DNA of 64,000 bases from Gracilariopsis chorda (taxonomy: Eukaryota > Rhodophyta > Florideophyceae > Gracilariales > Gracilariaceae). The position numbers were made by a program, and so were the translations under genes. The notes under the pieces were generated by a model. The model saw only the letters and a program-made list of their open reading frames with translations. It was not told where the DNA came from and ran no database searches. Positions within the stretch are counted from its first letter, which is position 1. Each line of letters opens with the position of its first letter. Shown one piece after another: positions 1 through 64,000 of this stretch. Location of the stretch: NCBI GenBank assembly GCA_003194525.1, contig NBIV01000085.1:124001-188000 (forward strand), in the 5' to 3' direction.

Positions 1-21
1 ACAGATTATGCTAAGAACAAC

Positions 22-920
22 GTGAAGCTACGTAAGTACTCTAAGAAATTAACGTTATTCCCAGCTCGGGCTCCACTGGAATTCTTCGCAATCAATATAC
101 TTGGAGAACTTATCCAACCACCTCGAGGACACAAGTTCTTACATTTCATAACTGATCGGTTTTCTAAACTGGTACGGACAGTGCCGTTGAAACTGATTAC
201 TGCTAGTGCAGTGGCGCAAGCTTTTGTGACTCACTGGATCTTCATATACGGTCCATGCTTGAATCTGCTCTCAGATAGTGGAGGCCAGCTCAATTCTAGA
301 TTTTTCCATGTCCGTCGAATCTTCCCGATCAAGAACTTGTTCACAACGACCTATCACCCCCAAAGCAATAAGCAGGTAGAACGATTTAATCTTGCAATGC
401 TTAGTGCATTAAGATTCTATGTGGCGGATCACCCCAGGGACTGGGACTTATACAAAAATGCTATCACGTATGCCTACAATACCCAGGTTCATCGGGGTAC
501 TTTGCTTTCACCTTTTGAGCTAGTCTTGTCCCGTATCCCACCACCCGTGGCTATCGAGGCACAACCGACTCTCAAAGTATCCTGCGCCAGGTTTATACCG
601 TGAATCTTGGAAAAGATGGCTAACGACAATAGTACCGGTGGCTCGGAAAGCTATGAAGAAAGCTAAGGACGCGTACAAGCGTAATTTTGATAGCAAAGCT
701 CGTACAACTCTACCAAAAGTTTCAAAAAAACGACTTTGTATTCGTACGAAAAGAGTAGTATAATCATGAGAAGTAATGCCGTCAGAAGCTCTTCCCAATT
801 CCAGATGGACCCTATCGAGTGGTATCCACTGATTTCAACACAGTTGTGCTGGATATTAACAATCAACACGAACGAATATCACGCGATAGCACTACCAACG
901 CTCTAAATCCTAACATGGAA
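22..920 (+). pseudogene. Integrase core plus GPY/F remnant of the chromovirus
   Basis: The 22-603 frame carries the Ty3-type integrase core: 'ITDRFSKL', the second acidic site 'LLSDSGGQ', and 'YHPQSNKQVERFN' with the final Glu, then 'WDLYKNAITYAYNTQVH'. At the first catalytic position the codon gives Asn ('FAINILGEL', where the family has Asp). After a stop at 603 the reading shifts: 'ARKAMKKAKDAYKRNFDSKA' and 'KLFPIPDGPYRVV' are the post-integrase helix and the GPY/F motif. The first codon of the open frame is GTG, so it is an internal fragment and not a start. A pseudogene by frameshifts, stops and active-site loss. Confidence 0.8.
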
Positions 921-2183
921 GTGTTTATCACTCCTGCGACGCGTTCAGGGGTATCCCAATCGGATGAACCGCATGGTACAGATTCTATGTCCTCGCGCCC
1001 TGCGATTCTTCCCACACTGGATCGCGGTTTAGCCGATCTACCTTTGCAATCGGATTCTCAACCCGTTGAGTCTCATGGTACACAACAGAACAATCCGCAA
1101 GTAATCACTCGTACCTGAGGTTCTTTCCACCCCCTCAGCTCCGGCTAGGGAGGGGAAAGGTGCTGGTGAAATCGCTGTCAATGTATTTCCGTCACTGGAA
1201 AATCCGCTGACTAGATCTCGTCGCCACGCTTGGTTAGCTTCAGAGCGAGGAACTTCTACTAAGGAACCAAACCTTCGAGGTATAAGAGATGCTATGACTC
1301 AACTCAAAGAGAGTAACGTCAGTAAGAATCAGACTACCCCATTACGGGAAGACACTACTGGTAACACAAATGCTGCGGTTGAATCGTCATCTTCAAGGAA
1401 GAAGGAGAATCGCAGTAGCGAAGTTGTGAAAACCACCGAGACGACGGTCTATGCAGACCCATACGCAGTTTCTTAAGGCGATTGCAACCTAATCTGGTTG
1501 ATCTCGTGGGGCAGAGAAAAGAAAAGGAAGCTCCGTGAAATTACTGAAGTCAATTCTGAGAACTTTTGGGCACAAGTCATACCGTCATTTGTGAAATTGG
1601 ACGCAATGACCAGCGCCGTGACAGCCTTGCTGTTGGCAAATACGGAGAACCGGATTACAGTGCCAGAGATCGCCGACGCGTGTGCACACGCTCCATGGCG
1701 ATCGTTCGGTAACCCATCACCATTTGGTGACGCACAGTAGTCTTGTCGCTCTTGTGGACTTGACCCAAACCAATCAGATGGTGGCAAAAGCACCGTGTTC
1801 GGTGAACTGCCACCTTGGCGCAGTGAGTGCAGTGTGTGAGTGTCACCGTCGCAACCGTACAAACGCGTGATAAGGAGAACTTATCGAATCTCCAAGGCCA
1901 CCATTCCGCGGGTATTTTCTCATGACAGAGGTTCTTTCGCTCGTTGAACTGGTGAGAGCAAATAATTTCAGAGGAACGTACCGGACCGCCATTTTGACGT
2001 CTATGACATAAGTTATCATATCGTCGCCGCGACGATATGCGACGAAGTTGTGAAGCTGTCAGTGCTTCCCAAGAGGGTTAGTATCGCCCCTGGCGGTGCC
2101 TCGAGCCCGAGTTTGGGCTGCACAAGGGACACTGGACCCCAGTACGCGTCATGATAATGGAGAGCACAGAAATGTGTTCACAG

Positions 2184-2324
2184 GATTTCGTTGTGAACCG
2201 TATCGTACGTTATGAAGCTTGCGATGAATTAATGCATTATCTCATCCGTTGGTATGAATATTCAACCGAGGAGGATACATGGGAACCTATAGAGCACCTC
2301 CAAATATCCAAGATTATATCTTAG
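2184..2324 (+). pseudogene. Chromodomain of the chromovirus
   Basis: Translating from 2184 gives 'FVVNRIVRYEACDEL' followed by 'YLIRWYEYSTEEDTWEPIEHL' in parts, ending at TAG 2322-2324. The aromatic positions and the 'EEDTWEP' motif are classical for a chromodomain, which in chromoviral integrases directs insertion to heterochromatin marks. It sits far downstream of the GPY/F motif, in a different frame from neighbouring open stretches, so it is no longer joined to an intact integrase. Confidence 0.8.
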
Positions 2325-2855
2325 CACCGTTGAGCCCGGTCGGCTCTCCTATCCACTTTGGATACTGCGAAAGTTGGATAGCCACACTTGGTGAGATCGC
2401 GCAGGATTTTGATACTACCACGACGCAGTATGTGAAGGTAGTAGAAGAGAGTGATGATTTGAGAACTCTGAAAGGTGTGGGGATTCCAGGATTTTTCCCC
2501 TTTACTCACCGAATTAACCGTCTCACCGAAATAACATGTTATGAAGATATGCCTCATGGTTCTGAACTACACGAAGAAGAATTGTGAAGCAAGAAGTAAG
2601 AAGAAAAAGAATATGTATGAAAGCACAAGTTGTTTACTATGTGCTCAAAAGATCTATCATTAGGTGATCATGTACCGCTACATTGCTACACTCTCGATGA
2701 GGGACCGGGACCACCTTGGTTTGACGCTTCGGATATCTGGCATGTATCGCCTGATTGGCAAGGAACCGGAATGTCGGAGGAACTCATCGTGAGTCTGTTA
2801 CTTCAGCACTTCGACGCCTGTGAGTTCGGCTTGAAGAACGCGGGAACCCTCTGCT

Positions 2856-2868
2856 AAGGAGGGGGAGA
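2856..2868 (+). other. Polypurine tract of the chromovirus
   Basis: A run of 13 purines (aaggagggggaga) lies directly before a TG dinucleotide that begins a non-coding stretch, and directly after the last open coding stretch. This is the expected plus-strand primer site upstream of a 3' LTR. Confidence 0.65.
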
Positions 2869-3230
2869 TGTGGGGCAACCCGAAATGCGTGGAAACCGCG
2901 ATGATGCTACTCACAGGAGTGCTACGCGGTTACTGTGACGATTCTACCGTGTATGAGTTGGAACCGTACGGGGTGATGCCTTTGAGATGGCTTACGGTGT
3001 AAAGCTTCACCTAGAAAGGTAGGAATCTAGAATGGATTGCAGGATGAGTGGACGCGTGTGCGCGTGCGTGACAGCACCATGCTATAGTGTTATGATTCAC
3101 TTGGGTTGACCCCTCCAGGTGCCTGAAACTGGCCTGGCTACGTGTGTGAACCGGAGGAGGTGTGCAGTATTGTATTCAATTATTATAATTTATTACGGTA
3201 GTGTACCTACTTAGGTAAGCGCGATTTCGA
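2869..3230 (+). repeat. Probable 3' LTR of the chromovirus (start seen, end not defined)
   Basis: The sequence begins TGTGGGGC immediately after the polypurine tract. The 5' LTR is outside the window, so the right end cannot be fixed; the end given is only an estimate. Sequence from about 3230 to 3690 has no recognisable gene and may be part of the LTR or flanking DNA. Confidence 0.4.
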
Positions 3231-3693
3231 TGTCACGAGCACTAGGTAAAGGTAACCCGAGACTTCGGTCATTCATAACTCTTCGGTTGGGCTTGAGATA
3301 TCCGGCTCTGGATTGTGACGTTGCTGCGCCTTGTAATACTCCTCGTGGAGGGTCACCGCATTCGGTTCGACCAATTCGGCCGCTTGGTAAACATACAGAT
3401 ACTCCGTATTATAATTTTCGTGTGACATTTATCTACCGTGTGGTACTGGTATTGCCTTTGTAATGGGTAAATTTTCCGCTACATCCCGTGTATGCGCACC
3501 CTTCGTCGGGTCAGTTCCGGCTTTCTGCACGACCCTCCGGGTGGTTTTTTCCCGTCCTTGGAAGACACCCTTGTTCGGGTATATTCCAAACCACCGCATC
3601 GCGTGGCACACCGGTCTCTGCTTTTACCGTCTTTTTGGCTCCAGTTCGCTTTTCTTTATACACCTCTGTGATCAATCCGAAATACCTACGCAG

Positions 3694-6600
3694 TTACGCC
3701 CGTACTACAGGTATCAAGAGGGCTCTGACACTGGGTCTGCCTCCACAGGGAGCAAGGCCCCGGAAATCTTGATTGTGATACCCAACCTTCAGGTTCTGCA
3801 CTACATTTATGAAGCACATGAAGAAGGCGAGGGTGTAAACATCGTTAGAGCGCCCATCCATAGTGAAAAGTGGGTATCCAAATCTATTCGCGATACATTT
3901 CCAATCCATAGAGATACCTGGGACGATTCCAGAATGCATGTAGTCTTCTAACCACTCCTTAAAGGCCCAACAAGCAGCAGTCATTCTTCCGCTCTGGTCA
4001 CAGTTAAACAATATCTTGTTGCCTTTGTGTTCTTTTTTCAGTTTTATATGAGTCTTGCACAGCCTGGTGCATTCTAAATCCTTTGGGTTGCTGATCGAAT
4101 ATGCATATCGAATTTGTTTTCTGACGGGCGTCGGATCAAGAGTCTTCTTCTACTTGATTTCAAAATAACGAATTGTGTCTCTGAATGACATACGAAATTT
4201 GTCCTTCATCTCCAATGTCTTCGTACGCATCTTCGGGGCAAGGTGTTTTATCCCAAATACTTGAAGAGAAGGATGTTTATGCCTTGCTACGGTGAAGTCT
4301 GCGATGAAGGCCCTAACACAATCCGCACTATTTGACGCTGTTGTCTTCAATGTAAGAAAGAAGTAGGAACGGTCGTTGCAGTCTTTGGACTTGTCGCATT
4401 TAAGAATAACTTTGAGCAAAGCTCTCGTCTTTGCTGCAGATCCAGTACTTTCACTCTCTTCAGCGCCTTGTTTGTTTTTCTTTTCTCCGATGTACATAGA
4501 CGAACGCACAAAAAGATAGAAACCTAGATAATTTCCAATGAACTGAGTTTCCTTCGAAACATCGTACCCCAGGGCGTCGTACGATAGAGTCCGTATATAA
4601 GGTAGAACAGCTGATTCAAAGCAACCCTCAATGTACTCACCATCCTGCTCTATGCATTCATAATCGTTTTTGCTTTCTCACTCAGTGTTCAATATCTCAG
4701 TTCCATTGACGATCTCTTCGCCTTCGATTACATCCAAAGTGAAAAGATTGGAGGGTAGTTCTTCCTAGTCAACAAGAAAGCGATCGATTAAGGCAGTCGA
4801 CGCCACCTCATCCATCAACTCTACCTCTTTAATTTCTTTCTGCTTGCCTTTTTCGATGAGTACTGAAGCATACGTTTCGTCACTAGCAGCATATTTGTCA
4901 TTTCTTGGCAGTATGTCCTTACATAAGTTACCTACTTCCATAAAGGGTAGATCGTGAATCACTACCCGTTCTTGATTCGCAGGGGTCAGTAAGTGGACTC
5001 TTACATGTTCTACACTACGTGGTACCACTACCTGGTTTGGTACAACCTCTGCTTTATACGTACATTCAAAAACTTCCGTCAGTTAGGCCTCAGTCTCAGT
5101 TTTCAGTGGTCCAATATCATCCAAGTCCTGATATTCCTGAAATGTAGCGTGCCGGAGATTATATAAAGCACACCAAGAGTTTTTGTCTCCCGTCTTTATC
5201 CCAATGTCCCTCCATTCGTTCAGGCATGAGTTTACAGATTTATGCATGCTCTCAAAACGCTCAAGCACAACTGAAGAGTCCACTTTGAATGCTTCATGAT
5301 TATTTCCGTATTTCATCTCTACTATGTACTCTGGTGTAGAAGGGGTCAGACGTACAACGATGCACGATGTACTACTCGTTGGTGGCGTATGTATGAAACA
5401 ACGCAACCGGCTATTTAAAAGCCGACTATTCTGCATCATACGTCTTCGAATGAGACTTAGATAGTGCATTGCGTACAGATGTCCTTCTCAAACTGAAATG
5501 GAGGCAACACAACTTGGTAGATGTGCAACAGTTCTTTTGGGTGGCCACATCTTTTTCATGTTTTTCGTTGCCGTTTTGAATGTAGTTCTGCCTCTCTACA
5601 ACCTCTATCCCAGACATAGGTGGTACGAACTTCAAAAAAAAACAACTGCTTCGGAAAGCTCACCCGGTACAACTTGCGTTACGTTGCTTACTTCACGACG
5701 CATGTCGTTGATTTTTGTGTGGTTCTTCATTACCGAATAAAGTATCTCTGCAATAAAAAGCCTTACGGAAAAAGATATATTCAAATCTGACTCTTTTTTG
5801 AGCAGAATTAGACCCGGCAAGAACCGTTTCCGTCAATAAGGAAGCGTTGAACGGCTGAACTCTCTTGATTTGTTTTTCTTGAAAGAATCAGACGACTCTT
5901 TATGGACCTGGTCCTTCTGTTCTCTTCTGGTTTCATTATCTTTGTCGTCATCTTCGTTGCCCAGACACAACTTTCTTTCATTTCCACTCTTCAAGTGCAT
6001 GTCATTTCGCTGAATGACTGCATTTTTGATCATTTCAACCGCGAGGTACTCTCATCCCGCATTTGCAAAAGATGATCTCTGTGATTTAGTAGGTATTTCT
6101 GTACATTTGTCTACGAACCATTTTCTGTTTTGAAGAAATGTGATGCACAGAAAAGCTGTGGGAGGCGACGACTTCGAATAGCCATCCATTTGTATCGCTA
6201 TGACAAAAAAACGGAATAGCCATACGCATAAGTAGTTTTTGGTACACAATCGCGCTGTATAGCGAGCTCAAAACACAACAAAGTGATATAGCACCTGCAA
6301 TTGTACAAATATTTCTTTTTCTTGTACTAGAAAACATTTAGCATGTAGGTAGAGCTCAATAATTATGCTCAAGTGTTGTTTAGGAAGAAAAACTCAAACA
6401 CTTCTCTAAAAAGATCATAATATGCGCCGGGCACTTCCAATCTAAGCTGTGTACAAACCATATCGTCGGCTGGAAATTGCGTAGAAACGTCTTTACCAAT
6501 TAGACGCCCCAGTGCTCATTCAATAAATGCAATGGTACCACCACTGTTCGAACTTGAAATTGAACTCCGGCACAATTTCTAGTAAAGCTCACGTGCAGTG

Positions 6601-7547
6601 ACTCAAACATTTCCCTTTCACCTTCTTTGGAAACGTATCCTGTTTTTACAAGATTTGCATATCCGGTTAGCACGGGTCCAGTGTCGCATGGAAAATGACA
6701 GAACCCAGGCATCAGTTTAATTGAAAGGATTGCAGAGGAAAAGACATTACTGCACGAGTAAGTAATTTTTTTTGGCACTGTGGACCAGTGCCACTAGAGG
6801 TTTCTCACGGAGTTCCGGTTTTACTATTTCACAGACGTCCAAATGTAACAATCAAAAGTTTTGAGCTGTAAAGAAGAGATTTGAATTGGAAAACTTTTGG
6901 ACGTCTTTGTAGAATGTTTGAAACAGTTTCAAAGCCTTCATGTCATCATCTAGTGACAAAACAGCCTTCAATGTCTTTGTAATTTACTACATAGACCAAA
7001 AAAGTATGAGAATGACCTTGCGATGTTTTAGTACTGCAAAAAGATAGAAATTAAGATTGGCAAGAACCCTAAACAGGTCTGCAGCTAGATGAAGAAGAAC
7101 TGAGATCTGGGTATTTAGAAATTGGCGCCAAAGTCTACTTGGTCTGCGTAAGCGTTCCACAATCACTTGGCGAGCGCCGAGTAGATCGAGAGCGTCACGG
7201 TATCTTCCTCGCAGTAGCGATTGGAGCAGATGTAAAATGGAGGGCCGCTGTTGGTTGAGGAGGAACCTGTCCAAATGGGCCCAAATAAGCTGATACCGGA
7301 AGTTTGACTCGGCTCTATGATTGACTGTTTCTGCTACCTCACCTACCTCGGGTAGATTCGCCCCTTCCCTTCTTTGGGTGACGGTTGGTTCCCTCCCAGC
7401 GCGCCAGTGGTTCGCTGCCACGTGCTCTTGAGAATGTGCTCGTGTCGCTTTGCCTATGATGCGGTAGAGTTGGAAAAATTCTCTCTTTTCCATGGTGACC
7501 AAAATGCTTGTTATTTGCTCCCTGAACATCTCTTGTATCTTACGCAC
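3694..7547 (-). pseudogene. Decayed minus-strand coding tract of unknown family
   Basis: About ten open stretches of 60-186 codons follow one another on the minus strand from 7547 down to 3694 (for example 6987-7547, 6500-6778, 5083-5469, 4150-4509, 3694-4011), in changing frames and with short gaps. The plus strand shows only short shadows. This consistent strand bias suggests one long gene or transposon that has decayed by frameshifts. I recognise no motif; one stretch (5833-6033) is very rich in Lys, Glu and Asp, and another (6987-7547) is Leu/Arg-rich and helical-looking. The first stretch opens with GTG, so no start is claimed. It could be a mobile element of a class I cannot name, or chance in part. 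Confidence 0.3.
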
Positions 7548-8099
7548 GTGAAGTTACTGCGCTGAAAACGCAACGCAAATACACATACATCAGGGGTTGA
7601 TGCATTCAGGCCTTTTGGTGCTTCTTATTCGAGCCTTGCTTAATGCTGAAGAGAAAGTTAAACAAATATCTCGAAAAACGGATAACGAAGAAACAATTTT
7701 GCGTTGTGTCTTGTGTCTTCAGGAGACGCCCAGTGACAAAAGGTTACCGCCACTGCACCCCCCGCTTTCCTCATACCCTCTTCATAGGCGGTTGTGTCAA
7801 CATGCGAGCTGTGAACTGTACGACTACGAAGGATGCGTCTATCAGAAGACTCTATGCAGTTCATAGCCCAATCTTGCGCAAGGAAACAAGCAAAGATGGA
7901 GAGATAGAAGCAGATACCGCAAAAGAGAGTCTATAAACCTTTCACCCTGTTTTCTCTTCGTGGAGTGTCACCTTAGTTTATCATGAATCCAGACCAGCCA
8001 CACAATAAGGCCCATCACTGATGCAGGGGTGTAACCAATCTGAGGGGGAGGGATTAGACTTCTCACAACAGATTCCAGTCCCAATAGCAACCTTTCCTG

Positions 8100-8490
8100 A
8101 GAACTGCAATCGGATTGGAATCCACTAAAGAATAAGCAATCCGATCGCAATCTCTTATAGAAAAGGCAATCGTGTTGCAATCTCTTTACCAAAATCGCAG
8201 GGATCTTTCTTTGCCTCTGAACACAATTCAAAGCAAATACCTATCACCCCGTCCCAACCAGCACTTGCATCAACAATGAAAACGCTTCTTGAACCAGTTG
8301 TATGGCCCAGAACCTCATTCACACGCAAAAAGATATTTGCCTCAAATAGCTCCGGAGTAGTTATCCCGATTGCAACTGAGGAGTCGATTGCATCCTCAGC
8401 CGCAATCCCGATTGCATCCTCAGCCGCAATCCCGATTGCAATCTCACAACGTTCAGCGCAACCCCGGATTGCAATCCAACCGATTGCAAC
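8100..8490. repeat. Cluster of GCAATC/GATTGC motifs
   Basis: At least fourteen copies of GCAATC or GATTGC occur here, often as the palindrome GATTGCAATC or as inverted pairs a few bases apart. This is far more than expected for a 6-mer pair in about 400 bp of mixed-composition DNA. Function unknown; a protein-binding array, a decayed satellite or a transposon end are possible. Confidence 0.6.
8386..8445. repeat. 24-bp tandem repeat, two and a half copies
   Basis: Units start at 8386, 8410 and 8434 (gattgcatcctcagccgcaa plus four bases). The first two are identical, the third diverges after its first eight bases. Each unit contains one GATTGC and one GCAATC. Confidence 0.85.
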
Positions 8491-9422
8491 ACAAGCTTGC
8501 CAATCAGTTCTTCGTAGTCCCAGCGATCGGATGATGAAACCTTCATCCTTCCAACGTATTTGCTCCAAACAATGAAATCGGCGGATTCACGGATCATTGC
8601 TGACATACTCATCAGTACACGTAGCTCTTCTGAAAGCGAATTTTGAATTCAGAAAGCCGAAAAAGGGGGCGATCAGTAACCAGCATACCCTTTAAACCGG
8701 CCCCTTCTATACGTTTGGTCACCAGCATTCTGCGTATTGTAAGTTTCGGACTGAAGGAATTTGATATCAGGTACAACCATTTTGTACAGAAGGAACGACG
8801 ATGGCCTTCCAAGTTGCACGCTCCAACTCTTGCTTTAGCGTCCTATCTGTTCCGTGAGCCAAAGAATTCATTTTCGACAATCAACGGATTCCAGCAATCC
8901 TTTCGGATGCAAGCTGAAACCCCCCGTTCCACAGAACTTGGCTGTACTGTCAGTGTATTCTTTTGCTAGGAGGGTTCACTTTTTGGCTTACGGTTTGTTC
9001 ATTGAACATTGTTCAAACCAAACTTCTGTTCTGTTCAACAATGTAATCGGTTCGTTGATTTGCATTCGACCAATGAGCAAAGAAGAACGGTCACTGTGCT
9101 GTCGGATGTAAGGAGGAGCATTAGTGTAAGTCCGTCACCTCAGAGCACAGTACCTCGAAAAAGGCCTCCAGCTGTATCCCCTGTCTCCCCATGTCTCTCA
9201 CTGGCGACCGTCTGTGCTACTCAAAAGCTTCCGAAAGGTGCAGATATCACAAGTCGCGTCCATCGACAAACCCCACGATACCGCTGCTATACCCCACCGT
9301 TCTAATTCGACGTATACACAATCACCAAAGCATATTACTCACTTGTCTGTCATATTCCCAGACCTCTACGTTCATTGACATTGGCGTGTGCCTCGGGTTT
9401 TTCCGAGATCCGATTACTCATC

Positions 9423-12222
9423 ATGGAATCCAGCTTGGCACGCTCTTCCTTGTCGCTATCTACCGCCGCACAAAAGTTTGGTGACCGCATGCAACCGCCC
9501 CTTGATCAATTCCGGAGGTGCGTACAACTTGCATCGGACCTCACCTCTTCCGACTCTCCGACATCTGAACAGAAGTCAGCTTTGGATTCTGAACTCACTA
9601 TCGTCGATGACGTGTTAGATGCTCTACCGACCTTGGACATTTTGTACCATCATATTCATGCCGTATCTACCGCATCTGCTGCCATCTCATGCATTGCAGC
9701 GGAGGACCCTTTGGACCAGCTAAAGCATGTATCTGCCGAAGCAGACGCGTCGATCAAGGCTCTCAAAGAAATGAATGATTCTTCCCATGCTCAACTCGCT
9801 GAAGCGGTTGAGGAATTTATCAGTGCTCTTCGTCGTTACATGGAGAAGAACGTAACCAAATCCATTTCCGTGTCTGAAAGCGCCAATTCCTCTCCCACCG
9901 CTGTTGCAGGCAAAATCCCAACCACTTGCAATCCCGAATCGCGCGATACCGAAGCACATACGGCCGCACATCTTGTCGACTATCGCACTAGAGTGATCGA
10001 CGGTGCTGCCAAACCTTTGTTGGAGTCGGCGGCCAAATTGGGTGGTAAGGTTGACGAACAAGCGCGGAATGTTCACGGTGCAGTTGACGCTGTCTATGAC
10101 TTTTTGGTGGCTGCTAGTCAAATGCCGAACGCTCCTTCAGATGAAAAGAAACAGGATATGTTGCAATCGGTTATTAAGTTTATGAGTGCTGCTGGGGAAG
10201 TAGGCAACGATTGCACAAATCGAGATCCACATTTTAACCACGTCAAGGCCTTAGAGGAATCTGTTAACATGGTATCATGGATCGTTGCCACTGAAAAAAC
10301 CGATCACGTTCATCTCTGATGCAGATGGGTCAGCTTCTTTCTACTTGAACAAGCTTCTAATGGTCACCAAGAAGCAATCAGATGGTGCGGATCATAAGGC
10401 TTTTGTGGATGCTCTAAAGAACCTATTCACCACATCAAAAGCCTTTATCAAGGAGTATTATACGATGGGTATGAGATACGGGATAGGCATAGCTGGCGTC
10501 GCAGGTGCTAAGATAGAAGATGCAAACGTAATTGATGAATCTGCGGACGGAGAAATCAACTACGTCACAGCGTTCAAAGAACTACTTGATGGCCCACTTG
10601 CTTCTTTCGTAGAGGCCTCCAAGATTTTGGGCGGCGAGGTTGAGGAACAAGCTTATGCTTTCCAGGACGCATGGAAGGCAGAGCTTGAGTTCCTTACCAA
10701 AGCTATGAGCATGCCGAAACCAGATGATTTTCAAGATATGCTTGCACCCATCGCAACTGAAATGGGAAGAGTAGGAACGATCGTTGAGAAGTGTGGTCCT
10801 CGTGGAGCGTTTGCCAACCATTGCAGTGCGGTCGGAGAATCTGTGGGTATCCTTGGATGGGTTGCCGTCGATGAAAAATCTGTTTCCTTCGTTGGTGACA
10901 TGGCAGATGCCAGTCAGTTCTTTGTGAACAAAGTGAGAATGGGTGCGAAAAAAACTGACAAACCCGAGGCGCATCGCAAATGGGCTTCGGCGTTGGAAGC
11001 ATTGTACAAGGAGCTGAAGGCATACGTTAAAGAGTACCACACCCAGCATCTGATTTGGAACCCTCCTAAAGCTGTGAGAGCTACTCCTCGGTCTACCATT
11101 GGTAATGGAGATGAAGAAGGTGGCTCTAGCAAAGATTATGTGACTGCATTCAGAGAGTTGCTCACTGGACCCCTCGCTGCTTTCGTAGAAGCTTCGAAAA
11201 AGATTGGAGGTGAAGTGGAAGAGCAATCAAAGCCATTTGCAGAAGCTTGGGAAGCTGAAGTAGATTTCCTGTCAAAGGCTATCAGCATGCCGAAGCCAGA
11301 AGATGTTCAGAGTCTTCTTGGTCCAATCGCCGAAAAAATGGGAGAAGTGGCGGCACGTACCAGCAAGGTAGACCCGAGAGGAAAGTTGGTTAACCATTGC
11401 AATTCTGTAAGTGAGTCGATTGCAGCGTTGGGTTGGGTCGCAGTCGAAGAGAAACCCGTTTCTTTCGTTAGCGACATGGCAGGTGCTGGACAATTCTATC
11501 TCAACAAAGTCAGAACCGGCGCAAAGAACATGGAAAATCCTGAGTTTCACCGTCAATGGGCGACATCTCTTGAAACGCTGTACAAGGAGTTGAAGGCCTA
11601 CGTGAAAGAATATCATACACAAAAGCTTATCTGGAACCCCCCTAAGACTCGGAGAGTGTCCGCCACTGCCTCTCGTTCATCTGAAGTGGTAAGCACTTCA
11701 TCGGCCTCAGACTACCTTGTAACCTTCAAGGAACTCATTTCTGGTCCCCTTTCTGAGTTTGTCCAGGCATCTGAAGCCCTCGGGGGAGATGTTTATCGTC
11801 AAGCAAAGGTTTTTGCCGAAGCGTGGGAAGCGGAGGCTGAGTTTCTCGAAAAGGCTATAAAGATGCAAAAACCGTCTGACTATCAAGACATGTTGACGCC
11901 TATCGCAACGAAAATCGGGCAAGTGAACAACATTGCGGAAGAAATTGGGCCGCGAGGAACCCAAGCAAATCACTGCAGCGCCGTTGGCGAGTATGCGGCA
12001 GCTCTCGGATGGGTTGCGGTTGAGGAGAAGGCAACGTCTTACGTTGCAGATATGTCAGGATCTGGTGAGTTTTATACACACAAGGTGAAGATGGAAGCAA
12101 AGAAAACTGATTGTCCAGACGTTCACCGCAGATGGGCGAATGCCCTGGAACAACTATTTAAAGAACTCAAATTGTACGTGAAGGAGCACCACACTCAAAG
12201 ATTAACATGGAACAAGATTTGA
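9423..12222 (+). CDS. Protein with four tandem CAP N-terminal (helical folded) domains, one frameshift
   Basis: Cyclase-associated proteins (CAP) recycle actin with cofilin; their N-terminal helical folded domain binds cofilin-actin. Here that domain appears four times: about 9978-10470, 10561-11067, 11137-11647 and 11713-12222. Each copy begins like 'DYVTAFKELL.GPLA.FVEAS', continues with 'LGGEVEEQ', 'NHCSAVGES', 'LGWVAV(E/D)EK' and 'FY.NKV', and ends 'KEYHTQ.LIWNPP'. Copies 2-4 are spaced exactly 576 bp. The N-terminal 180 residues are helical and partly Ser-rich, like the CAP oligomerisation region. No WH2 or C-terminal CARP domain follows. The ATG at 9423 fits; the frame also opens upstream at a TTG, which I reject. 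Copy 1 is cut by a frameshift in the A6 run near 10294-10299; skipping one base restores the alignment to the other copies. This may be a sequencing error, a real mutation or frameshifting. Confidence 0.8.
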
Positions 12223-13122
12223 GGACTCTTGTTAGCGGCTTCTCTAGAGGTGGTATCGTTGGTTATAGTCTTAAGCGAATTTTAACGTATTTCGGCAGTT
12301 CATCTTGCAGCCTACGGCACAGTATAAGTTTCATCATTAACTGATAAAGGACAACTCTTTCGAAGTGTTCCGTGTGAACAAGTTGGCGGGCTGAACTAGA
12401 ATGAAAATATGTTATGTTTCCTCATCGTTTTTAATTCTCCAGAATAGGGCAACCGGACAATGGTTTACGATGAGCGTTCTAGGCAGCATCATCGACGGAT
12501 GAACTGAGATGGGATCGACAGACCTTCGAATACTTCGCTTCCGTAGAAGTGCTCCTAGTTAGAAGCTGTCATGTTCTCTTGCCTTAGTCGACGTTCTTCT
12601 ACTGAAACTGTACGCAAGGACATACAAGGGTGCGAGAACGCAGCGAGATTTCTGCGGAAAGTCGCGTTTTTTTGGACTGCTTAGATAAGTAGACACGATG
12701 CATCCTAGAGAGAACGAAAGGTGGCCGTATTTCCAGTGCATGCTACGGCATCCCCCGAATACAAAAGTCAAAAGTCTGGATTTCTCAGGTAGGACAGATG
12801 CTCGTTTATATAAAGTCAATCTAGAGTGTAGATGAACACAAAGCGGTCCATAAATGCGGGGGCGGCTTGCGAAGGTAAACAAGAACTTATGAAGGTAACC
12901 AGTTGAGAGTAATAAGGATAAAAGAAGGCCAACCTTATAACCTTTTAACCCTTTGCAACCGTAACGATTTATTAGTTTTTTTTATTAATGTGTGGTCGAA
13001 CCACAGAAAATGTGTAGCGACAGGAGTGAAATCTCAATTTCAAAATAGTGGGGAGATCATCTCTCCACTATTTGTAATGATGACAGTGTCCTTCCATTCA
13101 CACTCTTTTCCTCACAAGAAAG
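12223..13122. other. Intergenic stretch, nothing recognised
   Basis: Only short overlapping open stretches; no CARP domain or other continuation of the upstream gene is visible in any frame. Confidence 0.6.
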
Positions 13123-13323
13123 ATGGGTACTTCCGGTATCACTGTATATGCAAGACCTTGTATCGAGTCCTTTGTGAAGTTACAAGCGCCCCACGGAGTA
13201 CCAGTAACGCTTTACCCTCGGGCACAGAGGAACTGTTTGAAACGAGGTAAACTAAACAGAGGATTGAAAGCCTTGGCAGGAGCTACGGGGATAACTTCTG
13301 TGGCGCATACGGGAATCCCGTAG
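13123..13323 (+). CDS. Small uncertain open frame
   Basis: An ATG-initiated frame of 66 codons beginning 'MGTSGITVYARP'. A second frame running on from its end (about 13316-13395, 'VVEVLSGKGQLYVPGIL') is also open, which would fit a frameshifted fragment of a longer gene. No family recognised. It may be noise or a transposon remnant. Confidence 0.2.
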   Translation: MGTSGITVYARPCIESFVKLQAPHGVPVTLYPRAQRNCLKRGKLNRGLKALAGATGITSVAHTGIP

Positions 13324-13501
13324 TGGAGGTATTGTCGGGAAAGGGTCAGCTTTATGTCCCAGGTATCCTTCAATCCACTAGCACCCGCACATCGTAAGCC
13401 GACCACTACCGGACCCTTTAGCTTGACCATGCTGAGCAACCCTCTAGGCTAGAAGTTTGGTTTGTTCGATTGTTTGAGTTCACCTGTGAGCGTGGAGTAC
13501 A

Positions 13502-14266
13502 ATGACTCGAGAAAGGAAGTCAATTACGTTCCATAGAGACCACAACTGCTTCCTCAGCCCTCTTCCCATTAACAGCAGCACAACATGGTGTGGGAGTGGT
13601 GTCTTCCATTCATTCAGATGTGATAGGCGTTCCAGCAATATCCGAAAACGAAGTTGCACACACCAGAAATCGATAGTCTGTGGTTTAGGGCTATCTGGTT
13701 TCATGCAACCTAGTTACTCGAATAGCCGAGATCCTTTACCAAACCCAGACGCGATTTGCGCATGTGGAAGTGAGAAATCCTACGGAAAGTGCTGCCGTCG
13801 TTTTCATACCGCGCAAAGTAGCCCTCCTCTAGCAGAAGACTTATTGCGATCACGCTACAGCGCATATGCGTACAGGCTACCAAGCTATATCATGAAGACA
13901 ACCCATAGCAGTCTTGCAGAGTTAGATCGAAGGAAGTGGAAGCGGGAAATCATGGACTTTTGTCGCGATTATCAGTTCCTTGGAGGAGTGGACATAATTG
14001 AACAACAACTGACCGGTCCTTACACAACGAGAATTCTATTTCGGTAAGACAAACACATCTTCGACCCCAGCTGACTATATTTCTCACACGAATTATGATG
14101 ACATTGACATATGATCCCTTGTGTCCTCTCATTGACGAGCAGTGCAAACCTCATGGAAAGGAATGAAGCTTTATCCTTCCTTGAGATGGCAACGTTCGTC
14201 AGAGAACGTAACACATGGTACTACAAGAGTGGAAAATTGGTTGACATCGACGACCAACGAGTGTAG
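13502..14266 (+). CDS. YchJ/UPF0225-like SEC-C protein, two exons
   Basis: Joined exons 13502-14043 and 14143-14266 give 221 residues. Residues about 78-100 carry the zinc-binding SEC-C motif 'CACGSEKSYGKCC' followed by 'RFH', then 'LLRSRYSAYAYR', the hallmark of YchJ-type proteins; a later 'DRRKWKREI' also fits. The first exon runs into a stop after 'TRILFR'; a 99-nt intron (GTAAGA ... GAGCAG, 14044-14142) restores the YchJ ending: 'RILFRANLMERNEA', then 'ATFVRERNTWYYKSGKLVD'. Function of the family is poorly known; SEC-C motifs bind zinc. An alternative start is the ATG at 13703, which would remove a basic, Ser-rich leader that could be an organelle targeting peptide. The family is mainly bacterial, so an origin by transfer or from the plastid ancestor is possible (inference). 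Confidence 0.85.
14044..14142 (+). other. Intron of the YchJ-like gene
   Basis: 99 nt with a GTAAGA donor and a CAG acceptor; phase 2. Splicing creates the codon CGT (Arg) and joins two stretches that each match the family. Confidence 0.8.
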
Positions 14267-16063
14267 TGAGAGTGATGGCATCTTGTGTACTTTTTTTCTA
14301 TTTAAGTATCACCATTTCATTGGAGATGCGCTTGGGTGTAGTAGGGGGACTTAGCTGTTACGTAGATGATTAGCGTTCTACATTCTAAAAGTTAATACCA
14401 TCTCCTCGGAATTAGAGGCGCTGTCCGTAAGCTCTCACACACCAATTCATCAACGCCAACCATTTGATCTCGTGGTATAGTACGATGCAGGGTCCTGATG
14501 TGGTATGTCTGTGAATGCATAAACGGCACACACGTTTTGCGCATCATGCCCAGAAGGTCCACTTCAGTAGGCTCTGAGAATATGAAAGTACTGAATCCAG
14601 ATGACGTTTTCATACTGGTTGTCATTCTTATACTTCCTAGGTGGATACACATTCAATCCTGTGAAAAAGCATTGCAAGTGACCATGCCCCGTAGGCAGTG
14701 AATAGCCTCCGTATGAGATAATTTGCATACGGTCGCGATTTGAGTCAGGTAACAAAATTGCATTTCCGTTCAGAGTGACTTCCTCACTTCGGAGACAGCA
14801 CCCCCTGAACGTAACATCGTTGTGAGGCTAACCTGCGTCAACTATCCAGCCATGAAAAGAACGGGGCCAGAGGTGAAACAAGCTGAGTGACCATTGCAAC
14901 TTTGCCTCATTCTATTGCAGCCGATAGGTTGGGACGTCTGGTGTCAGATTATTCTGAATTTATGTGTGCCTGAAAGGTCGTAAAAACCTGATAGATCAAT
15001 ACCAAGGGTATGCCTTTCAAGGGTTTATTTACTACGAGTACAATTTGATTTTTAGGAGCCGCCCACTGTTCGCAGAAAGTCGGGTCCGGAGGCATCGGTT
15101 TTTAGATGGATCAAAGACCATTTTTCCTCTGACAATGGTAGCACTGCAACATGTCTCGGGAAATGAGAGGTTGTCGGTTGAGAGGAAAAGTTCAGGACTG
15201 GTCCATGCTGCCTCGTGAGGAACGTGGAGCATCTTAAAGAACTATGGTCTGCCTAAACCGGAATGTTAGTTTAGATTGTGTATCAACGTCTGTGTTCGCG
15301 TTCATAATGAATCGTTCCTTTCGATGATTAAACTCGGGCGTCTGTGTTGTCTTCTGATTGTGAGTCTAGATCATTTCGTTCGATGGAATTTTGAGATTCT
15401 GAATCAAGTCCGGATACCTGAGACTTCGACAATTTCAACGTCGTTTTGTTGCAAATAAAGACCGCGAGAAGAATGGTGGTCTCGAACGACAGTGATGAAC
15501 AACAAACGACGATGCCGGTTGACAACCTGGGGATGTACTGTATATGGCATGCTGGATGAGAATGAAGCAGGCCAGGAAGGTCCGTCCGAGGAGTTGTCAT
15601 CGCACCTGACATAAAGGGAGCAGTTGCGAGGCAAGACGGTGGCCTACGAAACCTGCAAGGTAAGCGTCTGCATGCGGCGGCGTATTGACAAGAGGAAGCC
15701 TTTTGTGGAGCAAGGGTAACAAATCAAGGAGGTGGTTTTCGAGAAACTTCGCGAGCCATGAGGCTGCGTAGGAGTTCAATCCGTGCAAGGTTTGTAGTAC
15801 AACAAACCTTGTACTTTCTTGGATTGATTGATTTTTTTCTATGTGTGTGAAACAAATGACCGCAAGGGCTCGATCACGACCAGGCGCTTTTTCCCACTTG
15901 GCGCGACGCAATGTTTCGAACCTCCATCTTGAGGCACAGGGCAGCGCTAGTCGGGGTTGCCAGGCACTGGCACCTGTTAGCTGCACACATTCACGGAAGT
16001 GCTCGGAATGAAAACTCTCGATCGGAGTTGGTCAGCTCAAGCACGACATGAGTATCACACCAC
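14267..16063. other. Intergenic stretch, no recognised gene
   Basis: Several open frames of 60-130 codons exist on the minus strand (for example 14392-14652, 14564-14755, 15597-15986), none with a family motif. The pair at 14392-14755 could be pieces of one decayed minus-strand gene. Nothing further can be supported. Confidence 0.5.
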
Positions 16064-17911
16064 GTGACGGAGAGAAACATAATGCGCTACCGGACGTATT
16101 CGGACATTGCCAAGAGACGGCTGCCGGCATTCGAGGACGCCGGCGTCGATGTGGCTCGAGAGGTTATGCAAGGCGAGAAGATTGATGATGACGTGCGTTG
16201 GAAACGGGATGAAGAACTTGATTTGCTTGGCGCAGGAGCTCGTGGAACTGTGCGAAAAGCTTCAAGCAGCGCTGGGCTGCCAGAGACGACCCGAGCGTAG
16301 TTCAAGAAAAAGGATGTCGTGTCGAGCATCTCGGCCACGGCGTTTACGTTCAACATAACGTTATGGCCTTAGATCGCGGCAGTGAGAGAGGTTTACCAGT
16401 CGTCATTACCCGTGAAGAATCTAGAAGTTGTGTACACCATGCATTAGATGCCTTGCAGAATGAGTTTTCCGTTGCAGTTACCGGTCAGTCGAGTCTTGGC
16501 AAAACTCGAGGCTCCATGATGTATGCGATGCAGACTCTTCTTTACCGCAAGAGTGCTGTGTTGTATATCGGATATAAGTCCGAAAAAATGATGCTGTTTT
16601 TGCCGAGAGAGGACGGCACGTACCGGGTCTGGAGAGGAAACACCTTTGACTCTTCCCGTTCACTGTTCAAACAGGATCAAAGTTTGGTAGCGGTTATTGA
16701 TCCTCCGGAAGAAGGGATGTATTCCTCAAAGGGAATGTGCCGAGTACTCAAGTTTGTGTCAAACAATGCTGAAAAGAATTTCAGGAACTGGGAAAAGGAC
16801 AGGATTCTATTAGTGACGTCGATGCCTACGGACAGGGAGCTCATGGCGATGACACAAGTTCTGTGGGACGAAGATAAAACTCCGCATCCAAGGCACCTCG
16901 ATACGCTCAGCACGATGAAAGAGAAGATGACTGAAATTAAGAAAAGAATTGAACTCGTTGGACCGATTCCTCGTCTGGTTTCGCATTGTTTCGCAATGCT
17001 ATCAAAGAGTGTGTACAAAGTGCAGCGAAGGCTGCGAGAGACGTCTCTGATTCTGATTTGTGCAAAGCTATGAAATTACACTCCATTCCTCGCAAAGCAT
17101 CCTGCGTCTGTGTCCTCACGACTTTTCTTTTTGGGCGCTGATGCAGTGTTTCACAAGACATGGAGGGAGCGAAGATCGTATTCTCCGACGTTCCAACTGA
17201 CTCCCATCGCGACGCTTCTTCTTCGTGATCACCTGGAGAAAAGCATAGCGTCGTTGAGGAAGGAAAAATTCGAAGATTTTGCTTTCGATTGGCTCTGTGA
17301 GACAGCAGGACGTCTGCAAGAGATTCAGTGCATTGCAGAGGGTGAACATGATCCGACATTCCGCAGAATTGCCTCTCTTAACGAAGAAGAACTACGGAAC
17401 TATCGTCCTACTGCTAGAGACTTTCCCTTCATCGATTTTGCTACAAGTTGCTCGACGTGGTACAACGCTAAGTCAATTGCACGGGATGCGAAAAGATTGA
17501 GTATTGACGAACGTGGAGCGAGGACATTAACAGGGAGTTTACGCAGTTGCAATTTCTGGAGAACTTGACAAGGGTTATAGTCGAGACCAAATCTTTTGAT
17601 GACATCAAGAGCATACAGTACTAAAGCATAGCCCCATGCCACTTCGGTGAGGAAATTTCCTCACCGAAGTGGCATGGGGGTAGCAAGCCTGTCCTTACTG
17701 TCCTAACCAATGGTAACGCAGAGCCAAGGCTACGCGACACGATAGCGGCGTTAAACTTTTTTGGCGAGCGTGTGATATTAAGGGTGGTGAACGTGTTGGA
17801 GATGTCTGCAGTCGGAAAACTGTTGAATCGCATTGATCGAACGCAGGTGCTCCTGGATGATTTCGAGAAACAGGTTTCAGTGGGCCTGCGTCGAACGCTC
17901 CTCGGTGGTGA
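16064..17911 (+). pseudogene. RHS/Crinkler-type P-loop NTPase locus, frameshifted
   Basis: The best stretch, 16363-17073, has a Walker A 'GQSSLGKT', a Walker B-like 'LVAVIDPP', 'ILLVTSMPTDRE' and 'KKRIELVGPIPRLV'. The last motif is the signature of retrotransposon hot spot (RHS) proteins of trypanosomes and of the related NTPases in Crinkler-RHS effectors. Its frame stays open upstream to about 16222 ('EHLGHGVYVQHNVMALDRG'). Around 16975 the coding sense moves to another frame ('NAIKECVQSAAKAARDV'), then to 17110-17568, which holds 'FPFIDFATSCSTWYNAK', matching the RHS C-terminal 'P.IDFA' region. A further open stretch covers about 17688-17911. Upstream pieces from 16064 are in two other frames. 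The many shifts suggest a pseudogene, although small introns are not excluded. No transposase or nuclease domain was identified. Confidence 0.65.
17632..17679. repeat. Perfect 48-bp palindrome without spacer
   Basis: The half-site is ccccatgccacttcggtgag plus gaaa (17632-17655), followed at once by its exact reverse complement (17656-17679). The next base on each side (G/G) breaks the symmetry. It lies inside the tail of the RHS-like locus, between two open stretches. Confidence 0.95.
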
Positions 17912-17929
17912 GTGATGAATAAGAATTTG

Positions 17930-18235
17930 TTAATGACATATTGAAGTTGTACTGTATCTCGACTGGATGTGGCGATGTGATGTGATTCCCTCAAGAATCC
18001 TTTGTTTCACCTCCAGGAAGTTGATCTCTTTCTCCAGCTGCTGTTCTATGGGTAGTCCTAAGCTCTTATTTGCAGGGGCATTAACGGCCTCGTTTCGAGG
18101 TAACCCACAGTGTCCTGGCACGGGGTTCAAGCCGATCGGCCTACACGAGGTGTACCCGTCTTCCCTCCAATAACGGAGGAGGCGAAATGGAAAGGCGATT
18201 GGGTCTGTCACAGAGAACAGCACCTTCTCGGTCAA
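17930..18235 (-). pseudogene. RNase H fragment of a non-LTR retrotransposon
   Basis: The minus-strand frame includes 'NPVPGHCGLPRNEAVNAPANKS', which is close to the RNase H motif 'WVPGH.G..GNE.AD.LA' found at the 3' end of many LINE pol genes. The Asp of the final motif and the leading Trp are altered, and only about 100 codons remain. A decayed piece. Confidence 0.6.
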
Positions 18236-18746
18236 CTGCAGGTATGCCCTGTATGCGAGGCTATCGTATGTTTTTTAGTGCGGTTAGTATACTGCCATGC
18301 ACTTTGCAGAGAAAACCCCGAAACGAGAAGGATGACAAAAACACAAAGAAATAGATCGCTAGAAACAAAGTTTGACTAAAGGATAGCGTTAAGGTTGTAA
18401 TGTTACCCGTGGTACTGGCACTAGGCGGGAAGGCAATCTCTGCGTCCCCCCAGCCACGGCGCCAACCAGTCTTCTCTAGCAGAAGCTGAGACGTCCTCAC
18501 GATACAGCATGTCTCTCTACATACCCTTTGGAAATTACTGTTCGGAGTTCGAAGATTGCAAGCCCTTTGCGTTGGGGATCAAAAAGGATCGTAGCAACGC
18601 CAATAAATATTCATCACATCTAATTCGTCATCCACCCTTGCTTGACGCCCGCAAGCTAACACGGCTTGGACACGCCTCCCCTCCGTCCAGAAACTGCGGG
18701 AATATACGTCTCCGTCAGCTGTCCCCATTGATTTGGGTGAATAGCG
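18236..18746. other. Intergenic stretch before the propeller-like gene
   Basis: An open frame starts at ATG 18509 and overlaps the next gene in a different frame. It might encode a missing N-terminal part, but shows no motif. Otherwise nothing recognised. Confidence 0.4.
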
Positions 18747-21042
18747 ATGGCCTTCGATGTGATCTTCAACGACAGCGAAGCAGCATGTGCTGTGCGCAGC
18801 CGTGGAGGTTCAGGAGAATCAATACATTTTGCCAGAATCTGTGTGAAGACAGGTTCCATGAAGCGCTCAAGTGCACGGCGATCTGCAGAAGACGGTGGAC
18901 ATGGCGGATGCACCATGTTTATATCAGTATGGGACACCAAGACCATTCTTTCATCTCGATCTGTAGCAAAGTCGCTAAACCTTACGTACAGATATCAGCA
19001 CCACTTTCGATCTTGGAAGCGTGCCAGAATACTAGCCATTGGAGACGTTTTTGAAGCTCCAACGCTAATTCACAGCACCTTCGTAGTTCTCGCCGTATAT
19101 GGTCGTCAAAATCGGTTCGGTACTATACTCTGCAGAATAACCGATACCAGTACCGAAGTCTTGCAAGCTGTGAATCATGATGAAGAGCCCGTTAGTGCCG
19201 TAATCACAAGGGGTCCGTCTCTGCTCTTTTTGGATGTTTCTGGAGTCATGTTCCTCAGATACGACGGAAAAAAGTCAATCATATACAGTTGCGACGATGG
19301 TCAGAATGCTGTCGAACACTGGACTATTGGAAATTGTGCAGACGACGATTCAAGGGCGTTAATATGCACCTACCCACACCCTGGAGACTTTTCAGCATTA
19401 GAAGTCTCTGCTGTTCACTGGAAAGGGATGGTTGTCACCTCTTCCATTGTTCGACATCGTTTCGGGTCACGTTTATCGCTTCTGGCGGCATCTTTGCAGC
19501 GCGGCGTATTCCTGTTTTCGACTGCCGAAGGATATCTGTATGCGTTCGACTATAATACGCAAGACGGAATTTGGCGAAGTCAGAAGCCCAGTGCTGCCAA
19601 AGACGTGCGCTGTGCTACTGTGTATAAGGACTTTCTGGTTCTAACTACATCTGATGAATCAGAAGACGTTTATTGCTTGGATCTTCGGAATCTAGCGAAC
19701 CCGTCGCATTCCCAAAACGAGGTGCAAAAGCTCTTTTCGCCTACTTGTGAACAAAATTCTGAAACTGAACACAAGCATCTTTATGCGTGTTGGAAGGGCG
19801 TATTTCTTAAAGTCAGCAATAAGAATGGATCTTGTTGTGGTGACAGAAAAAATAGAACGTCAAGTCGAGAGCGAATCCTCTAGGCCGAGTTCAGGAAACC
19901 CTTCCTTGCTTCAGATTGAAAAAAACCTAGAAAGCAGGCTGCAAAAAGGTTTGGATAGGTTTCTTGAACACAGCGGGCGAATAGCTGATAAGAAGCAACT
20001 GTTGAACAGGATTCTCGTTCTCCTCAAAGAGGAAGTAGGCTCCTCGACAACCAAACCATTCGTTCCAATGTTCAAGCACAGTCTCAAACATGTGGCTTCA
20101 GTTCGAAATAGAAGAGAAAGTGGTGTTCGTAATGAAGATTCTCCAGCTAAATCGCTTACTTCCGAGCATGAGCAACTTGAAGGGTCTGGGAGTAGGCGCT
20201 ATCTGAAATCTCCTGCAGCAGGTGTTCTCAAACTTGTTAATAACACGTGTGGTCTGGATTGCGCTCGAAACTTTCTCACGATACGGGCTGAAATAGCTTT
20301 CCATGAATCCGAATATGACAGAGACGTAAATACAGTGGAGGGCCTTTTCATGAAGCTGAACTTCTCGTGTAGTGATCGCATACCAACAGTGTGGAGTTTT
20401 AACGAGGTCCCATTCACAGAGAAGCCTCAGTCTTATTCTCTCTATGGATTTGCTCCACTAGCAGTTTTCGCCCATAGCTCGAAATTGCCTACTCTAACCT
20501 GTTCGGCACGGGTCACCTTGTCCAATGGCTGCTCGCAGATTGTTGGACTCTTCACAATAGCAAGCATTCTTTCTTCGAACTACAGCTCAGAAACAGCGAA
20601 GAAAGCGGCCTTCATCGCTGAACCGAGTTTCAAGGATGGGTTTCATATCATCGCCCGAGGTTTGGCACCCGGGCAGCTTGCGGAGCTTTGCAGAGGTGAA
20701 GATACTGCACAGAACGCAAGCATTGCAAGTGCAGAAAACCTGCCCCGATTCACATTGAACTCAAAATCCCGAAATGATCTAGCAACTACGATCGCCCGTC
20801 TTGCGATACGAGCTGGGGACAAAGTTAAGTTCTATAGCTCACCGGAACCGTCACGTTCTGCTTTGTACGGTATAGATACAGCTATTAATCATCTTCAGGA
20901 TGAGAAAAAGCTTATACAAGTCATTGGAAGCCAGACAAATGCGTACGGATACACACCGGCGGACATAGTTAAAGTTCTGCAGAAGCAAATTGATGTCGAC
21001 GAAGCTTTCGGTTTGGTTGAAGAACAGCAGCTTTGGTTCTGA
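18747..21042 (+). CDS. Unassigned protein: propeller-like N half, coiled coil, beta-rich C half
   Basis: Two overlapping open frames, 18747-19883 and 19747-21042, appear to be one gene. The first starts at ATG 18747 and has repeated hydrophobic strands such as 'TFVVLAVYG', 'PSLLFLDVSG', 'GVFLFSTAEGYLYAFD', 'DFLVLTTSDESEDVYCLDL' and 'HLYACWKGVFLK', typical of a beta-propeller without WD motifs. The second continues with 'IRMDLVVVTEKIE', a charged helical region ('LESRLQKGLDRFLEHSGRIAD') and a beta-rich region, ending 'EEQQLWF'. The frames join near 19805-19825, where a one-base change or an unrecognised intron must bridge them. The order propeller, coiled coil, beta-sandwich recalls FANCB or FAAP100 of the Fanconi core complex, but no signature proves it. 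Confidence 0.5.
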
Positions 21043-21427
21043 GCTTCTTGTGTTGAAGCGATACCAAAAGAAAGGTTCGCGATTTTGAGCCATTTCAGTA
21101 TGGACGTCTTTCGGGGACTATCGTGAAGGTCGTGTTCCGTTTTCCCTTGACCCTACATCATTACATCCTCAAAGTTTCCCTTTTGCGCCACAGGAAGGTA
21201 ATGATGTCACCAAACCCAGATTTCGTAAAAGGCCTTTGCCGCACCCTGCTCAGATTTCGGTGCAAATTATCGGTCATTGATTCGTGTACGCTTGAAAGGT
21301 GGCGGTGCGGATGAAAACAAGGGCGCAGACTGCGGCATTGGTCTAGTCATCGGTGTTTGGCCTATCTCCAAATATAGTAGAATGACACCGACAAAGAGAT
21401 GGTAAGAATCATCATCATCATCATTTC
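21043..21427. other. Short convergent intergenic stretch
   Basis: Between two convergent genes. It holds a short ATC run (about 21408-21425) and no gene. Confidence 0.6.
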
Positions 21428-22787
21428 CTAAGCACGTCGTTTCGCACTTTTTCGACGATCGAGGGATTTATATACCGCACCATTTGTTCCGCTGGTTGTG
21501 GCACTCATGGCCCAACCAATATCCTTCTTTGGATCCAGCGGAGTCACAGGTCTCGATTTGTACGGATCAATATTCGGATCTACGAATGCGATATGAGTAG
21601 GTCGGGGTTCCTCCTGTGCATTACACACATCGAGCGTCATCGGACGAAAGGCAATATACATTTCATGTTAGTACTTGACAGACTTGCAGACGAGATAAGG
21701 GATGACGGCGAGGGGAACCTTACCGTAAAGAATGGATGTTTTAAAGCGTCCTCCGCTGTAATGCGCTTATCTGGGTCATACTCCAACAACTTAGTTAACA
21801 AATCGTACCCACTTGACCCTTTCGCAAGGCCTCGGACTCGGTCATGCAAGATGCAGGGATAGTTTTGCCAAGTTTGTGCTTGAGACCAGTGGGGCAGGTC
21901 AATCACTCCAGGCCATCTTTCCACGGACGGCTTGCCGAGGATGCGAAAGATCTTGTCAATTTGATCCGACTGGAACGGGTTACGGTCATCCCCTTTTCGC
22001 TCTTTCTCCTGACCCTGAAAGAGTGGTTTGGAAGTAACAAGTTCCGCAAAAATACAACCAATAGCCCACAAATCTATCGCTTTTGTGTAATGCTTTGCTC
22101 CAAGTAGCAACTCAGGTGCACGATACCAAATCGTTACGACAACCGCATCAACATCCGTCAGCGGACGTAGAGGCGACTGAAACAGGCGAGCAAGTCCGAA
22201 ATCAGCAATTTTGACACAGCCGCGCTCGTTTGGAGGCTTGTCCAAGCCCGTAACAAGGATATTGGAAGGTTTCAAGTCTCGATGAATAATCCAGTTCTTG
22301 TGCAGGTAGTTGATACCATGTAGAATCTGCCATAGCAGGGATTTGACCGTATGCATAGGCATCGCATGCGGCGCAGAGCGGTTGTGGTGGCATCGTATCA
22401 TTTCTAGTAAATCATGCTCAGCATAGTCGAAAACGAGATAAAGTGCTTTATCGGCTTCGTCAAGCATGACATCTACAAGGTCCACAATGTACGGGTTCTT
22501 CAGTTCTCTAAGAAGCTTGATTTCTCGAATAGCGGTAGGAGAAATACCGTCGCCTGATTTGAAGGATTTAAACTTCTTGACCGCAACGAAGGACTCCGCT
22601 TCGGAATTTCCACTCTGGTTCTGTATGTTTCGGGCCTTGTAAACGAGGCCATAAGTACCTTCCCCTATCTTTCCTACCGGAGCATATTTTTCAGAGATTC
22701 GTCTGGAGAAGAGCAACACATGGTCAGAACACTTTCACGTTTGCGGAAAAGGGTTACCGTGACGTACTGCTTGCGGTTGAAGAACAT
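21428..22787 (-). CDS. CDK8: CDK8/CDKE-type Mediator kinase, three exons
   Basis: Joined exons 22787-22768, 22702-21724 and 21613-21428 give 394 residues starting 'MFFNRKQRISEKY'. The kinase core shows the Gly loop '[12 protein letters not shown]', 'VAVKKF', catalytic 'HRDLKPSNI', 'DFGLARLF' and '[33 protein letters not shown]' in parts. CDK8 family marks are '[12 protein letters not shown]', '[15 protein letters not shown]' and the insert-like '[22 protein letters not shown]'. CDK8 works with cyclin C in the Mediator kinase module in the nucleus. The cyclin-contact helix reads '[14 protein letters not shown]' rather than the metazoan or plant version, and the motif is DFG where animal CDK8 has DMG. 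The tail is short. Two small introns: 65 nt (GTACGT donor) and 110 nt (GTAAGG donor); the first is required because the main frame has no ATG. Confidence 0.85.
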
Positions 22788-24006
22788 GTTTTTGAGTCTC
22801 GAACTTGACGCAGAATGTCTTGCTTCCAAACTGGGTGCACAGCTTGCCCGGTTTTGACCTGAAAATGAACTCTACAGAGCGTGGAAAACGCAGTCTACCA
22901 AGCTAGGTCATCTAGGGTAGACGTTGCATGGTGCAATCTCCTCTTTTTTGGAGAAGGCGTTCCGTTTGTCTATGTTGTGTTGAGCGCTGTTTTACGCCGA
23001 AAAGTCTTGGAAATTCGGATTTTTGAGCAATTTCTTGAAAACACTTTCACCGGCACTGCGTCGTTCGATGCACAGCCCATATAGCTGACCAGTGCACCCT
23101 TGGTGCATGACTGTAGACAAGAGTCGCTCGAATGAAGCCATTCTTCCCTCAGCAAATCGTTCAAACCCTTTGCCTTCATGTCTGGTCAGCGTCTGTAACC
23201 CAACATTTGCAACAAATTACAAGACCATCTGTTTATTGCAGACATCTTTTCTGCTATAAAATAGTGAGCGCAACAGGGATGCTGTAAGGTGCGAGTAAGC
23301 AGCAGTCGTCGGCTACATTCAGGTGACGGCAGGGTGTTCCAATCGATGGACTCGCAATTGATGGCAATCTCAAAGATGGCCACCACAGATTGCTCATCTT
23401 GATCAAGATTGCAATTCGATGGCTCTTTGTTCAGCAATGGTACCATCAGATTGCAACCCATGAGATGCAGTCGCTATCAACAATTCCTACCGTTGTAGAT
23501 CATAGTTTGATACAGGTCAGAACGCAGGTTCTGCGTTGTGGATTTGGTTCAGGAAGCAATTGGACTTTCTTGCAGCTTTAGAACGGTTTTTTTTTGTGCG
23601 AGGCTGCCAGCTGTGAAGACAATACACGAAACCTATCACCACTGTTTGTAGAACTATCAAAACACCATCTTCCGTTAGGCTGACGACTCATGGGAAGGCG
23701 TCTTGCTTGTCTGACTTCACTAGTATTCTGACTTCAAAGGATACATTTGCTATTGAAAACCTTTTTGCTAGCGCAAACAGATTTCCCGTGAATCCGAACC
23801 TAACTGTGGGTCTGCCAGCACTGCGCTGGTGGTAAGATTCATCTGCATGAAGCACACGGAGCGTGCAAATACTCAGCCTTCAAACTCATCTAAGGTTGTG
23901 GGATTGTGCAGACCTACGTTGAAACGAAGCAGGTGTGTTAGAATGTTGTTATTTACTTGTGAGGCGTAGGAATACAAAGAAGAACCCCTTCGCAGTCTTA
24001 GCTCCA
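22788..24006. other. Intergenic stretch with a second GATTGC-containing patch
   Basis: Upstream region of the kinase gene and downstream region of the next minus-strand gene. About 23350-23465 contains four GCAATC/GATTGC motifs, echoing the patch near 8.3 kb. No gene recognised. Confidence 0.5.
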
Positions 24007-24569
24007 TCACTTGCGCTTCCGCTTGCTAGTGCGCTCATTTGGTGAGCCATTCGGAGCCTTACTGCCACTTCGGAAAGCTACCTTCGATCTTTCAACGCTC
24101 CTTTCGGTGTTTTGGTTATACAAACTGAGCAGCGATTGCCCTTGGTAGTGAGGAAGGAATAGTCTCAACATCAGCCAGTGCTTCGAACCGGCACTGGCAC
24201 TCACCTGGAAACCGTGCCAGTGGCAGAGCTGGTTAGTTCATGACTAGCAGAAAAGAGATTGGTGTAGCTGCATCCGAAGAGGTACGGGCGTTGAGGGCTA
24301 CGAAGGCTCGTCTTCTCCCCTCCGTGACTCCAAGCCGACCGGGGCAGACTTGCGAGGTCGCGGAGTCTGACGGGGTGTCTCCTACCGTTCTGTGAAGTCA
24401 AGAATTGGATTGTCACCGGATTATGATACCGCCCGTGTGCGACTAGATATGTGGGGGATCTTGGGGCATCGCCCGCCGGAGCGAAATAATCCAATTTCAA
24501 CGGAAAACGAAATCTTGAGCTGCAATCTCGGAGCTCATGTACCCTCGGTATTCGCCACAACCCAGCCAT
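24007..24569 (-). CDS. Hypothetical protein, two exons, divergent from psb27
   Basis: Exon 24569-24205 ends in a strong donor (CAG|GTGAGT) and exon 24124-24007 begins after a CTCAG acceptor; the 80-nt intron keeps the frame and gives 160 residues. The product starts 'MAGLWRIPRVHELRDC', is Arg/Ser-rich, and ends in a basic tail 'NERTSKRKRK' that could direct it to the nucleus or nucleolus. No family recognised. The support is the matching splice sites with correct phase and the ATG; the opposite strand also has an open frame over part of exon 1, so the call is not firm. Confidence 0.4.
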
Positions 24570-24795
24570 TGACGGTCCACACCGCGTGGCGGTCCGTGCC
24601 TACAACCGCGTCTGACCATCCATTGCGAGCTCTCGCACCCGTCATCTGTCCCTGAGCCCCACGCCCCCCTGGTACCGTGTCCCCATTGCGGAGAGAATTC
24701 CCTCCGATCCCCATCTTCATTGCCATTGCTACCTCACCCCCATTCCGCATCGCACGGTACTTCCCCTCAACCAAGCCTTTTCAATCACGCTCACC
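24570..24795. promoter_or_regulatory. Shared upstream region between the hypothetical gene and psb27
   Basis: 226 bp separate two divergent start codons, so the promoters must share or overlap this space. No TATA box is seen. CCCCATT-type pyrimidine-rich stretches occur before the psb27 ATG. Confidence 0.4.
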
Positions 24796-25332
24796 ATGAC
24801 ACCGCGGCCGGCTTTCGCCTCCTCCACATTTCTTGGAGCAAATCTGAAATCACCCATCAATGCTGTCCTTCCCCTCACTTCGCCTCATAAACCGAGCGTA
24901 ACCATGTCTGTCGCTGAACCGCTTTCGCGACGAGCGTTTCTGGCCTCTGCCCTCATCGCCGCAGGCGGGCTAGCTCTCCCATCCCCATCGAAAGCATTCG
25001 GCCGAAAGACAACAATGACAGGCGATTACAAAGTGGACGCCGCCCAGGTGTTGACCGACATGCGCGCCGCCTGCGATTTGGGTCGAGGGGCCCCCGGCAT
25101 GGCCGAGACCGTGACCAAAACACGCACCGAGATGAATGATTTTGTTGCACTGTACAGAAGGAACGATAATGTCTCTGGCAGCACCAGTTTCTCCACGCTC
25201 TATACAGCCATCAACACGCTTAGTGGCCACTACGCTTCGTACGGCAGCAGTTACCCTGTCCCGGAGAAGAGAAAGAAGAGGCTTTCGCAACAGTTTTCGG
25301 AGATTGACCGCGCTCTCTCGCGCGGACGATAA
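24796..25332 (+). CDS. psb27: Photosystem II assembly protein Psb27
   Basis: 178 residues. Psb27 binds the lumenal side of CP43 during photosystem II assembly and repair. The mature part, from about residue 70, has the family pattern: 'TGDYKVDAAQVLTDMR', 'MNDFVALYRRNDNVSG', 'SFSTLYTAINTLSGHYASYG', 'PVPEKRKKRLSQQF', ending 'ALSRGR'. It is preceded by a bipartite leader: a Ser/Pro-rich plastid transit region, then a twin-arginine signal 'SRRAFLASALIAAGGLALP' with an 'SKAFG' cleavage region, so the protein should enter the thylakoid lumen by the Tat pathway. The ATG at 24796 is in good context (CACCATGA); a second ATG at 24904 lies just before the twin-Arg signal and would leave no transit peptide. 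Single exon. Confidence 0.95.
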   Translation: MTPRPAFASSTFLGANLKSPINAVLPLTSPHKPSVTMSVAEPLSRRAFLASALIAAGGLALPSPSKAFGRKTTMTGDYKVDAAQVLTDMRAACDLGRGAPGMAETVTKTRTEMNDFVALYRRNDNVSGSTSFSTLYTAINTLSGHYASYGSSYPVPEKRKKRLSQQFSEIDRALSRGR

Positions 25333-25738
25333 ACGACCGAATACTGCACATGTCGCCAGACAAACATTTTGTGACCACTTATTTAGCATTCATTCCAACC
25401 ATCTATCTTCAACAACCCTCTCATAACACGGGTTTTTGCCCGTTTCTAGAAAGTTGAGTAAACAGCAAGTCATACGATGCTCTATATACTGGCTCTGATG
25501 AACTGCAGGTCTTCTGTACAAGTGAAACAAGGATAAGCATTTAAGTCAGCGGTGGATTGCACGACAACAGCCATCACATCGTCTTCCGACCAATTACATC
25601 GCTTTTACCAAGCGCAGTTACGAACACAAAACCAACATCAGTGTTGTTCCACCTCCTTTAAGTCGGAGTTTGTTTATCCGATATATTACTTACGCGCGCA
25701 GTTGGACTTGCAACCACAATAAGTTGCCGCTACGCCCA
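25333..25738. other. Convergent intergenic stretch
   Basis: 3' flanks of psb27 and the carrier gene. It contains a small hairpin (ACGGG/CCCGT, about 25430-25445) and no gene. Confidence 0.6.
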
Positions 25739-26803
25739 TTACCGATCTGTGCGTTTTGAGACGGCGTCGTCCAGCGCTGGATCCATTTGCAGTTGTCTTC
25801 TCTTGCCGTTGTGTTGTTCTGCATAACTCTTTACCAGCTCATACGAAGTAAAGGTAAGCATACAAGCCGGCACAGTGCGCATGAGATTGACTACAAAGCC
25901 GCGATAGAATCCTGATGGACCGTCCGCCTTTAAGATGTCCTTGATGAGATTTGTCATTTTTTGAGGCTCAAGTATCCTCTTCGCAGTGGATGTGTCGACC
26001 TGTATTCGAGTTCGCAGAACCTCATGCGGGTAAAACACGGCTGATGCGGCGATCTTTGAAATTGAGGACGCAACGAGCACATGTGAGGCCTGCACGTTTT
26101 CGTCCTGGCCGCTTGAAAGGGTGGATTTGAGATGCTCGTACAACGGAAACTGAATTGCGACATGGCCCAGGCCAAGGAGCGTTGGGGTGAGCCCCTTGTA
26201 CAAGGCGGCCACGCCTTCTTCGCGAATGATTTTACGAAAACCATGCGGTACAGATCGATACTTGCGACCAGTAGGCACGGAGTTGATGTCGACTTGCAGT
26301 CGAGACTTGAGGGTCCAAAAGGGGGCAGTAGTGACGGCGGTGATACCACCAGCACTCAAGGCACTGAATACATGAATAATAGGGGTAGAGTTCTTTCCTT
26401 GCGGGGTATAAGCTCGCTTGAAAGATTCATAAGCGTACCAATAAATAGCCCAGTTGGGAACAAACGCCCAAAGACTGGCCGACAGGCCGCGATAATACGA
26501 TCGCAAACCCTCTTCCTTGAGCATGCACTTGAGTGCATGAAAGAGGCCATTGTACTTTGTAGCAGCGAAAGAGGCAGATCCCTGCACTTGCAGACGGGTC
26601 TTGACAACGTCTAAAGGGGAGAGGATGAGGGTGTTGATGAGTCCAGCGAGCGCTCCTGCTCCGAACTGAGAGAGGTGCGTGCGCGCATCGGCCCGCGAAG
26701 GCTGCGAGGAGGAACGGGACGTGGAGCGGTCAGCAGAGGAAGCAACCAGACTCATCGGGCGACGGGGACTGATGGCATGGCGAGCTCTGCGCGCGTTATT
26801 CAT
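25739..26803 (-). CDS. Mitochondrial carrier family protein, NAD/folate/pyrimidine-nucleotide type
   Basis: About 354 residues with three tandem carrier repeats: 'LSPLDVVKTRLQ', 'TAPFWTLKSRLQ' and 'FYPHEVLRTRIQ' are the three signature motifs. The Trp in repeat 2 ('PFW'), 'VPNWAIYWYAYE', and 'GHVAIQFPLYEHLK' are typical of the subgroup that moves NAD+, folate/FAD or pyrimidine nucleotides (SLC25A32, NDT1/2, YIA6). Six membrane segments are expected in the inner mitochondrial or a plastid membrane. The frame extends upstream to 27172 but opens with GTG and is Arg/Ser/His-rich. I prefer ATG 26803; ATG 26755 ('MSLVASSADRS') is an alternative. Exact substrate cannot be told from sequence. Confidence 0.85.
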   Translation of the reverse strand: MNNARRARHAISPRRPMSLVASSADRSTSRSSSQPSRADARTHLSQFGAGALAGLINTLILSPLDVVKTRLQVQGSASFAATKYNGLFHALKCMLKEEGLRSYYRGLSASLWAFVPNWAIYWYAYESFKRAYTPQGKNSTPIIHVFSALSAGGITAVTTAPFWTLKSRLQVDINSVPTGRKYRSVPHGFRKIIREEGVAALYKGLTPTLLGLGHVAIQFPLYEHLKSTLSSGQDENVQASHVLVASSISKIAASAVFYPHEVLRTRIQVDTSTAKRILEPQKMTNLIKDILKADGPSGFYRGFVVNLMRTVPACMLTFTSYELVKSYAEQHNGKRRQLQMDPALDDAVSKRTDR

Positions 26804-27503
26804 CCAGACGGCGCTGCGTACAGCGCCGACAATGGGAGGGGGCGATGGGGAGGGACGACGATGGCGATGGCAACGGGAGGGCGACGGGAACCGGACGGAG
26901 CGGCGCTCGGCGATGCGAGCGGCGGATGGGGCAGATCGTTGGTGTATGACAAACGACCACCGTGCGGAGATGAGGTGTACCGTCGTACTTGTTGTGGTCT
27001 CTGCTGTGGTGTGCCCCCCACGCGGCGCGGAGCGGTGGCAGGGCGAAAGCTCCGCCTCGGCGCTCTCAAAGTGGAAAAAGGAAACCGCGCACACGTGGCG
27101 GCGTGGCATCATCGCGCCGCGCTCGATCTCAACGCATCGCGTCCGATGATTGTCAACAATCCTGCTGCCCACGACGCGCCCTGTATTAGATATCTAAGGT
27201 ATAGATAGATAGTCGTCGTTGACAATCCTGTGTGCTAGCTACTACATGTAGTAGTGTAGGTAGATACCGTCAAAGGTGGTACATAGTAGCTGCCTAAGGT
27301 ATAAATGTTACATCCATTGGCACCACCTCTCCTAAACACCGTCACCATCCCTGCCTGCATCCACGCCTCCACATAGCCGCCAGCTCTTCTCCACAGCGTA
27401 CCAGCAGCAACCTTTCAACCCTCCCTGGGAACAGAGTACGAAGCTCCTTCAACAGCAGTCAAGTCAAACGCTTCCCTCCGCCCTCATCTAACGCTCATTT
27501 TCG
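26804..27503. other. Intergenic stretch between carrier and WD40 genes
   Basis: GC-rich near the carrier start. It contains two similar copies of CTAAGGTATAGAT/CTAAGGTATAAAT about 100 bp apart (near 27194 and 27293). No gene recognised. Confidence 0.5.
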
Positions 27504-28709
27504 TCAAGCGTCAACATCAACATCATACAAGCAACTCACAATCCGCAGCGATCCGTCGTCACCACCGACAGCCATAACAAGTGTTCGCTCCACATCCTCA
27601 ACGCCACCATGTTCCAAAACGCCCTTCGTCGCGAGCGCTGCGCAAGTTACCTGCGCCTGCTCCATCACCTGCAATCTCTCTACCGTAATGCCTCCGTTCT
27701 TGCCGTGTCTCCCACTCTTCGAACTCGACCCCACTCTATGCACATCCATTATACGTACAGCACTACCAACGCCATCCACCAACAACCACCTCCCATCCAC
27801 CGAAGTAGATGACCCCAACGGCACGCCTTCCTTCCTCGCCCCCGCTTTGAAACGTCCATAAGGTTCACCATCGCCTTCAACCACATGCAACCGACCATCA
27901 CTACATAGTGCCATCGTGCGTTTGCAGCCGGCATCCAAAGCAAGAGCAGTCACCTTCGCACCCGGCTTTCGTCGTTTTCGCCGATGCACGCGTAGGTTCA
28001 CACTTCGACCAACCTTCAACAACGGTGCCACATGCAGTTTATCATCCGCCTTTCTTACCGGTACAAGAGCACCAAAACTCCGCTGCAAATCCTCTTGATT
28101 GTTTGCATTCTCACCTGGTGTTTGCGTTGCTTCACGAACATCCAAAACCAGCAGACGTCCATCGTACGTTCCCAGGTACGCACGTTTTCCCTCGCCGCAA
28201 AACTGTGCAGCTGTGATAACGGCGTTTACATCGGTTTGAGCTACACATGCATGGTCTGCGGGTCGCCAAATACGTGCGGTACCATCACATCCTCCGCTTA
28301 TGACGTAGTTCTCGTTTCGAGGGTGGAACGCCACTGTGGTGACCATATCTGGGTGAACGAAACGTCGAAGACACAGAGCGGTATCCGTATGCCACAGCCG
28401 TACACAATGGTCCATACTCGCCGACAACAAAAAATTGGTACGCGAGAAGCACATGTGCAATACGTCGGCGGTATGACCTCTGTACGTTCGAATCGGGTTG
28501 ACTCGAAGCGCACCTTGTTTGGTAGGAAGGACATAGAGAAGCAGAATGGGCCCATTTTGTACAGCTACGGCCAGAAAGGAGCCTTCGAGAGACCACGCAA
28601 GTGCTACGGGCTTCTCGGAGGATGGTCGAAAGTGTTGAATGACGTTAGGTGTGCATAGTGTTGGTGTTGATGGTCTTCTTCGCGGGGTTGGTGATACTCG
28701 TGCTGCCAT
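27504..28709 (-). CDS. WD40 protein, WDR44-like
   Basis: 401 residues from ATG 28709 ('MAARVSPTPRRRP'); the frame upstream to 28802 opens with GTG and is rejected. The first half has clear WD repeats: 'VALAWSLEGSFLAVAVQNGPILLL', 'RGHTADVLHMCFSRTNFLLSASMDHCVRLW', 'HPDMVTTVAFHPRNENYVISGGCDGTARIW', 'DVNAVITAAQFCGEGKRAYLGTYDGRLLVLD', each given here only in outline. The order 'NFLLS.SMD..VRLW', 'F.HPD.VT.V.FHP', 'TYDG' and the basic 'RVHRRKRRKPGAKVTALAL' insert match WDR44/rabphilin-11 and plant relatives, which act in Rab11-linked membrane traffic. The long N-terminal part of animal WDR44 is absent. Role is inferred from the family. Confidence 0.7.
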   Translation of the reverse strand: MAARVSPTPRRRPSTPTLCTPNVIQHFRPSSEKPVALAWSLEGSFLAVAVQNGPILLLYVLPTKQGALRVNPIRTYRGHTADVLHMCFSRTNFLLSASMDHCVRLWHTDTALCLRRFVHPDMVTTVAFHPRNENYVISGGCDGTARIWRPADHACVAQTDVNAVITAAQFCGEGKRAYLGTYDGRLLVLDVREATQTPGENANNQEDLQRSFGALVPVRKADDKLHVAPLLKVGRSVNLRVHRRKRRKPGAKVTALALDAGCKRTMALCSDGRLHVVEGDGEPYGRFKAGARKEGVPLGSSTSVDGRWLLVDGVGSAVRIMDVHRVGSSSKSGRHGKNGGITVERLQVMEQAQVTCAALATKGVLEHGGVEDVERTLVMAVGGDDGSLRIVSCLYDVDVDA

Positions 28710-31700
28710 TGTTTGGGTGAAGAGGTTGGGGTGGTGGGGTTGCACCGGAAGTGTGGACTGGCGGTAAGCACGGGGTAGGTACAAGTGTTTTTGTTTGCAC
28801 ACGGAGGCGCTGCGAGTGGGAGGAAGCGTCGAGGCCGTACAGAAGCGACAGATGATTCGTGGTGGACATGTACAAAGGGTATGTCGAGACGGAGAGGAAT
28901 GACGCGTCGGAGAGGTGAACGGCGAGCTGGAGATTCAGGGCTCTTGCTAGGAGAATGACGAGAGTGTGGTAAGAGCAGGGAGCGCTTCGATACTCGGCAT
29001 GTAGATGGAGAGCAAGGGGCGGAAGAAGATTGAGATAGTTGGTGTTCGGGCTGGAAGGAGGAGGCGAAGTGCGTGGACAGGAGATACCTAGTAGGGTACG
29101 CGTGGAGGTGGGGAGGGGCGGGAAGCCGCCAAGGAAGTTGCACGAAGGGTGTTGGTGGGTGGCGGTTGGCGGGCGCTGCGCACGGGCGGCGGGGCGGAGC
29201 ACCGTTTGCAGTTGACGGGGCAATAGCAGCAGGCGAATCAAACTGCCAACATTGAAAACAGCGCCAATGACGGGTGCCGCGGAGACCTTATTTCTTTTTT
29301 AGTTTTGTCGCTTGCTTGGCTACGTGTGCGTGGATTGTTGACACCACGTCGTACGGCACGTGGTGAGGTCGGTCGCGTTCAGAGTGCGAACTCTAGTCGG
29401 ATGGATGGCGCGTGTTTTTCCACACGTGGTTGTGCTTGCGCTGCTGCTCGTGTCAGGGGTGCGCCTTTGTTTGCGCTGTTTATTCGCATATGCTGTGGAG
29501 GTTTGGCTGGCGGTTGCGAGATTGCTTGTCCGGTGCCTGAAGTTTCATTGGCTTCAGTTGACGCGGATTAGTGAAAACGGGTCGGAGAGCGGTGTGTTGA
29601 GGGTGTCGCACGTGTTGCGAGGGAATGTTTCAAACAAAGGCGCGCGCATGACGACCCTAGACAGCTGCGGCTTGGCACGCTGAACCGTTGGGTGGCTTGG
29701 GTTATGTTCGGTAAGTTCGGGAGGGCAGCGGCTCGGGAGAGCTGGCGCGAACACGCGGACGGGTTGTCGCCTCGTAGAATTGTGGCTGTGATGGGAGCCG
29801 AGACGTCGTGCTGCATACGCACCACCATAAGATGAACGGCTATCTGGCTAATTTACTTATGCCGCTCATGCGTATCGGGAGGCGACGACACAAGTTGGAC
29901 TGTTCTCCGGATGACAGTTCCATGCGCTTCGCCGGTACAAAGCCAACATTTCTCCGCCTAAATTCAAAGTACCGAAGGGCCCATATCTGTTGTTGGGCCG
30001 CGAGATTCTACAGATGTGCGGCACAAATCTATACCGAAAAGAGTGGTGCACCAGTGCAGCCGCTCTTGAAAGAACTTGCTTTACACGCACACTACTTTCT
30101 GCATTTAAGATGTTTGTATCTATAATACTCTGTGCTTATTTTAGCTGCTCCACGTGTGCAACGTTGATGGATCTGGTGAACTTGAATCAAAACGGGCACT
30201 TGTTGAGCATTCTGCCCGTCCATGTTCTGTCACGCTGTTCTGGCAAGCTGTTCTTTCTAAGCACGTACGAGCCTCGTACTACGAGGTAAGAAGGGTTATC
30301 TCGCACAGGTTTGTACTTCTTCGACAGATTTTTTATTCTTGGGTAGAAGGCGCCAGTAAAAACTGACCGGCCTAGACAGGGGTGAGCACCCACTGTCTGA
30401 AGAGTTAAAAGCCTGCTTAAAGTCAAAAGAACACCAGTGGGAATGGGAGGCATGGGAAAAAGAAATTGGTCAAGGAACGGAGACAGCGACACACGACGAT
30501 GGCGAGAGCTCACGACCACGCGAGCGAACGGCGGCGGTGCTTTGAGTCAAAGCCTTTGACCGCTCACAGCGCTAGTCCATGCAACGTGTCAGTCGCAGTC
30601 CCCTGCTTGGATAAATCAACTTCTTCGTCCCTCGAAAACCCATTACATAGCAATCCTAGCAGTATCCCTGGTAACCTTTCGTAACCGCACAGTGCGCCTC
30701 TGCTCATTGTCAATGCTGAAATGGGCAACCGGCCCAGGGAGCAGTGGCCACTGGACAGGGCCCAGACCATGCAAAGGACTTAGCACAACCCGCTGACCGC
30801 ATGAAGTTACTTGTGAAAGCATTTAACACAAGATGCAAATTATGTTTGTACTTCACATGTTTGCGGGTGCACACTAGCAATTCCGAACGCTTGGTAGGAG
30901 TTGCTAACCCTTTACCAAACAACTTCTCTCGCCTGAACAATTCCACACCTTACTCGGCCATTTTTAAATGTTGTAACTCCCAGTCCTTGTCTTTCCCGTG
31001 CACACCGAAAAGCATCTCGCCGAGATCTGGAGTGTTTTCTACACATAACAAAGTGATCAATGGGGTTTTCAACTCTATGACTGAGCTCTAACGGACAATA
31101 GCTCTCTCTATTCAACAGATAAGTAGACACGGGACGCAGTCTTATCGCATGTCCCACGTACATCTGTGAAACAGCCATTTGCATAGGTCGAAGGGTAACC
31201 TCTTCTTCCAGAGATTGGGGTAAAGGGTTACCTTTTCCTCTGGAGGCAGAGTAATAGAATCGAGTTTCCGCCTCTGTCGAACTTCAAGAAAGGGCAACGG
31301 GACCTTTTCTTGGTCTGTTAAAGGTATCATACAACATATCTTTGCGATCGCAGATTGTCAGAGCATGATCGAAGGCAGCAGCTGGAGTGGGCAGCTTGGT
31401 AGTCATTACAAATGACAAGCGATGCCTTTCTAATCTGCCAAGGGTATCCACCTTGATGTACGATCACTGGTAGATCAAAGCGTCTTACTTCATTACATAT
31501 CGCGTTATACTTGCCGACGATTCATTGAGCGCACTGTAACGACACCATTTTAAAGTTGACGAAGGGGAGAGACAGCTGCCCGAAATAATGTCTTCTACCA
31601 CCAGCTTCACCGACGGTTACAGCAAAAAGCGCAGCATTTGTAGCAATATGACTGCAAACTGTAACTACGACGGAGTTCTTTCCCGTCAAACGCAACTCAG

Positions 31701-33611
31701 ATCTTTGACGTTGCCATCTCGACGGCCTTGAAGAATTCTATGAGGGACTGTGTCTGCGCAATGACGGCGAGTGGACGTTTCCTTTTCCTTTGCTTGATTT
31801 CGCCTGGTGTGTTTAACGTAGACTTGTATTGTTTCACTTGAGTGAGGTATGCAAATGAGGAGGACGTTTTTGAAACGAAAATGGGCGTGTTGCGCAAAGG
31901 GCAACTGAACACGAGAAAAGTCGCATGGCTTGATTACCGTCTGTTTGTGCATGGTACAGTATTAAAACGCAGGGTGGCATTGGCTTCAACACAAACGATA
32001 GCTAAATGAATACCGCGGGACTGTTGCGACAGCGATCGTTTTTGTGAAGAATATGTGCTCAGTAAACCGAACGAAACGAGAGCATGCGGCTCAAGAAAGG
32101 GAAGGTAAGTGGTTCAGAGGGCACGCTCAAAGGATCGAAAGCCAAGACAGTGCCACTCAGTCCGGCGACTTATGCATTGGTACGTTTGGCCGAAGAACTG
32201 CTAGTTGTGGAAGACAGTTTATGCTTTCTGAACTTTTGCGCCTTTTACAAGGGCTCAGCAAGCTATCGCAGTAGATACAATTGTTGGCCATATTCATTCG
32301 ACAAAACACGTTGCTGCGCTGGTCTTTTTGTGCAATGCGTATGAGCTCATTAGAGTGTTTCTGAACACAGAAACGAAGGTGCACGAAGATTATGACAGTG
32401 CGAATGTGTTGGTATCCACAAGGGGGAAGCTTGGGGAATAGAAGGTTGAAGTTGATATTCAATTCCATACTTACCGCACCGACCCCGTGAGAATAACTCA
32501 ACGGGCCATGGTTATCTATCTACCGGTATCGATAACGATATCGGTCCTTTGGTTTCGATATCATTCTTCTTGTTCATTTCTCAAGCATTTCTGCCTTGCG
32601 GTTGATTGGCTACATGTCGGAGCACAGTGCGATAAGCGCGTTATATCGAAAAACTCGTGCAATCACGGGTCACTCCAAACGAGAATCGGTTCCTCAAAAG
32701 CGGCTCGGGACCAATTTCGCTTCTTCTCGTGCCCGCAATCCGCACTCGTTCGTCGATATAACTCATACCTGTCGGATGAAACGCGTCGTGTTCATGTCTT
32801 TGTACTCTTCGGTGGCGCGGGCGACAAGTACTCTTGTGTGATTCGTGATGACGGGGATGCGTGCATTGAACTGAATGCGCAGCGGGAGAACGTTATCCTC
32901 TAGCCGAAATGCATCGAAAGATGCAGAAGCGGGGCAGTGCTGAACTCAAAAGGGCGCGGTGCCGCTCCGTCATCAGAGCTACAGTACAGCATGATCGCAC
33001 GAACGTACCGTTGGTAACAAGACCGCTACTCTACCTCCTCTGATACCGTATCTATCGACGCGCATGTGAAAACCCTGCAGCACGCACCAATGGTAGCAGC
33101 GGCTGGACAAAAAACCTAAAAACATGACGCATGTTGGCAGCCGAATATTCGCATCGAATCTGTACAGGGCGCCCGCCCACTGCAAGGCGCGCTGGGATAG
33201 CGTGAAGACAAGCTGTAGCCAATCTCCATGCAGCTCGAGAGCGGCTGCCCATCGCGCGCGTCTTCTTCCACACCGGCTCCCTCTCCCGCTCCGCCAGCTT
33301 TGCCTACATATCTACTTGAGATACGCCGTTGTTGTTTGAGAAACAGGCGCGCATTGGCGATCCGGCGTTGCAGCGCGCCACGTGTGCGCGTGGGTTGAAG
33401 CGGCACCAACACGTGCGGCTGCATGGGTTGCCGCATATTGCTCGCCGAATGCACGTCCCCCTCACACCCAACGCCCCTTCGCAAAACCGGCAACTGCACT
33501 TATTGCTCACGCGCTGGTCGTCTTCCCGATTCCGAGTCGCCGTCGAGCTTTCTGTACTCTCGTCTTCCCTTTTCTTCCAATTCCTCGTTCCTCACTCCGG
33601 CCCCCCACTTG
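28710..33611. other. Long gene-poor stretch
   Basis: About 4.9 kb without a convincing gene. Open frames up to about 200 codons at 28604-29241 (minus) are Ser/Pro/His-rich shadows. Short ATG frames at 29808-30125, 32084-32344 and 32487-32903 (plus) show no family motif and each competes with an overlapping frame. No LTR pair, tRNA or long tandem repeat was seen. The stretch may hold decayed transposons or non-coding RNA genes that cannot be recognised by eye. Confidence 0.5.
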
Positions 33612-33632
33612 TATAAAACGTCACTCGTCGCT

Positions 33633-33663
<31 letters not shown>
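33612..33663 (+). promoter_or_regulatory. TATA box followed by a 30-base C tract at the expected start site
   Basis: TATAAAA lies at 33612-33618. An uninterrupted run of 30 C occupies 33634-33663, covering the position (about 25-35 bases after the TATA box) where transcription of the SPX-PCO gene should begin. The coding ATG follows at 33786. Confidence 0.6.
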
Positions 33664-33665
<2 letters not shown>

Positions 33666-33785
33666 AGCCCACGTCCTGTCCCACTTCTCGCAACTAAATT
33701 CCCCCTTTCGCCCCCTTGAACGCGCTCCTTCGCCACCCTTGCGTGCTGTCATACTTGCACGGCTTGTGTTTGCTTCCTCAGCGTC

Positions 33786-35261
33786 ATGAAGTTTGGAAAG
33801 ACCATCCGTGCAGTCGTCGACCAGTCCTACGAAGAGTGGCGACCCATGTTCATGAGTTACAAGGATCTGAAAAAGATCCTCAGCGCAAGTCTTGCCTGTT
33901 CCACCCCACATTCCTCTGAAGACCATACCAACCACTCCCATAGCAACGATTCAACCACTCAGACACCCTCCTCCAAGCCGCTTTCAACTCCCCTCTCCCC
34001 TCAGAATGCACAACACACCGCTCAAAACGGCAACAAAGTTCGCACCGCTGAAATCGCTAACTCCGAGTTCTTCACGCGCTTTCGCTCCGAAGTGGAGAAA
34101 GTCAACGAGTTCTTCCTTGACAAACAGGAAGATTACATCATTGAACATCAACAACTCACAGCAAAGATGAACCAATTACTTCAACCACCCGCCCCAACTC
34201 GTCAACAAATAATTCATCTTCGTCAACGGCTCACCAATTTCCACGGTCAGCTCATCGTCTTGGAGAACTTCTCTACCGTCAATTACACCGGCTTCCGCAA
34301 GATTCTTAAGAAGCATGACAAGAAAACGGGGCTCAACATGCGAAATATCTACCTCAAAACCGTCTTAATCACCCCTTTCTTCCTTTCGAATACCGTGCCA
34401 CATCTTATCCGCACCACCGAAGCACAACTTGCTCAACTCGACTCCGTGCGCAAGTTCAGGCGTTCTGCACCCACCTACTCTGTTGCCACTGACACCATAA
34501 CCCGCTCATCACCTGCTTCGGTCAGCCTCAGTCATGTCACTCCGAAACCCACCCCTCCTACCTCCATGCGAACCCCTCCATCCGCCCCGTCTGCTCCTCC
34601 GCGTCCCTATGCGTTTATCTCCCCGCGCTCTGCGCTGTGGAGATTATACCGAGAGTCGAGGCTGTACTCTTTGCGTGTGAGCGAGGCCTTGCAGTCATCG
34701 CAACCTTGTGTGCCTCCCCCGCCACAAACCATAGCGCAGCTATTGGATTCTGTGCATCCATCAGAACTGGGGATTCGAGCATCGTTCGTGGCAGCTGTAC
34801 CAACCGCTTGTGACTATCGTATTGCTACTGATGTTAACTTTGCCATGGGCTTCTTTGTGATTGGACCGGACACACAACTGCAATTATTCAATCTGCGAGG
34901 CGTTGCTCTGACAAGAAACATGCTCGGCAAGGCTAGATTACGTTGCTTTGAAACGGTTGATTCCGCTCCACGTAGCAATCAAACAGAGCAACCTGCCGAC
35001 TCTGAAGACCATGTTCAATCCTTCGCTGTGCGTGAGACACGGTCGGGAATGACTACTGGTCCTTGGCCTGCGGTGTCGGTGCGTGAAAACACACACGTGC
35101 AATGGACACCGGAGACACAGTGCGCCGTATTTTACGTCGTTACGCCTGCGAATGCGGTTGAGCGACTTCCGCAGTATCGCTTGCAACCTATGCAATCATC
35201 CTCTCAACATAATGTCTACGAGGACAACAACTCGTGGCCAATAACTCAAGTATTTAGCTGA
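33786..35261 (+). CDS. SPX domain fused to a degenerate PCO/ADO-like thiol dioxygenase domain
   Basis: 491 residues, single exon, clear ATG. Residues 1-215 form an SPX domain, a sensor of inositol pyrophosphates and so of phosphate: 'MKFGKTIRAVV', 'EWRPMFMSYKDLKKIL', 'FRSEVEKVNEFFLDKQEDYI', 'LENFSTVNYTGFRKILKKHD'. A Ser/Pro-rich linker follows (about 220-285). Residues about 295-480 resemble the plant cysteine oxidase/ADO family: 'TIAQLLDSVHPSELGI', 'FAMGFFVIGPDTQLQLFNLRG', 'NMLGKARLRCF', then 'NTHVQWTPETQCAVFYVVTP'. In active enzymes the two first iron ligands are in 'PLHDHP'; here the positions are Phe368 and Leu370. The third ligand survives as His437. The domain is thus probably a pseudo-enzyme. 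Other SPX fusions (EXS, RING, MFS, VTC) are known; I know of no SPX-PCO protein. Confidence 0.8.
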   Translation: MKFGKTIRAVVDQSYEEWRPMFMSYKDLKKILSASLACSTPHSSEDHTNHSHSNDSTTQTPSSKPLSTPLSPQNAQHTAQNGNKVRTAEIANSEFFTRFRSEVEKVNEFFLDKQEDYIIEHQQLTAKMNQLLQPPAPTRQQIIHLRQRLTNFHGQLIVLENFSTVNYTGFRKILKKHDKKTGLNMRNIYLKTVLITPFFLSNTVPHLIRTTEAQLAQLDSVRKFRRSAPTYSVATDTITRSSPASVSLSHVTPKPTPPTSMRTPPSAPSAPPRPYAFISPRSALWRLYRESRLYSLRVSEALQSSQPCVPPPPQTIAQLLDSVHPSELGIRASFVAAVPTACDYRIATDVNFAMGFFVIGPDTQLQLFNLRGVALTRNMLGKARLRCFETVDSAPRSNQTEQPADSEDHVQSFAVRETRSGMTTGPWPAVSVRENTHVQWTPETQCAVFYVVTPANAVERLPQYRLQPMQSSSQHNVYEDNNSWPITQVFS

Positions 35262-36181
35262 CAAACAACTTGGATATATACCGATCTGGGCGCCAAGCGA
35301 GTGCTTTGATGTACAATATAGCTTGCTTTGGTCTACGCACCTGTTTTGGCGATGTTCTTACTGCTAAAGCGCTCACGCCTTGAGCGTGCAGCGATCCGTT
35401 CGCCGAACATCGCGCAAAACTCGGGCAGAATAACTGTGTGTAGTGACGACTTATGATGCTCGGGCATTGTGGAATGAGCAATGTCGTTTGTATATTATGC
35501 TGATCATAAAGATGGTGGCGGTAACTTGAGAAAGGGTTTCGTTCTGAACATTTTTTTTTGCGTGATGTGGCCTACCTTGCATCTCCTTGTGTTCTTCTCT
35601 TGGGAATCTCTGCTGTACTTTTCCGCGCTTTGGGGCATGAAAAAGCGCTTCACTGGGTGTTTCTTGGCTGTGCAATAAAAATCGTTGCTTTATTGTGGGC
35701 ATTATTGATTTTATGAAACTCTATACCTTCGTGACCGCACTGGAACCTAAAGTCCAGCCTATCTTTGCGTTGCTCTGTGGTGTCCATGTTGTGGGTGATA
35801 CTGTAACAGAGGAAGGAATCGAAGGTAGATGACTTGTCAACGATCGGGGAATGGCTTGTTCGTCTTGAAACAACGACTTTGGACAAGCTTCAGAGAAAAC
35901 TTGCATGTGTGTAAAGCGATACTGCGCTGGGCGGGATGCAAAAAGAAACGACAAACGATGGCCAGTGTATCTACACTGCAGATTCTATAGTAACATTACC
36001 AAGGGTACGATAGATACCTATGCTGCCAAGAACTGTGCCGAATGAATAGAGACAGGGGCGCCTGATTCCGAACACCTCGATCCGTGCTCTCTGGTCACTC
36101 GCCGAGCGCTGAATCGAAACGAAAAGATTCCCCCCCTCGCCGTGCTTGTAGATATGTTGTACAAGCGCGCAACTTTGCTGT
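35262..36181. other. Convergent intergenic stretch
   Basis: 3' flanks of the SPX-PCO and HAUS4-like genes; only short overlapping frames. No gene recognised. Confidence 0.5.
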
Positions 36182-37186
36182 TCACCGTAAGGACAACAGC
36201 TCCTTTCGAGACCATTCTTTCTGTTCCAGTTTCTCTCTAGTTTTCAGAACCTCTCGAACAATGTTTTCAAAATCGCTTCCAAGAGAACGATACTCGGACA
36301 GACGTCCACCTTCCACCTCGATTTCACGTTCAACTTCTTGTTCGCGTTGAGAAACTTCAGCGGCCACTACTCGCAAAGCTTTCACACTCTCCGGTGTATA
36401 AATCTCGCGCTGGATCTGCGCGTGCAGCATGTTCAACTTAGCACGAATCATAGCCCCCCTTGCAACAAGCTCGTTTGCTCGGGTGTGGTCATGTGACGGA
36501 TGTCTTTGTCGAGCAGAAGTGTCGATCTCTACAGCAGTTTGTGCAATACGCGCAGCGGCATGGTACATAGATATCGCTATTCGATGCGCATTCACAATAT
36601 GTCTGTCAAGGCGTTGCACCTTTTCAACGTTGCTTCGAATTTGTGACGCATGTGAAAGTAAATCGGAAGCGAGCGTACTAGAACATGATGATGTAGTGGA
36701 CGGAACCAGTGCACCCCAAGTCTCGTTGATTTGCTCGTAGATTGTTGCGGCCCCTTGAGCGAGTGCGGCGCTCGCATCCTCGACTTGCGAGTCTGACAGT
36801 CGTTGAGTGTATTTGAGCAATCGGGTGCGTAGTTGAGCTGCGGAAGCGTGAGGGAGTGCTTTGGGAAGATGTTTCACGCTGGCGTGAAGCGCTGATAGTA
36901 AAGGAACAAAGGCTGCTCGAAGAGATTTGTCGTAGTCGTTCAGAGCGCGCGGGAGCAGTAAGATTGGGAGTAGGGTGCGGTGTGCTTTGAGGAGTGCTTC
37001 GTCTGCCATGGTGGTTGGAGTGTGAGTTGGTGGAACCGCCCCAAGCTCTTCGAGCTGAGATAGTGCTGTGTAGACATACCCGGATTCTAAGGAGGTGCCT
37101 AAGGCCGTCGATGGATTCGAGGTAGTACGAGATGATGTTTGCAACAAGTCCACATCGATCTTTTCGGTGGAAGTCAGGGAAGACAT
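36182..37186 (-). CDS. HAUS4: Augmin complex subunit HAUS4-like
   Basis: 334 residues from ATG 37186, single exon. The protein is almost wholly helical. Its C-terminal part fits HAUS4/AUG4: 'ANELVARGAMIRAKLNMLHAQI', then 'YTPESVKALRVVAAEV', and the ending 'YRSLGSDFENIVREVLKTRE', 'LEQKEWSRKELL' corresponds to the family's conserved 'LG.EF..LV.EY..L....ENK.WAL.E'. Augmin recruits gamma-tubulin to spindle microtubules for branching nucleation. The N-terminal 110 residues are Leu/Ala-rich and poorly conserved, as in other HAUS4 proteins. The assignment rests on pattern memory; another coiled-coil spindle protein is the alternative. Confidence 0.65.
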   Translation of the reverse strand: MSSLTSTEKIDVDLLQTSSRTTSNPSTALGTSLESGYVYTALSQLEELGAVPPTHTPTTMADEALLKAHRTLLPILLLPRALNDYDKSLRAAFVPLLSALHASVKHLPKALPHASAAQLRTRLLKYTQRLSDSQVEDASAALAQGAATIYEQINETWGALVPSTTSSCSSTLASDLLSHASQIRSNVEKVQRLDRHIVNAHRIAISMYHAAARIAQTAVEIDTSARQRHPSHDHTRANELVARGAMIRAKLNMLHAQIQREIYTPESVKALRVVAAEVSQREQEVEREIEVEGGRLSEYRSLGSDFENIVREVLKTREKLEQKEWSRKELLSLR

Positions 37187-38253
37187 GAGGAAAGTGTTAA
37201 CGCGAAGCTTGCAACATTAGGTTCTACGGAACAGAATGGCTCGGTTTGGGGAGAACGTTGAACGGTTTCAGTACCTAATTGGCACAGTTTCAACTAACCC
37301 TTCACTTTTTCTTCCTACAAGAGCGGGAAACTCAAATTTAAAATGTTTTCATGGACGGCAAGCATCATCCCCGAATAGTCCGAGGTGAACCAAAACCTTT
37401 TTCCAGGAAATGAGTTCCTGGAGTTCTTTGTGCTTGAGAACTCAGAATCCTACGGTTACTTGGCGACACGCTCGATATTCAACATCACTCAGGATACATG
37501 TTCACGAAGAACAATCGCTGATTCAAATAATGCAACGTCTAAGCTTTAGGTGAGGGTTTTTGTGAGTTTCCAAGGCAGTCTAGCTCAAGAAATGATATAG
37601 CAGTGGCTCAGTTTATTACTGCAGTTTGCCCTTTTCTTGTTTATATTGTCGAGCCACGTAGTTTTCGACACTACTGGCGCATTGGTCCATTTATCAGCAG
37701 CTCGAAGATGTGAGGGCAACATGGTAAGATAGTTGTCCATTGGAAAGTAACGTGTTTTCCAGAGTCTAAGTATAACCTTGCGAAATGCTTTTAACGGAGA
37801 AGTTGTGGCCAACAAAATTGTTTAGATTATCGGACTCCGAAGGCCTAGTTATTACCAACATATGTGAAGCACGGCTCTGAATCAACTTGAGGAATAGGGT
37901 ACAACCTCACGCAGTTTCGAGCTTGTTTCAGGTGCTGTTACGGGTACATTGTAAAAGCCGATGTATGTATGTTTATGGGCCCATTCTACCAATCCCGACA
38001 GCGTGTTAGGGATTCTCTTCCAAGAACATTTCTCTTTGCAAGTATTCCAACATCCTAGCCCGCTTTTTCTAACTATCGCTGTGGCCCAAAGCCCTGTGCT
38101 TTCTCTTGAAGAGGGCACGACCTCTCGCCTGGACTTGGAGCGCCTCCTGCACCTCATGACATGGCAGTCAACGTTTTCAATTCTATGCGCCAGTCTTTAG
38201 CAAGCACAAACCTTTAATCTTCCGCACACAGGCATGTATCTGAAAGAACTTGA
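37187..38253. other. Intergenic stretch, nothing recognised
   Basis: Upstream of the HAUS4-like gene. A minus-strand frame at 37882-38157 ends in 'SSKLREVVPY', weakly like the end of the next minus-strand frame ('FLKLSEVTRK'), which might mark a decayed duplicate. No other content. Confidence 0.4.
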
Positions 38254-38835
38254 CTAAAAAGGGTGCTTTCGTGTAACCTCACTCAGCTTCAAGAACGTTT
38301 GTTTCATATCCATTTGTCGGCACGTTGTTGCTATTACACCTGCTGATAAAGGCAGATGGTTTATGGTAGCGATTATGGCTTCTGCACGGCTATGGATGCC
38401 AATCTTGGATTGGTCGTTGGTCACGTAAGATATTGTTGCCAAGTTGACGAGCATCAGTGATTCGCAGGTGGGGATGCTCTTCACTGACGATATGCCAAAG
38501 CATGCCAATTTTGGCAATTTGTGGGATTCCGTTAATAAGACGCCGTCGCCTGCAAAACCTCTTTTCGACACTCCATCTCCACGAGGCTTAGCCGTCTGAG
38601 TGCATTCCGCACTGACGGCTCGGAACAGACCTCCATTCTTGTTGAACGCTTCCAGTGAGCTCTCTCTCAATCCCCGGCACGCGACACACCAGACACAGCC
38701 CTTCTTCTTTCCACATTCCACGTCAAGTACTCCCAAGATATTGCCTACTCTTATGCGCCGAGGTGCGGCGTATGCTTGTGGTCCCTTTAGATGCATATCC
38801 TCGAAGGCGGCTAAAACTTTCTGACGGAAATGCAT
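38254..38835 (-). CDS. Hypothetical open frame overlapping the RPOT start
   Basis: ATG-initiated frame of 193 codons on the minus strand whose first six bases overlap the RPOT start codon region. It has a Cys-rich segment 'CGKKKGCVWCVACRG' and no recognised domain. If real it would share a very tight promoter with RPOT; it may equally be a chance frame in the RPOT 5' region. Confidence 0.2.
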   Translation of the reverse strand: MHFRQKVLAAFEDMHLKGPQAYAAPRRIRVGNILGVLDVECGKKKGCVWCVACRGLRESSLEAFNKNGGLFRAVSAECTQTAKPRGDGVSKRGFAGDGVLLTESHKLPKLACFGISSVKSIPTCESLMLVNLATISYVTNDQSKIGIHSRAEAIIATINHLPLSAGVIATTCRQMDMKQTFLKLSEVTRKHPF

Positions 38836-41676
38836 CGCATCGCACGTCCTTCGTCGCTCTATCGGGCCCTATCCACCGCGACTGCCTTGCCGAGTCGCGC
38901 GCCTGCTTCCTCTGCTGTGGCAGACTTGTTCGAGGATCAGGTCACCAATCACATGCTGTCTCCTCGTATCCCGCCACCTCCGACACCGCCTCCACCTCCC
39001 ACCCACATGCGAGATGCTATTCTTTACACTCCTTCCGAAAAACCTGCATATGATCGTCAAATACAACTGGAGCTACAGACCGTCGCCATCGCCGTGGACC
39101 GCTACAAAAAGCTGGCCAATGATGCCACAAAGCGGGGTGATGTCATCACGCATAAGCCCGCTTCTGACCTGCTATATTCCTGGTACAACCCATTAGCCAC
39201 TTCAATCCGCGATGCTATGGAATCTGGCTGCCTGTCCGTCAACTCTGACTCCAAACACCGTTTTCCATTGAAGCAGGAAACTGCACAGTTACTAGATACA
39301 CTGTCTGTTGATGCCGTAACTGTGATTACTTTGCATACCATATTGGGCTCCCTACTTCGCGAGGCAAATGGCGTGCCCTTAGCTCGTCTTGCCATTAACG
39401 TCGCCAACGCATTGCGTGCAGAGATTAACATGAAAAGGATTAACTCACTCCAGCGAATGCAACAGCTTGCTGAGCAAAGGTCTGCCTCCAATGTCAAAGA
39501 AGAAAGCACCGTCAAACGCAAGCGACGCCCAAGAAAACCTCACAATGTGCTCAACAATGCACTCAAACATTCCTCGAGCCTTGTATCGGCGGTCAATTAT
39601 GCGGCACAGCAGATTTCGATACAAGGCTCGACGTGGTGTGTCACCGAGCTTGTGTCGCTCGGCACAAAGCTCATTGATTTGATGATTAAGGCATCCAAGG
39701 TTGAAGACAGGGATGGCAACATTGTACCGGCAATCCAACACTTTAAGCGCTTCCGCAAGACGGATATGACTACTGTTGGGATGCTACAATTGACAGACTC
39801 AGCAATTCGCATTCTGAGCGACAATGATATGGACTTTTCTGGAGCGATCAATCCGAAACAACAACCAATGCTGATCCGACCTCGGCCGTGGACCTCGCCA
39901 ACAGATGGCGCATACTTACGATGTACGGTACCGCTTGTGAGGACGGCTCCGTCTGGACAAAGGGACCTGCAAGATGCGCTTGCAGGTGCGGACTTGTCTA
40001 CACTGTTTGACGGTTTAAATGCACTAGGTGACCAAGCATGGCGGGTAAACGAAGATGTGTACGAAGTTGCTGATGAGTTGTGGAGCAGGGGCGGGGGTAC
40101 TGCTGGACTGGTGACAAAGTCAAATGCAAAAGTACCAAGCAAAGCAGATTTCATGGAGGAGCAAATAAAGGCGTTCGAGCGGCGGAAAGAGGAAATGATG
40201 GCATGGCGTGCACAAGAAGAGAGCGATGGGGAAGAAGAGGAGCCTGTGTTTGACGAGAAGAAGGCGACAAGAAAGTTGCGTATGGAGCGGCGAAAAGCGC
40301 AAAAGCTGAACCGTGAGTTGGTTTCGATGAGAGCGGACACATACCATCGACTAGATCAAGCGGCACGGTTTCTGAAGGAGGAAAGATTTTGGCTGCCACA
40401 TAACGTGGATTTTCGAGGGCGTGCGTACCCGATACCTGTACATTTACAACACATGGGATGTGATTTAACTCGGGCGCTGCTTACTTTCTCCGGACCAGGT
40501 GTAGAATTGGGAGAACGAGGTGTATATTGGCTTAAGATCCATCTGGCAAACCTACTGGGTGCTGACAAGCTTTCCTTCGATGAGAGAATCGAAGTTGCCG
40601 AGGCGGCTATGACACGCGCCATTGAAGTGGGACGCGATCCGTTATCGGAACGAAACGTGGAGTGGTGGAGCAATGCTGAGGATCCATTCCAGTTGCTAGC
40701 GGCATGCGTAGAAGTGGCGAATGCGACTGGGCGACACGGAGGCTCAAGGGCGATGGAAAGGTTCGAAAGCACACTGCCGATCTCAATGGACGGGTCATGC
40801 AATGGACTGCAACATTATGCGGCTTTAGGGCGAGACGTTGAAGGCGGGACTCAGGTGAATCTGGTGCCCAACAGTCGCCCACAGGACGTATATTCGGGCA
40901 TCGCAGATCTTGTGCGACAAAAAATCAGAGCGATGGCGGACGAAGGGGATGAGGTGGCGCAGCTTCTGCGAGATAAGGTATCACGCAAGGTGGTGAAGCA
41001 AACAGTGATGACGAGCGTATACGGGGTGACTCTGATTGGAGCTCGGCAGCAAATCCAGAACAGGCTGGCCGAAATGAAGGAGGTACCCGAGGACAAGTTG
41101 TTTGTGGCGTCTATGAAGCTGGCGTCGCTAACGCTTTCGTCACTGGGTGATATCTTCAGCGGGGCGACTGGGACGATGGACTGGCTGGCTGAATGCGCGG
41201 CGCGTATCGCCAAGAGTGGGAGGGAAGTGCAGTGGACGACACCGATAGGACTTCCGGCGATTCAGCCGTACCGACGTAACGAGCGGGTGGTGGTGCAGAC
41301 GCTAATGCAGCGGGTGAAGATCGAGGGCAACGGGGGACGGGCGCCGGTGTCATCGCTGCGACAACGGTCGGCGTTCCCGCCGAACTTTGTGCACTCGATC
41401 GACTCGGCGCACATGCTGCTGACGGCGGTGGCGTGCCGGAAGCGCGGACTGAACTTTGCGGCGGTGCACGACTCATTCTGGACAAACGCGGCCAGCGTGG
41501 ACGCGATGAACGCCATTCTGCGCGAGGAGTTCATCAGGCTTCACGAACGCGATCTGCTGAGCGAACTACGGGAGGGTTTCCTCATGCGGTACGAGGGAGT
41601 GCGCGTGGACGATGTGCCGCGGCGCGGTCAGCTGCAGCTGTCGCTCGTGCGCCACTCGCCTTACTTTTTCAGCTGA
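38830..41676 (+). CDS. RPOT: Organellar T7-type RNA polymerase
   Basis: 948 residues, single exon, ATG 38830. Single-subunit phage-type polymerase that transcribes mitochondrial (in some lineages also plastid) DNA. Catalytic landmarks: 'RFWLPHNVDFRGRAYP' ahead of the palm, 'SMDGSCNGLQHYAAL' with the first catalytic Asp, 'KVVKQTVMTSVYGVT' (finger Lys and Tyr), 'FPPNFVHSIDSAHM', and 'AAVHDSFW' with the second catalytic Asp. The C-terminus ends 'PYFFS', near the aromatic end needed in T7. The N-terminus 'MHRIARPSSLYRALSTATALPSR' is a typical Arg/Ser-rich mitochondrial presequence, followed by a Pro-rich linker. All key residues are present. Only one copy is in the window. Confidence 0.95.
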   Translation: MHRIARPSSLYRALSTATALPSRAPASSAVADLFEDQVTNHMLSPRIPPPPTPPPPPTHMRDAILYTPSEKPAYDRQIQLELQTVAIAVDRYKKLANDATKRGDVITHKPASDLLYSWYNPLATSIRDAMESGCLSVNSDSKHRFPLKQETAQLLDTLSVDAVTVITLHTILGSLLREANGVPLARLAINVANALRAEINMKRINSLQRMQQLAEQRSASNVKEESTVKRKRRPRKPHNVLNNALKHSSSLVSAVNYAAQQISIQGSTWCVTELVSLGTKLIDLMIKASKVEDRDGNIVPAIQHFKRFRKTDMTTVGMLQLTDSAIRILSDNDMDFSGAINPKQQPMLIRPRPWTSPTDGAYLRCTVPLVRTAPSGQRDLQDALAGADLSTLFDGLNALGDQAWRVNEDVYEVADELWSRGGGTAGLVTKSNAKVPSKADFMEEQIKAFERRKEEMMAWRAQEESDGEEEEPVFDEKKATRKLRMERRKAQKLNRELVSMRADTYHRLDQAARFLKEERFWLPHNVDFRGRAYPIPVHLQHMGCDLTRALLTFSGPGVELGERGVYWLKIHLANLLGADKLSFDERIEVAEAAMTRAIEVGRDPLSERNVEWWSNAEDPFQLLAACVEVANATGRHGGSRAMERFESTLPISMDGSCNGLQHYAALGRDVEGGTQVNLVPNSRPQDVYSGIADLVRQKIRAMADEGDEVAQLLRDKVSRKVVKQTVMTSVYGVTLIGARQQIQNRLAEMKEVPEDKLFVASMKLASLTLSSLGDIFSGATGTMDWLAECAARIAKSGREVQWTTPIGLPAIQPYRRNERVVVQTLMQRVKIEGNGGRAPVSSLRQRSAFPPNFVHSIDSAHMLLTAVACRKRGLNFAAVHDSFWTNAASVDAMNAILREEFIRLHERDLLSELREGFLMRYEGVRVDDVPRRGQLQLSLVRHSPYFFS

Positions 41677-41927
41677 TGGCGCGTGAGGCCCGGTCCATTT
41701 GGTAAAATTTCGATCGCCACCGCTTACACGCGGCGCAGCTGCTTGCCTGCTTGGTTGGATGGCGTTTGCCTCGCATCATCCGTGTCCCTGCGTGGCCCCA
41801 ACGCTCGCCGTTTGTGCCCACGTCCTTCCCTCTCCCTTCCTCCCCTCTCTCTCTCCAACCGTCCCTTACAACCCCGTCTCCCACGCCCTTGTCTTGCTCA
41901 AACCTCTCTTCCACACCTCCCTTCCAC
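41677..41927 (+). promoter_or_regulatory. Short spacer holding the OTU gene promoter
   Basis: Only 251 bp separate the RPOT stop and the OTU gene ATG. The spacer is pyrimidine-rich (CCTCTCTCTCTCC and similar). The OTU frame is open through it but only from a TTG. Confidence 0.4.
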
Positions 41928-43247
41928 ATGCGCGTCCGCCTCGACGCTCAAGGGCGTCCGCGCCCGCCGGTTTCCCCCGTCCGACAACAATCTTCAGCAA
42001 CCCCACAACCTCCTCCCGATGTCCCTCCCCCGCAAAAGCCACCCCGCCCCCCTCCCGCTGCCTCGCTCCCTGTCCCCGCCCCAGTTTCAAATCCACTACC
42101 CCTCGCCCCAAAACCCCCCCTTGCCCAGCGAACACCCCCAGCTCACCCTGCACCACCGCAGAGGCCGCTTTCCGCTTCAGCTGCGCCCCCAACGCCGGCA
42201 GACGACGAACGCGCAAGTGACAGCGGCTCCAGCGCTCATAACGAGGGTTACAACTCCGAAGATGAGCATCCCGCCGCCCGTCCAGAATTGCCGGCACGCA
42301 CCCAGCGAGAACGCGAGGCCGCATTCGTCGCTCAGCTTGCTGCGCGTGGATTGCGTATCATCGAAATGCGTCCGGATGGCAACTGTCTGTTTCGCGCTTT
42401 AGCACACGCCGTGTGGAATGACGCCGAGAAACATACCGCTCTACGAGCCGCCGTCATGCAGTATTTGTTGCAGGAGAGAGATTACTTTTCCCAGTTTGTT
42501 GCGGAGGACTTTGTCAGATACGTCCGACGAAAGAAACGGGATGGTACTCACGGCAATCATCTAGAGTTACAAGCCGCTGCAGAACTTTTCGGAAGGCCTA
42601 TTGAAGTGTATGCGTATTCGTCCACCCCGGCTACTGTCATTGAAGCATGGGGATCTGCCGCAGCTGCTGATACATCTTCCACCTCAGAACCCATTCGACT
42701 TAGCTTTCATAGAAGAAGTCATTATAACGCTTTAGAACCTTTTAACGGTCTGGACAAAAGTGCCAAACGTGCTGCCGCAGAGGCCGCTGAACAGTTAGCG
42801 TGGCGAACTGCAGCAGATGCACATGCTACTGAAGATGAAATCGAACGCGCTGTAATGGCTCTCTCACTGGTTGAAGCAAGTCGTGCTGAGCATGTGGCCG
42901 GATCGGCCAGTTCTTCAACCGCAGCTGTGCCGAGTAGTGTACTGGCGTTGATTAACTCGGGTTATTCTGAAGAAAGTGCAAGCGAAGCATATCGAGTGGC
43001 TGGACACGGCGGTCTTTCAGAGATGATACGCTACTTGACAAAAGGTCGCTTCCAACATGAACAACCTTCTTCAACGCGTCAACGGCGCGCCTCTGCAGAG
43101 AAGAATATGCATTTATTTTCGGCCCGCGTTGCCTCGGAATCAACCCAAGTCGCGAACGATCTACCCTACAACTCCTCTGAGACTGCACTAACTACTGATA
43201 GCGATAGAGACGATTGTAATTCGCGAACAAGTGAAGATGCCGTGTAG
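41928..43247 (+). CDS. OTUD5-like deubiquitinase with C-terminal UBA-like segment
   Basis: 439 residues from ATG 41928. A Pro-rich N-terminal 85 residues and an acidic linker lead into an OTU cysteine protease domain: 'MRPDGNCLFRALAHAVW' with Asp150 and the nucleophile Cys153, 'DYFSQFVAEDFVRYVRRKKRDG', 'HGNHLELQAAAELF', 'PIEVYAY', and 'HYNAL' with His265. The 'YF..FV.EDF..Y...K' and 'HGNH.E.QA' motifs place it with OTUD5/OTU5, which cleave polyubiquitin. Near residues 335-375, 'LALINSGYSEESASEAYRVAG' looks like a UBA domain that would bind ubiquitin. Catalytic residues are intact. Single exon. Confidence 0.85.
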   Translation: MRVRLDAQGRPRPPVSPVRQQSSATPQPPPDVPPPQKPPRPPPAASLPVPAPVSNPLPLAPKPPLAQRTPPAHPAPPQRPLSASAAPPTPADDERASDSGSSAHNEGYNSEDEHPAARPELPARTQREREAAFVAQLAARGLRIIEMRPDGNCLFRALAHAVWNDAEKHTALRAAVMQYLLQERDYFSQFVAEDFVRYVRRKKRDGTHGNHLELQAAAELFGRPIEVYAYSSTPATVIEAWGSAAAADTSSTSEPIRLSFHRRSHYNALEPFNGLDKSAKRAAAEAAEQLAWRTAADAHATEDEIERAVMALSLVEASRAEHVAGSASSSTAAVPSSVLALINSGYSEESASEAYRVAGHGGLSEMIRYLTKGRFQHEQPSSTRQRRASAEKNMHLFSARVASESTQVANDLPYNSSETALTTDSDRDDCNSRTSEDAV

Positions 43248-43298
43248 CGCCACGCTTTTCAATCTGACTTTTTGTGTACGCTGCACATGTTTGTTTGT

Positions 43299-43338
43299 AT
43301 GTGTGTGTGTGTGTTTGTGTGTTTGTGTGTGTGTTTTG
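43299..43338. repeat. GT-rich microsatellite
   Basis: Interrupted (GT)n run in the convergent spacer between the OTU gene and the methyltransferase gene. Confidence 0.9.
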
Positions 43339-43462
43339 TCACGACATAATGTATCGTAGCTACAAACCGTGCTGCGGCCCCAATACATGCTGTCTACAAA
43401 GGACGCTGTGCAGTGCTCAAGCTTTGCTTGTGACTCAGGTGTAGGTGGACGATTTCTATTTT

Positions 43463-43502
43463 TTCTCTCTATCTATCTCTCTCTCTCTCTCTCTCTCTCC
43501 CT
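43463..43502. repeat. CT-rich microsatellite
   Basis: (CT)n run with two CTAT interruptions, in the same 370-bp spacer. Confidence 0.9.
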
Positions 43503-43617
43503 TTTTATGTTGACGGTTGAAAACGCTTGTGCACTTGATAAAGAACTCCCTCTCTCACACAATAACGAATTACAAAAACGTACGTTAAGTTTGATCCTCA
43601 AAATAAGTTTCATTCTG

Positions 43618-44937
43618 TCAACTTGGAGACAGCAGTATAACTCCTTTTCGAACCATTTCTCGCACGCCGTCCAGAGAGAGGTTTGCACGCTCAGCGGCTT
43701 CACCAACGGAAATTGATTCGCGTTCTACAATCTGCGATGCAAAAGTGTGCTCTTCATCGGACAGCATAACTGGGAAGTAATCGCGGTCCATTAACACCGT
43801 GCTGGGCCAACCTGTTATACATTCTGACAAACATGCTTTTGCATTGCGCAACATGTCATCGTCACTCCAATCTGTTCGTTGCAACGGCGCTTTGGCGAGA
43901 AAGAACTCAAAATGCGTTATTGACTCCGGGTCCAACAACTCTACCAAACGGTATTGATCACGTTCTGGTAACAATTTGGCCTTCTCCAACAGTTCCTCGT
44001 CGCTTGCCAGTAATCGTGCGAGGTCCCAAGTGCGGGGGTTTGAAAACCCAACGAATTGCAAACCAGAATCATCAATGAGTTCAAAAAGCGAAGGTACGTC
44101 GTAGTCAACTTCTTGCGGATGCAGATACATATCCGCAAAAGTTGCATCCTTCGTATTCTCCTGTGCCCATCGTTGCTTCTCACGCGTCTTCAAACGATTT
44201 CCATCAGGAAGTGCAGCAAACACTTGGCGTCCAAGCTTAACGCCGTCCTCAAAGTGCTTTTTATTGCCCTGTAGAATTCGCAGCGCTTTTTGCATGAGAG
44301 AGATTTCCCACCTTCCATGCGCGGCATATACAAAGATATGTAGAATCCCACCGGGTTTCAGTTTGGTTGCTAGAGCGCGTAACGCTTTTGCTGGATCCGG
44401 TGTGTGATGAATGACGCCTACGCAATTGATGTGATCAAATTCTCCTTCTAAATCAGCTACGTCGAATATGCTCTTGTGTATGAAAGTACAACGCTGAACT
44501 TTGTCCGGTAAACTTCTCTGCATTCTCTCTTTCGCAACATCGAGAGCGCCGCTGGAAAGATCGATGGCGGTGACTTGAGCCCCGTCATTAAGATGCACAA
44601 GGTACGATGTGGATTCACCAGTACCACATCCCGCATCCAGTATTCGAAGCGGGCGGTTTAGTAGGTACGGCAAACGACCTGCACAAAACGCATACGCGGA
44701 TGGATAATGCCAACGCCAATTGTAACCGATGGGGGCTTCATCCAACAAGGTCTCTGGCGGAAAGGGGTATGTGTCATAAAGGCGTTCTACGGTAGAAGAT
44801 ATTTGGGCGTCTGGTTCATTCTCGGGTCTTGCGACCATGCGCGTTTGCACGTTAAGTCGGTTCTGACGGGGTGATAAGGGTGGACGGGCATGCCGTGAGG
44901 CGTGGAAAAAGGATGGGACAGGGACAAAAGCGGCCAT
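43618..44937 (-). CDS. Plastid-type SAM-dependent methyltransferase
   Basis: 439 residues from ATG 44937. Class I methyltransferase: motif I 'LRILDAGCGTGESTSYL', acidic loop 'VTAIDLSSGALDVA', 'HINCVGVIHHTPDP' and 'LKPGGILHIFVYA'. The preceding 'YDTYPFPPETLLDEAPIGYNWRW' and following 'GRWEISLMQKAL' resemble a cyanobacterial and algal group of unknown substrate. The first 35 residues ('MAAFVPVPSFFHASRHARPP') look like a plastid transit peptide. The C-terminal part ends in a helical region that reads like a winged-helix ('SVGEAAERANLSLDGVREMVRKG'). Substrate unknown; a plastid small-molecule or protein target is inferred from the leader and relatives. Confidence 0.8.
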   Translation of the reverse strand: MAAFVPVPSFFHASRHARPPLSPRQNRLNVQTRMVARPENEPDAQISSTVERLYDTYPFPPETLLDEAPIGYNWRWHYPSAYAFCAGRLPYLLNRPLRILDAGCGTGESTSYLVHLNDGAQVTAIDLSSGALDVAKERMQRSLPDKVQRCTFIHKSIFDVADLEGEFDHINCVGVIHHTPDPAKALRALATKLKPGGILHIFVYAAHGRWEISLMQKALRILQGNKKHFEDGVKLGRQVFAALPDGNRLKTREKQRWAQENTKDATFADMYLHPQEVDYDVPSLFELIDDSGLQFVGFSNPRTWDLARLLASDEELLEKAKLLPERDQYRLVELLDPESITHFEFFLAKAPLQRTDWSDDDMLRNAKACLSECITGWPSTVLMDRDYFPVMLSDEEHTFASQIVERESISVGEAAERANLSLDGVREMVRKGVILLSPS

Positions 44938-45647
44938 TCTAGGTAGGGATTAGTTGGTCGCAGATTGACAGAAGTGGGAAGTAGAGGCCGATGCGAAAAG
45001 AGAGATGAAACGGTGGGCGCTGGGACGGTTCCGTTGTGAAACGGTGAGTGAAGTGTTGTGGATAGAGGCGTGGAGTGACACGACACCGACGTCGAGCTCA
45101 CAGCGCGGAGATTGAGGCGCACCAATGAATGGCACGTTGGCGCCAGGCTTCAAATCTGGACACTTTTTGGAAATCTGCTGATGTTGATTTGGCAACTGTC
45201 GAAATCGACGCATTCATTCTGTGCACCTCACCGTCAGCAACTGCATGCTGTGGAAGCAACGGGGCATCCCTCAGGGAGCGTCACATGGGACATGAGCTAG
45301 AGATAGAAGGAAGCCTAACGTTCACGGTTGTGCTGCATTTTGCTGCCAGGTAATGCGAATGGACGGTCGCATGATCGCTGAATGTCACGCGTGAAGCGGG
45401 AGCTGCTCCCTAGATACGTGATATGGTTGCAGGTGATACCCCACTTGAAATTTCAGTTTACTACGATTTGCAACCTTGGGTGAACGGAGTTTGCACACTA
45501 CAGAAAAGGTAACGGGTAAGCGCCACAACGTGGGCCCATGCGAAAGGGACGAGACTCCAAACAACAATGAACGTTAGTATGATTATAGACAAAAAGTTAG
45601 ATTCAGTTTCCGCATGAAGAGAAACACACAGAAGCAAGACAGATTGC
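44938..45647. other. Intergenic stretch upstream of the methyltransferase
   Basis: Overlapping short frames only; promoter of the methyltransferase gene lies at its left edge. Nothing else recognised. Confidence 0.5.
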
Positions 45648-46640
45648 TCAAAAGAAGCCAAATGGGCGCTGGTTCTTCTTCAATTTCTCCTCCCTTGTCT
45701 TTGCTATAACGCGACCATCCACAGGCAGAACATCCCTGCATACAACGCTCATAAATGGCCAAAAGCCCGCCTCACATCCTGCATACGGCGTTCGCCAGTA
45801 TCCGTTAATAGATTTGAGCTGTGCGTTTCTCTCAACGGCAAATCGTTCAACAGCGCGTTGAGATGGTTGCCATTCATTGTCGCAATCACCTACCCACTCG
45901 TACTCAAATACGGCAATTTCAACAAACACATGCCACGGAGCATTATGACCGTTCAAAAAGATAGCGCATTTGTTGAGCGCGCGCGAGATGTAAACGTTGG
46001 TAAAAGGCGGAACCGGCTCTGACATGGGATGTTGTAATAAGCAGTTAAACAGAAGGACAGCTTGTGCGTTAATGGAAACGAGTTGTTTGATGAGTGGAAG
46101 ATGGTGGTCGTGGAGCGCTGCTAAAATAACGACGCGACGTTCATCCGGACGGGGTGGGACGGCCAGCGTGGCAAACAAATCGTGATGATGAACGAGATGA
46201 ACGGCATGGATCCACGGGACGGAGTGGACAAGGGTACAAGGTTGCGGAAGGACCAAGTGGATGCAAAGCCCCTTGAATAATTCTGCAAAGTGAAAGGCTA
46301 GTAGACAGGACTCCTCGTGAGAGGCGGCGATGGGAGACATGCGATACCAATGTTTTCGGGAACGGCCCATTGGAAGCTCGACGCGCAAATGAGTGTGACC
46401 GGCGATGAGAGCGTCCGCGGTCGCTTGATGGGCTTGACGGAGGGCGAATTCAATGGTCTGTGGGATGAAGGCGGCTTTTTCGGCATCGGGGCGGGGCTTT
46501 GGATCTGGTGGCAGTAGACAGTTTATCGGTGGGCGTGGGCGTCGACGACTGCGTGATGGGACGGAGGGGGAGTACGGCAGAATGTGGCGGGTTGGATGGA
46601 GGGGGAGACGAAGCGGTGGGGGCGCGAAGGCCGCACGCAT
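45648..46640 (-). CDS. DUF1995 family protein, probably plastid
   Basis: 330 residues from ATG 46640; the frame is open to 46718 but only from a TTG. After an Arg/Pro-rich leader of about 60 residues that could be a transit peptide, 'FIPQTIEFALRQAHQATADALIAG' followed by 'HLRVELP' matches the start of DUF1995, known from cyanobacteria and plastids. Further segments 'VYISRALNKCAIFLNG', 'WHVFVEIAVFEYEW' and 'YWRTPYAGCEAGFWPF' are consistent with the globular domain. Biochemical function is unknown for the family; one plant member is linked to photosystem II accumulation. Confidence 0.55.
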   Translation of the reverse strand: MRAAFAPPPLRLPLHPTRHILPYSPSVPSRSRRRPRPPINCLLPPDPKPRPDAEKAAFIPQTIEFALRQAHQATADALIAGHTHLRVELPMGRSRKHWYRMSPIAASHEESCLLAFHFAELFKGLCIHLVLPQPCTLVHSVPWIHAVHLVHHHDLFATLAVPPRPDERRVVILAALHDHHLPLIKQLVSINAQAVLLFNCLLQHPMSEPVPPFTNVYISRALNKCAIFLNGHNAPWHVFVEIAVFEYEWVGDCDNEWQPSQRAVERFAVERNAQLKSINGYWRTPYAGCEAGFWPFMSVVCRDVLPVDGRVIAKTREEKLKKNQRPFGFF

Positions 46641-47219
46641 TTTGGCAGGTATGATGCACTTTGAAGCGGTGAGGAGAGGAGAAGCTGAGGGAACAAGGAG
46701 AGCGCGAGTACTATGCAAAGGAGATGTGAGTGAAGAAAGGTGGCGGGTGAAATTTTTGGTGCTCGCGATTGGTGCGGGAGATGGACGGGGCCACGTGTGG
46801 GGGCGCGAGAGGGAGAACGCATGCAGGACGCCTGCCGCGTATCACAACGCGTCGACCCGATTCGACGCGCATGCTGCAAACAGCGCTTGCGTAGACAGCT
46901 CGTGATGAAAAAACCGTTTTGCGCGCGTTTTGCGCCCCCCTTTTCAAAAAAAACTCAGCAACCGCCAGCGTGTACCACACGTCCTCGCCTCCACTGCACC
47001 CCCCCCCCTCCGCCTCCGCCTCCGCCTCCGCCTCCGCCTCCGCCTCCCTGCCTCCGCGCACTTCAAACGCAACAAACCCCTCACACTTACCTCAACCCCT
47101 CTTCCGCACATCCCACGCCACCACCACCACCCCCCCCCCCCCCATCAACACCGCCCCATTCCCCTCCTCCCCGTTCTGCCAATCCTCTTCTCGCGGCGTT
47201 TGGCCGCCTGCTTCGTAAT
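46641..47219. promoter_or_regulatory. Divergent promoter region with C tracts and a CCTCCG repeat
   Basis: 579 bp between divergent start codons of the DUF1995 gene and the WD40-bromodomain gene. It contains a C10 run (46999-47008), a (CCTCCG)n run to about 47046, and a C14 run (47130-47143) 77 bp before the plus-strand ATG. Open frames through it are Pro-rich products of these repeats. Confidence 0.5.
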
Positions 47220-50200
47220 ATGCAGTCTCCCTCATGCCTTCCCCATGAGGATGAACTGCTCTTCCTGGTCCTGCACCATCTTCACAACTACGATAATCAC
47301 CCCGAAATCGCAGCAGCGCTCTGCAATTTGGAGCATTCCCTCACCTCACTGCATAAGTTACCTTCCGTTCCCGACGCTCTTGGACATCTCGTTCCCCTCA
47401 CTTACGACCAATGCGCCGCCCGTTATCACCATATCCCACGCTCCTATCTCAGGGACCTTGTCACCACTCGTCTCCCACGCACCCCACATCCGCACCCCCC
47501 TGCCACCCTGTTTTCCACAAGTCGTTTTGCTGCTTCTCTTCGAAAACGTTCACGTTCCCACAGAACCCCCCCACGCAGACTACCGCACCGTTCCTCCTCT
47601 ACCAACGTTCTTGAAGCGCTCAATTGCGCAACCAGCTTATCCACACATCCAACTTTACAACCACTCACTCTCACCATTCTTCCAAAGGCTTATCGCCCGC
47701 TGAAACGACTCATCGGTCATCACTTACCCGTCTTCACAACCCTTTTCGACCACACTGCTCGTTTTATCGTAACCGGTAGTGACGATAATCTCATCAAAAT
47801 ATGGTCCGCTCAAACCGCCTATTTGCAGCACACCCTCCGCGGTCACGACAGCAATCTCGTCGAACTCGTCATGCATCCAACGAAGCCCTACGTCATATCC
47901 GCCAGTAGTGACACCACTCTACGCGTCTGGGATCTCAACACTGGTGCTGCTCTGCACGTTTTGGATGGCGGTTCAAAAGAGGTCAATGCCGTTCAATGCA
48001 GTCCATGTCCAGATCGCCCTTACCTTGTTGCCGGCGGTGCAGACGGATCCGTCCGTCTGTGGGACGCCGATCATTTTGAGGCTGGTTTCATTCGCATTCC
48101 CATACCCACGCGCGCTTCATCCCGTTCTGCCGCTCATATCCCAGAAAATGCTCGTGGTGCTGCTACATCAGCAGCTGCACCGCCTTCCCCGCTGCCAGCT
48201 TCCGCACAGCACCCCATGGCAGATATTTCCGCTGCTACTCTTTCTGCACTCGTTGCGTCTACTCCAGCCCCCCTTACGCCATTAGCCTCTGCTGTGGCTG
48301 ACGAGGCGTTACGAACTGCACCCGAACCCTCTCGCAACGGTGCTGCACATAGTATGGTCAGTAGCAGTCCCATGTATGAGGTTCTTAGCGTATGTCTTAA
48401 TGCGGGCGCAACGCGCCTGGCTGTCAGCGGTACTGATTGCGTTGCTCATGTGTACGCTATTGACAAACCGGAATCTGACGAATCTCCGCTGCCACGCGTC
48501 CGTCTGCTCACCTCGTTACGCGGCCATTCTGAATTCATCAGTCAAGTGCTCTTCTCGCGGAACGGAAGCACCATTGTCACCGCTTGTCGTGATGGTACGG
48601 CAAGAATCTGGAATCGCACAACGGCAAAGTTGCCCTCAGCTCGCGGTCGAGCAGCTTCAGTTGAAGGGATGGGTGTTTGGAGCTACAAGGTATTGGACTG
48701 TCGCTCTCAAATACAGGCCGATGCGCCTAGTATGCTCAGTGGAGGTGCATCGGGATCGGCATGTGGCAGCATTGTCCCGCGTATGCGCCGCGCCATCTTC
48801 CCGGTATCCGTTTGTGCTGTTCTCTGGTCACTTGACGACCGCTATGTGTTCACTGCTACTACTGATGCCAAGATTCGCGTTTGGCACGCTGATACTGGTA
48901 AGCTTGCACGAGTGCTTCATGCACATGAGGGAGACATTTACGTGTTGGATTGTCATCCGCTGAATGAACGTATTTTGCTCTCTGGCGGATATGACGGTCG
49001 TGTGATACTGTGGGATATCGAGACTGGTGCCCAACTGCGCTCCTTTTCCATTGCTGAGCAAAGCTTTCAAGAGGGGTCCCACATGCAGCCAATGCCTGTG
49101 AAGGGATCAAGCATTATAGACGGTCAGTTTTCCAGCGACGGTCTCAGTTTTGTAGTTTCGGACACTTCTGGTGCTACCACGCTGTTTGGAATCGACTCTG
49201 GAGAGGCTACAGCACTTGCTCCAGAGGAGCAGTTCTTTTCTAATGACTGCGCCCCTTTCAGAAGGGATGAACAACAAAGGGCTGTTCATGAGAGCACCGG
49301 CGTTTTGCTACATCTTGTTCCTAAAGGGAGGCTCTGTGACAAAGAACTTAGACCACATCCCCCAGAACTACAGCCCAATGCACCACAGCCACTCGTACCC
49401 GCGAATCAGGGCCTCGGAAAAACTCAGCAGCCATCAATGACTTTCAAGTCAGTTGAGTATGCTCGTGATCCTAACTGTGAGGCACTGTTGAAACGTGCGC
49501 AAGAGTTTCGAGAAAACCAAGAGAAGGAAGAACGCCGACTTTTAAGAGATGCGAGAAATGCGAGGCGGCGTATGATCATGGAACGTGAGCGGGTGGCACT
49601 AGAAAAAGAGGACTGTCTTTTGTACCTTACAGGTGATTTTGAAGTCCCGGACTCGGAGTTTGATGATTCAGACGAAGATTTTGATGGTGACGCGTTAACG
49701 TCGGATGACTCGGACTCTAGTTCTTCATACGATGATGATGATGAGGATAATGACGACGGGGATGATAGCGATGAGATACGACCCGCCCCCTCAAAAAGCA
49801 AGAAACCCGAAGGCAAGACCGTTGGAAACGTATTGGACGAGCCATCTCAAACAAGACCAAGACGCGAGTTACGCAAACGACGTCGATTTCAACGGAGTGC
49901 AAAGAACTTCGCCGACTCGGGTGATAGTGATGAGCTTCGTAGAGAGGAAAGTCCTGGGTATGAAATTCGAACAAATGAAAGCGATAGCGATCACTCCGAA
50001 GGCCATAACGAACGAAGAGCCAAAGGGACTGACGAACAAATTTCTAAACCCGACAGAACGTCAGCGCAAGAGGTGCCTACTCGAATGCGCGAGCTGGAGG
50101 AGGACAAGAATGCGCCTTCCAATCATGATTCCAATTCCCTCAGAGCTGTCATTGGCCCCAGCAGTCAAGATATGCGTGATGCCCCGAGACTTGGTGGGGC

Positions 50201-53200
50201 TGCAAGTCAAGGGAAACGGCGAATGAGGATTTGCAGTGGGAATAGCGCATCGCAAATCGCGGCTACTGACCCCCCCGTTCATCCGAGAAAACCCCATGTT
50301 GTTGCGGCTGCCGACTCACATCCTGGTACCATCGACGCGGTACGGAGTCACGTGAGAGGGGCGCAAAGTATTGGTTCATGTTATGGGCGTGTTAACCTTA
50401 CCGAGGCCGGGGGTAACATCGTTTCTCAAGCACCGTTGAATCCTTCCTTTACGAGCGAGAGGATTGAGGTGAGGAGACCTACTGAGGGCACGTTCAAGCC
50501 CATGGAAGATCATGAAGGCGATAGCGCAAGCTGCTTTCGCCCACACCCGGTGTTACCGGATGTGGATGCTCGAAGCCGGACATCCCCTCGGGAGCAAATG
50601 CATAATCAATCTTATATCGAAAGATCTCCTGGAAGTGATGTCAAAGTCGACCCTTTGTTTGGGGTGAACAGACCAGCACCGACCTCGACGAAGGGTGACG
50701 GGCCGGAGAGGAGTTCTCTATCAGACTCTCCAGCCCGTATCGCCAGGTGTCGGTGGCGTGCCAGAACCAGAAACGGTGTGAAGAAGGAGCAAACCAATGA
50801 TAAGCTTTTTCATATTATCGACATAGACGAAGTTGCGGAAAAAGAGCTTCAAATATTGGAGGCTCAGCGAAACAAACGCTCTCGTCGTAAGAGGCGGCGG
50901 CGAAACTCCGCGGAAGGTGATGAAGAAAACTCGAGTAGTGAACCTGATAAGCGCTTGAAAAGGAGCGACCCTCGACGAACGTCAGTTCTGCGCATGCGTC
51001 CTACTCGACGGAACTCTAAGAGTGAAGATGTGTTATTATCCAGAGAACGTGCTGCTGGTGCTTCTATCAACGATGTCCAGGGCTTAGAGGCTTCGACGTG
51101 GCTACGGTCAACATCAACTCCGTATACGTACGTTCCTCAAGTTGGAGATGACGTAACGTACTTTCCCGGTGGACATGTGACCGCGATGGAAGTCTCACGA
51201 TCCTCCGGCCTAGACCCTTTGCTAGACAAGTCAAACTATAAGAGGAACGGGCTTGAGGTGCTCGATGGCACTTCATTTAACAAAGACCAGTCGCCTCTTC
51301 GATTTCAAGTCGTTGAACTGCATTACGATTTTCCTTCGCTTCTCTCATCCAAAGGCAGAAACTTGGGTTCGAAAAAGAACGGAAAGAGACCCTTGGATGA
51401 GATGAAAGTGAAACCTAAGACGAAGGTGATTCTCACGCTTAGCTTACTGAGTAATATTCGACGCCGCTCTGGGCAGTCTAATGCATTTGTGCTTTCTTAT
51501 TTTCCCGTTGATGTTCCTGAATATCTGGTGCTTACAAGCCGAGTTGACGCAGCATTGCATCGCACTTGGAAGCCCTTCGATCCGTTTCGCATCTTGTTCC
51601 TCAATGAGAAAAGAGCCTGGCAGTACTATACTGGACGCGTCCGCGCTGTGAAACCCACAGTTCGCACAACCATGTGGAATTCTATCGAGGTTGAGTACGA
51701 CAATGAAAGCGGACGCGACAAAGAAAACGTAGACCTCGTATCACCGTGGGAACTGGAACCTCTAGATTTTCTTGAAGGTCCAAAGAGTACCCATTCTCAT
51801 CATGGGGGCACCTTGAAGGCGTCTACTGTTGAACCCGGTCTGTTTCCGAGCATTGCAAGAGAACTAGAAGCGATGAAACAAGTGGAATCAAACTGGAGGA
51901 CTCAGCTGCTGTGGCTTGAAACGGCTAACTCTCTAGCCTCTGTACCTGGTTATTGCGCCACTATTCCATGTCCCATGGATCTCAACACTGTCCTTGTTCG
52001 CCTTTGCACTGGGTACTACAGACACTACAATGCATTCCTCTACGATGTTTACTTGCTGAAGAACAACGCGATACGCTATCATGGACCAAAGTCTGAGGCT
52101 GGTAGACTTGCAGAAACTGCAATCTCAAGAGTCATGGAAGTGGCAGAACGAGTTCGAGCCCAATACTCTCTGGCGTGGATACCAATGTATCAAAGCAATC
52201 TATCACCACCATCAGGAGCGAATATTGGGGGGCAATCAGCTTGCCGCCTTATTCGACCGCGCCCTGCAAATATGGAAGTGTCTGGAGTACAACCCACTCC
52301 CCCGACCCACTCCTCCACCCAACCAATGGCCCGCCATTTGCCGATGCCGATCACTTCTAGAGAATCCATGACCGGCATTGCTATGGCGACTCATCTGCAT
52401 ACAGACAGTGCAAACCCTCTAGTAATGCCTGCTCATAGTTATCGGGCGTGGAACACGATGCGGTTTGGCGCTTCTCAGGTACAACCCCTCTATCACCACG
52501 GCCATCCTTTGTCGGGTGTAGGCCTTCCACCGGCTGTGCCTGGGGCTTCCGTAAATGCCGGGTCAGTTCGAAGCACTGGGAGAGGCCCCAAATCAGGCAC
52601 CCGTGGTCAGCCTTCGAGACAAGGGACTGCAAACGGCCGAAGAACTAATGGCAATTTTCATGGAGGCGGGCAAGGATCTTGTGCTAGCGTCATCGCGACC
52701 GCGGGGACACTGCATGGAAACCCAGGAAACTCTTACGTAGGGGCAGTATTTGCAACTCCTCAAGTAAGCCCAAGGCTACAACCAGGATCACAAAGGGTAA
52801 CAAACTCAACTCAAACTAACATCGCTCCGCGCCAGCACATGCGTTTAAATGTGCCCAATGGACCCTTGCCGAGCTCAGCAATGGCACGACCTGGATCTAC
52901 TCCGCCAATACGTACTCCGCCAGCACTAGACAGCATGCTGGAAACAGCATCGAAAGGCATTGCAACCGGGAACATGGCGTCATCACTGCCTGATCACATA
53001 ACACATCACGTCGGAGGAGGTGGAACGTCTCACACGAACTTACGCTCCCCATTGGGCCTACAATCTCGTCCTGCCAGAGCTGGTAGCACAGCCGGTGAGG
53101 GCGGTACCAACAGCTGGGCACGAAGCATGGAAGGAGCGGGAGGTATGTTCCACCTTCAAGCGTCGACTTCAGACAGTCACTTGCCTGTACCAACTCACGG

Positions 53201-53444
53201 TAGGTCTCAAAGCCCGTTATCGCCGACTCCTGTCAGAGCAGACGCGTCGCATAGAACACGAGGGCAACATGCTCCATTCAGTTCAGCAAACACAGGAGTA
53301 CGGTACCAGGAGTGTTCTACACTTTCAGTGCCAGCAGAAGAATCGACCATGAGCTGCGGCGGGGCAGAAGTAGCACGACATGCCGCAACGGCTGAATCCG
53401 TTGAAGTTAATCCAATTAGTCATCCGAGACGAACAAATTCCTAA
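47220..53444 (+). CDS. BRWD/PHIP-like WD40-bromodomain protein
   Basis: 2,074 residues, single exon of 6.2 kb from ATG 47220 ('MQSPSCLPHEDELLF'). Order: LisH-like helical start; WD40 propeller at about 160-660 ('RLIGHHLPVFTTLFDHT', 'IVTGSDDNLIKIWS', 'RGHDSNLVELVMHP', 'GGADGSVRLWD', 'RGHSEFISQVLFSRNG', 'HEGDIYVLDCHP', 'SGGYDGRVILWD'); a charged helix and acidic Asp/Ser run near 800-850; a long disordered middle; a cryptic Tudor-like part near 1455-1520 ('PWELEPLDFLE'); one bromodomain near 1540-1650; and a Gly/Ser/Pro-rich tail. Relatives serve as CRL4 ubiquitin-ligase receptors that read histone tails. In the bromodomain the usual acetyl-lysine-binding Asn is His1621 ('IRYHGPKSE'). Animal BRWDs have two bromodomains; plant relatives have one, as here. 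Confidence 0.85.
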   Translation: MQSPSCLPHEDELLFLVLHHLHNYDNHPEIAAALCNLEHSLTSLHKLPSVPDALGHLVPLTYDQCAARYHHIPRSYLRDLVTTRLPRTPHPHPPATLFSTSRFAASLRKRSRSHRTPPRRLPHRSSSTNVLEALNCATSLSTHPTLQPLTLTILPKAYRPLKRLIGHHLPVFTTLFDHTARFIVTGSDDNLIKIWSAQTAYLQHTLRGHDSNLVELVMHPTKPYVISASSDTTLRVWDLNTGAALHVLDGGSKEVNAVQCSPCPDRPYLVAGGADGSVRLWDADHFEAGFIRIPIPTRASSRSAAHIPENARGAATSAAAPPSPLPASAQHPMADISAATLSALVASTPAPLTPLASAVADEALRTAPEPSRNGAAHSMVSSSPMYEVLSVCLNAGATRLAVSGTDCVAHVYAIDKPESDESPLPRVRLLTSLRGHSEFISQVLFSRNGSTIVTACRDGTARIWNRTTAKLPSARGRAASVEGMGVWSYKVLDCRSQIQADAPSMLSGGASGSACGSIVPRMRRAIFPVSVCAVLWSLDDRYVFTATTDAKIRVWHADTGKLARVLHAHEGDIYVLDCHPLNERILLSGGYDGRVILWDIETGAQLRSFSIAEQSFQEGSHMQPMPVKGSSIIDGQFSSDGLSFVVSDTSGATTLFGIDSGEATALAPEEQFFSNDCAPFRRDEQQRAVHESTGVLLHLVPKGRLCDKELRPHPPELQPNAPQPLVPANQGLGKTQQPSMTFKSVEYARDPNCEALLKRAQEFRENQEKEERRLLRDARNARRRMIMERERVALEKEDCLLYLTGDFEVPDSEFDDSDEDFDGDALTSDDSDSSSSYDDDDEDNDDGDDSDEIRPAPSKSKKPEGKTVGNVLDEPSQTRPRRELRKRRRFQRSAKNFADSGDSDELRREESPGYEIRTNESDSDHSEGHNERRAKGTDEQISKPDRTSAQEVPTRMRELEEDKNAPSNHDSNSLRAVIGPSSQDMRDAPRLGGAASQGKRRMRICSGNSASQIAATDPPVHPRKPHVVAAADSHPGTIDAVRSHVRGAQSIGSCYGRVNLTEAGGNIVSQAPLNPSFTSERIEVRRPTEGTFKPMEDHEGDSASCFRPHPVLPDVDARSRTSPREQMHNQSYIERSPGSDVKVDPLFGVNRPAPTSTKGDGPERSSLSDSPARIARCRWRARTRNGVKKEQTNDKLFHIIDIDEVAEKELQILEAQRNKRSRRKRRRRNSAEGDEENSSSEPDKRLKRSDPRRTSVLRMRPTRRNSKSEDVLLSRERAAGASINDVQGLEASTWLRSTSTPYTYVPQVGDDVTYFPGGHVTAMEVSRSSGLDPLLDKSNYKRNGLEVLDGTSFNKDQSPLRFQVVELHYDFPSLLSSKGRNLGSKKNGKRPLDEMKVKPKTKVILTLSLLSNIRRRSGQSNAFVLSYFPVDVPEYLVLTSRVDAALHRTWKPFDPFRILFLNEKRAWQYYTGRVRAVKPTVRTTMWNSIEVEYDNESGRDKENVDLVSPWELEPLDFLEGPKSTHSHHGGTLKASTVEPGLFPSIARELEAMKQVESNWRTQLLWLETANSLASVPGYCATIPCPMDLNTVLVRLCTGYYRHYNAFLYDVYLLKNNAIRYHGPKSEAGRLAETAISRVMEVAERVRAQYSLAWIPMYQSNLSPPSGANIGGQSACRLIRPRPANMEVSGVQPTPPTHSSTQPMARHLPMPITSRESMTGIAMATHLHTDSANPLVMPAHSYRAWNTMRFGASQVQPLYHHGHPLSGVGLPPAVPGASVNAGSVRSTGRGPKSGTRGQPSRQGTANGRRTNGNFHGGGQGSCASVIATAGTLHGNPGNSYVGAVFATPQVSPRLQPGSQRVTNSTQTNIAPRQHMRLNVPNGPLPSSAMARPGSTPPIRTPPALDSMLETASKGIATGNMASSLPDHITHHVGGGGTSHTNLRSPLGLQSRPARAGSTAGEGGTNSWARSMEGAGGMFHLQASTSDSHLPVPTHGRSQSPLSPTPVRADASHRTRGQHAPFSSANTGVRYQECSTLSVPAEESTMSCGGAEVARHAATAESVEVNPISHPRRTNS

Positions 53445-53485
53445 CTTACCATCATAACTACTTGCGCATATCATTAACAACTTGT

Positions 53486-53491
53486 AATAAA
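53486..53491 (+). terminator. AATAAA poly(A) signal of the WD40-bromodomain gene
   Basis: AATAAA lies 42 bases after the stop codon, in a 108-bp spacer between convergent genes. Confidence 0.5.
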
Positions 53492-53552
53492 GATGTTCAT
53501 ACAGCAGTATCCATACGTGCATATTCCTAAGATAGGCAACACAAAACTTGGT

Positions 53553-54185
53553 TCAAGTGTCACTCCTGGTAGATTCGCCCACGTCCGTGTCCAGATGAGC
53601 TTTTGTGGGGCGAGCTTCACCGCCGAGTATTTGCTCCTTCTGCTTAGCGAAGGCTGCCTCTTCAATTGATCTAGTTATGAAGTCTACCCCACAAGAAGTG
53701 CCTCGCTCACCACCCACGATCGATTTCCTAATGCGCGTTCCGTAATGTGTTGCATGCGCCGCATCTTCGTCGCTTTGCCTTGGGTCCACTTGTGCCCTTG
53801 TTTGTTCTTGACCAGAATCAGATGCGTTTCCGGAACCAATCTCATGTGTTGATTTATCCATGGATCTCATACCCTTTTGAAGAAGCATTCGCGGACTAAT
53901 AGGAACATTCGACATATCTTTCTTCAAAGTCGCCGCCAGTGAGTCAAACTTTGTAAGCGAGTCACGCAATCCTCGACCCACGAGTCCCATTTCCGAATTA
54001 GGATCATTCGCATGCTGCATGTTTTCGGCCACCACCTCTTCCGCAGCTTGCTTGGTCATGCGAAGAGATCGCACCGTTGCACCGAGCAATCGTCCAGCTC
54101 CTCGCGCTATCAAAGGAAAATCTCGAGGTCGAAGAAGTAGAATACCTGTGCCGATTAGCACAATGAAAGAGCCTCCTTCAAACAT
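53553..54185 (-). CDS. Mitochondrial TatB-like protein
   Basis: 210 residues from ATG 54185. The start 'MFEGGSFIVLIGTGILLL' is a single membrane segment, followed by 'RPRDFPLIARGAGRLLGATVRS', an amphipathic helix. This layout, with the Pro hinge, is that of TatA/TatB proteins, and 'DFPLIARGAGRL.G' is closest to the nuclear-encoded mitochondrial TatB of plants ('DLP...R.AGRL.G'). The usual Gly before Pro is Arg here. The rest is polar, charged and probably disordered. If correct, it would act in a mitochondrial Tat translocase with a mitochondrion-encoded TatC, or in a derived role. No extra N-terminal presequence precedes the membrane segment. Convergent with the WD40-bromodomain gene. Confidence 0.6.
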   Translation of the reverse strand: MFEGGSFIVLIGTGILLLRPRDFPLIARGAGRLLGATVRSLRMTKQAAEEVVAENMQHANDPNSEMGLVGRGLRDSLTKFDSLAATLKKDMSNVPISPRMLLQKGMRSMDKSTHEIGSGNASDSGQEQTRAQVDPRQSDEDAAHATHYGTRIRKSIVGGERGTSCGVDFITRSIEEAAFAKQKEQILGGEARPTKAHLDTDVGESTRSDT

Positions 54186-56608
54186 TTGTGAGACCGCAAT
54201 AGGCGAAAGAGATGTCTAGAAGGTGTGCCAGAAGCAAAAAATCGAACAAGCCGCTTCTTAACTTTGGAGGTCGGAAGACCAGTGCGACTGGTACAAAGGT
54301 GTGCAGGAACCTTTATCCCCTGCCTTGATCTTTTCCAGCCAAAGCGGGCAAACCTCAGAAATTTATTTTATACGATGCTACTAGCTAGGAAGACAGGAAT
54401 CAAGAGAACACCAAAAGTGTTGTCTTGGGCCACTTTGATCTGCGCCAGAACTCTGGGAAGGGAAATCGCCTCTTCCTTCGCGTACTTCGGGTACGAGGGG
54501 CACCAGGGATAAGAATGTGTCGAATGGTGCGAACGGTGCCAGGGATAAAACTTTTCCCTTAGGTATCCCGCCTATTGCACGATGCGGTACTCCGTCTTCC
54601 CAACGACTAGGAAGGCAAAAAGGGCACAAGTATATCCGCGAACGGAATTGGTATGGAAGTCAGCCTCCTTGAAGTAGATACAAGCCTTTCTTATTGGTGC
54701 GAAGCCTTCGGAATTGGCAGTACGCCCAAAAGGATCACTGGGTCCAGAAGCGAAGAGCTCGTCTTACGTCATGGAGCCTGACTCTCATAGTATATATGTA
54801 TGGTTCCAACTTATTCGCTAATGGTCACAACACCATTGAAAGAGGAGACCATTTCCATTGAACTGTGCGAGTCCCGCTCAGGGCAAATGCAGTTCCGCCC
54901 GTCGAAGTGTGTTGACCTGCCAAAAAGGCTACAAACACTGTCAAAAGATACGCCGGACGAAGAAGCCATATGGAGATGTACGATTCGGTCTATTAGGGGA
55001 ATTTAGCCGTCGAATAGGGCTTTTTAATTAAGCAGAAACATAGCTAAATGAGCCAGATTTTAGTGATTTGCAGTTGAACATGTTTTAATTAGGAACGAGG
55101 TGTTTTGTTAAAGTGTGCAGCTGTTTTGAAATAGCTCAGGAACCTCTTATTTAGTCATCTGGATCGCCGTCGTTCTACTAATCCTAGGAGTTTGAAAGCG
55201 CACGCCACAAAGGATTCCATCTACATCCATCATGGATTCCAACCTCGCTCGTCCATCCCACCCCCTTGAAGGCTCAAATGCTGTCAGAACTACATCTGAC
55301 AAAAGCCTATTTGCATCAACAGCAGCCTATCATGTACCGCAGATTGCACAGTCGTTAACACCTGCAACTTCAGTAACGCCACCCCAACGCTTTGTACCTA
55401 ACAAACTATAAAAGTCATAGATCTTGCGGCAGCTTACAAAACTTAACGCCGCAACAGTAAAAACAATTGGAGCAAATATTTGCATCAGTGACACAAAGGG
55501 CTTAAAAAACCCCATGTTATGGACCAGGCAGTTATCCAAGAGCACATTAAGTATAAATTGGCGTGGCGTTGAAAATAGATGTATATGATTACAACAGCAA
55601 CGTCCAATACATTGCGTCCATTACTCTAAAGCAGGCAAAAGCAGTGATAATACATGCTTCAGTTCACAATGATGATGCTTTCATAGCAAACGTTGGGCCT
55701 AGAGAAACGGAGGGTGATGCTCAACATCTTTTGGATCAAGAACTTCTTGATTACAAGGTTGGGCGGACAAAAGAGTTTCCTCTTCTGATGAAAGTGCGAC
55801 AATAAATTTGGCGCGTCACGAAGAGTCAAAAAATAAAAACTATGCGCTTCATTCAAATCGCAAAGCCGAATATGAAGCAGAAAAGAAGGGAAGAGAGAAC
55901 GCCAGAAAAAAACGTTTATCAAAACGCTATGCTGCTGAACATCACCTTTTAAGGACGCAAACCATGACTGCAAACGCGGCAGTGGCAAGTGCTGCAGTGG
56001 CCTCAAAAAAGCGGAACAGTTTGACGCGTTTCTTGCTTTTTACGCTCACAAAAACAATATGAGTATGCCCAAACCTTTCAATGCTATGCCACCGTTGAAG
56101 AAATTTTTGCAATTAGAAATAGACCCCGCTTTACTATTCCATAAAAAGGATGACATATCTTTTAGACTGTCGTTACGTAACCACCTGTGATGTTGCAGAT
56201 GTAATTAATTGTGCCACGCGATCTGCGCGGGCGACAACTTCACTGCGAAGGGAGCTGTAGGCGAGCGAAACAAAGGGCTTGTCCTGCTCGCAGAGACCTC
56301 CGCACAATTTTAGTGCAGTGCCTCGATGGGAAGAGCTTGAAAAAGACGTTTTAATTTTCTTTTTGCGAGTTTAACACTGTGTTAGAGCCCTTTTGAGGAT
56401 CAGTGCAACGCGCCTGGTGTAAACCGAGACTGATCTCTCGCGACTAGCGCAGCAAGGTTCGTTGAAACTTTGGGTATCCTCCGTGGGGGCCATATGCCCA
56501 TGTTAGTAGTAGCTTCACATTTGAACGGTATGCGCCGTGTATCACGGGCTATACCTAAAAAGGAAGGAAAAAGGGAAAATGGAAGATGGTGCAGAGGTAC
56601 TCCACGAA
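54186..56608. other. Repeat-like intergenic stretch with small open frames
   Basis: No confident gene. Small frames: ATG 55232-55411 (59 codons, 'MDSNLARPSHPLEG'), 55563-55805 ('DVYDYNSNVQYIASITLKQ', no ATG) and 55808-56062 (Lys/Arg-rich, 'EYEAEKKGRENARKKRLSKR', no ATG). The last two run in tandem on the plus strand and may be pieces of a decayed transposon gene. The stretch from 54980 to 55140 is AT-rich. The right edge is the insertion site of the LTR element. Confidence 0.4.
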
Positions 56609-56613
56609 CGAGT
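56609..56613. repeat. Target site duplication, left copy (CGAGT)
   Basis: CGAGT precedes the 5' LTR and is repeated exactly after the 3' LTR at 63707-63711, the 5-bp duplication expected of Ty3/gypsy integration. Confidence 0.9.
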
Positions 56614-56782
56614 TGTAGAGCCTGTTCACGTGGTCGGACTTGGCTGGCGCGTATGGCACGCCAGCCTTTATGAAGACGTCTGATTGGCCCTCCAGCGATC
56701 TCGCTGGAGGGCCAGAGTCAATAAAAGCCAGCCCCTCCCCCCTTCCCATCCGAAGGGGGAGGCAAGCCGTTTGTTGCTTTCA
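56614..56782 (+). repeat. 5' LTR (169 bp)
   Basis: Starts TGTAGAG and ends GCTTTCA. It contains AATAAA at 56720-56725 and three hairpin-forming inverted repeats: 56642-56666 (8-bp stem), 56686-56713 (13-bp perfect stem, 2-nt loop) and 56734-56762 (C/G-rich stem with one bulge). Confidence 0.92.
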
Positions 56783-56800
56783 TGGTACTCTCGAGGAGGG
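56783..56800 (+). other. Primer binding site
   Basis: TGG follows the LTR end directly (TGGTACTCTCGAGG...), as expected for pairing with the CCA end of a tRNA primer; the first five bases match the usual initiator-Met type, the rest does not clearly, so the tRNA is not named. Confidence 0.55.
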
Positions 56801-56814
56801 ACCGTTTCAGAACG

Positions 56815-57336
56815 ATGTCGTTGTCCTCAGCAATTGTGTTCAATGGTGAACCTGACTCGGATGTAGTCAAGTTCTTCTTTTTCTTTGACAATGTTGTCGC
56901 AAAAGGTACTAATGATTCGTAAAAAGCAACGCAACTCTTGCCGTGTTTGACAGGAAAGGCGTTTGAATTCTATTACGAAACCTACGCGTACGAAGGACAG
57001 TTAATTGAAGAAGCATATGACTACGCTGCTGTGAAGCAAGCTATGATCGAAGAATTTTCTGAAGTGATTAGTCAGGAAGAGTATATAAGAAGAGCCATGA
57101 ACTGCAAGCTCCGTCCGTTGGACATGGCTAATTCTCTGACAGATATGGATGGCGCTTTTAAGAAAGCTAACTTCAACAATGAAGCTAAGTTTGGATTGCT
57201 GAGAAATGCAGTCATGGAACATATGGACCTGGCTCAATACGTGTTGTTAAGAGGTGCAAGCGACTACGAATCGCTCAAGCGTACCATTCGGGACTATGTT
57301 CGTTGCCGAGAAACTTTCAGTGAAGCCTACATTTGA
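56815..57336 (+). pseudogene. gag of the LTR element, two in-frame stops
   Basis: From ATG 56815 ('MSLSSAIVFNGEPDSDVVKF') the frame runs to TAA at 56920-56922, then continues 'KATQLLPCLTGKAFEFYYETY' to TGA at 57334-57336 and on into pol in the same frame. The 'ATQLLPCLTGKA..FY' segment is the Ty3/gypsy capsid pattern (retrotrans_gag). The TAA disables gag in this copy. The TGA at the gag-pol border could be a decayed codon or a read-through site. The zinc knuckles lie after it, in the pol frame. Confidence 0.75.
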
Positions 57337-60300
57337 AAAGGGAAAGGAGGAGAAGGTAAGCGACCTCACACTTTGAGGATTCTCCGTCGCCCCGAACAAA
57401 CGGTGGAGTCATTGGAGAACAAGGTAGATGATCTCACCTCTCAGATAGCGGAACTCACCCTCTTGGTTAAGAAGAAACAAACTTCGACCGAGGAGAACAA
57501 TGTTCGTGTCTGTTCATTCTGCCACAAGCCAGGACATGGAGCGAACCGCTGTGACAAGAATCCCCACCGGAATACCAGATGCCCACGGTGTGGGAAGATG
57601 GGACACTCAGAAACTACGTGTTGGTCAGAGCCCCAGATGCTACAGCTCGCCGTCGCTGCCAATGAAACACGTATGAAAACAGAAGGAGACACACTGAAAG
57701 ACTCAGGAAAGGATAAAGAGTACACAGTGGGAATAGTGACTGAAGAAGTCGAAGCAGAAGAGACTTTCAATGCTACGAAGAGAGATCCTGAGGGCAGGGC
57801 GCTGCCGAAACAGCCAAAGACAGGAAGATTGGCTGTGAGAGAGTTACTCAACCCTCAGCCGGGTCCACTCATTGACCTTACGAAGGGCCTACCAAGTCGG
57901 AAGAAGGCCAAGCCTAAATCCCGCAAGCCGGCCCGGAAGAAGGCCCAGAAGGCCCGAAAAGATGGAATTTCAGACTTCGTAGGACGGTACAATGTTCTCA
58001 TTGAGTTGGCAAATGCTTCATGTGGGCTCACGTTTGGCCAGCTGCTCCGTGGAGATGCCGAAGAAGCAAAAAGACAGATTCAAAAACTGTTTGTGAAGAA
58101 TGGTAGAAGTCAAAAGGTTGCTATCGCGCATAGGCCTGGAAGTATCAGAAGACTAAAAGTGGTGAAGTTGAAGCTATTCGGAACTAGAGTTAACGCATTG
58201 CTGGACTCAGGAGCGGTTCCAAACCTTCTCTCCACTTCTCTGATGGAAGAACTTACGCTCTCACCGGAAGCGACGACGAGGAAGATTAAAGTCGCTGATG
58301 GGAGCTCTAGTGTAGTACGAGGTGTCGTCAGAGACGTACCTGTGCTGTTTGGTGAGTCCAAGACCCTTTTAAACTTTTTAGTTGTTGATGACCCACCAGT
58401 GGATGTGATTATCGGTTCCCCAACCTTAGAGAATATTCAGGCCTGCATCGACATGGGAAATCATACAGTGACTGTGACTATAGAAGAGAAAGAATCCGTA
58501 TTAGATCTAGAGTATGATGAACGTATCCCCGATATGGAAGGTTCCGAGACCGATAGTGAGGATTTCACCTCAGACTCAGAGATATACCCAGCGTCTTCCA
58601 GTTCGGAAATTGATGACGATAAAGAGCTTGTCGTGGCTCTTGCGAAGGAGATCGAATCTCACCCAATAACGAATTCTGAGAGCGATCGGGAAGAAACCAT
58701 CCCCCTGCTCTTAGAAGAAGATGAAGATAGTGATATTGAAGAAGGGGAGCTACATGTGCTGAACCTGACCGAAGAGGAAGAAGACCTAAAATCGGTATTG
58801 CTCGCGACAAAGGTCAAGCATCTCTCGGAGCGCGCACAGAGGCAGCTCTCTACGACCCTTATAGACTCAAAGGCCGTTGCTTGGTCCCTGGAGGACCTCA
58901 GACCTGCTGATGTCCCTGTGAAGCATTCTTTTGAGCTAAAGGATCCAGGACCTTTAACTTTTCGGGCAAGACGTCTCCCACCGCGACATAATGACTTGGT
59001 AAAGAATGAGATTGACAAAATGCTTCGTACAGGAATCATTGCGCCAGCAAACTCTGCCTGGTCTTTCCCTATTGTAATCGCGACAAAGAAAGATGGAAGC
59101 CCGAGATTTTTCGTGGACTACCGTGCATTGAATGCCAAAATGAAGTCCGATCGTTGGCCATTACCTCGCATAGAAGAAGTGTTCGATGATCTTCGTGGAT
59201 CCCCACTATTCACAACTCTAGACTTGTTTTCAGGGTATTGGCAGGTGAAGATGGCCGAGGAGTGCAAAGAGATGACGACTTTCATCTGCAGATTCGGTAC
59301 ATTTAAATTTGAAGTCATGCCATTCGGATTGATGAATGCACCTGCAACATTTCAAAGAATGATGAACGCCGTACTGAAAGACTTATCTTTCGTTCGTGTC
59401 TACTTGGATGACGTTGTCATTTACTCCAACAATATAGAAGATCATCTTATGCATTGCAAAAGAGTTATTGGCAGAATTGCCTCACATGGACTGAAGATTA
59501 AACTGGCTAAGTGTAGTTTTGGGCAGCCTCAGGTGAAGCTCTTAGGACATATCATCGATAAGACGGGAGTTGCGACGGACCCAGAAAAGATCAAAGCTAT
59601 ACAGGAAGCTCCATGTCCAACCTCCGCGACGGAACTAAGAAGTTTCTTAGGACTGGCCAGTTATTATCGACGGTTCATACCCAGGTTCGCTGAAGCATCT
59701 GCTGCCTTGCATGAAGCCATGTCACCTAAGAAAACATGGCTCTGGACACCAGAAATGGAAGATGCTTTCCTAAGTCTCAAAGCAAAGTTAATGAAACCCC
59801 CCGTTCTAGGATTTCCTGACTTTAATGAACCCTTCATAGTTGAAACTGATGCATCCAGTGTTTCCCTAGGGGCATTACTTTCTCAGAAGAAGGAGGGCAA
59901 ACTACATCCTATACAGTTTGCCAGTCGTACGATGACAGCTGCCGAGAGACGTTATTCAGCCTGCGAACGCGAGGCATTAGCGGTCATTTTTGCGTTGAAG
60001 AAGTTTCGTGTTTACTTGCTATCCTCCCTACCATTTACACTCATTACTGATCATCAGGCCTTGCAGTATGCATTTAGAAAACCAGATATCCATGGGAGAC
60101 TGGCAAGATGGATTGATTTTCTTTCGGAATATGAATTTGAGATAAAGTACAGGCCAGGAGCAAGTAACCGTGTTGCAGACTACTTGTCGCGTATTGAAGT
60201 ATCTGGGGAAGAGGAGACCAATGCAGTAGTACTAGCAGTTTCCTCGGAAAGACCGATATTCGAAGACTTAGAGCAATTCCTTGTTGATACAGGGAACTAC

Positions 60301-61473
60301 ATCTTGGGATTGACATTGGAGACTAAGGATCCCCTTGAGCGTCGCAAGATTAAGAGGAACGCAAAGAATTATATGGTGTGGAATGAAAGACTCTTCCATA
60401 GAACTAAGAAAGGACGTCTAGTAATACCAGAAGTAAGGAACCGACTACAGATCTTAAGAAGTTTTCATGATGATATTGGACACTGGGACGTTAATAGTAC
60501 CAAGCAATTTGTGCTTGAACGTTACTGGTGGCCAGAGGTATACAAGCATGTTACGGAGTATGTAAGCAGTTGTAGTGGATGCCAGTCAGCAAAGAATATT
60601 CCGACGTATCGAACTACGCTCCGATACCCCTTGACGGGCCTATTTCATACGTTTTCTATCAATTTTGCAGGACCTCTACCCACGACAGTTCGGAAGAATA
60701 GATTCATGTTGGTAGGAGTAGAGCATGTAACAGGTTGGCCGATTGCGAAAGCTACACCGACATCAACCGCCAAGGAAGTGATTGAATTTCTAAAAGATGA
60801 AATCGTGACCCCATTCGGCCCGCCTTGCACCGTGGTCTCTGATAATGCTACTAGTTTTACTGCAAAAACTCTGTCAGAATTCAACAACCACCATGGCATC
60901 ACCTGGAAAACGGTGATGGCATATGCACCAATGTCGAACGGCAGAGCTGAACGGATGATTGGCATTCTAAAGAAGTCCATGACGAAGAGCATCTTAGAAT
61001 ACCAAGAGCCTTGGGACGAAGTTCTACAGAAGGTACTGTATGGATATAGGCGCCTTCATCTAAGAAATGGGCCTTCTCCATTTGAATTGCTGTATGGTGT
61101 TCCCCCACGCATGTCGCAAGATGACCCATCCGCTCTCGTCCTAAGCGGGGGCGACTTACATCGTGGGGTGGAATTAGAGTCTGCCTTGCGTCACAGAGCC
61201 ACGCGAGCCCTGAAGCACGCAAACTCCCAGCAAGGTGCTAAGGATAAAGTCTTTCATGTAGGAAACGAAGTCCTAGTAGCTCGAGGAGCAAGTATGAACA
61301 AGGCCAAGAAATGGCCCCCATTTACATCCAAGTTCTATGGTCCTTGTACGATCATTAGAGCTAAGCATCCTGCTTATACTCTAAGTTCAAGGCATGGAAA
61401 GATAAGCAGGAGTCTTATCCACGCTCGACGCCTGGTCCCATATCTAAGAAGACCAACAATTCTAGAGAATTGA
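57337..61473 (+). CDS. pol polyprotein of the LTR element (NC-PR-RT-RH-INT)
   Basis: A 1,378-codon frame, continuous with gag apart from the TGA. In order: CCHC knuckles 'CSFCHKPGHGANRC' (about 57509) and 'CPRCGKMGHSETTC'; protease 'NALLDSGAVPNLLS' (about 58192); RT with 'VDYRALN', 'MPFGLMNAPATFQ' and 'YLDDVVIYS' (about 59400); RNase H 'ETDASSVSLGALLS' and 'ACEREALAVIFAL'; integrase zinc finger with 'HDDIGHW', 'CSGCQ'; core 'VVSDNATSF' and 'APMSNGRAERM'; GPY/F 'KFYGPCTIIRAKHPAYTL'. The first core acid, normally Asp in 'DFAGPLP', is Asn here ('INFAGPLP', about 60658). There is no chromodomain after GPY/F. An acidic spacer follows the protease. No ATG begins the frame, which fits fusion to gag. 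Confidence 0.92.
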   Translation, partial: KGKGGEGKRPHTLRILRRPEQTVESLENKVDDLTSQIAELTLLVKKKQTSTEENNVRVCSFCHKPGHGANRCDKNPHRNTRCPRCGKMGHSETTCWSEPQMLQLAVAANETRMKTEGDTLKDSGKDKEYTVGIVTEEVEAEETFNATKRDPEGRALPKQPKTGRLAVRELLNPQPGPLIDLTKGLPSRKKAKPKSRKPARKKAQKARKDGISDFVGRYNVLIELANASCGLTFGQLLRGDAEEAKRQIQKLFVKNGRSQKVAIAHRPGSIRRLKVVKLKLFGTRVNALLDSGAVPNLLSTSLMEELTLSPEATTRKIKVADGSSSVVRGVVRDVPVLFGESKTLLNFLVVDDPPVDVIIGSPTLENIQACIDMGNHTVTVTIEEKESVLDLEYDERIPDMEGSETDSEDFTSDSEIYPASSSSEIDDDKELVVALAKEIESHPITNSESDREETIPLLLEEDEDSDIEEGELHVLNLTEEEEDLKSVLLATKVKHLSERAQRQLSTTLIDSKAVAWSLEDLRPADVPVKHSFELKDPGPLTFRARRLPPRHNDLVKNEIDKMLRTGIIAPANSAWSFPIVIATKKDGSPRFFVDYRALNAKMKSDRWPLPRIEEVFDDLRGSPLFTTLDLFSGYWQVKMAEECKEMTTFICRFGTFKFEVMPFGLMNAPATFQRMMNAVLKDLSFVRVYLDDVVIYSNNIEDHLMHCKRVIGRIASHGLKIKLAKCSFGQPQVKLLGHIIDKTGVATDPEKIKAIQEAPCPTSATELRSFLGLASYYRRFIPRFAEASAALHEAMSPKKTWLWTPEMEDAFLSLKAKLMKPPVLGFPDFNEPFIVETDASSVSLGALLSQKKEGKLHPIQFASRTMTAAERRYSACEREALAVIFALKKFRVYLLSSLPFTLITDHQALQYAFRKPDIHGRLARWIDFLSEYEFEIKYRPGASNRVADYLSRIEVSGEEETNAVVLAVSSERPIFEDLEQFLVDTGNYILGLTLETKDPLERRKIKRNAKNYMVWNERLFHRTKKGRLVIPEVRNRLQILRSFHDDIGHWDVNSTKQFVLERYWWPEVYKHVTEYVSSCSGCQSAKNIPTYRTTLRYPLTGLFHTFSINFAGPLPTTVRKNRFMLVGVEHVTGWPIAKATPTSTAKEVIEFLKDEIVTPFGPPCTVVSDNATSFTAKTLSEFNNHHGITWKTVMAYAPMSNGRAERMIGILKKSMTKSILEYQEPWDEVLQKVLYGYRRLHLRNGPSPFELLYGVPPRMSQDDPSALVLSGGDLHRGVELESALRHRATRALKHANSQQGAKDKVFHVGNEVLVARGASMNKAKKWPPFTSKFYGPCTIIRAKHPAYTLSSRHGKISRSLIHARRLVPYLRRPTILEN

Positions 61474-61625
61474 AAGGAAGATGAATACGCATGAGTAATT
61501 GGCTAAACAAATATAGTGTAAAACATTGATATATGGTCGTAGGAAAGCAGATGCACGTATGCAATTTGTGGGCAGTTTATTGAATCTATGCATAGGGGTT
61601 GAAAGACTAGCCCTTAATGAAGAAC

Positions 61626-62870
61626 CTAATCGAGGACTTTAACTTCCTCCTCGCGATGTGACGCATGCCTACGGCGACGCTTAGTGTGGTTATCATTGTG
61701 ATGACGTGGACGTTTAGAAGAACCATGGGGAGTCAAGACTAGTTGCCGGATTTCGGTAACTTCAAGGAACTCAGAACCACTACCAACACATCTCTGCAGT
61801 GAATGTGGGCAAAGTACAAATCTGTATGGCTCCATACAATCAAGTATATGACCATGATCAGTATCGATTGCCAAAGTGTGGTAGACACCCCCAGTTCCAT
61901 GCAGGGTAAGAAGATAGACACCAGCAGGAAGATAAACAACATCTGTGAGACGAATCGAGTGACCATGTCCATGAACCCTTTGAAGGTTTGCATCACGCTG
62001 AGAAAGGTGTTTTTGTAAATCACGGAGGTCTCGAATCCGAGGCGCGAGGATACCAAACTGCTCAAAAGCATTCTGATAACCTCGGAACCTTTCCCAGTAA
62101 TCATGACAGACAGAAGCGTGGAGGGCATGCAACCCATTGCATAACGCTGCGGGGAGACATAAACCAGTCTCTTCCCGGAAGCGAATGGGCTGCACGTGAG
62201 ATAGCTCGTAATCCCTAAGGCTGGGATTGGGCTCTCGAGAACGGCCAGTAGAAATTCTTAAATAACGTCCTGGGTTCTTGAAGCACCACTCGTCCACCTC
62301 GGAAATTGCCATGATTCGATTATCCGTGCCAAACCTAAAGTTTCCAGATTCGGTCACGGAATGAAACATCGATGCGTTGGAAGGAGTACCGAATATGCGA
62401 AGGGTATACAGATCAATGGCGTGTTCGCGCTGAGTAGCTTCGTCCACACCATAGTAGTATCCATGTTTGAATACTATTTTCTCAATTACCCAAGAGTACC
62501 CCTTAAGTGTGCTATAGTCGACGTTGTCCCTCACGGAAAGCGTCAGCCCTAAACGGTAGATATCATTGAAAGAGAGCTCCTCCCATGGGGAGTCTTCAAG
62601 GAACATAAGAATATGCGGACCTAGAAGTTGCCAGAACTCTTCTCTCGTGAACTGACTTTCGTCGCCGTTGGAGCAACGTATGACAAATTGACGTAGCCCT
62701 ACCCGGCCGTCCAGAATCTTCACCTTCTCCACATCACCACGTCGAGAAAACCTCAAGAGAAGATTATCTCTAGGGTTAAATGGAATAGCTTTTATGCTTT
62801 TCGTTCCAATGTGATAATATGGAGGGGCTTCGCATACCGTCTTCTTAGCGGTGGGCTTTGTACGAGCCAT
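61626..62870 (-). CDS. Antisense accessory protein: H3-tail-like N-terminus, cysteine-protease-like domain, basic tail
   Basis: 414 residues from ATG 62870, antisense to the element, 152 bp beyond pol. After Met, residues read ARTKPTAKKT; histone H3 begins ARTKQTARKS, so seven of ten positions are identical (including the H3 Lys4 and Lys9 equivalents) and two are conservative. The middle (about 40-225) has repeated beta-rich segments such as 'VEKVKILDGRVGLRQFVIRC' and 'WVIEKIVFKHGYYYG' of unknown fold. Residues 225-380 look like a papain-fold protease: Gln227, Cys238 in 'TGLCLPAALCNGL', His331 in 'GGVYHTLAID', Asp344 in 'HILDC'. The tail 'KRPRHHNDNHTKRRRRH' suits nuclear import. The frame is intact although gag is not. 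No family is known to me; function is inference. Confidence 0.8.
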   Translation of the reverse strand: MARTKPTAKKTVCEAPPYYHIGTKSIKAIPFNPRDNLLLRFSRRGDVEKVKILDGRVGLRQFVIRCSNGDESQFTREEFWQLLGPHILMFLEDSPWEELSFNDIYRLGLTLSVRDNVDYSTLKGYSWVIEKIVFKHGYYYGVDEATQREHAIDLYTLRIFGTPSNASMFHSVTESGNFRFGTDNRIMAISEVDEWCFKNPGRYLRISTGRSREPNPSLRDYELSHVQPIRFREETGLCLPAALCNGLHALHASVCHDYWERFRGYQNAFEQFGILAPRIRDLRDLQKHLSQRDANLQRVHGHGHSIRLTDVVYLPAGVYLLTLHGTGGVYHTLAIDTDHGHILDCMEPYRFVLCPHSLQRCVGSGSEFLEVTEIRQLVLTPHGSSKRPRHHNDNHTKRRRRHASHREEEVKVLD

Positions 62871-63133
62871 TTTGGTTCCCTTGGTTACTTTAATACTCCA
62901 AGTCAGCTTGTATTAAGAGTATAGTAGGGGACTTAAACCCCACTTTAGTACGTCTCAATTAATGCAAACGTGTCTTACAGTAACCGTACAGTAACCTTTA
63001 TTAAGCAGGATAAGTAACCGCTAGACGAAGTAACCGTTTCTGAAGCCTTGTTCAAGAAGATGTGTACGCTAACCCCAAAGCTATGCCGAAAGGTGGTGGC
63101 GTAGAGCGCAGGGTGGAAACAGGAGTGGCGCAA

Positions 63134-63260
63134 AGCGCAGAGCGCAGAGTGCAGAGCGCAAGGCAGTGCGGGGCGAAGCGCAGAGCGCAGAGCGTAGAGC
63201 GCAAGGCAGTGCGGGGCGGAGCGCAGAGCGCAGAGCACAGAGCGCAAGGCAGGGCGTGGT
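63134..63260. repeat. 43-bp tandem repeat, three copies
   Basis: Units start at 63134, 63177 and 63220, each beginning agcgcagagcgcagag and carrying 'gcgcaaggcagtgcgggg' with few changes; the third is slightly shortened at its end. Confidence 0.85.
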
Positions 63261-63278
63261 GGAGCAGGCACAGCAAAA

Positions 63279-63436
63279 ATGGCGCGTCGAGGCGTGGCGG
63301 AGCAGGCAGTGCAGGGCGTGGTGGAGCATGCAGAGCGAAGATGGCGCGTCGGGGCGCAGCGAAGCAGGCAGTGCGAAGATGGCGCGTCGGGGCGCGGCGA
63401 AGCAGGCAGTGAAAAGATGGCGCGTTGGGGCGAGGC
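63279..63436. repeat. 38-bp tandem repeat, three copies plus a distant one
   Basis: The segment atggcgcgtcgg recurs at 63279, 63341, 63379 and 63417. The last three are 38 bp apart and share 'gcgaagcaggcagtg'. The first is 62 bp away. Confidence 0.8.
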
Positions 63437-63536
63437 GAGGACGTAAAATGATGTCGGAATGAGGGGAGAGAAGAGGAAAGCAAGAGAAAAAAGTACGCTG
63501 ATCTAGCCGCCCGTGGCGGCGGCTTGGGAGGTGGAC

Positions 63537-63706
63537 TGTAGAGGCTGTCCACGTGGACGGACTTGGCTGGCGCGTATGGCACGCCAGCCTTTATGAAGAC
63601 GTCTGATTGGCCCTCCAGCGATCTCGCTGGAGGGCCAGAGTCAATAAAAGCCAGCCCCTCCCCCCTTCCCATCCGAAGGGGGAGGCAAGCCGCTTTGTTG
63701 CTTTCA
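63537..63706 (+). repeat. 3' LTR (170 bp)
   Basis: Matches the 5' LTR except for three base changes near its left end and one extra C near its right end. It carries the same hairpins and an AATAAA at 63643-63648. Confidence 0.92.
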
Positions 63707-63711
63707 CGAGT
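63707..63711. repeat. Target site duplication, right copy (CGAGT)
   Basis: Identical to 56609-56613. Confidence 0.9.
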
Positions 63712-64000
63712 CACGCAAGTGGCTTGGGAGTGGTCGGCACTGCCGAAATGAGTGAGGAAGGGGATAACGCAATGCTTGAATCAACCAAAAAACTGGATAA
63801 GTATCCAGGTTATAGTTATAGGCGTGCAAGGGGGTTGAACAAACCGTGCAAAACGGGGTAATGCTCCTTGCAGAGTTGATTACCCGCCACGACAGTAGCG
63901 AACAGAGCCTAAGATCAGGACGATCACCCTTGTTGGGGCTTTACTTGGGGTAAGCCGGTGACACCGGCGCCTTAAGTACTGTAGCCCACAGTAATGGTAG
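63712..64000. other. Right flank of the insertion, no gene
   Basis: Continues the interrupted pre-insertion sequence. A short plus-strand frame is present but shows no motif. Confidence 0.5.

Follow-up and report, generated by a model that had tools for sequence, protein, structure and literature searches.

A Ty3-type element with an antisense gene

The window, i.e. the whole analysed stretch of 64,000 nt from Gracilariopsis chorda contig NBIV01000085.1, contains at 56609-63711 a single LTR retrotransposon of the Ty3 type (Table 1). Its two LTRs, with TG..CA termini, are three substitutions and one indel apart, and zinc knuckles can be seen by eye close to the start of pol. The 1366-aa pol product has no Chromo match in Pfam at E ≤ 10, so that the integrase C-terminal chromodomain characteristic of chromoviruses was not found. 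An ORF on the opposite strand, taken from its earliest in-frame start codon, lies between pol and the 3' LTR. An earlier note on this DNA had described a 414-codon antisense gene in this interval, beside an integrase without a chromodomain; the gene's place, strand and length are all borne out, as is, at that Pfam threshold, the statement on the integrase. G-rich tandem repeats with spacings of 38-62 nt occupy window positions 63099-63443, a stretch flanked by the 3' LTR and by the block upstream of the antisense gene. Adjoining the element, at 46740-53444, is a long + strand ORF in which WD40 repeats and, at the C-terminus, a bromodomain-like part can be made out by eye, an arrangement like that of the BRWD/PHIP type.

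Table 1. Features of the retrotransposon and its antisense gene (window coordinates)
Feature	Position	Strand	Remarks
Target-site duplication CGAGT, left	56609..56613	.	
5' LTR	56614..56782	+	169 nt, TG...CA
pol ORF	57373..61473	+	Aspartic protease, RT, RNase H, integrase (Pfam)
Antisense gene, 414 codons	61626..62870	-	ORF between pol and 3' LTR
Basic, nuclear-localisation-like tail, codons 386-402	61665..61715	-	From sequence
Predicted papain/C39-like peptidase domain, codons 200-385	61716..62273	-	From models
Asp344 codon	61839..61841	-	
His331 codon	61878..61880	-	
Cys238 codon (candidate nucleophile)	62157..62159	-	
H3-tail-like segment, codons 2-28	62787..62867	-	Aligns with H3 residues 1-27, ungapped
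Conserved noncoding block upstream of antisense ATG	62907..62967	-	A-B identity 0.78-0.85; candidate promoter or 5' leader
3' LTR	63537..63706	+	170 nt
Target-site duplication CGAGT, right	63707..63711	.	

The antisense protein of the window found no Pfam match of any kind at E ≤ 10, no match at E ≤ 1 among 5.8 billion protein sequences and, as a single-sequence query, none at E ≤ 10 in PDB sequences. When the same 5.8 billion sequences were searched at E ≤ 1 with the proteins of two other copies, A1 gave one match, by eye identical to the L046 piece, and A4 gave five, one of which is by eye the L037 copy at its start and the other four short copia-type pieces; none of these matches was tied to another species. 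As read from its sequence, the protein is laid out as an H3-like N-terminus, an unrecognised middle, a putative Cys-His-Asp domain and a basic tail. In the model of a relative the middle region is predicted, by eye, to form three strands and then helices. A chromo-like middle domain was considered and rejected: a middle-region profile gave three matches among PDB sequences (E 1.2-1.6), none relevant, and Pfam gave none.

Two subfamilies and their tail-less relatives

Searched against its own genome (91.3 Mb, 1081 contigs), the window protein gave at least 106 matching pieces (101 of 182 candidates scored). Dozens of copies are present in the host, and they fall into two subfamilies that separated long ago: A, with 75-100% identity to the window protein, and B, with 47-59% (39% in two worse copies); L045 and L046 are intermediate (56-65%) and have A-like starts. 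Seven fetched copies are open over their full length (window, L003, L005, L006, L007, L009, L013). Three similar copies with one TAG each, L012, L014 and L016 (G000:C43:284245-301931), lie at ~6.7 kb spacing, and together with a fourth partial match at C43:305916 look like a tandem array of the element.

More distant antisense ORFs, with ~25% identity to the window protein, were found at L031-L035. At L031, L034 and L035, the three listed, a copia-type pol stands upstream of the ORF (RVT_2 in L031); thus one gene family occupies the same antisense place in both Ty3-type and copia-type elements. The L031 protein in turn matched at least 109 pieces of the genome, down to ~30% identity (103 of 207 candidates scored). 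The relatives in copia-type elements are without the H3-like tail. Tail-less antisense relatives at L031-L035 and L053-L062 form several subfamilies, and those at L031-L035 have spread recently, since their proteins are 99-100% identical.

The N-terminus resembles the histone H3 tail

After Met, subfamily A, to which the window belongs, begins ARTKPTAKKT against ARTKQTARKS in H3; seven of the ten residues are identical, R8K and S10T are conservative changes and Q5P is not, just as the earlier note had counted seven identities and two conservative changes. The majority residues at the start of subfamily B are ARTHTTTERTLGGEIPEKRIATKAAKK, with the H3 match ungapped up to K27; over ten B N-termini they read ARTHTTTERTLGGEIPEKRIATKAAKKG. 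B equals H3 at ART, T6, G12-G13, P16, K18, A21 to A25 (ATKAA) and K27, at the same ungapped positions, and the ten copies have 11-14 H3 identities over the 29 positions from Met to 28. The ARTK start, whose absence from sister elements would by the note have told against its idea, is exact in 20 of 25 A N-termini; it is absent from B, where position 4 is His in all ten copies (and position 9 Arg in eight), yet B is the more H3-like subfamily overall.

Chance likeness was assessed by shuffling residue order, scored by BLOSUM62 or by identities, with a p floor of 1e-6. Residues 1-28 of three A copies gave p of about 2e-6 each by score and 4e-5 to 1.2e-4 by identities, and residues 11-28 of eight B copies, which lie beyond the ten residues compared in the note, gave 1e-6 (the floor) to 1.6e-5 by score and 8e-6 to 6e-4 by identities. 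For residues 11-28 of three A copies the values were 0.003-0.006 and 0.06-0.15, and this weakness of A beyond residue 10 is what speaks for a chance match or convergence on a short basic motif. We hold that explanation to be very improbable, given that two diverged subfamilies match H3 in one ungapped register at partly different positions, and given the outcome of searches in both directions. A six-frame search of the genome with residues 1-59 of host H3 gave seven matches at E ≤ 10, four in three H3-type loci and three in B copies (E 0.065, 0.18 and 2.0), with nothing beyond these. Conversely, the whole-family profile gave ten matches among PDB sequences, all of them H3 (best E 1.2); the B profile gave H3 first (best E 0.0037), with the best 60 of 120 matches all H3, and the A profile likewise (best E 0.05; best 60 of 85 matches all H3). 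All three profiles align N-terminus on N-terminus with H3, the two subfamily profiles in 1:1 register, while a control profile from the adjacent middle region gave three matches and no histone. Only the tail matches H3; a histone fold domain is absent from the antisense protein, for which Pfam gave no match at E ≤ 10. By these sequence comparisons, the likeness of the N-terminus to residues 1 to ~27 of histone H3 exceeds chance, and the case is stronger than the note had made it.

The majority residue equals that of H3 at 10 positions in A (1-28) and 14 in B, and at 17 of 27 in A or B or both; such partly complementary identities would be expected if the two descend from a tail that was nearer to H3. 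Common to both subfamilies are the H3-identical residues A1, R2, T3, T6, P16, T22 and K23 and the H3-conservative T10, I20 and K26, and neither K4 nor K9. Reading of methylated K4 or K9 would therefore not be the common function, and a bait for H3K4me or H3K9me readers in that role was ruled out on the His4 and Arg9 of the B copies. The recruitment of HP1-like proteins that the earlier note proposed is not supported: the HP1-type ARKS context is not kept (AKKT in A, TERT in B), and K4 and K9 are not shared.

A probable cysteine peptidase domain

In the model of a relative (P0002, pLDDT 76; that of the window protein itself has low pLDDT), the C-terminal half has a predicted C39/papain-like fold, with Cys, His and Asp in clan CA order at the expected secondary structure. 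The proposed Cys238, His331 and Asp344 are indeed present in the window protein, and their papain-like order fits this model; around the Cys most rows share the motif L-C-L-x-A-x-L-x-N-G. The Peptidase C39 Pfam model gave no match at E ≤ 10 in any of 29 members, and the ABC transporter fusion that is a C39 feature is absent from the 414-aa ORF, which has no Pfam match. From the models, the C-terminal domain is probably a papain-like cysteine peptidase. The C-terminus is Lys/Arg-rich, and the nuclear-localisation-like basic tail noted earlier is present in the sequence.

Such a domain invites the reading that the protein clips histones, cutting host H3 tails near residues 20-24, with its own H3-like N-terminus as propeptide or self-cleavage site. 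This is a serious rival because the second patch shared by A and B lies near the known H3 clipping region as given in the text drawn from PMC12269491. A site at 21 would leave the conservation of A1-R2-T3 unexplained, however, and the predicted fold is nearest to C39. Known C39 members cut after double glycine. We consider H3 clipping unlikely on balance.

Selection on the gene and its tail

Changes were counted on a tree of 22 A copies, with p-values that take changes as independent; L022 (part of L050), the tandem duplicates L014 and L016, and the second copy in L026 were left out. For the whole gene, 126 of the changes on internal branches are synonymous and 79 non-synonymous (omega 0.19, p 4e-32), and none makes a stop; the corresponding figures for terminal branches are 237 and 597 (omega 0.75), with 27 stops. 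Tail codons 1-29 have 12 synonymous and 7 non-synonymous changes on internal branches (omega 0.18, p 2.5e-4), divided into 5 and 1 in codons 1-11 and 7 and 6 in codons 12-29 (omega 0.25, p 0.015); the tail evolves neutrally (omega 1.00) on terminal branches. A 25-row count that includes L022, L014 and L016 gave internal omegas of 0.29 (gene) and 0.43 (tail, p 0.024), with three internal stops; it too lacks the second L026 copy, dropped there for missing data. The antisense gene is under purifying selection in active A lineages, tail included, and the dN/dS near 1 that would have told against the note's idea is not what the internal branches give. Conservation at H3-identical versus other positions is 0.93 versus 0.85 in A and 0.79 versus 0.79 in B; thus the tail is constrained, without H3 identity itself being shown as the target.

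These counts bear on the view that the tail is a passenger, the 5' end of a captured H3 gene that supplies a start codon, basic leader or nuclear signal with the H3 machinery uninvolved. In keeping with it, the copia-type relatives are tail-less; the 17 H3 positions of 1-27 in A and B together, against 10 and 14 in each alone, are as in a decaying H3 tail; A and B have diverged more in the tail than in the rest (pN 0.47 versus 0.31); and in four A copies 6-7 of 9-11 codons are those of host H3 gene L051, where 3.6-3.9 are expected (p 0.02-0.12). The low tail omega on internal branches, with a single non-synonymous change to five synonymous in codons 1-11, points the other way. So do the want of codon memory in four B copies (p 0.30-0.92) and towards a second host H3 gene (p 0.55 or more), and an upstream region with no clear likeness to those of two host H3 genes (four comparisons; best p 0.047, others 0.56-0.74). 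We regard a passenger tail as unlikely. Two narrower proposals were rejected: a single host H3 gene as ancestor, for which the codon-identity signal is weak in A and absent in B, and capture of an H3 promoter along with the tail, in view of those upstream comparisons.

A conserved upstream block and probable exchange of cassettes

The 61-nt block upstream of the antisense ATG has 78-85% A-B identity, compared with 28-46% at 157-257 nt upstream (5 A × 8 B copies; L010, whose block carries a deletion, is not among the A rows). This similarity persists even though A and B are almost saturated at synonymous positions of the coding part (pS 0.78). With this block as candidate, the antisense gene may have a promoter of its own.

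Divergence of the antisense gene does not follow that of pol. Between L024 (a B copy) and L010 (an A copy), pS is 0.131 in pol and 0.79 in the antisense gene, while the two A copies L001 and L010 have a higher pol pS of 0.309. Along the locus, L024-L010 identity is 0.86-0.96 in pol, 0.42-0.71 in the antisense gene and 0.89 in the LTR; for the A copies L010 and L018 it remains 0.81-0.96 across both genes, with LTRs that differ more. Measured against L001, pol pS is 0.25-0.31 in five of ten B copies (L024, L025, L028, L029, L047), like old A copies, and 0.42-0.48 in the other five. Because closely related pol backbones carry either an A or a B antisense gene, the simplest reading of these sequences is that the antisense cassette has been exchanged between related backbones.

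Host chromatin and a proposed function

Genome profile matches over cut-off number 7 for PHD, 4 for SWIRM, 85 for SET and at least 150, the number scored, for chromo; some chromo matches are in long open frames and may be other retrotransposons. About 65-70 of the 85 SET matches are weak, of near-equal length (~470-495 nt) and in many cases broken by stops (e.g. G000:C53:91784-92272), and they look like a repeat family carrying a SET domain. The C5 DNA methylase profile had no match in the genome, its control giving matches in 10 of 14; the SRA profile had none either, which is not proof, its control being silent. The host may lack cytosine methylation, with the caveats that introns could hide exons and that the SRA control was silent. 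A decoy for UHRF1/DNMT1 was set aside on the missing C5 DNA methylase match and the missing SRA match, the latter with the same silent control.

As a description, a selected antisense accessory gene with an H3-tail-like N-terminus and a probable papain-like peptidase, in a cassette that has changed backbones, is well supported. As to mechanism, we tentatively propose, with a probability of roughly two in five, that the antisense gene encodes a nuclear protease baited by its H3-like tail, acting against silencing on machinery that binds or modifies the H3 tail. The gene would be transcribed from its own promoter, and the start Met would be removed as in H3, exposing Ala1-Arg2-Thr3; a start Met before Ala is removed by methionine aminopeptidase. 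The protein would enter the nucleus, where its tail would act as a lure for host binders and modifiers of the H3 N-terminus; its predicted domain, whether peptidase or deubiquitinase, would cut or de-conjugate the baited proteins or nearby chromatin proteins. The gain to the element would be protection from histone-based silencing, and the exchange of two ancient cassette versions between backbones fits an arms-race role. The earlier note found integration targeting in trans attractive; on this view the tail would tether the pre-integration complex to H3 readers. A pol without a chromodomain match and a basic tail on the antisense protein suit that idea, but no integrase-binding part was identified in the protein, its peptidase-like domain would be left unexplained and K4 and K9 are not common to A and B; we judge it improbable.

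The family's H3-like start joined to a probable protease suggests that the element manipulates host chromatin, and this combination makes the antisense gene a concrete, testable handle. If the baited-protease reading is true, histone-mimic effectors are made by transposons as well as by viruses, and with such a bait one could identify the histone machinery behind transposon silencing in a genome without a cytosine methylase match. Mimicry of the H3 N-terminus has reportedly been treated by Chen et al. 2021.

Comparison with known systems

No published precedent for an antisense gene joining an H3 tail to a peptidase was found in the text covered of open-licence PMC papers. The nearest systems each share part of the design: (i) The aORF-3R genes, exemplified by GENE23 of maize Grande, rice RIRE2, Silene Retand, PvRetro13 and fungal Boty (PMC7264820, in part), are likewise antisense between pol and the 3' LTR, many-copied, with a candidate promoter of their own and likely nuclear products. 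In our window and its copies the ORF has that same placement, and the gene is kept in many copies and selected; the difference, as far as the descriptions in that portion of text go, is that none has a histone tail or a papain-like domain. (ii) C39 and other clan CA peptidases are alike in the predicted fold and Cys-His-Asp order, and differ in that the antisense protein has no sequence-family match and no ABC transporter. (iii) The captured ORFs of bdelloid retroelements also place one accessory gene family in unlike element types; those ORF3 genes are env-like, GDSL lipase, DEDDy exonuclease, etc., neither histone nor peptidase appearing in the portion of PMC5408684 consulted. (iv) Clipping of H3 by Cathepsin L likewise pairs a papain-like protease with the H3 tail, but there the enzyme is the host's and H3 its substrate, and the excerpt of PMC12269491 mentions no H3-like leader. 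(v) Viral H3 mimics, such as ARSK of influenza NS1 and ARKS of SARS-CoV-2 ORF8 (PMC10208167, in part), are H3-tail-like sequences in parasite-encoded proteins. The mimics named in that extract are four-residue motifs, whereas here ~27 ungapped residues stand at the true N-terminus, and unlike those mimics the H3-like tail belongs to a retrotransposon protein that also has a peptidase-like domain.
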